Below are positions 1 through 64,000 of a stretch of 64,000 nucleotides of DNA, piece after piece; within the stretch, counting starts at the first letter, position 1; every line of letters begins with the position of its first letter. This stretch comes from Agroathelia rolfsii (Eukaryota; Basidiomycota; Agaricomycetes; Amylocorticiales; Amylocorticiaceae): positions 2,914,001 through 2,978,000 of the forward strand of contig JABRWF010000006.1 of the NCBI GenBank assembly GCA_018343915.1. Reading direction: 5' to 3'. Made by a program: the position numbers and the translations under genes. A model generated the notes under the pieces. It was not told where the DNA came from, made no database searches, and saw nothing but the letters and a program-made list of their open reading frames with translations.

Positions 1-38
1 ATAAGCGACAACGAGTTCGTACAGGAAGTAACACGCAC

Positions 39-138
39 CAGGAAAGGACTAGCAGCACCGAGTACGAGATGCGTCTGGCCCATGGCAGCCATAGATTCCA
101 GAGCACCAGCAACTACATATTATCGCATCGCGTACGTG

Positions 139-172
<34 letters not shown>

Positions 173-896
173 CATCAGCTATCAATGCACTTTGCGCGTC
201 TTGCTTATACACGTCACTCACCTCCCGCAAACCAGCCAAACCCGACACTGCGCACGCCATCTTCGGTCAGGAGCTCGTAATCAATCAGTCGCGCGCTATC
301 CTTGGGGCCCAGGAAGCGCGAGAGCAGCGGCATGTTGTACGGTTGGCCCTTGACCGTGTGCGAGAACATCATGTATGTTCTCGGTTTGCCATGCACGCCC
401 AGATCCGAGTCAACGGCGGTCGGGGGGGAGGAAAGAGAGGGGGAGGGAGAGTCATGAGACACGCCGGGCGGGAGCGTATGCAGAGAGTATATAGGAGGCT
501 CTTTGATGCCCACGACAATGTTGGCGGGGTCGAGCGTGAAATGGGGTTCTGCGCCCGCCTGCGGATAGTGTCATTGTCGTGGAGGAATCGTTATATGTGA
601 TATTGAATTTCAAAATGATCGAATACTGGCATGAAGACGGAATAGCTTACCCTGATGTACTCCTCTAGGGGGAACACCCTGCGCTCACATGGTTGGACGA
701 GCACCCTGACGCCCTCTTCGCGCACAAGTTCGTAGACCATTTCGGGAGTCAGGGGTGTACGACGCTCCCAGATACGCAGGGGGTCTTCTTGTCGCAGGCC
801 AACGACGACCTGGTGCTTGTTATTGGCGGCATGCCTGCTCCCCTTGAAGCCTAGGGTAGCGTATGTACGCCGTGGAGGGGATCGTCTGAGAAACAT
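39..896 (-). CDS. Lysine-ketoglutarate reductase / AASS-like protein, N-terminal part (cut by window edge)
   Basis: Seen: exons 651-896, 222-558 and 39-112 join in phase, and the gene runs off the left edge after the donor at 37-38. The protein reads as an alanine-dehydrogenase/PNT-type N-terminal domain with the segments WERRTPLTPEMV, VVGIKEPP, FSHTVKGQPYNM and GWFAGVAG, which match the lysine-ketoglutarate reductase half of bifunctional aminoadipic semialdehyde synthase better than fungal Lys1. Known: that enzyme condenses lysine and 2-oxoglutarate to saccharopine in mitochondrial lysine breakdown. The first 20 residues (RRSPPRR-TYAT) look like a mitochondrial presequence. The start at 896 is the only ATG in frame ahead of the domain. 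Intron 2 contains 30 consecutive T on the coding strand. Whether a C-terminal saccharopine dehydrogenase half is fused cannot be seen. Confidence 0.85.
142..171. repeat. A30/T30 homopolymer tract in an intron
   Basis: Thirty consecutive A on the plus strand. It lies inside the second intron of the minus-strand lysine-ketoglutarate-reductase-like gene, so the transcript has a U-run about 28 nt upstream of the acceptor at 113-114. It is probably slippage-prone and may serve as an overlong polypyrimidine tract. Confidence 0.9.
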
Positions 897-2258
897 GACT
901 CGGTCGTACTGGAGAGTTGAACAGGAGCGGTAGCGGTGCTGGTTGTTTATATGTAGTAGTTCAGCGAACTGCTGATCTGTAATGGTGACGTTGTTGTCGC
1001 CGCTATGGATCAGTTGTAATGAATGTGCCCCTCTTTCAAGATCCGGCCGAGGTCAGTTATACGGTCACTTGAACGCAGGCTTGGGGAAAGCAGACAGGAG
1101 CGAGCGCCGTCTGCACACGTTCACACAACCCTCGGGGGGCGAGAAAGGGATAAGATGGTGATGATGCCGGCGTATTTGGCCACTTGTCGACCTCCGTCAG
1201 GGCGGACCCACGCATGGCCCTGATTAGCCAGGGCGGCATGGTCCAATTACGGGCCTTTTTGCTAATATCTGCGATAATCCTCTAGGGATAGAATTGCCAA
1301 CTCGATAGCGAAAGCAGATTATAGTCGATAACTTGGATGAAGTCATCGGACTCGACATAGAAGCATCGCATGGCACAGATCTTCTTGACCGAGTCAATAA
1401 TCTCTCGCACATATACCTCACTCATACACCCAATCCAAAACTCTTTCTATTTATCCTCTTAATTGTCCACAATGCTCTGCGATGCTGCTACTCTGCACAC
1501 TTTGCACCTCGGCTATCCAGCCCGGGCTCATACATTTGTGGCCCATATGGATATATGTCTAGTGAATAAACGTCATACGGCCAAAGACCCCTCACCATCA
1601 CGCTTTCCGACCATGTGATGATAGCCGGCTGTTCAGGTTTATTCCTGTTCTCTGTGAGGCTGGCTCACCGGTGCTCCTCTTGGGCCCACGAGTTCTCTTG
1701 TTGCGGCGCTACGCTAGTCAACCAGCTCATGTGGATGAGGCCTCGCTATTCATGATGCCCAAGACGCTCTAGGCGCCATAGTCGTGCCGATCATATGCCC
1801 AGCCCAACCTATGATCCGGATCTCTAACCCCAGTTTCTAATGTAGCAAAGAAGTTATGCATTCCTGTTTATTTCATGAACTTCTGATCGCTGCAGACATA
1901 GCCAGGGAGACTCTTAGCTTCTCCAACTTGGGCACATAGGAGCTTTGCAGCTTGTTCATATCAAGCGTACCGGCATCACAAGAGATTGGCCGTTATATAT
2001 GCTCTCGAGGATGCATTCTCTAATAGCATAAGCGTCATTATTATCCACCTCGGCCGAGCCCGAAGAACTTCTTCCTTTCCACATAATCAGATTACTGATC
2101 AAGGATGCTGCTTCAGGAGGTAGATTCTTGAACTCGTCCAGAAACTTGTCGTTTACTATCTCTCCTTATCTACCGATATATAAGAGATCTTCACCTCAAT
2201 CAAGCAAAGAACCCACCCAGCCTTACACATTTGCCTCCTATCCGCTACCATCATCGTC
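897..2258. other. Intergenic region with possible decayed coding fragments
   Basis: No complete gene is recognised in these 1.36 kb. On the minus strand, 1956-2150 gives a 64-codon open stretch with amphipathic, protein-like composition (for example KFLDEFKNLPPEAASLI). A shift of frame near 1960 continues as MNKLQSSYVPKLEKLRVSLA and stops by about 1885. A second minus-strand fragment at about 1280-1400 reads FYVESDDFIQVIDYNLL. They have no common open frame, start or clear splice sites, so they may be remnants of a decayed gene or unpaired exons. I do not recognise the family. Confidence 0.35.
2177..2184 (+). promoter_or_regulatory. TATA box of the RidA-like gene
   Basis: TATATAAG lies 75 nt upstream of the ATG at 2259, in a T/C-rich leader. 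Spacing and sequence fit a fungal TATA element; transcription start not determined. Confidence 0.45.
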
Positions 2259-2827
2259 ATGCCTAGCCTAAGCCGCGAAGTCGTCCTAGCCCAAGACGCG
2301 CACCCACCGTTGCCTATCTACTCCCAAGGGATTATCTCCCAGGGAAAGCATGTCTTTCTCTCCGGCAATCTCGGCTTTACCAAAGATATGAAAATAGTCG
2401 AGGGCGGGGTACAGCCCCAGACGGTGAGTACGACCAGCCCTAATTTCCACAGAGATCGCTTCTCTTCTGTACCTGAATGAAAAAAAATGTTATCACTAAT
2501 AGTGAATCTTTTATTGTGTACACACAGAGAGCGATCTTTGAGAACCTACAAAAAATCTTAAAAGCGGCTGGATCTAGTCTGGAGAATGTAGTCAAAGTCA
2601 ACATCTATCTCACTGACCTTGCGCGCGATTTTGTGCCGATGAACGAGGTATATAAGCAGGTATGTTTCCCACGTTCTGCGATCACAGCATCGCACGATCT
2701 GAATACTGAGCATAATTGATATCAGTTCTTCCCCACCGATCCCCCGGCGCGGACCTGTATTGGGGTTGCCGCTCTACCAATGGGTGGCGATGTTGAGATT
2801 GAGCTGGTCGCTCTTGTGCCGGAGTAA
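2259..2827 (+). CDS. RidA/YjgF/UK114 family protein
   Basis: Exons 2259-2423, 2528-2659 and 2726-2827 join in phase 0 to give 132 residues, the usual size for the family. Recognisable segments are YSQGI near residue 20, LKAAGSSLENVVKVNIYLTD in the middle, and PPARTCIGVAALPMGGDVEI near the C-terminus, which contain the conserved arginine and glutamate of the RidA active site. Known: RidA proteins are trimeric deaminases that hydrolyse reactive 2-aminoacrylate and other enamine/imine intermediates of amino-acid metabolism. No mitochondrial presequence is evident, so a cytosolic form is likely. Introns are 104 and 66 nt with GTGAGT and GTATGT donors. Confidence 0.93.
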
Positions 2828-3082
2828 ATAATAAAATGGTGTATATACAAATGTATCAATATGATCAATGCTTGAGAGGGTGCAGAAAAGGGACGGATCT
2901 GAGACGGAGAGCGTGTGAACAACCTTCCAAATCAGGCGACTATTCCGCCTGGTCATCCGTCATCACTTCCTCCGTCAGAAAGAGAGACACCGCCATTTCC
3001 TCTCTGGTATAATCTACCTAATCCCCTGTGTTTATTCATCATCATCTACAACTGCCTGAAGCACGAATTGTACTACGCCTGA

Positions 3083-7488
<4,406 letters not shown>

Positions 7489-8872
7489 TGTATAGTGCCC
7501 GAATCCTTTTCTTAATCCATTGTTTAGCTTGTTATCCGTTCCTTTTTCTTTTCTTTGCATCGTCCGCTTTCACCGGAATGATATTGAACATCGCCTTGTT
7601 TCTCTTTTCTTTTCTTTTTTTATTCCATTCCGACAATAATTCTTTTTGTGGTATCTAGTTTGGTTCTTGTCACTTCCCTTCTCCTGATCCCTACCCCCTC
7701 CGTTCAAGGTGTAACCCCTCAATCGCTTCTCATTACGCTTTTTCAGTCCTTTCTCGTTCGAATTGAATACCATGTCTCGTCAGTTTTCTTTCCTTCGCTC
7801 GTGTTTTATTAAACTATCAAAGCTACCCACTCTTTAATACACGAGAGTGTATGTGTATTATTATTATGTCTTATTTTTTTTCCCTCCTTACCGCCCTAAT
7901 TTCTTGTCATTGTGGCCGTACCTACGATAGGCCATGATGATGCCATATACAACTGATCTTGCGTGAAGTCCGGGAACATTCAATTAGATTTCATTATTAT
8001 CGTAGTATATTTCCTCAGAGATTCTGGTTGTGGTTTTGCAGTTTTGGAATAGACACCGTTATGGTGTACGCTCGTCTTCGGCAAGTATTGTGCGTTGTGC
8101 CGTCATAAAGATATAATGTAGCCTATGCGTTTTCATCTTTTGTTGTATTGGCCTCCTATCAAAAATAGGTCTTTTTCTCTTTATAAGAAGAAAATATCTC
8201 ATGCATAATTGGTTTGTTTACTAATGAAGTCAAACCCTAGTACAAGTTGAGTATACCTAGCCATAAATCATAAATAGATAGCGGAGATCTGGGATATCCG
8301 AGGAAATCCAGCCTGTCGGTATACTTATACAGGTAGTTTGTGCTATCACTGCGTATAATACTCAGTATTATACGTGATACTAGTCGTGAAGGAGGTGTCG
8401 ACGGATAGATTGTGGGCGTTGTCATGCTTGATTCAGCATGCGACGCATACATCCACGTCTGCTCATTTTCCCTATCACATACCATAATCGCTCAGGTCAT
8501 ACGTATTTTGCAGACAAGTTATAAATAAAAATATTCCAAATGATATTGTGTATACAAGTTCCTGGAGTAATCAATGCGTGGAGAGATAGTGGTATGAGAA
8601 GATAGCAAGTGAACGACAAAGGGATGATGCCATTAAGAAAAGTAAAAGGGGTATGTTTGTACAGCTGGTCAAATCGGAGCTGGGCGCCTTCGTTCTCAGA
8701 GAAGCTTCAGAGGAGTCCATGAAAAAAAAAATTAGTAAAATGCTCAACGGTGATACGACTCATCGGAGGTAAGGAAACGAAGAAGAAGAAAAAAACATCC
8801 TTTCTCTGCAGCTCACACCATTCTCGGGGTATATGCGTGGTGATTGTTTGACTTATCGCCATCCTCAGATCA
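7489..8872. other. Intergenic region, convergent gene ends
   Basis: Between the 3' ends of the demethylase (+) and the F-box gene (-). The first 400 nt are T/C-rich and probably 3' UTR of the demethylase. No coding signal, repeat or RNA gene was recognised. Confidence 0.6.
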
Positions 8873-9811
8873 TCATACCATTATCACCTCTTTTGGATGG
8901 TACGCGCCCACCTCCGAGGCCTCCCACACCCTTCCCGAAGACCAAAGACACATCCTGTCCTCCTGTGTTCCCGCCATAACCCACGCAATCCTACCTTCTT
9001 CTTCCTCCTCCGCCGCCTTTTTCAGCCTCACTAAATCATCTTCTAATACTGCCTTCGTCGGCAAGACAATCACCAGCTTCTGCATACGGGGATATCTTAA
9101 GCATGGCCTGAACAGAAAAATGTCTCGCGAATGCAGCGGTGCCGCGAGGTGCGTCAGGTACGGGAAGATCTCGCGCAGCCAGCCGGCGTCGTTGTAGTGT
9201 ATGGAAGCATACTGCATCGCATCGGTGATACACAAGTGTGTGATGTGGTCGAGCCAGTATCCACTTGTGTCAATGACGCGGTTGAGGACGTCGGTCACCT
9301 CGGCGACGGGATGTGAGCTGTTGTTCGTTCCCGCGGGCCGATCGGCGGCGGTAGTGGTGTTGGCGTTGGCCCGGGTATCTCGCTGCTGCTGTTGCTCTGG
9401 CTGCCGTCCCATTTTGCTGTTGCGATAGAGCGAGGCGACGATACCAATGCTGCTGAGCACGGGTAGGTGAATTGCGGAGATGGATATCGAATGGCTGTTT
9501 TTGCAGAGGGAGATGATGAGCGCCAGATAGTGTCCGTTTACGGACGGATCAGCGTAGATGGACTTGACGAGCATCACATTCGACTCGTGCTCCGGCGAAG
9601 TGGACCACGTGCGGAGAGTGTGGGCCAACGCAGACGCCTGAGTGTCGCTTCGGATGACGATAGTATGCAGGAAATTGGACAGTGTTGTGCTGTGAACCCA
9701 GGAGGAGACGAGGGCGAGATTGGCGCCCGAGAGCGGGGAAGAGTAGGCTGCCATGCGGAATATCATGACCAGGAGATCTGTAGGCAGATTGACAAAGGCA
9801 GAGACCGCCAT
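8873..9811 (-). CDS. F-box-like protein
   Basis: One uninterrupted frame of 312 codons. The N-terminus (FVNLPTDLLVMIFRMA, then LALVSSWVHSTTLS about 20 residues later) has the LP-x-x-LL-x-x-IF pattern of an F-box, followed by leucine-rich helical sequence and a low-complexity Gln/Asn/Thr-rich loop near residues 135-165. The remainder (DHITHLCITDAMQYASIHYN, LTHLAAPLHSRDIF) is reminiscent of degenerate leucine-rich repeats found in the large agaricomycete F-box families. Known: F-box proteins are substrate adaptors of SCF ubiquitin ligases. The target is unknown. The C-terminal region includes an acidic KKAAEEEEEG stretch. Intronless structure contrasts with the neighbours. Confidence 0.8.
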   Translation of the reverse strand: MAVSAFVNLPTDLLVMIFRMAAYSSPLSGANLALVSSWVHSTTLSNFLHTIVIRSDTQASALAHTLRTWSTSPEHESNVMLVKSIYADPSVNGHYLALIISLCKNSHSISISAIHLPVLSSIGIVASLYRNSKMGRQPEQQQQRDTRANANTTTAADRPAGTNNSSHPVAEVTDVLNRVIDTSGYWLDHITHLCITDAMQYASIHYNDAGWLREIFPYLTHLAAPLHSRDIFLFRPCLRYPRMQKLVIVLPTKAVLEDDLVRLKKAAEEEEEGRIAWVMAGTQEDRMCLWSSGRVWEASEVGAYHPKEVIMV

Positions 9812-9892
9812 GACTGTTGAAGTGCTCGGTTATGATGATGACTATTATGTAGTCCTATATCAGATGGGGGAGGAGAAGGGTTAGGAAGGGCA

Positions 9893-10453
9893 TTAAGCAC
9901 AGCCTAGTACACGGTGATTTACCTTCTTCTTGTCTTCTTTATCTCTCCAATCTTCTTCTGCGTTGATCTGCACACTTGCTGATATTTTCCGGAGACGTTC
10001 GTTATGACACACAGAGCTCGACCGAGAAGAGTAGCAGTGATAGAAGGTGGTAGCTGTCGGGAGCTTCGGAGCCCTTGAGTAGTCCCATAGACAGCAGCAA
10101 CTTATACCAATTGGCAATCCGAGTTGCTCGCTCTCGGAGATGAGCGATCGCGGCCTTGGACACTGAGCCGTGGCCGTTGGCCGAACAGGACCGTCGCAGC
10201 AATGCAGTAAACGCTGTTGCATGCGTGCCCTTGTCTCGCCAGCATGTCTAGCCTCCCTATTCATTATTCCGATCATTAGTACATCATTCGGCTCAGACAC
10301 GGCAAAGGGGCAACTGGCTGATTGATCTTGCTGGTTTTCTTTTAGCATTTCAGCCATACAACCAACACAGATCCATTCACACGACTTTTCTAGTAAGACA
10401 TGAGCATTGGCGGCTGCAAGGGCAATGAGCGGAATGAAGATCACGTTTGACAA
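9893..10453 (-). CDS. Hypothetical protein, doubtful
   Basis: An uninterrupted 186-codon frame with a hydrophobic start (MSNVIFIPLIALAAANAHV) resembling a signal peptide, followed by a Cys-rich patch (CEWICVGCM) and a charged Lys/Glu C-terminus. I recognise no domain. The composition after residue 80 is poor in hydrophobic patterning, and a second minus-strand frame through 10002-10202 (AAIAHLRERATRIANWYKLL) looks equally protein-like, so the real structure, if there is a gene, may be spliced. It may simply be noncoding. Confidence 0.2.
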   Translation of the reverse strand: MSNVIFIPLIALAAANAHVLLEKSCEWICVGCMAEMLKENQQDQSASCPFAVSEPNDVLMIGIMNREARHAGETRARMQQRLLHCCDGPVRPTATAQCPRPRSLISESEQLGLPIGISCCCLWDYSRAPKLPTATTFYHCYSSRSSSVCHNERLRKISASVQINAEEDWRDKEDKKKVNHRVLGCA

Positions 10454-10981
10454 TCAAGACCGGCGTTAGTAGGCCTTATCAATGATTCAATAGAGGGAAT
10501 AATCAGAGAATAAAAAGCCTGGATAAATCCAAAACCATATAAACTTTCCAGACAGATACATAGATGACAAATGTGTATGTGTGTGTCGCTAATAGGTTAC
10601 GATGGTGGTATAAGTGAAAGGTATACTAAAGCGTCTCACATGCAGCACGAAACAAAGATATGGGGATAACTAAAGAAGTTGACGTGCTTAGAAGTCACAA
10701 GCACGTATGATGATTGGTTATTGGCTGGTGTGCGCCAGTTTGGAGAATATCACGCCTGTAGATGAACTAATCCACCGGTCAGAGACAAGTCCAGCCTAGC
10801 CGGCAAAATCTCGTCGCCGTTCCTCGGCTTTTAGGAGAGAATTCGCGTGTTATCATAGATATTTGCCTGTATAACTTTTGACCCCACAAGGGACAATCCA
10901 GGTCGTGGCACCTGGGGACCATCAAACTGCATTGGGGGAGTAGCGGACTCCAAGTAGGCAGGTATGAAAAGGACAACTTTT

Positions 10982-12335
10982 TCAAGCTTGTTGTATGGCG
11001 TGTCTTATCTTCGCAATATCCCGTTGCTTCTCCTTGGAGGACTCTGAATCGTCCACTTTAAATAACGACATTGGGGGGTCGGCGATAAACACATTGTCTC
11101 CTTGCGTATTCAGGAACGAGTATTCCGCAAGGTCAGCGTCGCTTCCTTTGTTATAGTTGGCATACACGAGGTTCGACTAAAACAATGACATTTGAACCAT
11201 CAGCATTCCCCTCAGAAATATCTAGTAAAAAGCCACAGACCTCGCTCATAAAAGGCCTGAGGCCTGCTGCCTCCAAGGACTCCCAGAGCTCCAAAAAATC
11301 CGTAAAGTGGCGGTTCCATCCATGAAGCTCGAGCAAAAGCTGCCCGAACGGCAACGGCTCATTACGCTCCCGGTACTCATCCACGATCTGACGCAGGACG
11401 GCAAACTCCCAGCCTTCGACGTCGATGCGTAAGATGTCAATGTGCATGTGGCCATTCTTCGTCATGATCTTATGTAATGGTAACAGTTCGCGGTGGTACC
11501 CGGCGTCTTCGCCAACAAGCCCGATCGAAGATGTGTAGTGAGTACGGTGATGCAGAGAACGGGGCACATCGTAATCGAATGGCTTGACATCCACAGACGG
11601 GTTGGCGTAGCCCCATACTTGGCAGTGATGGGTGTGCTGGAGGACGGATGACTCGAAAGATGAATCGTAGGCAACACCTGATGAGAATTGCTGTCCTGTG
11701 AGAAAAGGGCGCCAAAAATAATAGGTTGAGATAAGTGCATACCAAACGAGTACACAACGCAGTTGGGCTTGTTCACCAGCCGCGAGAGACCACACGTCCA
11801 CTTGCCACCATCACCCATAGCGCCTGCACGCTCCAGCTCGTGAGGGCAGTTGAACGAGGGCGGAAAGAAGTCCCAGCCCGTGTAAGCCGGCCATGGTTCC
11901 TTGTTCGGAGGGAACCTGCGTGCGTAAATGTGAGTATGCGTTCTTCATTAACATTAACTGTGGAGAGAGCTCCAAGTGCAGGAATAGAATAATGAAAGAG
12001 AAGATATGGTCCACGAAATGGATCGTGGCCGAGAATAACACATGGCCCATGGGAAGAAAACTAAATATGTATATACAAAATCGCACGCAGACTTACATGG
12101 CTATATCCTTGGGATCAGGCCCGAATTTGTCAATCATCCCTTTACGCAGGCCAAGCATCCGATCGTAGATGGCATGTGCCCGCTGCAGGCGTTGCGGGAG
12201 GTCTGCGTCGGGGTAAACATATGACACAAGCGGAGGCGTGGGGCCGGCGGAAAATGGGTTGAAAAGCAGGAAGGTGGTAAAGAGCGCAACGCCGAGGATG
12301 GCAGACAGTAGAGGATGGCGTTGCCAGACGGCCAT
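10982..12335 (-). CDS. Membrane-anchored FkbM-type methyltransferase-like protein
   Basis: Exons 12097-12335, 11743-11915, 11241-11677 and 10982-11176 join in phase to give 347 residues. Residues 8-27 (LLSAILGVALFTTFLLFNPF) form an N-terminal signal anchor, suggesting a type II protein of the secretory pathway with its catalytic part luminal. The body has KWTCGLSRLV, CVVYSFGVAYDSSFE, the FkbM-like core HIDILRIDVEGWEFAVLRQI, and NLVYANYNKG near the end. The architecture resembles fungal relatives of METTL24 (Methyltransf_21-like). Known: such folds bind S-adenosylmethionine; the acceptor for this group is not established. Acceptor of exon 3 was chosen at 11678 because it restores the usual SYG/VYSFG-V join; an earlier acceptor would add six residues. 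Confidence 0.82.
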
Positions 12336-13915
12336 GGGAATTTTTTTAATGATTTTTTATTCCTTGACTTTACAGCTGGTGATGGTCTGGTGGGCGTCGG
12401 TGGGCAAAAGAGAGACAAGTAAGCAAGATACGGGAGTGCTCTTGGCAGGAGTCGTCGCTGACCCTTCGGAGAGATAGAATCCTGCGGGGCACGTGAGCGA
12501 TTCCCAGTTACTGCCGCCGTCCTGATCACGACCACCATAGCCGATTGCTGCCTTGTTCTACTGCACAGCAATCCTAGTTTTCTTCAGCGGCTACCTGCAC
12601 TGCACAATCCGTTTACTAGCTTAGAGAAAAACTTTGTTTTTTCGACGTATAGTGCGCTTGTCTTGTGATTCTGGAGCGCTCTAGGGAAAAAAAAATCATC
12701 ATGACATCGCCTCATATAATCAGGAAAGGCCTTATACATCACGCAACAGCTTGCGTCGAGGAGCAGCTCAGAAATTCAACCCAGAAGACTAGTCGTGGCT
12801 ATTCTGCTTGAAGGTACGAAGTAGACTCGAAGGAACTGGGCACGACTGGCAAGAAGCCAAATACCGTGACACAGGCTTATGTACTAGCGACGTTGTGAAT
12901 GGGGAATTGGACTTAGGTACAAGGCGCAAAGTTGCACTCTCATACATACCAATTTTATTTCTCGGGGAAAATTCATCAATCACATGGATAACGTGTACAC
13001 CGCGGTGAATTTGATACAAATATCTGGATTGCTTCAATAATCGTCCAGTTCCCGCTTTTCACTGGATCAGTTGGTTTTCTTGATACATTTAGCTAGCTAG
13101 GCACCCAATTTTATGATATTTCGAGTTAGATATCTACTGTCAGCCAAAAATTCACAGCACTTCTTCAGCTATGTACACAAAGACATTAGCGCGCCACAGT
13201 TGCTACTGACAGATCAGGCAGATTTTGCACAATAAATCGGTTATTCTTGTCGACCCCACCAGCTCATAACTCTTATCTATTTTAGGCATAATTGAGGCGA
13301 GTATATTTACCCATTCCATCTATCAAGAAATATGATTATGCCGTATACAGGAGAGACATCGTTTAATCATACAACTGCATCTGCACAATTAATTGAGAGG
13401 AGCTGTCTATCTCGGGCCGTAATAGTCGTAATAATGACAGCATTCATGAAAGATTTAACCATGGTGAAGAACACAGCATAAGCTAGTGTCGAGGATCCCA
13501 TGTGTTTCCCTGAAAGCTACTCCACTCCGCAGCTTGGAAGAGTATTTTATCCCTCACTATAAGTGACCCAGTAAGTCAGGTTTACCTAATGTAGAACAAC
13601 AATGCGGCCCCCGGACTAATTTTGACTAGTCTAGTTTCTGATTATAAACCAAACTAAGGCTTCCAGCGGTTTACTGTTAACTGCAACTATTCAGTAGGTT
13701 AGTGGCTGTTCGCGCTTTGGCATATGACATCCGCCAGTTAGACATGAGCGGGCTTTGTATGTCACCTATTCCGATGCTATGCTTCACAGGGGGTGACTTG
13801 AACCCCATTATCAAACACCCTTCTACGCTGTGAATCCATATTCTCTTATTACTTCGGATATCTTCCTCTGAAGTATGCTGCCCTCTGCATCTCATATTAC
13901 ATACGGCTGATCACC
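12336..13915. other. Intergenic region
   Basis: 1.6 kb between the methyltransferase start (-) and the first seven-helix gene (+). The first 200 nt are presumably the methyltransferase promoter. The rest is AT-rich without a supported gene, repeat or RNA. Confidence 0.6.
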
Positions 13916-15158
13916 ATGGCACTCATGTCAACTAATGAATTCGAACACGAAATATCAATTTATATCGCTACCGTCTCTACATCAATCATATTCGGTGGGT
14001 ACATTACCGTCTTTGAGTTGGTCATACCTGAGTAACGCTAATATACATCTTTGATGACATCAGGGATCTATCTTGGCCTTATATTCCTGGTTGTCGGAAT
14101 GATCCTGAGCAATGGAGAGCTGAGCATGCGTCGTTCCGCAAGGATCCTGTATCTTTCATTTGAAGGGCTGTTGTTCTTGCTGAACTCAGTTGCGTTCATG
14201 TGTATATTGTTGATGGGTGATATGGTGTGGATTGTCCACCGCGATAATCCCGTGCCATATTATCAGAAAAACGGCACAGGAGACCCGTGGTATCTCTATT
14301 TAAGTATCTTAGTTCAGGCTCTATCCATGTTTCTAGGCGACGCCCTCCTGGTAAGTATTGTAGGAGCTACTAGCCATATTGATTAGTAATTAATTGGATA
14401 TTCATCTAGATTTATCGGTGCCACAAGATTTTTGGATCGCGCCCATGGGTTGTCGCCATCCCTGCCATGTGCTCAGTAGGATACCTTGGTCGGTCATGGT
14501 GGCACCTCTTCGAATCATGTTGCGCACTTATTAAATCGTTATTGGAACGTTCTTTCACAGTTTTCTCGATTCTTGACTATGCCTTGCCCCAAAACAAACT
14601 GAATGCTAGCTTCTTTGCTCAAATCCTCATGCTAATCGTCAATCCCGTTGTTACTGCAATGATATGCTCGAAGATTTTTTCAGTATCTCGCGGCATACGA
14701 CAATTTTCATATGTTTCTAAACCATACACCAATATCTCCGCCATACTCATCGAATCTGCCGCGCCTTGGACCGTACTTGGCATATTGCTTGCCATCACCG
14801 TCTGGATAGAAGACGTGTACTGGTGGGAGGGGCTATATATTATGTGGTGTGCAGTTGGAGTGAGCAGTACTTTTCGCCTCTTTCATATGACGCAAGGGCT
14901 TACTCGTGGATGAACGAAAAGTTGTTATCGCCCCAGCTTGTCATCATCCGCGTTGTGATGGGCGTTGCCTGGGATAAGAGGGTTTCAATCGAGCTAACCC
15001 AGCTGAGCACAATGACCTTTTCACCAGCTCCACATGCTGTACGCCATAACACCCAGTGTTCTGGAACATCCGCGAAATCAAAGCCCACAGCACTAGACAA
15101 AAATAATAGCTTTACTAATGTCATATCTAATTATAGAAATGAAAAGAGTCTGTGTTAG
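13916..15158 (+). CDS. Seven-helix membrane protein, array copy A
   Basis: Exons 13916-13994, 14064-14350, 14410-14488, 14561-14859 and 14922-15158 join with phases 1-0-1-0 and give 326 residues. About seven hydrophobic segments are visible, including IYLGLIFLVVGMIL, LYLSFEGLLFLLNSVAFMCI, WVVAIPAMCSVGYL, LMLIVNPVVTAMI and APWTVLGILLAITVW. Landmarks shared by all four copies are FLGDALL at the end of exon 2, IYRCxxxFGSR at the start of exon 3, SxILIESAAPWT in exon 4 and LLSPQLxIxR at the start of exon 5, then a polar cytosolic-type tail. This is a family I know as widespread in agaricomycetes without an assigned function; a receptor-like role is possible but unproven. Intron 3 uses an unusual GTCGGT donor. 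Confidence 0.85.
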
Positions 15159-15565
15159 TATTTCCCAAAGCTTCAGAACGCATATATCCACATTTGTACA
15201 GTAGACGAGCTAGTGATCACCTATGAATCCATTTGCTCGGGCAAGATATTGAAAAAGGATGAATTTCGGCTCTAGCTGTGCTATAAGCTGTGCCTGCGTC
15301 TTATGTAGACAAAGTTTAATAATCGACCCAGTGTCAATTTGAGCCTTTCATTTGATATATGCCAGTGACTATTCAAGCTTCTCCGCATCTTGCACCTACC
15401 GCGGACACTCGCGATCAAACATGCGACGACATATATTTAGTGTCATGCTTCACAGCAAGGGCGTTCCCCTTAGCATAAAAGCCAACAGTAGACACCTTTG
15501 AATCTGAATCCCATTTCTACACTCGTGTCCCTAAAATTGATATTCTAGCGTTCGGCAACAACAGT
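15159..15565. other. Spacer between array copies A and B
   Basis: About 400 nt with no coding signal; it should contain the terminator of copy A and the promoter of copy B. Confidence 0.6.
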
Positions 15566-16815
15566 ATGAGCTTAATACTCTCTCCAAACTTGGAGCTTGA
15601 AAAACCTCTTTATGTATCGCTTATCCTCACTTCGATTGCATGTGGTAAATAAACCCAATTAGTAGAAAAAAAAAAGCTATGATGATTTAAGTTGATTGCC
15701 ATCCACCGTTCAAGGACTCTACTTTGGTCTTTTATTCACAATTATTTGCATGCTCATGAAGAACAAGAAAAAGCTTCCTCCTACCACACGGAACTTGTAC
15801 CTCGTATTTGAAGGGCTGGTTTTCTTACTCAGTATACCCGCATTTGCATGTATGATCATGATGGGTCTGGAGGCCTGGATAATACATCGAGAAGATCCTG
15901 GAACCCTGGATGGACCTCTAGCTTATTTTTATAGCTTAAACTTCACCTTTGAAGTTTATCCTGGAACGACATTATGGTACCCGGCTTTAAATAACTTGAC
16001 CATGAAAATCACCATGTTTTTGGGAGATGCTTTACTTGTGAGTGTTGGCAATTATTAGCCGATTGTCAGGTTTTCTGTCTGACTGGTCAGATTTATCGAT
16101 GCTACCGAGTGTTTGGCTCACGTCCATTTATCGTCGCTTGCCTGGCCCTGTGTTCAATTAGTTATCTTGGTGAGCCAAGTTTTCATAGATAATTGGCCTC
16201 GAAAATGCCGACAGTGGTGTTTTCCAGGTCTAGGAATTTTCGAGTCTATTGCATTCGGTATTACGCCTGTGACTATGGCCATCGTGGTTATGGTCAATAT
16301 CATAATCACTATTATGATATCCATAAAGATCATGGCTACGGCAAAACGTATACAAGGAAGCCCCCAAGCTAACGAGTCATATACTGGGATATCTGTTATA
16401 CTCATGGAATCAGCTGCCCCATGGACGATAGTGGGGATATTGTTATTAATCGGGTTCATATTTTTCAACTGGTGGCTTGGTGCTTATATATTGTGGATGG
16501 TAACTGGGGTGAGTCTATTTATTTCATCTGCCAATTATACAAGAGCACCAACATAACATGGGGTAGCTGTTATCAACGCAGCTTATTATTCTTCGTGCTG
16601 CTATGTGTATTGCATGGGATGAAAACACATTACATGAATTATCCCAGCTACAGCTGAGCAGTATGACATTTGCATCAGTTCCTTCGGCTATAAACCTCAG
16701 CACCGAGGGATCAGGAAGGCTTGATGAGCAGAAATCTTCAACGGGAGACGACGGATATGTTAATGACATTGAGGCGGCCCGGAGATCTGCTCTTAATAGT
16801 ATACGAAACGCATAA
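15566..16815 (+). CDS. Seven-helix membrane protein, array copy B
   Basis: Exons 15566-15644, 15715-16037, 16091-16169, 16228-16508 and 16567-16815 give 336 residues with the same phases as copy A; exon 1 and exon 3 are 79 nt in both. Hydrophobic segments include LYFGLLFTIICMLM, LYLVFEGLVFLLSIPAFACMIM, FIVACLALCSISYLG and APWTIVGILLLIGFIFF. The extracellular-type loop in exon 2 is longer than in copy A (ending LNNLTMKITMFLGDALL). The tail is polar (DEQKSSTGDDGYVNDIE). The conserved VILMESAAPWT motif is intact. Function unknown; paralogy with copies A, C and D is evident from sequence and gene structure. Confidence 0.85.
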
Positions 16816-18528
16816 CGCCAGAAAACTCAACAAGACCAACAGTAGTAGATAGAGCCGATACATAGAGTAGTGTAAATAAATCAAGATGACCGTATGATGT
16901 GATATGAAATATTGATATTAGCATTAGGAGCCTGTTTCAACGAAGAAAATACTATGCATATACCTTGCCATTTCTTATAGTAAAACTTGATTGGGTGTTG
17001 CTTGTTAGAGTGGCCGTCGCTAAAAATACATTCTTGAAAGCTTGACACTGATATGATTATAGGTATGCTCTGGGAATAACCGTAATGCAACGAGAAGACC
17101 GCCGGTTCCACCAGAAGTGCATATACATGTAACTAGGCGGCTCAGTAACATTCACTGATGGCATTCGCTTTCATTCCCCATCCCATCAAAAATGGATCTA
17201 TATTATACTTCGCTTGTTTGTATTATCTATCTAACAAGCATTTACCCGTGCTTTGCACGGAAGAAAGCCAAAAAATAATTATAGCTCAATTGACTACGTG
17301 TAAGGGTAATAAATGCATAGCATACATTGAGTAAAATATACCTGTATATATACCAAATTAACAATAAATTTTCATGAAGAGAAAACGGGATGGTGTACGG
17401 TACCAAGACAAACGGAACGACAATTCTCATTAAGGCGGCTCAAATACTCGGATTCAAATATTGACAATGGGCTGTGTGGAACATGGTTCCAGTTGCACAG
17501 CAGAATCTGAGCAGATGCATACCATCGACTTGGAGAGCTACCAAAGTATATTACAGTCGCATACTATAAATGATGCCAATTTTAATAAAAATAGGATATA
17601 TGCGCAATTTGTCACGACGCAACGCAAATATGAGCTAAAAAAAGAAAATGCATTATTTCACCCGATGGATACAAACGAAAATGATAAGATTTTCATGCAG
17701 CGGATACGAATTTCTATTATACGATCAAAATTTAATGACGATCTCATATATTTTGACATTTGTGTAGGTGTCGTTTTATTATTGATTATATGAATAGGAG
17801 CAGCGTGCGTAATGCAATGATGTCAATAGAAGCTATTTGTCCTTACTATAACTGGTTATCTGGGTAGATTTGGCTAGGAGCGTTCGTTGCACTAGAAGCT
17901 TGCCCTGCAGCTACTGCATGATGTCTAAAAGCAGAAAAAAAATGCCATATACATGCCTGTTTACATGCAATGTGTATGCTGGCCATATGCACAGATACTA
18001 GCAGACTGCTCCCCCGTCTGTCAACCACACTTCTGTGGTACTAGCACTCACAACAGGAGCATCGTTTTGCGTCTGGCCTTCAAGTCGTTGCCTCTTCTCC
18101 ATGTCTTACGTATTATATAACCATGAATAGTTTTATTTCGGAAGGCGTGCTGCCACTGGCAGTGACACATGCAGTGACAGCGAAATCAATCCGTTTGCAT
18201 AGTTCAATCATGGCGTACTTTCATCAGCGATTCACTAGTTCACTTCTTCCTGTGATTTTAATTTTCAGCGATATGAACTTCCTGACATCGAAAAAGGTTT
18301 TTATCAGCGATTGTATATTATATACCATTCCTAATAGGTATGAAACTATTGATAAGGTTTGAAAATTGATTGAGCTACCAGCTTCGGATAAAATCTCACA
18401 TGCATCCAAAATTCGATCATTGATAACTTTCACAGCAAAGATACGACATTCAATAAAAATGACGTGTACCATGTATTTAAATACTTGTCTAAAGTCCCAT
18501 ATTTATCCTTAATATTCTCACATCCCAA
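16816..18528. other. AT-rich spacer between array copies B and C, possible transposon remnant
   Basis: 1.7 kb, strongly AT-rich. A hairpin at 17246-17260 resembles a Helitron 3' end on the minus strand. A plus-strand frame at 17461-17793 (110 codons) has no recognisable domain and biased AT-driven composition, so I do not call it a gene. No functional gene is supported. Confidence 0.45.
17246..17260 (-). mobile_element. Helitron-like terminal hairpin (candidate)
   Basis: CCGTGC-TTT-GCACGG forms a perfect 6-bp stem with a 3-nt loop. Read on the minus strand it is followed by GGTAAATGCTTGTTAG. Known: Helitrons end in a short GC-rich hairpin a few nucleotides before CTRR. Here the expected CTRR is not intact (CTTG), so this would be a degenerate, non-autonomous element extending rightwards; the other end was not located. 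Confidence 0.3.
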
Positions 18529-19752
18529 ATGAGCCCACCATACGGGTCCCCGCCAAATTTCGAGTATGAAAACTCTATTTATGTGTCGATAATTCTAATG
18601 TCTATCATATACGGTAAATATGACAGACAAACACATGTATATATATATAATAACGAGACACTTATATTCCGTCCTCATATTATGCAAGGTTTCTACATCG
18701 GACTTGTATTTATGACAATCCGCATGCTCATAAAAAACCGAAGAAACTCACATCTCTTCCGGAAAGGTTTTTACCTTATATTCGAGGGACTGGCTCTTTT
18801 TCTCGGCACAACTGCATTTATATGCATGATTAAAATGGCCCAAGAGGAGTGGATCACCCGAGACCGAGATCTCGACACACCGCAGCAACCATTCGAGTAC
18901 ATCTACAGATTGATGTTAGGAGTCAAAACTAAAAACAAATCACTCTACCTGAGTCTAAGTAATTTGACCATGAATATTTCTGTGTTTCTTGGCGATGCAT
19001 TACTTGTAAGTGCCATTTCTAGACTCGGACAGTTCCGCGATTAAGTCTCTAAATTGGTCAGATTTACCGGTGCCACCGAGTATTTGGACAGCGCTTGTGG
19101 ATCGTTGCCTTACCAATCATGTGTTCAATCAGTTATCTTGGTAGGTCAAATATGTGCAGTGCATTTTTCATGAGCATATTCAACAACTTTGCATAGTTTT
19201 ATCAATTGCTCATGCTATATCCTTTTCATTGGACTGTTGGGCTTTTTCTATAATTCTCATGCTTATTGTTGATCCAATGGTTACTATCATGATCTTTATA
19301 AGGATTGTAATCATAGTTCGGCCAATACGAAGGAACTCACAAGTCCAAATTAATAGACCATATACCAATGTGTCCGCTATACTTGTTGAATCCGCTGCCT
19401 TATGGACGATTGTAGGGGTGTTAGCTACATTTGGATTCATAGGATACGTCTTCAGTAACTGGTGGTTTGGTGCTTATATACTATGGATGGCACTGGGTGT
19501 AAGTACCCGTTTATATCCCTTACATATACGAGAGTACGACTCAACATGGTACAGCTTTTATCCCCACAGCTCATTATTCTGCGCATTGCTATGGGTATTG
19601 CATGGGATGAGAACACGTCGCATGAATTATCTCAGCTGACCGCCCTGGCCTTTACATCAGTTTCTGCCACCGTAAACTCCAGTGACCCGGGGCAAGGATC
19701 AGGAGCATCTGATGAGTTTCAGTTTACAAATTTAGACGCTAATACTCAGTAG
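18529..19752 (+). CDS. Seven-helix membrane protein, array copy C
   Basis: Exons 18529-18613, 18689-19005, 19062-19140, 19197-19498 and 19555-19752 give 326 residues with the array's phases 1-0-1-0. Exon 1 is 85 nt, six longer than in the others (an extra PP/SPP stretch). Segments include YIGLVFMTIRMLI, LIFEGLALFLGTTAFICMI, WIVALPIMCSISYLG, IILMLIVDPMVTIMIFI and LWTIVGVLATFGFIGYVF. The motif is AILVESAALWT, with Leu replacing the Pro seen in copies A, B and D. The exon 5 start LLSPQLIILRIAMGIAWDENT closely matches copy B, and copies B and C look like the most recent duplicates. Function unknown. Confidence 0.85.
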
Positions 19753-21139
19753 TAATGATGTCGTCGATATAACCGAAAGATCTGCCCATGATAGTGGGTA
19801 GAACTTAAATTAATGCTAGAGTCAATAATCATCTAAACCACCATTTAAAACAATAAAAACGAATATAGACAACTTAATAATATTCCATGAGATACAGATA
19901 GGCCCTGTATGCATTGAATAAAGCAGACAAAAATAATATGCTGTACAGGGTTTGTGTTATCCGGTGTTAACATGTATCCACTGAAAAGGAAGTAGTAGAA
20001 AGATCCAAAGAAAAAATTACATCCAGAATTTGTTCAATTTTCGGGATTTTGAGCTATTTTTGGGGACGACTACCACGAAACAATGCGTAATTATGCAAAA
20101 TACCTCATGGCAGATCATATTTGGAACATTACTGTTTCCATTCATGAAAAATTGAAATATGCATGATCCTGACACAGTTGTTGTATTGAGTTCTTAGCCT
20201 AGTAGTTTTTTTAAATCTTTAACATTATGCATGTATTCATGTAAGTGTCAGGAGCTATTTGTCATATTTTGCACTCAGGTCACTGAGAAAGGTCTTTTTC
20301 TTTTTTCCAATCCTGAAGAGCCTGTATGGTTAAAGCCAATTCTACTGGTTATTCTTTTTTGAAGACGTGCTAACGGAGCCTAACGCAGCTGACACTTGAG
20401 AGCAAATTAATTCCTATGGCATAATAGCGGTGATATTTAAGAGTTGTCTAGGTTCAGTCGTTCAGATAACATTAGATGCATATTAATATAACACTAGGTG
20501 ACATTGGACGCCTTTGGGGGTTTAGAAAAACAATGTTTTCCTGGTATGTGTTAATGTCAACCTAGTAATATAGACACAATTACACTAAATATCTCAGCAC
20601 CAGCACACAAGAAATATTATGTACATCGATCACATAATCACACTTCCGAGTCATGTCAGAATTTGATCCAAGGCGACTTGATAGTGGCTCTCACCATTTG
20701 CAATCTTACCTGTCTGAATCAGTCCGATAACAGCTGTGACTTGTGAGGCCAGCCAACTAACATGAAAAAGAATGTCATAACCGGTATTTAAACCTAAAGC
20801 TGGTGAGTGTTAATGAATAGCACTGAGGCAAGAAATGCTTGCAATCTTGATCATAATTGAGAGTTCCATTCCAATCTAATCTGACATGCAACTTCAATTT
20901 TGAATTATTAGTGCTATTAACAATGGCCATAACGCCCGTATCCTTCCTATTGCTCCATTCCACATTTGAATTTGTTGGTTCACAGTTCTCTTGGATGAAC
21001 TGAACTATATACAGCTTCAAGTTGAAATGCTCAAGCAATGTTTCACAGGGAACACCTGAGAATGGGCATAAATGCTTGAGCTGTTTGAGATTCAAATAAT
21101 TATCTCAGTTTCCCTGTACTTTGCACCTCATTTCTTAAT
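19753..21139. other. AT-rich spacer between array copies C and D
   Basis: 1.4 kb. Contains a minus-strand frame at 20775-21095 (106 codons, KHLCPFSGVPCETLLEHFN near its start) that I cannot assign, and a T-rich stretch at 20200-20350. I see no supported gene; the region may be transposon-derived filler. Confidence 0.4.
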
Positions 21140-22330
21140 ATGAGTATGACATTGACTGAAGATCTTGAATACGAAGGCTCTTGGTATATCGGGCTAGTGT
21201 TAGGGTCTATCACGTACGGTAAGTCCCTGTGATTCTAGCTTAATCCATACATGTTCGCAGTGTGTCTTAATATTTCATCATCTTTCATACAAGGGATCTA
21301 CCTAGGCCTTGTCGTTATGATTATTCAAATAATCATCAAGACGGAGAATTCAAGTTTCACCGCTACCAGACTGACAAAAACTTTCTATCTTTTGTTTGAG
21401 AGTCTATTACTTTTGGTTACTATACCTGCTTTTGTGTCTGGCGCTATAATGGGTCAGTTGGCATGGATCACCCTTCGACATGAGTCTTCGTCAATGGGAC
21501 TCCTTACAAGTGGACCTGGAGGCAATGGTGTTATTGCATACATATGGGCTACCGGAGGCATGGCACAAGTTGTATCTCTGTTTCTTGGCGATGCTCTAAT
21601 GGTGAGTGTCAAGCCGAATTAGCCACAATTTGACGAAGTAGTCATATACTGGATCTTCAATAGATCTATCGATTTCTCTTGGTATTTGGTTCACGTTTAT
21701 CAATTGTTGCAATTCCAGCCTTGTGTTCGGTTAGCTATCTAGGCAAGTCGTATTTCAATCTCCTAATAATTCTTCTCTAATTTTGCCAATTATGGATAAC
21801 AATAGTCTTGTCAATTTTCGGTTACTTCTTCTCTTATGGAAACATGTTTGCCATTATCCCTATGCTAATTGCTAACCCCATGGTCACTGCTATCATATCT
21901 ATCAAGATTATCACCATGGCTCGGCGTATGCAAAAGAACCCAGGCTCACAAGCTGTCAAGTCATACACAGGTGTATCTGCTATATTCATCGAATCTGCTG
22001 CTCCATGGACCATAATAGGGATTCCAGTTATAGTTACTGCATGGTTAAACAACAACTTCTGGTGGGAAGGGATAGGCATGCTCTGGTTTGGAGTCGGAGT
22101 GAGTGTTTATCCTATTATAATCATAGTAATATTGTTAATTATCATAAATATAGTTGCTCTCTCCGCAACTCGTCATCCTGCGCATTGCTAAGGGTATTGC
22201 ATGGGATAGAAAAACATCTCAAGAATTATCTCAACTAAGTACTATGGCCTTTTCGTTACCTATTAGGAATACGCATGATAGTATAGAGCCCTGGCATCCA
22301 AACAGGTCGGTTATCTTATCAATTTCCTAA
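21140..22330 (+). CDS. Seven-helix membrane protein, array copy D
   Basis: Exons 21140-21218, 21294-21601, 21664-21742, 21806-22098 and 22154-22330 give 311 residues with the array's phases. Intron 3 begins with GC (GCAAGT), a GC-AG intron where the other copies use GT. Segments include YLGLVVMIIQIII, LLFESLLLLVTIPAFVSGAIM, SIVAIPALCSVSYLG and APWTIIGIPVIVTAW. The exon 2 loop is Gly-rich (TSGPGGNG) and the C-terminal tail is the shortest; an extra intron with a GTCGGT donor in the tail is possible. The position-specific change RFLLVF for RCHKIF at the start of exon 3 removes the cysteine shared by copies A-C. Function unknown. Confidence 0.82.
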
Positions 22331-24243
22331 AGATGATAGCGATCTCACTGATGCTGACTTGTTAGTGAACGGAGTGAGGGTTGATATTAAAAAATTACCT
22401 AATCAATAAGCTGGCTATATGGCTATGAGTAAATAGATATGGCAGTATACATGCATGTTCAAATATGTTTGTTTTTTCCCGCCGTTTTTCGAAAGTCCCA
22501 AAGTAAAACGTCTCAGGGAAGCTTAACAAAGGTTTCAGACTTTAGACACTCGGAAACACTCTACTACAGATAGTTTAAGTCTAGACTGCAAAGCGGTTTT
22601 GGGGACGTGAATTTAACCGCTGCTCACGGATCCAGAGTAATAAATATATATAGGAGCTAATTTTCTTTTGTTGAATTGAAGTGCATACATTCACTTTAGG
22701 GAGTTAGCTCAGCGCTTAGTCTTGTGTCTGCGCGTCCATAGAAATAAAAATAGCTAAGCTTCGGTATTAATCATGATTAGGCTCCAACTCGTTTAGTATA
22801 ACCAATGAACCAACAGGATTTCAAGCACAATCATTATGCATTCTTGTAAGTACCCCAGTCCCCACAGCGAGTTTTAATCTGTGAAACACAGCGCGGCATT
22901 AATATTACGATCTTGAAGGCGAACAACACCTAATATGTCCAAAACCGTGTGGAGATGCTTGTCATTTACGGCGCACATCAAGATACTACACTGGGCAGTG
23001 CTTAAGTTTACAATGTTCTGCCCATTTTAGTGGTTATTGACCTCGTGTTTGGTGGTGTAATTTCAGATTCGGTTGATATTCAGAGACATCATTATGCTAG
23101 TTTAAACCCTCCTTTGAATAGAGGACTTGAGAAGGCGCTGTCCTGTTTCGTTAGAAATGGGGCTACATTAAGCAAGGAGTACAGGGCAATGTAATTAAAA
23201 AATGTCTGTAGATAGCAATCTCGGTAAGTGTTATGTCGTGGATCAGCATCATTTGAAACGCCAGACCAATTCTGACTATAAATAGCTACAGTATGACCTC
23301 ATGACTGTCTAATTAGCAACCAGCCTCGAGGAGGTTCAGCCGAGGGTGCTAGTGCCATTTTAAGATGCAGAGAGAATGTAATAGTTTGTAGTATCAATAG
23401 GTATGGTGTAGCTTTCCTAATCACGAAGCTGGGTGGCGGTGTAGGCAACCGGGAACTACCGCAATCCCGAGGCAAAATGCGTGGCCTCGTTGCCGAGATT
23501 GACTGCATATATCGTCATAGCCTACGTGACCATCGGCCTTGGTACTGTTAGTGCCACATACGACAACCCAGTTGCAATGAGGCTGACTTCGAGATGGCTT
23601 ATCTCTCTCTAGAGGAAAGGGCACAAGGAATAGCGGTTTTCAATTCCATAGATGGCTGATTAACATACAACAAAGAAAGTGTCTCAGAAGCATGCACTTT
23701 TCATGAATGCCATCTTTGACATTCATCTCCACTGTATAGCAAGCCGCCGACGTGATGGCTAAAGTCGCGTGAGGTCCGTGTCGTATTGGGGTGCAAACAC
23801 GGAGAGATACGAACGTGCGCATCCAGGCCCACAACGGAAAGAGTAAACCCGAACATGGGGGAGGAGAGAATAGATAAGCCCCAACGACGGAAAGACCCCA
23901 TAATGTGTTGGAGGTGATATTTAAGCTCCTATTTGGAGGGGCTTTACTCAGTGTTAGCTGAAGGGAATATGATCACGATTTGATAAAAAAAAATAAAGAT
24001 AGAGTTTGAGTCACAGAGCATACAGGGGGTCAGTAGCAAATGGTGAGATACAGCTCCAGATCATGAGGCAACCGCAATGTGACCGGGTCCGGAAGTGTGT
24101 CACCGTGTGATATAACAGAGAGAATAAGCATCGCTGAGTCAGCACGCTGACGTCTGCATGTTCTGGAACAACAGGTATATAAGACCTAGAAAGACCCCGG
24201 AATACTAACTTCCCTTGTCCGCCAAGTCGCCTCTCGCTCCTGA
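22331..24243. other. Intergenic region
   Basis: 1.9 kb downstream of the array. Scattered short frames on both strands show no domain or consistent coding composition. The last 100 nt hold the TATA box of the next gene. Confidence 0.6.
24176..24183 (+). promoter_or_regulatory. TATA box of the CNNM/Mam3-like gene
   Basis: TATATAAG lies 61 nt upstream of the ATG at 24244, a typical spacing. Confidence 0.45.
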
Positions 24244-27200
24244 ATGCTGATAGCTTCCCCACACTCTTCCAGTCGTCTACTGACTCTGCTATCAATCGCA
24301 GTACAGCATGTGCCCCGACTTCTCTCTCGCACCCCTGCAGACCCAGACCCTACCAGTAGCAGTAATACTCTGCACACCCTCGCCCGCCGGGCAGCTGAGC
24401 ACCATGATACCAAATTCATCGTCTTTGCTTGTCTCATACCGGTTCTGGTCTTACTCAGCGGTGTCTTTGCCGGATTGACCCTCGGCTATATGAGTCTCGA
24501 CGAGACGCAGCTGCATGTATTGTCCATTAGCGGGACACCGTAAGTACCGCACAGTACATATCCTTTAATTATGGGCCACCTAATAAGTGCTCTTTCACAC
24601 ATAGTAAGCAACGTGAATACGCGAACAAGATCAAGCCTATTCGTGCTAATGGACACCTCCTGCTTGTCACCTTGCTGCTGGCCAATATGATCGTGAACGA
24701 GTCATTACCCGTTATTAGCGATCCCGTCCTTGGTGGTGGCGTGCAGAGTGTTGTAGTCAGCACCGTGCTTATCGTCGTGTAAGTATATTACAAACTCCGG
24801 ATTGAAGTATCTGTATCAACCTTTGGACCTTTTCCGCATCACAACAGCTTCGCAGAGATTATCCCTCAGAGTCTCTGCACTCGTCATGGTCTCTACCTCG
24901 GCGCCAAGATGGCCAGCACAACGCAAGTGTTGATTTATGCTCTAGTAAGTGTACTGATGATCAAGTATACCTGGTGTTCCATACTTACGTAAAACAGTGG
25001 ATCATTGCTTGGCCGGTTGCCAAGATTCTCGAATTGGTCCTAGGCGAGCATCATGGTATCATTTATCGACGTTCTGGTAAGTGGAATTAAGCCACGGACA
25101 TTGCCACTATTCCTAAACTCTTCCTGTAGAGCTCAAAGAGCTTATCGCTATGCATTCTACAAATGCTACCCACGGCGGTGACTTAAAGAACGATACGGTT
25201 ACCATTATTGGTGCCACTTTGGATTTGCAAGAGAAGGTTGTTTCACAAGTGAGTGTATTTTCAATCATGATTATCCCGCAAATGATTAACTTGATGCTAC
25301 TAAATAGGCCATGACGCCCATTTCGGATGTCTTCATGCTCTCGATTGAGGATAAACTTGATTATGAGACGCTCAAGCAGATCTGTCTGACCGGTCACAGT
25401 CGTGTACCTGTTTATGAAGAAGTGACCATCCCAGCAGCTCCACTCGGGGAGATTCCTTCAGATTATGTCGTCAAAGATGGTATGGTGACTGTGAAAAAAA
25501 TAATCGGAATTTTGCTTGTCAAGAATTGTGTTTTGCTTGATCCCAGTGGTACGTATACGATCTTCCGTTAACTGGTCTTTTTACTGCAAATTAGAGTTTA
25601 CAACTGTTTTTATCTAGACGCCGTTCCCATACGTAAGATCCCCTTGAACAAAGTTCTCTTCGTCCCTCGCAATGAACCTCTCCTCGGCATCCTGGATAAA
25701 TTCCAAGAAGGCCGCTCTCATATTGCCGTTGTAAGTCGCCACAGCAAAGACACAGCCGTCTCCGTCAAGAAGGCGGTCAAGACGGGACTTACACAGCGTA
25801 TCCGCGCCACTGTTGGCATAGCCGACAGTGACTCCAGTGACGAGGACGATGAAACCGCAAGCAACGAGGAAACGTTGAAGAGCGACACTGAGTCCGGTCA
25901 GGAGAGTTCGCATAACCATGGGACAAAGCATCGTGGTGGCTGGAGGAGGAAGAAGAGTAAGAGGGCTCGTAAAGGCGATTTGGAAATGGGAACGGTCAAT
26001 AGCAACAAAATGTCGGGTTCCGATGTTATAAAGGATGGTCAATCGACGCCCAAGAGTGGCTTACAATTTGGTATCAATGGTCGGGAACAGGCTATGCCTG
26101 CAGACGCGGTGCTGGCTAAGGAAGGCGCTAAAGAGGTTTGTTGGCTTTCATATGACCCAAAAACCTAACCTGACAGTACGAATCGCAGTTTTATGCCGCT
26201 TTCGACCCTGCTGTTATGCCACTCGGTATTATTACTCTCGAAGATGTCTTGGAAGGTATTGTTCCTAGCTATCTCTGATCTGTTTCTTTGGACTCACCAA
26301 AATGACTAGAATTGATTGGTGAGGAAATCTATGATGAATTCGACCCCGAAGGTGCCCAGGCGTTGTACAACTCCTCCCCCGCTGCTACTGCCGCTCAGAC
26401 TGGCTCAGACGCACAACGTCCGATCTTGAAGCGCAAAGGCTCGGCTCCCCAACTCACAGATGCCTCTGCTTCTCTCACGGATAACACCGTACCCAGTCCA
26501 GGCGGCAACACGCCGAACAAATCATCACTACTACCCGGACCTCTACTCCGTCCTCTGAACGTGAAAGGTTTGGACTTTATCCGTAGTCGCAGTGCGCCCC
26601 CAACGCAGCGGGGCAAGAAGCCGCCGGTACCCTACTCCTTGGATGCAGCGGCGACGCCGCCCTCTTCTGCTGCTCATAACTCGCCGCGTGTTGTTGGACT
26701 GACTAACATGCCTATTGCTGACGAATTCGATTATGATGATGAAAAGAAGTACAGCGAAGGTATTGTCGACGATGCTGCCTCCTCCAGCCCGGTTTACCCT
26801 TACTCGGGGCAGGAAGAGCAGGTTCAAGGATTGGCCCACAATTTTACCAACGCTACTGCACCCATGACGACGACGGGTTCGATGACACGCACGGGTACGA
26901 GGTTCAAGCCGACTGCTGCTATTATCTCGCCTACGTTCAGTACCGAGAGCGCCATGCCTTCGTTCCGCACCGCACCGCAAGCCATGGCAACGCCGACGAA
27001 CTCTCTTGAAGCGATCCTGCATAAACGACGCGCTGTTGTCGCCGCTGCTGCTTCAACTGCGGCGACAATGACTGGGAACCCAGTTCTGGGAGTTGCTCTT
27101 CTAACCTCGATGAATGCTACAGGGATTCCCCAGGGTGGTGCTGGCCCATCCGCGCGAGCCGCAGGAGGCTTGAGTGCCGCCAAGGGTGCTAGGTTCAAGA

Positions 27201-27379
27201 GCAGTCCCATTGGTGGTGGGCATTCAAACGGTGTCATTGTCGCAGAACAGGTCAAGGAAGGGCTGAAGGGCTCGAATCCTCAACAGCAACAATTACGCCA
27301 ACAAAAGCGTGATGAGGTGGATGCTGATGATGACGATTATGAGTATACTGACGCTCCAGAAGTGCCTCGTAGCGAATAA
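24244..27379 (+). CDS. CNNM/Mam3-type transmembrane CBS-domain protein
   Basis: Nine exons (24244-24539, 24605-24778, 24848-24944, 24998-25076, 25130-25248, 25308-25548, 25618-26135, 26177-26255, 26310-27379) give 890 residues. The DUF21/CNNM transmembrane domain is at about 55-215 (VFAGLTLGYMSLDETQLHVL, LLLVTLLLANMIVNESLPVI, FAEIIPQSLCTRHGLYLG), followed by the linker ELKELIAMHS and a CBS pair (AMTPISDVFMLSIEDKLDY, GHSRVPVYEE; PLGIITLEDVLEELIGEEIYDE). An acidic/basic insert of about 110 residues interrupts the second CBS repeat, as in yeast Mam3. The 350-residue C-terminal tail is Ser/Pro/Ala-rich and ends in acidic repeats. Known: relatives act in divalent metal (Mg, Mn, Zn) homeostasis at vacuolar or plasma membranes. 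Confidence 0.93.
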
Positions 27380-28389
27380 ATCAAAGCAGATGCCTCACAA
27401 AGCCAGCCCTGATTGATTCCAGTGAACAAAGGCTCTCTCGTTGCAAGCGATAAATGTTCCCTCTCCTCAGCCATCTCTAATCTCTTTTTGCTCCTATTTT
27501 CTTTTCCTTGTCTCGAAGAATCAGTGAATGTGTTTTGTTTCGTTGACTCAGATGTGGAATGGGCGTCGTGTTATTTATGTATTCTAATCCTCTAAACCTA
27601 CGTATTCTCTTGCATTTGCTTGGTACCGTTCTCGTCTCGTATAATTGTTTGTAAACGTAAATAAATAACTACAATACATCGGTCTTGAATTTCTAATATT
27701 TTATCCGCCATTGGGCGGGTCTTGTGTGTAAGGAACTGTGTAGTTTTTCGTCTGTCGTAAATTTCTGTCAAAAAAAGTTGACGCATTGATTATGACGCGA
27801 GTCGACCGACCCGGCTTTCGCCAAAACTACTACACATACGTTTACTCTTGCAGACTCAGACTCCAAGTCAGGCGATAAGTCAGACCAGTCAAGAGTTGTT
27901 GGTGCGTTACTAGATATTGCTAATGAAAGAGAAGCTTGATCATGGATTAAGCAGTCATACATTTGCCGCGATATCGATCGCGAGTCTCCACAAACATATG
28001 CATCAGACAAGCACCACCTTCCCTGTTGAGTACATCCGAGTCCTATATTTTATTTATTTATTTTGGTGATCTTCACTAAGTCTGATAAGTCAATTTGAAG
28101 TCGAAGACAGAACCAATGACATCAAACTAGATAATCACGCGCATCGCGAAGCCTGTTCCAGGGGTGTCAAATGACTCGGATTGATATTGGCAGTATCAAT
28201 GTTGGAATAAATGACCGTGAACCAAATACACTAACTCTGTTGATGCTCGGAGGGTTTTTACAATTCGCTTCTAAAACTGATAACACAATTCTGGTCTATT
28301 TCCAACTTGAAGTCGTGTTCTCAGGCTTGCCACCAAAGGTCTCATCTGCTTGCAACAAGGATACCTCAGAGCTCGTAGCTATATTGACC
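27380..28389. other. Intergenic region
   Basis: 1 kb between the CNNM-like gene and the first DEAH gene. The first 300 nt are T-rich, probably 3' UTR. An open frame runs upstream from 28171 into the DEAH gene, but its sequence before 28390 lacks similarity to the family. Confidence 0.55.
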
Positions 28390-31197
<2,808 letters not shown>

Positions 31198-31994
31198 CCC
31201 GAAAAAAAGAAAAAGAAGTCTCAGGCCCGCAAATGAGTAAATAAAAGTTATATTCATACCTGCTTGACAAGAGACAAATTGTCGCTTCCATTTGTTACTA
31301 ACCGACAATCTAGGGTTGTATCATGGCTGCCACTCAGTCGTGCATAAACAGGACGGTCTGGAAGAAGCATTGTTGTTGACGATCAATATAGCAATGAGTC
31401 AATCAACCTTAGTAATTATTGATACAGTTATATTCATCCTATGAGGTACTCCGTACTGCTGGAATATATATATTTTTACTTGTATATCGATCTAAAATAA
31501 AATAAAAATACTGTGCTTCCGAGTTTCTTAAGTGTCTGGCCTCGATTTGAACATGGGGATAGTATGAAACCGAGAGGTATTATACCTTCCGAAGCTGAAC
31601 AACCTGATTCGGAACCTTTTACTGAGGAATTGAAAGAGAATTATAACATGAATTAGCATCTTGCCTAGTACTACCCGTCTGTGCTGGCTACTCATATACC
31701 ACCCTCTGATATTGTCAAATGGTCTATGCTCTGAAAATCTTAGGCTGGAAAATGTATCCCAGGCAATCATCGAAAACATACTAATTACAGCCTGAGCTGT
31801 GTGATGATCACGATGCTAATATCTCGAAGTGTGACCTAAAGATAGATGTCAAGTGACCCCCAACAGTAAGTGTATTGAGCTAAATCGTTTCCTAGATCAT
31901 TTCACCTACGAGGTTGTTTCTCAATCTTTTTTCTTCCTCCTCTACATCACAAGGCTTGGCTAAGGCATACGTCAACCCACTTCACTCTCTGTTT
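31198..31994. other. Spacer between the two DEAH paralogues
   Basis: 0.8 kb, AT-rich, with no supported gene. Contains short A/T runs at 31470-31510. Confidence 0.6.
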
Positions 31995-34763
<2,769 letters not shown>

Positions 34764-35105
34764 TTAGCAAATAAAGACGACCTCCATGATATGTGTTGGG
34801 GTTTTTATACTAGTATTTCATCGATGAATGCTTGGTTGTTTGGACTCGGTAATATATCTTGCTTTCACACTTACAATAATTTACTTGCATTAATGACAGA
34901 TCGTCGCAGAATAATGGGCTCTCTAAAGTCTGGATCGTATTAAAATTATGTTATGTAGTCCAGCATGCGTCGCCTGCGACCTGTAGTTTGCATTCGCCTC
35001 AAGTATCTAATTGTATGTAATATGTTTGTTTCATGCTATTAATTATCCTGCGAGTCTTCTGGATGAAGCTGAACATAATTCACAAAGCCCCATTTTCTGT
35101 ATGCA
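34764..35105. other. Intergenic region, convergent gene ends
   Basis: 0.34 kb between the 3' ends of DEAH paralogue 2 (+) and the MLKL-like gene (-). Nothing recognisable. Confidence 0.6.
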
Positions 35106-38100
35106 TCACGCAAAATTTGTATGTGAGAACATTAACAAACAAATCACGAAGGATGGAACTGACGGTTGAAATCGATATGTATAACCACTGGGTAACTGCG
35201 GAGGCGAGGTGCCTGGCGGTAGATATGTCGGGACGCATGAAAAGAAGGGTGTATGCTCCTTATTGTACGAAGTCACCAGATAGAAAATGGCCGGCGGCTG
35301 TGGAACCAATTGATGAAATCCCATGTTATGGCCGTGATGATGACCAAAGTTTGAGTGCATAGGCTGAAATCCTGATCCAGAGAAATTGTGCCCAAACCCA
35401 TGATAAATAGACGACGCATGAGGATGGAAAGATTGTGGGGATGAAAAGTCACGCAGCGAGCAATACTGATCGGTCCCTACTCTTGTAACTGAATTTAAAA
35501 AATTATGATTATGGGTTAATCTGACAAGAGAAAACGCAAGGTATTTATTACCTAGCATGAGGTCGTGAAGCCTCACACCCGCCTGTTTGGCCAAAGTGTG
35601 GGCATTATTAATGAGGAACATCCATGCTTCTACTGGCTTTTCCAGAACACGTTCATGAACGACAGAGACTGTAGTCTCATCACCAGCTGGGACCGGCACA
35701 GCAATGCTAGCGCAGCGTTTTTAAGTGTGATCGAATTAAATGTGTTACCAAGATGCGTTACATACCATTTCGTATCGTGAGACACATCAAAGGGATGAGC
35801 TTCTGTCCATTGAGAAGGCCAAGGTTGTCTGATTTGTTGGACCGCATGCATGCGCTGTAGGACGTTCCAGCTCGGACGTTGTAAAAATGGTCCCAGACTC
35901 AGCCAGTTAGCATCATTGAGGATATTACAAATCTTGATAGAACCTTGGAATGACTTCAATCCATTCGCTGTAATGTACTTATCATCTGGAAAATAGACCA
36001 AATCTCCCACTTCGAACATGTATGGTACGATTGGTGCAGCCCTCCATGTCTGTTCATGTAGATTGACTGATAAATTCGACAAGCGAAGTTGACGGAGCGA
36101 AGTTATCGGAGCATCTACTTCATCGTATTCATTCATTAAAGAGGTGACGCGATCAGGTAGTGAAAATGATATTTGTGCATTCGGGAGAAGGTCCTCCATA
36201 AGCAATGCCTAAATTTCATTATCCAGGTTAAAAAAATCCAAGGTTTTATCAGGTTTATCGGGTTGCTCAACTATATGATTGATCTTCATGCGTAATTCAA
36301 GATCGACTAAAAATCACATTAATCTGATGAAAACTATCGCGGAAATTACATTATCCAGGCCATCTTACCTGCCATATCACTCGTATCTTCAAGCTTGTAA
36401 TGCCTCCCTCTGTTGGGTAACATCTAGGTAGCAGAGAGTCAGAAACATTTACTTATCATGTTGTTGAGAAGTGGCATACTTGAAAGCAAGCTGTCCGAAC
36501 AGTCTCTGTCAACCCGTAATTTCTGGCGGTGAGCCATCGGCCGTCTCTTGGTTTTGGAAGGGCCATGACCACAGTCTTGCCCTCTTCGATGCGAAGGCTA
36601 GAATCCTGTAAAGGTGAATTATTGTTAACCACTTTGAAAGCGGCATTCAGTGTATAACATGCCTCTACAAAATCTTGCATTTGACTCTCACTGAGGTCGA
36701 GTTGATTCTGTATATATTCGACAGCATCCTAAGTTCCAATCAATGATGAAATGAGTTGTGGAGGGACACAAGGGCTTGCGCATATACATACAATAATGTC
36801 ACTATACTTTTTATTTAAAGGACATTATTGGCTGACAAACAAGATGGACAGCTGATATTCTTACAAAGCGAAGCAAAAGATCTACAACAGATGCGATGCC
36901 ACGGGACCGGAGCGCATACATCATAAGAGATTGAGGATTTTTCATTTCCACTGTGATTAAGGGAGAGATATAATTATCGGTCGGCATACTTCTACCAGCG
37001 ACATCACTTTATGGTGACTAACTATTCGAAAGCAGAATGAATTTCGTTGGTGACAAGTCATTCGAGTAGCCAATCATTTGTGGGAGACTTTGATGACTGG
37101 AAAGCGAAAGGCACATGAATCATCAATTCGGCGATGACTAGAAAAAAAAGCAGACTTACTATACATTCGATAGAACGATTACATCTCGCGCCCATGCCTG
37201 CAAAAAACTGTTAGTCTTATAAGGCCAAGCCTTTGAGTGATCACAAACTTTGGCCGCTTCTACTTTATCCGGCCCGCTATATCGCTTTATAAGGGCCTTT
37301 TGACCGTCAACGAGGACCTCCTGTGTGCCTTCATACCATTCAGGATATTTGTCAACTATCTGCGAGCCTTTTCGACCTTGCGATCTACCCAGAAGTTTGA
37401 TTTGGGATTGGTGATAGCGGCGAAACTAGAGTGAAAGCTTGGACTTCAATATGTTTTATGCTTATGAACTTAGGCACGAACCCCGTGGTCATCTTCTAGT
37501 GTTGCATGCGCGAGGGCTCCCGTGAGGAGATAATCCTTGGAGTGTTGGAGCTCCTCTCCTTCAGAGGACAGTTGAGAAGACGATTCAACTTCTTCGGCAC
37601 TTGTATATCCCATCTCAGAAACTTGTGGAACTGTCATCTCTTGATCAACTTCCATAATAGATGACGCTTTTCTCTCCTTAGCTCCATGGGGGCAGCTTGA
37701 TCCTTTCCCATTATTCAGAGGCAAACCCAAAGGGCTTACTACCAATTCATCTACAATGAGTGTCGCTTCATTCTGAGGAATTCGAGAAATCTCATTCTTG
37801 ATTGGCTCTGTTACACGGCCCAGTGTTGACGATGTGACAATATAATGAATGTTGATCAATGTCGCGATCTGAGGACGTCGATGAGTAACATCAAACTGCC
37901 CATAAAGTATTTGAAAACTACCTGAAAACTTTGTGATGCATCATCCAATCGCGCGTTAAAGTCATCCAATGTATCTGCGATGGATGCTTGTCGAAGAAAC
38001 CGGGAATGCCACTTGGATTCCACTGGTTGTAAGTTTATGTTAACGGCATTGATTCTGGCGTGCAGACAATAGGGTGCAACCATGTACCTTCAGATCGCAT

Positions 38101-38617
38101 GAACTCATAAACGTCAAGAAGTGTCCTGGAAATAACAAGTTCAGATTCACATAATAGTAGGCTTATCGAGAGAACCCACATACTCTCTAAACTTCTCCAG
38201 ATTCTTCAATAATAACGGCGGGGCCGAGTCCCACCTGCCCTCCATTTGCTCATTGATGTCCAAGAGAATGCGCGCCGCACGTTTTGCTAGCCTCCAGCAC
38301 GCATCTTGATTCGTCTGCACCTTTTGTACACTATCCAGCACAAGCAGCATCACGGACACGGCAGCGCTCGCCCCAGGAACAGGGGCCATCGCCGCCAGCT
38401 GTTGAGCGAGTGTCGTAGCAGTGATGGCGAGCATGAGTGTGTTGTTGGGTGTAACTACTTTCTTCACTATTCTGATTTTGGCCGGCGAAGGCGCCGACCT
38501 GGCGAGGGTTCGTCGAGCCGTGGTGAGAATGCTAGGGGAGCGCGACGGCGGCGACCTCTCTGTTGCTGCTTTTGACTGAGAAACTGAGGACTCGCCTGTC
38601 GTAGACCCGGAAGACAT
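35106..38617 (-). CDS. MLKL-like helical-bundle protein with kinase-like domain
   Basis: Fifteen exons join in phase to 889 residues: 38184-38617, 38088-38125, 37922-38022, 37482-37868, 37249-37425, 37160-37197, 37023-37096, 36865-36950, 36792-36806, 36480-36728, 36369-36423, 36272-36306, 35766-36208, 35552-35706, 35106-35488. Residues about 55-200 resemble the MLKL N-terminal four-helix-bundle family of basidiomycetes (APVPGASAAVSVMLLVLDSV, LAKRAARILLDINEQM, FRETLLDVYEFMRSE). An acidic linker follows. Residues about 335-480 look like a kinase N-lobe and start of C-lobe: beta-3-like KALIKRYSG, WARDVIVLSNVYHQSLPQMIGY, hinge-like FILLSN, DLLLRFYSDIIDAVEYIQ. No HRD or DFG was found, so a pseudokinase is likely. 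Known: animal MLKL uses this order to permeabilise membranes; fungal function is unproven. The start at 38617 was preferred over an upstream ATG at 38710. Confidence 0.75.
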
Positions 38618-39123
38618 GATGATGCCAGATACAATGGCCGTTAATGTCGAGTACAACTTGAAGATGGGGGGGGGGGAGCAAAAGTGCAGAGACAGGGCAG
38701 TGTGTACCACCCATAGCCGTTTCTGGTGGTGATAACACCTTGACAGATCATCAAAAACTCGTGGTGATCAGAACGGCTTAGTATGAAGCAATGGTTGACT
38801 GGATGTTGCTATCATGACTTCAGTTGAGTATCTGTGCTAGAGTAGCATAATATTTGCAGTCAAGACTGGAAGCCCTGCCTAAGTACTGTAAAGTTATGAT
38901 CCAATTCATAATCAGAGAGCTGGCCGAAGACACGATGATGCGGCAGACACTCGGGCTGCCACTGGTAGATTGTCCTTGTCCCGGTGCCAGGTGCCTGGAA
39001 GAAGAATCCAAGTCATAATACATGTATAGGCTACATGTAGTGGGGTGATTCGGAGTAGGTACATGTCACACCAACGATGTGACGCTTATGTCGATATTTG
39101 TACATGTAATCCTATTTCCACCA
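38618..39123. other. Intergenic region
   Basis: 0.5 kb between the start of the MLKL-like gene and the tRNA gene. Contains a G-run at about 38666-38678. Otherwise nothing recognisable. Confidence 0.6.
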
Positions 39124-39236
39124 ACATCGGTGGTGAAACGGTATCATGCTTGCCTTCCATGAAAGGGTTTATGTTATGATAAACTACGTAAGCAAACGGA
39201 CAGCAAGCGGCACGGGTTCGACTCCCGTCCGATGTA
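39124..39236 (+). tRNA. tRNA-Gly (anticodon TCC) with a 42-nt intron
   Basis: Acceptor arm ACATCGG (39124-39130) pairs with CCGATGT (39229-39235), with discriminator A at 39236. The anticodon stem CTTGC (39149-39153) pairs with GCAAG (39203-39207). The loop reads C-T-TCC-A before an intron at 39160-39201 and A after it, so the intron sits at the canonical position after base 37. The T arm is ACGGG-TTCGACT-CCCGT (39212-39228). The anticodon TCC (39156-39158) decodes GGA/GGG glycine codons. The arm pairs A24-T35 where most tRNA-Gly have G-C at the first pair. Confidence 0.93.
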
Positions 39237-39244
39237 TTTTTTTT
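39237..39244 (+). terminator. RNA polymerase III terminator (T8)
   Basis: Eight T directly follow the tRNA-Gly discriminator base, a standard Pol III stop. Confidence 0.85.
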
Positions 39245-39615
39245 CAGGCTGGATACCAATATGGTTCTTGCCTTGCATAATTCGGCTATCTACGTTTGTG
39301 TTTGTCGAATTATTTTTTCTTTTCCAGAACTCGCATATGACAGCGACGTCACGCGCGTCTGTCACAGCTATGCATGACGAGGCCTGGTAGACCATGCACT
39401 TCTGGTTGTGAACAACCCACATCACACAATACGATTGAAAATCCAGGCAGAAAACAAGACATTATTAACTATGAAATTGATAAGAGTGAAAGAAAAGGAA
39501 TTCCTGATTACACATAATTTAAAAAGAAATGCAGAAGTGCAGAGGAAATAACCGACTTGAAGCAGTAAACAAAAGGGGGAAGTAGTATGAAAATTGGATA
39601 TCGTAGATTGGACTA
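39245..39615. other. Intergenic region
   Basis: About 370 nt between the tRNA and the 3' end of the epsin gene (-). The right half is AT-rich and is probably epsin 3' UTR. Confidence 0.6.
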
Positions 39616-41498
39616 TTAAATCGAGAAGAACGGCTGATCGCCGCCTTGCTGCTGCTGCTGTTGCTGCGCTGCGAACGGATTGTGTCCTGTCCTTACTGCT
39701 ACAAAGCGACCAGCGTCGGTGTGGCCGTACCTAGACGAGAAATCGCAAGTCAGGAAAAAGAGTAGTAAAGAATTAGCGCCCGGATAATGCACACATACCG
39801 CAAGTTGCCGATATTTCCAAACGTATCCAAACCGTCTTCGCGATTGGCAAGTAGGTTCGCCAGGTGAGAATGCTCCTGGTCTGCTTTGGTGGGCATCCTC
39901 TGAGAAGGGCCTGGACTGGGCGAAACAGCAGGGGTCTGGGCTGGAGCGGGGGAAGAGCTGTAGCTGGGACCGTTGCCATTGGAGTATGTGCCTCCCAGAT
40001 TAAACGACGGACTGGTGCTGTTTGAAGGTGACATGCTTTGCGGGAAGGCTGGCATCGGCGGTGCAGGAGACTGGGTTTGAGCCGCAAAGGGGTTGTTCGA
40101 ACTGTTTCATCTTGTCAGTTAAGAATACACGCGAAAGCTTAAGACATTTAAACGAACGCAAAGCCAGTGGGTTGAGCCATCAGCGCTTGTTGTTGTTGCA
40201 TCTGCTGGTAGGCGGCCTGCTGCTGCAATTGTTGTTGTTGCTGCATTTGTAGTAGCTGCTGCTGCCGTAGCCACTCTTCCTGCTGTGCCTGTTGTTGAGC
40301 AGCGAGCATTTGTTGTTGTTGCCATTCCTGTTGTTGGCGTAGATACTCGGCCTATCACAAGGAGAGCTCAGCATGATGCTCGTCAACAGGTATACTAACT
40401 GGAGTACCTGCATGGCCTCTTGCTGCATTTGTTGCTGATAGGGATTAAACGAAGTAAACTGCGGCTGCATCTGGGTATATTGGGGCTGAAGACCGGTAGC
40501 GTAAGGAGTGGGATCACTCATGAATAGATTCCTAGAAGATGAAATTAGTAAATACCGGGCAAAGATTTATGGCACGAAGTGTCAACTCACTGTTGCTGCT
40601 GGTCATCAAACAATGCGTTCGCGTTCGAGTCTTCGACAGCCTTGTTTCGCTTCTCCTCCTCTTCCTCACTCAGCCTAATAGCTCTCTGCAAATCACGTTC
40701 CTCCGCAGACACAGCACCCTGCCTAGCCTGTTCCTCTGCCAACGACTGCTTGCTCGCTTCAATCGCCCTGCGCAATTCATCATCATCCCGATCGGTCCTT
40801 GCTGGTCGCCTCCTAGCGCTATTCTCGTTGAAAGCCTCATCCTCCTCTTCATTTGTTCGTTGGCCAATCATCCGATCACGCATGTGCGCGCGCGAGCGGC
40901 GCTGCTCACGCAGACGATTTTCGTCTGTGAGGAGATTGGTGATGTCTTTAGCTTTCTGGCGCACGTTGGCACCCTGGTCCTTGCCATATTCATCTATGTA
41001 TTGAAATTCTTTGAGCGTCTTGATGATATAAATGTTGTCGCGGAAATATAGGACTACGTTTTCGGAGCCTGCGTGTAGGCAGTAATCGAGCACGGTAAGC
41101 GACTATGTTCGGAAGTGCATATATGGGTGTGGGGTAAGAAACAAACGCGGGGCGTGAGTGGCCGTTTAGAGCAGTTACTAGACGAGAGTACCGACTTTGA
41201 ATACGTGTCTCCAGTTCTTGCCCTTGTCGTTAAGACGCTTGTCAAGCATTTCCATGATCTCCACAAAGTCATTTCTACAAACGATTAGGAAGGAAAGTCA
41301 GCCAGAAAATTAATTTAGGGACAATCCCATACACAAAACATACTGATTGTAGGTCAGCTGGGCGATCTCGTTCATCTGGGTACCGGAAGGACCCCATGGG
41401 TCGTTTGAAGTTGCATCCCTGACTTTAGCCTGGGTATCTGAGTAGCCTTTGGTGTAGTTCTTTGCAACGCGAAGGGCGCCTTTGCCAAAATGCTGCAT
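39616..41498 (-). CDS. Epsin (ENTH-domain endocytic adaptor)
   Basis: Seven exons (41344-41498, 41196-41274, 40591-41102, 40408-40531, 40158-40351, 39799-40101, 39616-39730) give 493 residues. The ENTH domain covers about 1-140 (KNYTKGYSDTQAKVRDATSN, WGPSGTQMNEIAQLTYN, VLDYCLHAGSENVV, IKTLKEFQYIDEYGKDQG). Two ubiquitin-interacting motifs follow (DDELRRAIEASKQSLAEE and RDLQRAIRLSEEEEE), then a long Gln-rich region, two NPF motifs (SNNPFAA and QNPFAAQ) for EH-domain binding, and the C-terminal PFFSI. Known: epsins bind PtdIns(4,5)P2, clathrin and ubiquitinated cargo at the plasma membrane. The poly-Gln codons create CTG/TTG repeats on the plus strand around 39645-39665 and 40190-40340. The donor of exon 2 is GTCGGT. 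Confidence 0.95.
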
Positions 41499-41710
41499 CG
41501 CCGTCTGGAAGAGTCGGTCTGGGAACTTGCTTGGGACTGAGGAACCTAGGCCAACAGCTAGTATTACTTCCGCAGTAATGTCATAGGTTTGCTTATATAA
41601 TCGAAGCCCCCGCGCCTATCACGTGATATGCGACCATGGCATGCGCAATCGTCGACTTGTGCAAGCTTGCGCGTTCACCTCTCTAATCTCTATAGCCACA
41701 ACGCTCAACC
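41499..41710. promoter_or_regulatory. Shared divergent promoter, epsin / proteasome beta-7
   Basis: Only 212 nt separate the start codons of epsin (-) and the proteasome subunit (+), so one intergenic segment must serve both. It includes a CACGTGAT stretch (E-box/CACGTG-like) at about 41621-41628. Confidence 0.5.
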
Positions 41711-42860
41711 ATGGACCACTTTCCGACAAACTGGGGTAGACCTGTATGATTTCAAAATGCAACCTTTGATGGGTATCAAAATCTGACAGGGAATATTTGT
41801 GTTCTTCATTATAACTTCAGAGAAGCGAGGCAGTAGATCTCTATGGCACATTTCCCTTGCATCAACGTCCGCAGAACCACAACTATGCCAATCCAGGACA
41901 TGATACCTTCTCAGAGGGTGTCCAACATACACAGTGCGCGAATATTTCAACGCACAAGACTATGCATTGTATGAATCACAGATCACTATTTATATTATCC
42001 TAGGCAGCCTATCGTCACCGGTACCAGCGTTCTCGCTCTCAAATATAAGGACGGAATCATGATGGCTGCCGATAACCTGGGTATCCTTATCCCACTTTAA
42101 GTTATATCCTTCCACTTGTGAATCTAACTGCACACCACTATTCAGCATCGTACGGCTCCCTCGCACGCTTCAAGAACATCTCTCGTCTTGTACCCGTGGG
42201 AACCAATACCATCCTTGGCGCGTCGGGTGACATGTCCGATTTCCAGTACATCACGCGCGAGCTCGATGGGCTCATGATCGAGGAGCTGACGGCGCAGGAT
42301 GGGCACTCGCTTGGGCCCCATGAGGTGCACGAGTACCTTAGCCAGGTCATGTATGCGCGCCGAAGCAACATGAACCCGCTCTGGAACTCGCTTCTTGTTG
42401 GTGGTATTGATGGGAGCGGAAAGAGGTAAGCAATCATAATCACTTGTTCGCTTTTTGAAAGAGTGGCTTCATGATCCACCTTGTGGTTTTAGATTCCTGG
42501 CACATGTCGATCTTCTCGGCACGACATACTCATCGTCGACTATCGCCACCGGCTACGGCGCATATATTGCCCAACCTCTCCTACGCAAAGCAGTTGAAGG
42601 CAAGGAAGATGTCCTCACTGAGGAAGAAGCTCAAAACATCCTTGAGACGTGCATCAGAGTCCTCTTCTACCGTGACGCACGCAGCTTGGACAAGGTTCTT
42701 ATTTCTCTCCCCTGGCTTGATAGATCAACTAACGGTCAATTCTTAGTACCAAATTGCCAAAGTCACATCAGCCGGTGTGGAAGTGTCAGAATCGCAGAAA
42801 GTGGAAACAACCTGGGGCTTTGCAGAGGGCATCAGAGGTTACGGCGCACAAACTCAATAA
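41711..42860 (+). CDS. PRE4: 20S proteasome subunit beta-7 (Pre4/PSMB4-like)
   Basis: Six exons (41711-41743, 41821-41933, 42004-42080, 42146-42425, 42493-42694, 42747-42860) give 272 residues. The N-terminus MDHFPTNWGRP parallels yeast Pre4 (…FSWGRP), and the mature part begins around QQPIVTGTSVLALKYKDG, followed by AADNLASYGSLARFKNISRL, MNPLWNSLLVGGIDG, TYSSSTIATGYGAYIAQPLL, VLFYRDARS and GFAEGIRGYG near the end. Known: beta-7 is a non-catalytic structural subunit of the 20S core whose C-terminal extension locks the two beta rings. The first exon encodes only 11 residues. It is transcribed divergently from the epsin gene. Confidence 0.95.
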
Positions 42861-43380
42861 ATGGATTGTTTGCTATCTTTGTTTCTGTACTTATAAGCAA
42901 TCTTCTTTATTTCCATGCATCACCAATGGACTGCCTATTGTATCTCACATGAAAAAGGTAGTGATGATGTCGCTACGGCTCGTGCGCACAGGACTTTTGG
43001 GTTCATTCCTAGATTATTACACAAAATTCATGGTGTGGAAACAGATGCCACGGCACTGGTCAAAGCACATCAATTTAGCCATCTAATGGGATGCCACAAC
43101 TTAAATACGACTCACGGTCAACGCATGTTCGCGGACATGTGCCTACCTTGCATGGATTTATTTTCAATTTTTCGTTCTCATATGACTAGGGAAAACAAAA
43201 TTAGCGTGCGACCTCCAGCATAAGCACGAAATGGCGCCTCACCTCAGCTCACAATCTCCACGTTTTCTTGCGGCAGTGGTAGTTTTTGATTTAGGACCAA
43301 AAATACGTAAGTACAAATAAGGATGACAGCCAAAACAGACAGAGGATTTGCTAGATGAGGGAATTCGATGTAATGGTCTA
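42861..43380. other. Intergenic region, convergent gene ends
   Basis: 0.5 kb between the 3' ends of Pre4 (+) and Mago nashi (-). A plus-strand frame at 42915-43223 is open but has no recognisable domain and overlaps the likely 3' UTR; not called. Confidence 0.6.
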
Positions 43381-44248
43381 TTATATAGGCTTAATCTTGA
43401 AGTGGAGGGAGATCAAGGAAAATATGAGGCACTGTAAAATCCATCGAATCATAAGCTGGGGGTGGCCGGTGATTTGAGGTATTTCAGCGTGTACATACCT
43501 TCAGGTCCTGGACGAGATAGTAAAACACGCGCAAGCCTTCAGGATCCTCGCTGTCCTGAATATCGACTAAAGAGCCGATTTTGGCCGTCTAGCAGAGCAA
43601 CAACAGCTGTGGTCAGTAGTCACGACCGAGGAAATTCTAACAAAATGCATACCTCGAAAGAAATATGATCGTTTCCAACACGGATTTCTAGCTCTTGCTT
43701 ACCCACAATATTCTTCTTTGGCCAGTTGGTGTCGTCCTCCCTGTAGTCGGTTCGGTGGACAATCAATTTCTACTCGGACGTTAGAATTTCTTGGCCATGC
43801 ATACGCACTTTGTGATCTCGCTCGACTCAACGATGCGCTTGAGCTCTTTTACAACTAATGGGCCGACCCACACTGTAGTGACACGCGCAGAGAAGAAGGT
43901 TTGATGTCAGACCGTCACAAAATCACAACAAGGATTGGAACAGGGCGGGGTAAGAGGGGAGGGCTCGTACTTTCTTTCCGGATAAGACTGTCATTGCGGT
44001 AGTTGGAGTTGTTCGCGTAACGCAAGCGACCATGGGAGTACTCAAACTCGAGGAATTCATGACCATGCTTGCCAGAGTGGCCGGTGCTGAACCATGATGC
44101 GCGTATGTGAGCTGGAGGACCAGGAATTAAACGCGGGTAATACGTACTAGTATCTAGATGGATGAACCGTATGTTGAATAAAAGGATAGCATTTTTGGAC
44201 AACTATGAGGACTCACCGAAGGTAGAAGGGATCGTTCTCGGTCGACAT
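43381..44248 (-). CDS. mago: Mago nashi (exon junction complex core subunit)
   Basis: Seven exons (44217-44248, 44148-44153, 43971-44086, 43809-43872, 43653-43740, 43499-43588, 43381-43431) give 148 residues, the standard Magoh length. Segments include [30 protein letters not shown] [72 protein letters not shown] and the C-terminal HFKIKPI. Exon 2 is only 6 nt (44148-44153, ATACTA on the coding strand), flanked by TCTAG and GTACGT, and is needed to restore the invariant Tyr-Tyr after LR. The exon 5 acceptor at 43741-43742 was chosen over one at 43770 because the latter inserts a stop. Known: Mago pairs with Y14 to clamp eIF4A3 on spliced mRNA. Confidence 0.93.
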
Positions 44249-44407
44249 GCTTTAAATGTATGGTCTTTGTTGTGCTCGTAAGTTGTGGTTGTGGTTCCTG
44301 TTCAAGTTGTGAACAAATCTGAGTTTGAATGAAGACAACAACAAAACTTGAAGTCAACAACTCGAGATAACCTCGCAACTCTCACAACATTTGCCGATAT
44401 TGACAAA
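44249..44407. promoter_or_regulatory. Shared divergent promoter, mago / TFIIIC subunit
   Basis: Only 159 nt separate the two start codons, so both promoters must lie here. It contains pyrimidine/purine-rich tracts but no clear TATA box. Confidence 0.5.
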
Positions 44408-45308
44408 ATGTCCACACCACGAACATCCCTCTTTCCCGGCTACAAACACGTCACTGAATTCTCCTCCAATCCAGACGAATATGAAAGCGACTCCGAGGAA
44501 GTTTCCTATGTGACGCTCGATCTTGGCGGTGTAGAACCCACACTTGTACCGAGTTCATCGACTTATCGACTGATTGTATGTTATTTTCTGGAGTTCTGAA
44601 CTTGTTGTCTCTACCCCTTGCTACTGCACTTTCCTTGGGGTAATATAATATGTAGGGCTTAGACACGCCTACACCTTTTCTCCAACTCTCCGGGACTGTG
44701 TTCAAAGGCCAGCATGTAACATTGATCGGCGACGAACTCTTATTCCAAGATAGTCAAAGTAGTAATTATCCTATGTGTTTACCATCTCCCTCTCTCATCC
44801 CCTTCATCTGCCTACAGACGACACCGAAAAAGCCTCCCGCCATGTCTCATACCTCGCCTCGACAGAGAACCGGGTCCAATTCAAAGAAGTGAAACTGATT
44901 CCTAAGAACAACGCCCATGAACAGCAACAGGTATATGCGCCTATCAGAGCCGAGAATAGCAAGGGAAAGGGTAAAGCACCCGTCGCGAGCGATGGTGACA
45001 TATGCTTTGCGGACATGATCACAGGCAGTGGTGTTGGTAGCAGCAATCAGGTGGATCCACAAACGGGGAAGAAGCAACGAGGCGGCCGGAGGAAGAAAGC
45101 GACGGGTATGAATCCAGTCCAGGAGAATCGGCGGCGCACTGTGGCAGAAGAGGTTGGCATTGCTAATACGAACGAGGATGTCTTCGATCTAGAACAATCG
45201 TTTTCACCTTCGTCTCAGCAGGATATGGTATTGATTAAGGATTTACCTGCCGGCGATGATGTTTTGTCGGGGCTGAATGAAGCAAGTATGTCCATGGATA
45301 CTTCATAG
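44408..45308 (+). CDS. TFIIIC small subunit with triple-barrel domain (TFIIIC_sub6-like)
   Basis: Exons 44408-44575, 44656-44758 and 44818-45308 give 253 residues. The N-terminal third (YVTLDLGGVEPTLVPSSS, then GLDTPTPFLQLSGTVFKGQH and TLIGDELLF) is the signature of the GTF3C6/Tfc7-type triple-barrel domain that dimerises with Tfc1 in the tauA module of TFIIIC. The C-terminal part is polar: a KGKGK patch, a basic GKKQRGGRRKK segment and an acidic/Ser-rich end. Known: TFIIIC recognises the A and B boxes of tRNA promoters for RNA polymerase III. It diverges from mago across a 159-nt gap and converges on the uS10m gene. Confidence 0.88.
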
Positions 45309-45511
45309 GGTCAAAACATGGCGCTCTCTTTTTTCCTTTCCACATATTCATAAAGATGATGTGTAATTAATTATATTGAACGTTCTGCCCAAATAGTATG
45401 TAAACCATTTTTCTTGAAGAATGAATGTTGAAAACATGCGTGTGGTCGATGACTATAGCACATTATAGCACCATATGATAGTTCTAAAGGGTAAAACAAA
45501 GGCAAAGAAGC

Positions 45512-46636
45512 TCATGCAGTGGGCTGCTTGGCAGCTTTAGGAGCCTTGACCGTAGCAGGATCCACCTTTGTCGCCGCCTCAGACTCGCGCTGAATGATCG
45601 AATCCGCAATCTTCTTTATCTTCTGTTCGTCGCTAACCATCTTCGCCTGCCATGCCTTCTGCACCCCGTCCGTCAACTGCTTGCCTACGCCAACTGGCGC
45701 CCTTTCCCACCTCGTCAACCTCATACCGACCGCCGCCATCCTGTGCGTGCGAATGTACGCAATCCACCTCTCAACCACCTCCTGATCTGCGTCCCATGCC
45801 TTGATCACTCTACGGTACACCTTGCGCTCAAAGTTCTCCTGCGCTTTCTTATGCACGAACGGCGACTTGGGCACGGTCCACAAGCGGCGCTTGATGGGTA
45901 AGTGCACAGGCTTGCTGATGGGAATCCCCAGTGCCGCGGCGGTGTGCGACGTAAAGTGCGTGAAGAGGTCGAGCAGGTTCGGGTGGTACGAACGCAACTG
46001 GAGAGACGCGACGGGCACGCCGTGGGTGGGCTTGTGGTAGATGGGCTCGTGCATAGATCGACCGTGGATGACGGAACCGCTGTAGGCGAGTTCCTGTTGT
46101 TCCGGCGTCAGGTGCGCGGTTGCTTGTGAAATTTGAGAGAGTTGGTCGGAGAGGGAGAAGAACCTGGTTAAGGACAGGATTTTTTTAGTGAGCAAAGGAT
46201 AAACAGAGCAGAAAGAAAAGCTTATTCACTCTGCATCGATGTTATCCACTCCTTCTGTGCCGTCGTCGAGGTTCATTCGCTCAAGTGCTTCTGTGAGTAT
46301 GCGCTCTTGCTCCTTTGTCAAACTTGGAAGGGCACTGGCGGCCGCGGCCGCTGCAGAAGAGCTTGGTGCCTCTGCCGAGGCATTTTTGACGGCTTTCTCA
46401 GTTTCAGCTTGTTGTTCTGCAGGCTGAGAAGACTGAGAGGACTGAGCCTGTGGCTCCTCTGAGGAAGAAGACGAGGAGGATGGCGTTGTCGGAGGAGGGG
46501 GCTTAGGTGCTTCTGTAGACTGGTAGCGAGCCCATAGCGCAGTGTTTCTGGGCGCTCTGGACACCCTCAGGACATTTGTGGACCGAGCTGTTTGCGAGAG
46601 CGGCCGTGCGAGCTGAAGCAGACGCGGTAATGACAT
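45512..46636 (-). CDS. RSM10: Mitochondrial small ribosomal subunit protein uS10m (Rsm10-like)
   Basis: Exons 46230-46636 and 45512-46163 give 352 residues. The N-terminus (MSLPRLLQLARPLSQTARST) is a mitochondrial presequence, followed by a Ser/Glu/Ala-rich low-complexity region up to about residue 110. The S10 fold lies at about 215-290 (VHLPIKRRLWTVPKSPFVHK, KAQENFERKVYRRVIKAWDA, VERWIAYIRTHRMAAVGMR). A Lys/Ala-rich tail ends AAKQPTA. Known: uS10m is in the head of the mitochondrial ribosome's small subunit. At 352 residues it is longer than yeast Rsm10 because of the N-terminal linker. One 66-nt intron with a GTGAAT donor. Confidence 0.92.
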
Positions 46637-48359
46637 TTAGCTAGTCGACAGAAAGAGGGAGCAAGGCCGAGTCCAAATAAGTCGCGACTGTAAATTGGCA
46701 CAATTGCTCATTTGCATCCGGCATGTTTCTTGCTCTCCGACTGCCAATATCACTTGAACGGTTTCTTGCTTTTATCAATAGGGACTACTATATTTTTGCG
46801 GCATAAGCTGTTAGCTTGAATATAATGTTGCTCTCGGGCGCCTTTGTCCCCCTGAGACAGGTTCTGAAATATTGCCCATCTACTGATTCTGTTCCCCTCA
46901 AATGCCTGAGCTTCTCACTGACAGCAACCCGTCATTTTTTGTACCGCTTTTTATAACAGTGGGCATATTGCCTGCTATCAATTTACTTTTTTGATTTTAT
47001 TACTCGTTGCATCTTACTTTCGCCTAGATTTCGGAACTCTATTCTTCGAGATATATATTTTGTAGATGGCGTTGAACTCGGTCCTCTTCGTCTTCCTCCC
47101 TGTTCTCCTTCTCCTTCTCTCTTGAGTTGGCATCTCTTCCTTTGCTATTTCATGACCTTCTGGTGCACATAATATTAGCAGTCGTTGTATTCCCAAGTTT
47201 AGACAACTGATGACACGGACAGTGGACTTCATTCACATCTGAATTGCTCGGGGATATTATATCGCCAACACAAGCGGATGCTTGTTAAGGCAATTCCTCT
47301 TTCTGGATTTTGTGCAGTATACTGCGCCTCTTAGAAGCAACGAAGGTATGGCACAGCCGAGGTTATCATAAAAGTAGGGAAGAGTAATTCATCCTCAACG
47401 AATGTTTGCCAGGGGAAAGATGTAGACTTTGAAGTGTGGACCGCGAATCCAAAAATATCGCATCACTCATGTTTGTTGGTTCATCAGGGAATTGTGCGTA
47501 GATAGAAGTGAAGACTGAATGGTATTGAATATCGAATATTGAATTCCTCCTACAGGAGATGTTCGCTGTATATGCAGAATGTGAAGCTTCCTGGGCATGA
47601 GGCTCTTTGCCCTCCGCTCCTGCAAGTCATAGGAAAGACTATTGGCCATTATGGCTTCATAACAAACATTTGGCAGAGCGTAAGCTAAAGCTAAGTGCCA
47701 ACTCGTTGAACTAACAAAAAACAAGGCTGCATGATATCATTAGTTTCGTAAAATCGTCAATGCTTCCATCAGCCTTGGAGAACCCCCTGATGATGCTTCG
47801 ATGATGCTTCAATAGCATTTGCCATTTTTTTTTTTCGAGTATGTCGGTCAGCCCGCGGAGACAATTTGAGCGAAATGCTGTACTTAATCTCACCTAGCGG
47901 GCTTAGTTTCAAATATCGTTGATTTCTTGTGTGGATAGCAACGCTTTTCTGCCCCTGGCCTGGGCCTTCGGGTGTAAGCCAGCGTAGTATCAAACTGATA
48001 TCTGTATATCAGCCGCATACCTACTTCATGGAACGTTCGTTGAGCGATATCAAGGAAACCACTGCTAAGCACGAATGATAGAACTTCTAGCACGACAGTT
48101 GAGGTTGCCCAAAGTAGTGTTAAGCATAAATCATAAATAGGAATCACGGAATTAGCAGCCGAAAGGATGATTTTGCTGCATAAATGACGTCACGAATTTG
48201 GTTCCCCGCATTTGTGCCGGTGAGTTCGAACGAATTCCAAGAGTGGGAAAAGAGCAGGGAAGATTCTTTTCGTTCTCCACACATCTCTTGCTCATCCCAT
48301 ATCCACCACCACCAACCCCCAGCCATCCCTCTCCAGTTGACAGAGAGAAAGATTCAGCA
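46637..48359. other. Intergenic region, divergent gene starts
   Basis: 1.7 kb between the starts of uS10m (-) and glycogen synthase (+). Short frames on the minus strand have no recognisable domains. The 120 nt before 48360 are rich in CCACCACC and CT tracts, plausible as the glycogen synthase leader. Confidence 0.6.
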
Positions 48360-51189
48360 ATGTCAGAGGACATAGGCAAACGCGACGTCCACAACCATCT
48401 CTTATTCGAGTGTGCATGGGAGGTTGCCAATAAAGTTGGTGGTATCTACACCGTCATCAAGACAAAAGTCCCTGTCACCGTATCAGAGTATGGCGACCGA
48501 TACTGCCTCATCGGCCCCCTCAGTTACAAGTCTGCCCCCATGGAGGTCGAGCCGCTCGAGCCCACTGATGAGGTCCTTGCTTCCACCATCGAGTCTATGC
48601 GCGCCCAGGGCGTCAAGATTCTCTATGGGCGATGGCTCATTGAAGGCAATCCACGCGTGCTTTTGTTCGATACAGGCAGCATGTACACCCGTCTCGATGA
48701 ATGGAAGGCCGATCTGTGGAACGTAGCTGGTATCCCCTCGCCGCCCAATGATCACGAAACCAACGAGACGATTGTATTTGGTTATCTCGTCGCATGGTTC
48801 CTTGGCGAGGTTCGTGAAAAATTGAATTGATCACATGCTTTTTTTTTTCTTGCTTATATCACAACATCGATTGCATTGTTTATCAAATCAGTACGTAGCG
48901 CACAATCTCAAGCAGGCCGTTGTTGCCCACTTCCACGAATGGCAGGCGGGTCTCGCCATTCCTCTTTGCAGGAAAAGACACATCGACGTGACCACCGTAT
49001 TCACGACTCACGCTACGCTTCTTGGCCGCTACCTCTGCGCTGGCAGCGTCGACTTTTACAACAACCTGCAGTATTTCGATGTAGATCATGAAGCCGGCAA
49101 GCGCGGTATCTACCATCGCTACTGTATCGAGCGATCCGCCACGCACTGCGCTGATGTCTTCACTACGGTTTCCCACATCACTGCGTACGAGGCGGAGCAT
49201 CTCCTAAAGCGAAAGCCAGATGGAGTCGTCCCCAACGGTCTAAACGTTGTCAAGTTCCAGGCGATGCACGAGTTCCAGAATTTGCACGCCAGAGCCAAGG
49301 CGAAGATTGATGATTTTATTCGCGGACATTTCTATGGCCATTATGACTTCAGCCTTGATAACACGCTATATGTGGGTTATCTACGAGTCTATCGATATTT
49401 GTTCTTGTTAAGACTCTCGATTAGATGTTCACCGCCGGCCGCTACGAGTATCGCAACAAAGGTGTCGATATGTTCATCGAGTCCTTGGCCCGTAAGTTAC
49501 TCATCCTTCTCGTTGATTCGACGCTTTAATGATGATGATGCTTGACAGGCTTGAATTATCGCCTGCAAAAGGCTGGGTCGAATATGACTGTCGTGGCCTT
49601 CATTATCATGCCCGCCTCCACGAACTCATATACTGTCGAGGCTCTCAAGGGTCAGGCTGTCATCAAGCAGCTGCGCGATACCGTCACGGAGATCCAGAAT
49701 CGTATCGGTGCACGTCTGTTTGAGCACGCCGCCCGTTTCCAAGGGTAAGGAACGATTTCCTCCTCACCTTCGAAACTCTTATGAACGAGCATTCCTTTTT
49801 CTTCCCCAGGGACTCCAAAACGCTAGCCACCCCCGAAGATCTCCTCTCAGATGAAGACAAAGTAATATTGAAACGGCGCATCTTCGCGCTCAAGCGCAAC
49901 TCCCTCCCGCCGATCGTGACCCACAATATGCACGACGACCACAACGATCCGATCCTGAACCAGATCCGGCGCGTGAAGCTCTTCAACGCGGGGCACGACC
50001 GCGTCAAGATCATCTTCCACCCCGATTTCCTGAACTCGAACAACCCGATCCTGGGCATGGATTATGAGGAGTTTGTACGTGGGTGTCATTTGGGCGTGTT
50101 CCCGAGTTATTATGAGCCGTGGGGATATACGCCTGCTGAGTGTACGGTTGTAAGTACCACCGTCCTTATCTTGCCAAATGATCAGTAAACGCGATACTTA
50201 TATGCTATATACCAATTTAGATGGGTATCCCCTCCATCACGACCAACCTATCCGGCTTCGGTTGCTTCATGGAAGACCTTATTGAGCGCCCGGAGGACGA
50301 AGGTTGCTATATCGTCGACCGGCGCCTCAAATCCGTTGACGACAGTGTGAACCAGCTCACGGATCACATGTTCACCTTCACGCAAAAGACGCGTCGCCAG
50401 CGCATCAACCAGCGCAACCGCGTCGAGCGGCTCAGCCCGTTGCTGGACTGGAAGAACCTTGGGATCGAGTATGCCAAGTCGCGTCAGCTCGCGCTGAGGC
50501 GCGCCTATCCCGATTCGTTCTATGGTGGTGCGAGCAATGGGGAGGAGGAGTACGAGTTTGAGGGCGGTGATGGCTACTTTGGGTCGTCGTCCCACCATGC
50601 GCCGCTGTTGTCCGTGCCGCCCAGTCCGAGGTTGAAGGGGATGATGACGCCGGGTGATATTGGGACGCTTACGGAGGAGGTGAGGAACTAGCGATCACCA
50701 CTGCGACATATATGCGTGACTAACTTGAGTTGAATGAACAGATGCAAAGTCTGTCTACGAGCGACTATAGAGGCATGCCCTGGCCAGCTTCAAAGGAAGA
50801 TGAAGAGGACAACTACCCATAGTACGTGTATCCCATACGTTTACCTCATCTTACTGATCCTGATCACCATCACCTTGTTTTCTTTTCCCTCCAGCCCCCT
50901 CGTCATGAAGGTACGCTCACGCACAAGTTCCGTCATCTCCGGCGCCAGCACCCCCGGTGGTGGCGCATTCCGCAGCCTGAGCGAGCGCGACCTGCAAAAG
51001 GCCGACGAGGCGCTGAGCCACGTCAACGGCACTACCGCGACGACGAAGAGTAGCAAGCTGAACATTTCGACGTCGAGCGATGTGGCTGATGATGCGAGCA
51101 GCGTCGCGGGCTCGGAAGTGTCGAGCGCAGCGGCTACGACGCAGAGTGTTAATGGGACGGGTACCGATACCGAATCAGAGGCTGCTTAG
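48360..51189 (+). CDS. GSY1: Glycogen synthase (GT3 family)
   Basis: Eight exons (48360-48809, 48892-49371, 49425-49491, 49549-49744, 49810-50149, 50221-50679, 50742-50821, 50895-51189) give 788 residues. Segments include [20 protein letters not shown] (UDP-glucose site), [74 protein letters not shown] and [13 protein letters not shown], in the order of the yeast/animal enzyme. Known: it transfers glucose from UDP-glucose to glycogen primed by glycogenin in the cytosol and is controlled by C-terminal phosphorylation and glucose-6-phosphate. The Arg cluster ([16 protein letters not shown]) for glucose-6-phosphate binding is present. The C-terminus has a Ser-rich tail longer than in yeast, with SPPSPR-like and SRTSS sites suited to phosphorylation. 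Confidence 0.96.
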
Positions 51190-53806
51190 ATCGATGCTAG
51201 AAGAGATGGATGAAAAGGTGGAGATGCCACAGTGGAGAGATGATTGAAGGAATGTGAATGATCAACTCAAGCGAATTCGAACCAAGCGGGTAACGAGGGG
51301 GAGGCGTGATGTGATACCTATCGGCGACTACCAAGTCTTTGTATGACGTGGGCTCGTTGTGCAGTTGGATGTATGCGGGTGGTTTCTTTTCCCTTTCTGA
51401 TAGTCTTGTTTTCACCACCTCACCTTCCTCCCACCGGCATGCTCTGGCCTGATGCATATAAATGGGTATATAGGACATTTCTTTCTTTCTTTCTTGTAAT
51501 ACTTGAGTGGTATAATGTACGATGTATGTTTATGATTCCTAAACTACTAGTAAGGCTCTCGAGTATTAGCACAACCCAGTCGGCATCATCAACATCGTAC
51601 CATCGATACGTATGCCAATAATGCATATATATTTTTCCTTCTCTTTTCACACTCGTCGATTTCCTTATCCGCAAAAGTCGAATTGTTTTTCGAATTTACA
51701 ATCGTCTTTTTCGTTATCTCGGAATTCTTGATGGTATCTAGCATAATGATCATCATCGGCATAACTATCGGCGCCACTTAGCTTATGGTTTCGGCCAGGG
51801 GGTACCTGTATGCACAGGAAATAGGATTCCGTCGCCAAATGAAAAGAGTGCGAGTTCGCGCGGGGAGGTCATATGAAGAGAAGTTGTATTGATCCAAGTG
51901 GGGTAAGGTAAACCTTTGAGTCACCTGCCCATACGAATGTCTGCTGTGGAGCCGAGATACAAATCACGTATCACGTATCATACACGATGTTGAGTGTTCC
52001 GATCTCCCATGCCAGAAATGCCAGGTTCTGGTGCAGAGTACACAAAGATCCGAGTCGTAGAGAGGTATCACAGTACACGCATATGCATACGTCTGCGACG
52101 ACGTCATGATGATGTATTTCTGCAATTTGCGATCGTCGGTGTGGGAGAAAGAAAACGGATATGGTAGCTGGTAGAATGATACGAAGGCATGGGCGGTTAC
52201 ATGTGTATACCAGCATGAAAAGCACGGAGAACGCACGCTCTAAGCTCCAATTTGTCCAGCATGGATCATGAAAGAAGAAGACAAAAGGCAGCGTCATGAT
52301 ATGGACTTGTACTGAGTATAAGCATTGACAAACGGAGTAAAAGACGAAGTTGAGGTAAACTCTAAAGCGGCGCGGTTGGGTATATGCGTAGTAAATCTCA
52401 TAATATGAATCCGCGTGAGTTCATTTTGCTAGATGGAAAGTAGCAAGGGTTAATAAATGAGGAAGGCGAGAAAAATCACTATCAGTTATATCCGACTAGA
52501 ACAAATAACAAAGACGACTGGTGCATGCGTATCAGCATATCATAGATTTGCAGGCATATGGGACCAAGTTCGGAGGCAGATCCAAGCTTATAGCCTTTTT
52601 CTTGCGGCTTCCCCGGTCCTGGGGTCACTTCTATGCCTACAGTGCAGCAAATGGTCGTCGTCGTAAGCAAGAAAGACATTTCCGCCGTCCCATTAGCTAT
52701 GTGCGCAATAGCAGCTCTTGGATGGGCGGCCCCTCTTGCCTTGCCCGGCCCGTGTACTCCGCCCATGTTCGTCGGCATGACCGGGTATCGGGCGGACCCG
52801 GACAACACACCTCTCTGGTCCCACCACCGTCCCTCACAATAGGCCTGTCCACCACCTTGGGCCCTCTTTCTCTTCCTTGTCGCCGCAATCAAGGGTGCTC
52901 AGGGCAGTGCATGTGATTTTGCGCAAAACCCCGGAGGGGGAATGATAGATCCGTTTCCATTGCTTATGGCCACGGACGACCTTGTAAGGTCTAGACGCAC
53001 GCACAGCACAAGCAGTCAGACATGTGGTTTACAGCTGTAGCCGGAGAAAGAATTCATATGCACACGAGTGTATCTCGAGGATACATAGAAAGGTTTTTCT
53101 GTCAGTCGACCAAATAATAAAACGGGCGTTTTCGACGATGTAAACGCCGGTGAGCAAAGGATTTTAGGCTTATTTCGCTTGAAACGTAATTTCCACCAGT
53201 GGTTGCCATTGGTCAGAGGAAAGGCTTCCTGCACTTGGCATGGAGATTCACAGGCAATTGTGCGGGGATTTGCTTTTTATGAATCGTGGCAAATGACAAG
53301 TACGCTAACCAATCACAGCGGTGTGTTGTGAAAATTACTGGATGTATGCTCCTTTCAAAACAAATAGGGTAATAATGCTAAGAATAAAAATTATTTCATG
53401 TAGTCCAAACTGTATTGGAGAAAGTGGGAAGTGGGTAGAGGAGCAGTGGACAAAACATCAACGCGGTATCACCCCTGGTCCAAGGAACAACCATCAAATA
53501 GCAGCTTCGTCCCTGCAGAATTAGTGAAGGGTTTCAGAGCAACTGAGACGAATAAGAAGTCGATATATGCTGGCAAATAAGCATATTTTGTGAACGTGCA
53601 CCTTGACCGCCACGATGCTGCAGCCGGTGAAAAAAGAAAGACGGGTGCAGCAGCGTGCGATGCAGCAAAAAAGGCCAGCAGCAGCGATGACGCACAAACT
53701 CCGACAAGCGGCGCGGATCGGAAGCAACTGTGCCAGCGCCGACAAGCCAATCGACGGCCTCATCGCATCTCTCCCACTATCCTCCTCCTCTACTGTCGCT
53801 CGCACC
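51190..53806. other. Intergenic region
   Basis: 2.6 kb between glycogen synthase and the phosphatase gene. Two overlapping frames at 52482-52916, one per strand, are open but share no protein-like features. No RNA gene or repeat recognised. Part of 53603-53806 is an upstream in-frame extension of the next gene and may be its 5' UTR. Confidence 0.55.
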
Positions 53807-55599
53807 ATGAGTGCACCAGGGCCGTCGACGATGAAGACGCTCCAGAAGAGGCTGCTGACAAGGGCGCCCGTCGTACCAGTTGTAACTGGCAGTCGAGTGC
53901 GCTCCAACTCACGCACACTCTACACCCAATCACTGCCTTTCTTCGACCCCACAACACCCCCGCCTTCATCGAGACCTGGAAACCCATCGCAGAATGCTCT
54001 CTCAACGACTAGGATGCTTGTTGAACTACATGGCTCTGAAGGCTCCCATCCAAACGCAGAGGGCTCGCAGCCTTCGAATCCTCCTTCTTCACTCGCCCTG
54101 ACAACATCCCCACACACTGGCATCTCCAATCAGCCTTCTGCTCCTCCCTTGCCCTCAACATCATCCTATGGCTACTCTTGTGCTCCGTTCTATGCTGGCC
54201 CGGCGCCTCGCAAGGAAACAAAGGCAGTAGTGACACCATCAAATCAGCCATACCACTTCGATGTGGCCGCCTATGGCATCCCTAAGCGCCAATCTCGGCG
54301 CAAGGCACCCCCCTCTGTTGAAGATTCCAATCTCGATCTATCTGTGCAAGTAGGCGAAGACGCGTACTTTGTACGAGACAACGCTATGGGTGTCGCTGAC
54401 GGTGTTGGCGGCTGGGCCAAGCACGGACGACATGGTAGGTGGCATCAACAAATTTTCAATAAATTCATCTTGAAAGAAACATATGCGCTAACATGTCTCT
54501 GGCAGCTCGTTCGTCTACTGAGCCTACACCATCGGCACTTTTCGCACGCAGACTGATGCACTATTGCTCAGACGAGGTCGACCATGCGACCACCTCCCAA
54601 GCCACTTCGTCATCATCGTCATCATCATCATCAGCACCAGTAGCAGCAGCATCCACGTTTTGGCCTTGGGAAGAGCTAGAACAGGAATATGAAGTCGATG
54701 AAGAGGAGGAACTAGCCGATGCACTGGACGTACTATGCATCCTCGAAAGGGCATACGATAACACGTTGAAGGCACATGTTACTCCACCACGGAACACACA
54801 ATCCATACCAACGTCATCATCGCCCTCTTCAATACCATCGAAACCTAGCCCTTTACCGCCCGAACCATTACTGGCTGGATCCTCGACTGCCCTGATCGCC
54901 GTTCTGTCCCCCACCCCACCCCAGAGTAATGGTGCCACCACTTCCCCCGTACCCTCGATTAACGTCAACCACCCCTCACTAACCACTTCGACTCCCTCGG
55001 CCGCCACGATTCAGATCGCTCACCTCGGCGACTCGCTTGCGCTGCTCATCCGAGCGGACACTATCATCTGGCGCTCGACCGAGCAATGGTTCGCCTTCAA
55101 TGCACCTTACCAACTCGGGCCCTCATCCCCGCATACACCAAGCTCTGCGCAAGTGACCACTCTTCCAGTGCAGGAGGACGACATCCTGATCCTGGCCAGC
55201 GATGGTCTGAGCGATAATATGTGGGACGAGGAGGTGTTGCGGATCGTGCAGCGAGTTAGGCGGGCGTTCATGCCCCACCCAGGCGCAAGCGTGCTCGGGC
55301 GGCGAGCGCTAGCCGGCATGCTCAGCGAGGCACTGTGCTCGCGTGCAAGGGGGATCGCCACAGGCGAGGTGACGAGCGCACCGTCGGACTCTGAGGATGT
55401 GTTCGATACGCCGTTTGCGAGACGGGCGAGGGAGAACGGCAGGGTCTTCCGGGGCGGCAAGATTGATGGTACGTATTCAGTTTTGACCATCCTTAAGCTT
55501 CCGTGCTGATGATCTCTGGCAGATATTTCCGTCGTTGTCGCAGTCATCTCACCCGCAGATGACAACACTTCGTCGACCGTTACCACTAAGTCATTGTAG
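53807..55599 (+). CDS. PTC7-like PP2C-type protein phosphatase, probably mitochondrial
   Basis: Exons 53807-54434, 54506-55468 and 55523-55599 give 555 residues from the ATG at 53807; the frame is open to 53603, so the start could be earlier. A basic, Ser/Thr-rich N-terminus (MKTLQKRLLTRAPVVP) resembles a mitochondrial presequence. PPM-family motifs appear in order: VGEDAYFVRDNAMGVADGVG near 185, IQIAHLGDSLALLI, DDILILASDGLSDNMWDEE, and DISVVVAVIS at the end, each keeping the metal-binding aspartates. A Ser- and Glu-rich insert of about 100 residues separates the first two. Known: yeast Ptc7 is a mitochondrial phosphatase acting on coenzyme Q biosynthesis proteins. A decayed copy of this gene lies 0.5 kb downstream. 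Confidence 0.88.
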
Positions 55600-56119
55600 A
55601 TTTTCTTCTTTCTCTTTGTAAGAAAAAAGAACTTATCAAAATTAACAACATACGTATTTGAGTCTCTGTATCTCTCTTTCCCCTGTTGTTATCACTTCTA
55701 GTCGATAATGGTCGACGATATATTATTATACATGCATACATCTCTCGACTGCCATGAGCATTCATCCACTCTTTTACTTTTCCTCTACTTTCCTCTTTTC
55801 TTATTCATGACTCCCGCCTTATAAACGTCCTGTACATTTGCGCGCCTGCTCCCTGTTATCTATTAGTAATTTCATCTACATTCCCGTCTCATGTCTTCTC
55901 TACTCCGCATGCGCGACTGCTGTACAACATGATGAAGTTTCCTTTATATATACATCCATACTACATTTGTTTACGCGCATAAATACATTTGCTCTCTAAA
56001 AAATCTCAATAAGGGTCTGATTCCAGCATGATACAGTTATACATGTGTACTAGTACTAGTACATTTGTTCGCCTGCCCTCGGCGCGAGTCTTAGCACGGA
56101 GCAGTGGGCACCAACGGCT
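55600..56119. other. 3' flank of the PTC7-like gene
   Basis: 0.5 kb, T/C-rich with TATATA stretches. Parts of this segment (near 55770-55960) resemble 57200-57400, so it belongs to the duplicated unit. Confidence 0.5.
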
Positions 56120-57066
56120 CTGCAGGATTCTGATCCCGACGCATATACACAAGTAGGCGAAGATGCATTCTTTATACGAGAGGATGACTTAGGCATTATA
56201 GACGATGTTAGCGATTGGTCTGAGCATAGTCAGCACGATAGGTGAGAGCAAGAAAAATGACGTTAAAGAGGATATGTACGCTGAGATATCTATAGCAACT
56301 CACTGGCTCTCTCAGCCCATGCTCGCCTCTGCTGCGCTTTCGCATAAGGCTGGATGGATTACTACTGCAACAAGACCGACGATGGGATGTGATCTCCTGC
56401 CATCGAATCATCGCTATCATCGGCATTGGCAGCAGCAGGATCCACGTCCTGATCACTAGGAAAAGGAGAGCAGGAACCCAATCGGCGACCTCAGCGGCAA
56501 GCTTGTACTGCTTCTCCGACCCACATTATCGTCTAGCGCTCGACCGGGCATTGCTTTGTCTTCAATGCACACTGCCAACCCAGCCTGTCCTCGCTACATA
56601 CTCCAGGCCCTGCGCGAATTGCGGCCTTACCCGTCCAGTCCTGGAAGACTACCCTTTGATGCTAGCTAGCGACGGCGTACGTGGTCACATGTCGGAAGAG
56701 GGGTAGTACTGCGAATAACCCAGCACACCAGGTGAGCATTCATGTTCCATCCCGGCGTGAGTGCGCTTGGGCGGCAAGCCCTTACAAAGAGGCTAAGCTC
56801 GGGAATATGATTGGACATGGGGATATTCACTATGGGTGAATTGATGAATGTCCTCTCCCGCTGTAACTCAGAGGACGTGTTTGGTGCGTCGTTTGCGAGA
56901 CAGGTGGGGGAAATGGGGCGATCTTCCGCTACGAAAAGACCAATGGTGAGTGGATAATGTCCAATGTTTTCGTTTGTCTGTGTTGATAGATTTTATGAGA
57001 TGTATCTGCCGTCGTCTCTGTCATCTCACGCGCAGACGACACTTGGTTGATCACTAAGACATTATG
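56120..57066 (+). pseudogene. Decayed tandem copy of the PTC7-like phosphatase
   Basis: Fragments line up in order with the intact gene upstream. At about 56120-56240 the DNA reads GVGEDAFFIRED-like and DDVSDW, matching VGEDAYFVRDNAMGVADGVGGW. At 56530-56700 it matches the WRSTEQWFAFNAPYQLG to LASDGL region. At 56735-56800 it matches the FMPHPGASVLGRRAL region, at 56860-56945 the SEDVFDTPFARRAR region, and at 57000-57066 the final DISVVVAVIS exon through its stop. Stops, frameshifts and internal deletions break the frame throughout, and much of the middle is missing. No function is expected. Confidence 0.85.
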
Positions 57067-57761
57067 GATTTCTTCTTTGCGTTAGCAAACAAAACTAGAT
57101 GAACGATATACGTGTTGGAGCCTTTGCCGGCATGAAATCTAGTGGATAAAATTAATAGCACCACAGAGCTATCTTTCTATTTACCATTAGCGTTCGTTCG
57201 CTGTTTTGCTTTTTTTTTTTCATCTCATTCCCGATATATGACACCCACTCCGTAAACGCGCTGTAGATTTACTCACCTTTTCCTGTTGTCGATTGTACTT
57301 GGCCGCACCGACGTCATATCTGGTTTTAGCCACCCATGTTCCTCTGCTGTACAGAACGATAGTTCTTTATCTATACATATATTCAGAGTACAGTTACGTA
57401 CATCCATGAATACCTCAACTTCTTGAACGAAAACAAACCGACGACGGTACAATTATACGATATCGCGCAGTGAGTGGCGTTTATCGCTGGGATGTTGTAA
57501 TATATGAATGCGAGCACAATGCATCGGTGTCCAACAAGAAAAAAGCTGAACAAATTATACGGTCACAAATCATCAAGCGTTTGCTCGGATGCATCGTATG
57601 CTAGTTACTACATCCAAAGAGCTCTTACACTATATAAAAACACAAAAAAGAGGCCGTTGTGTACTTGGAATTTATAGCCGTATCCATCGCTCGCAAAACA
57701 TGATCTATTTACTAGATTAGTAACTAGAACGAGTATCACATCAAGAACTTTAAAACTAACT
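57067..57761. other. Intergenic region with duplicated 3' flank
   Basis: 0.7 kb between the phosphatase pseudogene and the 3' end of the NLR-like gene (-). The first 350 nt retain patchy similarity to the 3' flank of the intact phosphatase gene. Nothing else recognised. Confidence 0.55.
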
Positions 57762-60700
57762 TTAAGCATCTCCTCCCGATGCATAGCATTTCTCACATTC
57801 CAACCTATACGCAAATCGATCAAGGTCCAGCTTGAGTACATCTCTACCGATCACAAGAGTGTTGCTCGGTCTATAGAGACTGAGACGATAGATAGGTGGA
57901 ACCCAGAAAATCAGCTCGCCCGACGGACCGCACATCCATCCATCATTGTCAAGGCGAGAGGAATTGGTATATTCAACTAAGTCTATGGGAGCTATTCAAG
58001 GATAGGAAGAATATAATCAAAAAATGGAAAATACATACCAGTTGAATGAGATGAACTTGTCTGGCCATTAGATCCATTGATGGACGGCTGTCGTGCGTGC
58101 ACTCCCCAAACCCGTATAGTGCTGTCATATGAGCCGGAGACAATGTACTTGCCATCGGGCGAGAACATGACCGACTTGACCCAATTAATATGGCCTTCAA
58201 AGGGACCAGCGGCAAGCTGTCCTGTGCGTGCGTCCCACACTCGAATAGACGTGTCATCAGAGCCAGATACAATGTACTGGCCATCCGGTGAGAAGCCTAC
58301 CGATCGAACATAATCGGTGTGACCTTGGAATGGACCGGCAACGAGCTGTCCTGTGAGTGTGTCCCATACTCGAATAGTTTTGTCACCAGAGCCGGAGACA
58401 ATGTACTGGCCATCCGGCGAGAATCCAACCGACAAGACGTAATAAGTGTGACCTTCAAATGGGCCAGAAACAAGCTCTCCTGTGAGCGCGTTCCATACTC
58501 GAATAGTGCAGTCATCAGAGCCGGAGACAATATACCTGCCATCCGGTGAGAAGCCTACCGATCGAACCCAATTGGTGTGACCTTGGAATAGACCAGGAAC
58601 GAGCTGTTCTGCGAGTACGTCCCATACTCGGATAGTTTTGTCAGAAGAGCCAGAGACAATATACTTGCCATCCGGCGAGAATCCAACCGACAAGACCAAA
58701 CCAGCGTGACCTTCGAATGGACCAGCAACGAGCTGCCCTGTGACTGTCTCCCATGCTCGAATAATGCAGTCATCAGAGCCGGAGACAATGTACTTGCCGT
58801 CTGGCGAGAATCCTACTGAGTTGACCGAACCTGTGTAGCCTTCGAACGGACTAGAAACGAGCTGTCCTGTAAGTGCGTCCCATACATGAAAAGTGTTGTC
58901 TTCAGAGCCTGAGACAATGTATTTGCCATCCGGCGAGAATGCGACAGAGTTGACTGGACCAGGATAAACTTCAAGTTGGCTAGCAGCGGGCTGTGCTATG
59001 TTTATGTCCCACACTCGAATAGTGCAGTCATCAGAGCCGGAGATGATGTACTTGCCATCTGGTGAGAATTGAACTGAGTAGACTTGATCAGTGTGACCCT
59101 TGAATGGACCAGAAACAAGCTGCCTCGTAAGTGCACCCCATATACGGATGGTTTTGTCAGAAGAGCCAGAGACAATATACTTGCCATCCGGCGAGAATCC
59201 TACTGAGTAGACTGTACTTGCGTGACCTTGAAAAGGATCAGCAGCGGGCTGCCCTGGGTGCATATTCCATACTCGAATAGTGTTGTCAGAAGAGCCAGAG
59301 ACGATATAAATACCATCTGGCGAGAATTCAATCGAGTTGACCCAACTAGTGTGACCTTCGAGCGGACCAGCAGCAAGCTGTCCTGTAAGCACGTCCCATA
59401 CCCGAATAGTACTGTCTTGAGAGCCGGAAGCAACGTACTTTCCGTCTGGCGAGAATTTCACCGATTGAATTCGATCAGTGTGACCTTCAAAGGGGCCGGC
59501 AATGAGTCGTCCCGAGAGCGCATCCCACACTCGGATAGTACAGTCATCAGAGCCAGAGACAATGTACTTTCCATCTGGCGAGAATCCCACCGACCAGGCT
59601 AACTCCGTATGACCTTCGAGTGGTCCAGCGACAAGCTCTCCTGTATACGCGCTCCACACTCGAAGAGTCTTGTCACAAGAACTGGAGACAACATGCTTGC
59701 CATCGGGTGAAAAGTCAACCGAACAGACCTCGTCGGTGTGACCTTCGAGTGGACCAATGACTAGCTGCCCTGTATGTGCGTCCCATATACTCAAGGCGTT
59801 CGAATTAGAGCTAGATACAATGTGCTTGCCATCCGGCGAGTATCTAACTGATAGGACTCGGGCTGATAGTTTAATCTCCAAAAGCAATGACGTCCAGCTC
59901 ACAGGCGAACCAACGTTTGGTGCGATCTTGATACTGCCGGGATATTGTTCTAGATACCTTTGATGTAGCGGCGAGCTGGATGGGATAAATGCCAACGATG
60001 AAAAATAGATATGCGGAGTGCTCCTAGCCATCATTCCACTATATATCCGTACAAATCTTTCCGCATCATTTGTAAACATACTTAATTCATCGCCTAGCTC
60101 ATGTTTCTATAGATTTTTTGAGCTTGCTACTTTGTAAAACTAAAGATTTTGCATACCTCAATCCAAATATGGAGAGCGGAAATTTGCGCTTGCGCAGGAT
60201 AGGTGTCTCCTAGTAGGCTTAATGCCTCCAGCCAGAATAGTAGCTTCTTGTACAGGAAAGTCTCGATTACTACTTGGACGTTCAAGCTATGTTTCAAGGC
60301 GCTAATATGGTCGCCAAAATGCCGACATGCGTACGTTAAGTGTTCGGGGATGTTTTCTTTTACGCGAGCCGGCAAGTCCACGATATCGCGATTGCGAGCA
60401 TATGACGATTTGAGATTACACATATTGAACTTCAGCAGGCTGTTCATTATCCGAAGAGACGAATGTGCCAGCACCTCGTCTCCTGAGCCCGATTCTATGT
60501 AAAAGTTTCCACATCGTTTCGGATCCTGAAGAAACTCAAGAAACGAGGCGTGCAGAGGTAGAATAGGCTCGTGACGATTCACAACTCCTTTGAGTAGCGA
60601 ACAAAGCGATCCGAGAATCAGCTGCGTCTCGTGACTTGCCTCTCCTTCCGGCCGTAACTCGGTCAATGCCGCAAGCGATAGGGGCTCTCGCGCCGATAGT

Positions 60701-63091
60701 ACTCTACCAAGCACCATCCGGAATAGCTGTACCTTATCAGATTCACCTACTCCGTATAGGTTTTTAAGCACTGCTATATAAAGTAGATCGAGTTTGTCAA
60801 GACGTGCATCCGTTGGATGCTCATGAAGGTAGTGATAGCGTTTACCAGGATCGATGCCTGCTTCTCCTGTGCCTTTGACAAAGTTGCAAGCCACAAAGGC
60901 CCACTGGAATAAGTGCTCCGCTCGACTGACAATGAGATCTATACATGCTGCCTTGGGCCAATCATACGTAGGTATTTGCTCATCAGATAACTCGGACATA
61001 ACGTATTGTCTAATGTCATGATCAGTTGAGGCGTCGTCAATATCGGCCAGGTTTCTTGATAATATCCAAGGCTTTGAGGCAAAAGCCCTCTGAATATCGT
61101 CTTCGAGGCGTGACGTGACTAAGAATCGGAAACGACCAAGATCATTCAGCTCGTTAAGGCGCACAAGGGTTTGGAGGAGTTGGGCTCGGCGATCTCGAGA
61201 GCCGCTTTCATCCAGTGCGTCAATGACAATCACGATGGGCCCGATGGGTTCGAACTCGGCTGCGGGCCTCAGAATAAAGTTTTCGAATTGCTCTTTCACA
61301 TTCATTGTCGTCCGCAGCTGCCGTGATTCTTTCGCGACTTCGACAAGAGATTGGCGCCACTTTGCGTCAATATCGGCAAGAGAGCGAGAAAGCGTGCTAA
61401 ACATCTTGTCTGGTCCGGCTTCGGCTTGATTTGATGCATCAAAGAAGTACCAAGCACAGCGCTTCAGGCTCGAAAATCTGCGAGCGATTGTCGATGCAAT
61501 CGTAGACTTGCCACAACCAGCGACACCATGGAGCCAGTACATGCATTGATCGTTTCCGGGAGATGAGACGGGAGAGTGAATCCATTCGATGATCTCGGTG
61601 AGTATATCCTCTCGTGTTCCATAAAGACATTCCTTGGGGAGTTCCTGGCCTCTCGCAACAGCCATCTCGTCCAGTATATAATCATCTCCTATAATTCATT
61701 AGATTTGTAAATAGAAGAATATTGGGATTCTTACGTGTTTCCTGTACCACTTCAAAAGTACGGTGAATCATGATCGCCACATCCACAGATACATTATCCA
61801 AGAAACTCGACTTCAGCTTCGAAAATGCGTCCTTGTATTTCTTCATAATAGTGTCATGATTGGTCGTAACCGCCTTGAGACCCCGGCCGACTGTCTACTT
61901 ATGAGAAAACAAATTCAATCCACGATTACGGACCGAACTTACAGAAACCATGAGAAATGTAATCATAAATGAACCATGCACAGTCGTACGTCTGTTGCAG
62001 TATCCGTTTTACAATCTCTTGCCGAACTTTGCTCAGATCCTTGGCCTCTAACGGTTTTGTGGTGTCGACGAAATTGTACATTTTATTCATCGCTCCGATG
62101 AGATCCAGGACGTCTTGATCTTTCTCGGCCTGCGCCGCAACAGCCTGTGACTTGCCTTTAGATAGAGTCAAGATATATAGGCCACAAGCACCAACCTTGA
62201 GGACCGGAGAGATGATAGACCAGACCATTTGACCATATGGATGAATCTAAATGCAGAGATTATGATCAACGACAGAGTTGACATCAAAAATATAGGCGTA
62301 TAATTACCTCTGCTATCGTACTTGCAACAAGGATGACCAACTCGATCTTATCCACTAACGGCTGCCATGTATCATACGCATTCTCAATCTTTTCAATCGC
62401 TTCTCCTGTATCAGATATGGCTCCTGCAGCTCTTCGTAGTTGGGCCGATGTTTTATCCAGTTTTTGAGTATCCCTTTCGATCTGAGCACTCTCCCCGCGT
62501 GACATCTTCAATGCATCGGAATCAGAGGATACCAATCGTTCAATTGTAAACGTGATTGTGCCGCAGGTTTCGTCCTTCTCATTTACGAGAGACTGTTTCG
62601 TAAAACCTGCGTGCAGAAATTTTTAGCTCATCACCCGGAAAATCATGTATGGAAAAATCACCCACTCTGGGTATCTTGGATGTCAGGCGTGATCCCAATT
62701 GGCGAACGTAACTGGCATATCAGCCCATCTTTTTCATCACCGTGCCGTGCCATTAGTTTCATTACAAGGCTTTCAGTACCTTGGATATCATTGCTGTGGT
62801 ATTTTTGAGTAAATTAGAGTAATATTAGCGTGCAAGGCTTACAAAATCAAAACATCGCTCCATGAAGGGTTTTTCGACCGTCCGGCCACGTCTGTTCTCC
62901 TCTCTTGTTTGCCGAGACTCGCTACGAGATAGAAGGCTCCCTTGCGTAGTAACCTTACTCGCGGAAGACCAGCGCAAGATATTTCTGTACCGATGCTTGA
63001 GGCTTGTATGATAAATACAAGGAGGTAATAAGTACTTGCCTTTGATTTGTAAAGTGATTGTCGTATTCGGGGTGGTATTGCTCGCTTCCAT
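57762..63091 (-). CDS. C2-NACHT-WD40 NLR-like receptor protein
   Basis: Nine exons join in phase to 1636 residues: 63040-63091, 62843-62984, 62666-62793, 62308-62606, 61943-62246, 61735-61890, 60157-61688, 58039-60106, 57762-57991. Residues about 10-115 form a C2-like domain (ISCAGLPRVRL, FYLVASLGKQ, SKNPSWSDVLIF). A helical region follows, then a NACHT NTPase with Walker A GVAGCGKST near 410 and Walker B VIVIDALDESG. Residues about 953-1545 carry 14 WD40 repeats, enough for two seven-blade propellers. The last exon encodes GWMCGPSGELIFWVPP, a conserved end of this family. Intron 1 is GC-AG. Known: fungal NLR-like proteins with high-identity WD40 arrays include non-self recognition (heterokaryon incompatibility) receptors. 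Here that role is inferred from architecture. Confidence 0.9.
58060..59870 (-). repeat. Tandem WD40 repeat array (14 units, 129-nt period)
   Basis: The coding sequence has a 129-nt period (43 codons). Thirteen units share the frame GHT-x-x-V-x-SV-x-FSPDGKYIVSGS-x-D-x-TIRVW with variation concentrated at a few positions; the first unit (RVLSVRYSPDGKHIVSS) is divergent. Near-identity at DNA level suggests recent shuffling or gene conversion between units. Confidence 0.92.
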
Positions 63092-64000
63092 GGTTCGCGT
63101 TGATAGTCAGAAAGAGAGAAGCGAGAGACGGGTTGACGACTATCGCCCTTATTTTATAGCATGCGGCAGCAGGCCAGGGTTGTGTAAGCTGATAGGCGCC
63201 CTTAGGATTGATTCTGAAAATAGTAAATTGGATACATGACGATGAGAAGCGTTGGCTATTATTTGATAGAGCGCGTCTTGGGACGTGCGCATTCGCATTC
63301 AACAATATTGATAAAAATCAAAGATATTTGAGAGTCATGAATTGGATTGAATTGTCATATTAGTAGCCGTGACCTAAGGATAAGTTTCAGCTGGACGCAT
63401 GACATTGGACGGATCCGATGCTGAAATGCTGGTATGTGTACTGGTACATGTTCTTACCATGCACGTGTCTCCCGCAACTCAGAAATCATGATTACACCCA
63501 CCATCGGACAGTTATTGAGATTCCTTATCACTCAGCTGACGCCTTACTCACGACTAAAACAGTATAAGATACCGCATTTCTATGTATAGCCAGTGTCACT
63601 GATACACATGCCTGCAGGAACGTAATCCAAGAGTTCGTTCTGAGTCTGCTCCCCCAGCAAGCCTTTCGTCTTTCGTCAGCGGCAAATATGTAGTCTAGAC
63701 TCTTCAGCACCATTCATTCATCTTTCCCTACCCCTTCCTAGTCTACCAAATTAAGACGTTTTCAACTTCATGTGTATTGACTTTGCACGAGTCAATTGAT
63801 CATAGCCTATCATTCACCGTAGTTTCAATCGAAAGAAAAGAAGTTTTTTCGTTAGATTACCGAATATCTTACTTGGGCCAGAGAAATAACAACAACGCAC
63901 CAAATTTACTCAAACTGACACCACGTCCACTGTTTTTCACACCCGTCCATGCAAGAGCGGGGTCAAGGTAGTCGCATCTGAATGGCATAGCCCATGCGTC
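63092..64000. other. Intergenic region at right edge
   Basis: 0.9 kb upstream of the NLR-like gene, presumably including its promoter. No other gene, repeat or RNA was recognised. Confidence 0.6.

Follow-up and report, generated by a model that had tools for sequence, protein, structure and literature searches.

The window, the whole 64,000-nucleotide stretch of Agroathelia rolfsii DNA analysed here, carries on its reverse strand a gene whose product has the domain order of animal MLKL, namely a predicted helical bundle matched by the Pfam family MLKL_N, a linker and a kinase-like fold lacking catalytic motifs, followed by a third, C-terminal domain modelled as rich in beta strands. Sequence comparison indicates that this family is kept in the same form across many mushroom-forming fungi of the Agaricomycetes. 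By analogy with MLKL, the protein may be a membrane-active bundle held in check by a dead kinase and the C-terminal beta domain, a reading to which we give an even chance of being right. The earlier note, made from the letters alone, had proposed an MLKL-like architecture with an added fungal module. This interpretation is partly supported: the domain order stands, the module was detected in this family alone at the sensitivity reached, and the features named are present with the corrections given below.

Gene structure, second copy and surroundings

The gene contains 16 introns of 51–72 nt, 15 with GT-AG borders and one with GC-AG. A first gene model of 14 exons and 901 aa was rejected, as alignment with homologs revealed that two of its stretches are introns and that the microexon was absent; this 901-aa model was the query for the Pfam scan, the phmmer search of the PDB, the first homology search and the homolog alignment. 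The gene had originally been placed at 35106–38617, of which the start is retained and the end is not, the final exon (35096–35039) lying outside that range.

Table 1 Features of the MLKL-like gene and its predicted protein. Positions refer to the window; dN/dS is for the comparison with the C7 copy.
Feature	Position	Strand	dN/dS	Remarks
Whole gene	38617..35039	-	0.28	17 exons, 870 aa; homolog-guided hand splicing, borders kept in the C7 copy
Exons 1–6	38617..38184, 38125..38088, 38022..37922, 37868..37482, 37425..37249, 37197..37160	-
Exons 7–12	37096..37023, 36950..36865, 36806..36792, 36728..36663, 36605..36480, 36423..36369	-
Exons 13–17	36306..36272, 36208..35766, 35706..35552, 35488..35164, 35096..35039	-
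Microexon 9	36792..36806	-		15 nt, encodes YSDII; identical in the C7 copy
N-terminal extension, residues 1–46	38480..38617	-	0.71 (residues 1–55)	Basic, Ser-rich; weak constraint
MLKL_N helical region, residues 47–205	37827..38479	-	0.15 (residues 56–205)	Exons 1–3 and part of exon 4
Acidic linker, residues 206–321	37423..37826	-	0.26	20 D+E vs 8 K+R; poorly conserved
Pseudokinase, residues 322–590	36071..37422	-	0.15 and 0.10 (halves)	From profile and homolog model
C-terminal beta-rich domain, residues 591–870	35039..36070	-	0.51–0.54 (halves)	From homolog models
His-rich insert, residues ~770–812	35283..35411	-		Within the C-terminal domain; disordered in homolog models

The window corresponds to positions 2914001–2978000 of contig C6 in a genome of 8 contigs and 37.7 Mb. 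Queried with the protein, this genome gave the gene itself and, on contig C7, matches over nearly its full length; contig C3 added two weaker ones to the N-terminal part. The region C7:2950001–2980000 is colinear with window positions 18517–49200 in blocks of 82–90% nucleotide identity. Given about 30 kb of colinearity at this identity, the C7 copy represents the window locus on a chromosome that is either homologous or duplicated. A test gene from C3 gave one genome match and one from the window gave two, and C6 and C7 accordingly resemble a homologous pair that has diverged, or a chromosome and its duplicate. Copy number was taken from the protein query; the genome search with PF22215 gave no match, but it reads exons singly and its control gave none either, so that it carries no information on copy number. 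By exon-wise search, the MLKL-like architecture occurs in this genome at one locus and its C7 counterpart.

In the C7 copy all 17 exons were recovered in frame at matching positions, with GT (once GC) and AG borders and no internal stops. Sixteen exons aligned without gaps, and the linker exon contained gaps of 6 and 12 bases; across 866 aligned codons, protein identity is 88%. Values of dN/dS were calculated by the Nei-Gojobori method, overall and by region (Table 1). The comparison of the two sequences shows that the gene is real and under constraint, its C-terminal domain being less constrained than the rest.

The two C3 matches are adjacent bundle relatives at about 2332000–2339400 (L024:4058-4612, L024:9304-9999 and L025:42-1413), with 38% and 47% identity, and lie below Pfam detection. 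An SH3 domain exon (SH3_1, E 4.2e-7) is located downstream of them, suggesting, with exons taken separately, that these loci encode bundle-plus-SH3 proteins.

Directly downstream of the MLKL-like gene, the window contains two tandem helicase copies (28813–31014 and 32461–34707) that are about 69% identical, both with Helicase_C over its cut-off and presumably of the DEAH type. Neighbouring ORFs encode what we take to be a CBS/CNNM-type protein, a glycogen synthase and a PP2C phosphatase. Of the ORFs of at least 190 aa between 20 and 56 kb of the window, two were scanned against Pfam, and none in the set was recognised as NLR-, protease- or RIPK-like.

Relatives and descent

Homology searches recovered 18 of 7988 and 83 of 7996 scored candidates at E ≤ 0.001, together 85 different proteins. 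Those with species names among the matches listed are, we assume, all from Agaricomycetes, with taxonomy looked up for two, and several of the 85 are metagenome proteins; Suillus lakei, Infundibulicybe gibba and Tephrocybe rancida each have two entries among the matches listed from the protein database, which is clustered at 90%. The alignment (A3) retained 74 of the 85; the others (P0002, P0006, P0018, P0030, P0075, P0076, P0080 and P0082–P0085) were set aside as fused or fragmentary, or because their models were chimeric or distant. A Pfam scan at E ≤ 10 covered 59 relatives, P0075 included.

A midpoint-rooted tree was built from 34 rows, comprising 32 of the 85 relatives, the window protein and the C7 copy. 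It contained supported groups that we take to be Agaricales (14 rows, support 0.88), Boletales with Atheliales and Amylocorticiales (0.95), and Polyporales (11 rows, 1.0). The one exception is Cristinia sonorae, which clusters with Antrodiella among the Polyporales although NCBI assigns it to Agaricales. The window protein forms a long, separate branch. Overall, the tree points to broadly vertical descent of the architecture.

P0002, P0006 and P0085 (from Lyophyllum, Tephrocybe and Arthromyces) are annotated as fusions with a thioesterase (PF03061), possibly an adjacent gene merged by annotation. P0080 from Tephrocybe rancida has the pseudokinase and a portion of the bundle, but an unrelated long tail replaces its C-terminal domain; it may be a chimeric gene model.

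Domains of the protein

Residues 1–46 align with nothing in the homologs, most of which begin around residue 47 with the sequence MPLR or a close variant. The C7 copy carries the extension in frame. The MLKL-like N-terminus proposed in the earlier note is borne out by a match of PF22215 (MLKL_N) to residues 92–192, with a score of 31.3 bits (cut-off 27), and by the helical prediction for this region in the model of a homolog. MLKL_N was the sole Pfam family detected in the window protein. It scored over its curated cut-off in 6 of 10 relatives and under it in 4, and matched 56 of the 59 relatives scanned at E ≤ 10, with a best E of 5.7e-11; the match in P0031 spans positions 5–136 of the 142 in the profile. 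The Goodbye family was also matched by 6 of the 59.

The model of homolog P0001 has helices at residues 13–31, 37–53, 60–81, 90–115, 118–123 (short) and 125–164, which map by alignment to residues 57–75, 81–97, 104–125, 134–159, 162–167 and 169–208 of the window protein. For BaMLKL, the accessible text of PMC9815663 describes a four-helix bundle with two further helices, hG at the N-terminus and the short hM separating h3 from h4; compared by helix list, the order hG, h1, h2, h3, hM, h4 fits the six helices of the P0001 model. The 19-residue segment of highest hydrophobicity begins at residue 76 of the window protein; in 60 of 71 relatives its start lies among the first 70 residues, and the helix after hG is the hydrophobicity maximum of the whole protein in most relatives.

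A bundle profile from 7 sequences found mouse MLKL (4btf) in the PDB at a non-significant E of 0.81, in a list mixed with unrelated helical proteins and designed bundles, and the lists returned by Foldseek and VIA for the whole model were filled by kinases; the link of the bundle to MLKL therefore rests on the Pfam match and the order of the helices. Helical bundles readily match one another, and this, together with the mixed PDB list and its E value for MLKL, the four relatives under the MLKL_N cut-off and the six that touch Goodbye, is what would be expected had a generic bundle and a pseudokinase been fused in mushroom fungi without common descent with MLKL. We consider such convergence very improbable. 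Against it stand the MLKL_N scores over the curated cut-off, the best E among the 59 and the span in P0031, as well as the domain order shared with MLKL and an HHpred probability above 98% between basidiomycete MLKL-like bundles and human MLKL (accessible part of PMC9815663).

The acidic linker described earlier was recovered at residues 206–321 (Table 1). Its median identity to homologs is 0.20, and it is mostly disordered in the homolog model (P0001 165–227). The MLKL-type two-helix brace region would correspond in this model to the long last helix (125–164) and a short helix at 227–231, with disorder between them.

The earlier note had seen a kinase-like N-lobe with the beta-3 lysine. The lysine and the lobe are present, as K367 and as a family-profile match to the N-lobe of the LysM receptor kinase 9gb9 (E 1.8e-4), but the N-lobe does not stand alone: comparison with kinases through the homolog structure model predicts a complete pseudokinase fold. 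Of the 76 aligned rows, 52 have K in the beta-3 column, 14 have L and 6 have R, and the alpha-C Glu position is occupied by D384, with Asp in all 69 ungapped rows. The reported absence of catalytic motifs is also upheld: the pseudokinase has no HRD, and no DFG, whose place is taken by a GLP-type motif (G in 72, L in 75 and P in all of the 76 rows) that reads ALP at residues 487–489 of the window protein. PK_Tyr_Ser-Thr matched 30 of the 59 relatives at E ≤ 10 and was over its cut-off in 1 of 10 (P0071); phmmer against the PDB gave 9 sequences at E ≤ 10 (best E 0.7), none useful. The MLKL order of bundle, linker and pseudokinase is thus supported by Pfam, the family profile and a confident homolog model.

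The extra C-terminal region had been estimated at 400 residues. It is present, with its His-rich part, and measures about 280 residues (591–870); the His-rich part is a disordered loop in the homolog model, with pLDDT below 50 at P0001 667–702. At the sensitivity reached, the domain had no match to any known family, and the suggestion of a fungal-specific module can be kept in the form that it was found only in this family. A search for the domain outside the architecture gave 10 matches among 2650 candidates, in proteins of about 150–490 aa. Seven of the ten (P0075 and P0086–P0091, out of a set that also holds P0092–P0094) were read: P0075 is a 440-aa fragment beginning in the kinase fold, P0086–P0089 begin in the stretch leading to the C-terminal domain and look like split gene models, and P0090 and P0091 are shorter pieces.

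In structure searches, gasdermins (fungal RCD-1, bacterial and animal) resembled the C-terminal domain over its whole length, in weak matches below the level that allows a claim. The domain could be a diverged, pyroptosis-type module with a gasdermin- or MACPF-like pore fold, separated by the pseudokinase from a necroptosis-type bundle, so that one protein would carry two weapons. This we judge unlikely. Unlike the structural comparison, sequence searches found no match: the gasdermin family PF04598 was absent from the window protein (901-aa model) at E ≤ 1 and from the 25 families listed of the 27 matched by the 59 relatives at E ≤ 10. Its search of the species' own genome gave no match at E ≤ 1, being weak because it is exon-wise, with 1 of 14 control genomes matched and none over the cut-off. 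The viral fold library gave no match at E ≤ 0.001.

Mode of action and relation to known systems

If the protein works as MLKL does, the bundle would be masked at rest by the pseudokinase and the C-terminal domain. A trigger acting on either would free the bundle to oligomerise; an upstream kinase might phosphorylate the protein, or the C-terminal domain might bind a ligand or partner. The very hydrophobic first helix of the bundle would then enter a membrane, and the resulting leak of ions would probably kill the cell. Counting against a membrane switch are the E of 0.81 for mouse MLKL, the 4 of 10 relatives below the MLKL_N cut-off, and the additional helix and 46-residue extension that precede the bundle. 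In HET-S and MLKL the membrane-active helix lies near the very N-terminus, and for Goodbye-type bundles, whose helix does not, the authors withhold a claim of cell death (PMC9815663, accessible part). The human MLKL bundle is toxic in yeast, where plasma-membrane association was not detected, according to the available text of PMC10205182.

The main rival is a non-lytic scaffold, in which the bundle would serve as a membrane or partner adaptor and the pseudokinase and C-terminal domain as a hub for trafficking or cell-wall and stress signalling, without cell death. The single locus besides the C7 counterpart (exon-wise search), purifying selection on the bundle and pseudokinase, vertical inheritance, and a partially annotated neighbourhood with no recognised death-pathway gene are what such a scaffold would predict, and a vertically inherited, conserved gene is also compatible with a non-lethal signalling role. 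We nevertheless regard the scaffold as possible rather than probable: the characterised relatives of the bundle, MLKL, HET-S/HELLP and plant RPW8-type domains, act on membranes in cell death (accessible parts of PMC12881547 and PMC9815663). Because selection is purifying and descent vertical, the sequences suggest a constant physiological job and not a fast-evolving arms-race receptor.

MLKL-type proteins are known executioners in animals and plants, and in the available fungal literature the related bundle is discussed mainly for NLR and amyloid systems. With a family of true MLKL order passed on vertically in Agaricomycetes, one can ask whether gating of a bundle by a pseudokinase is an ancient eukaryotic mechanism, and what such a bundle did before its use in arms races. 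Tractable species such as Coprinopsis cinerea or Schizophyllum commune would suit this question, provided that the family is present in them. A ligand-sensing C-terminal domain could disclose the input, and a gasdermin-like one would unite two death machines otherwise found apart.

Among systems described so far, basidiomycete MLKL-like domains are found as NLR N-termini and in singular proteins (PMC9815663, accessible part). In BaMLKL and in HeLo, HELL and Goodbye proteins, the bundle heads NLRs or stands alone, whereas here it heads a pseudokinase, and Pfam detected no NTPase domain in the window protein. Fungal HELL-kinase and HELL-pseudokinase proteins share the MLKL-like layout, as judged from a brief mention in the accessible text of PMC12881547, which describes no family, taxa or third domain. 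MLKL-family homologs with Sel1 repeats occur in Glomeromycotina among early-diverging fungi (PMC8778642, accessible part). In the open-licence papers searched, as far as their text was available, we found no description of an MLKL-like family with a third domain.

Plant MLKL and wheat Pm13 likewise carry the MLKL_NTD in an MLKL protein, but belong to the plant lineage (PMC10951266, accessible part). Animal MLKL has the same succession of MLKL_N bundle, linker and pseudokinase without catalytic motifs. It ends with the pseudokinase, whereas the family described here adds a folded domain of about 280 residues, and also differs by its long, mostly disordered acidic linker, its additional N-terminal helix and the Asp at the alpha-C Glu position. 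The C-terminal domain is thus the strange and testable part of an otherwise known kind of protein.
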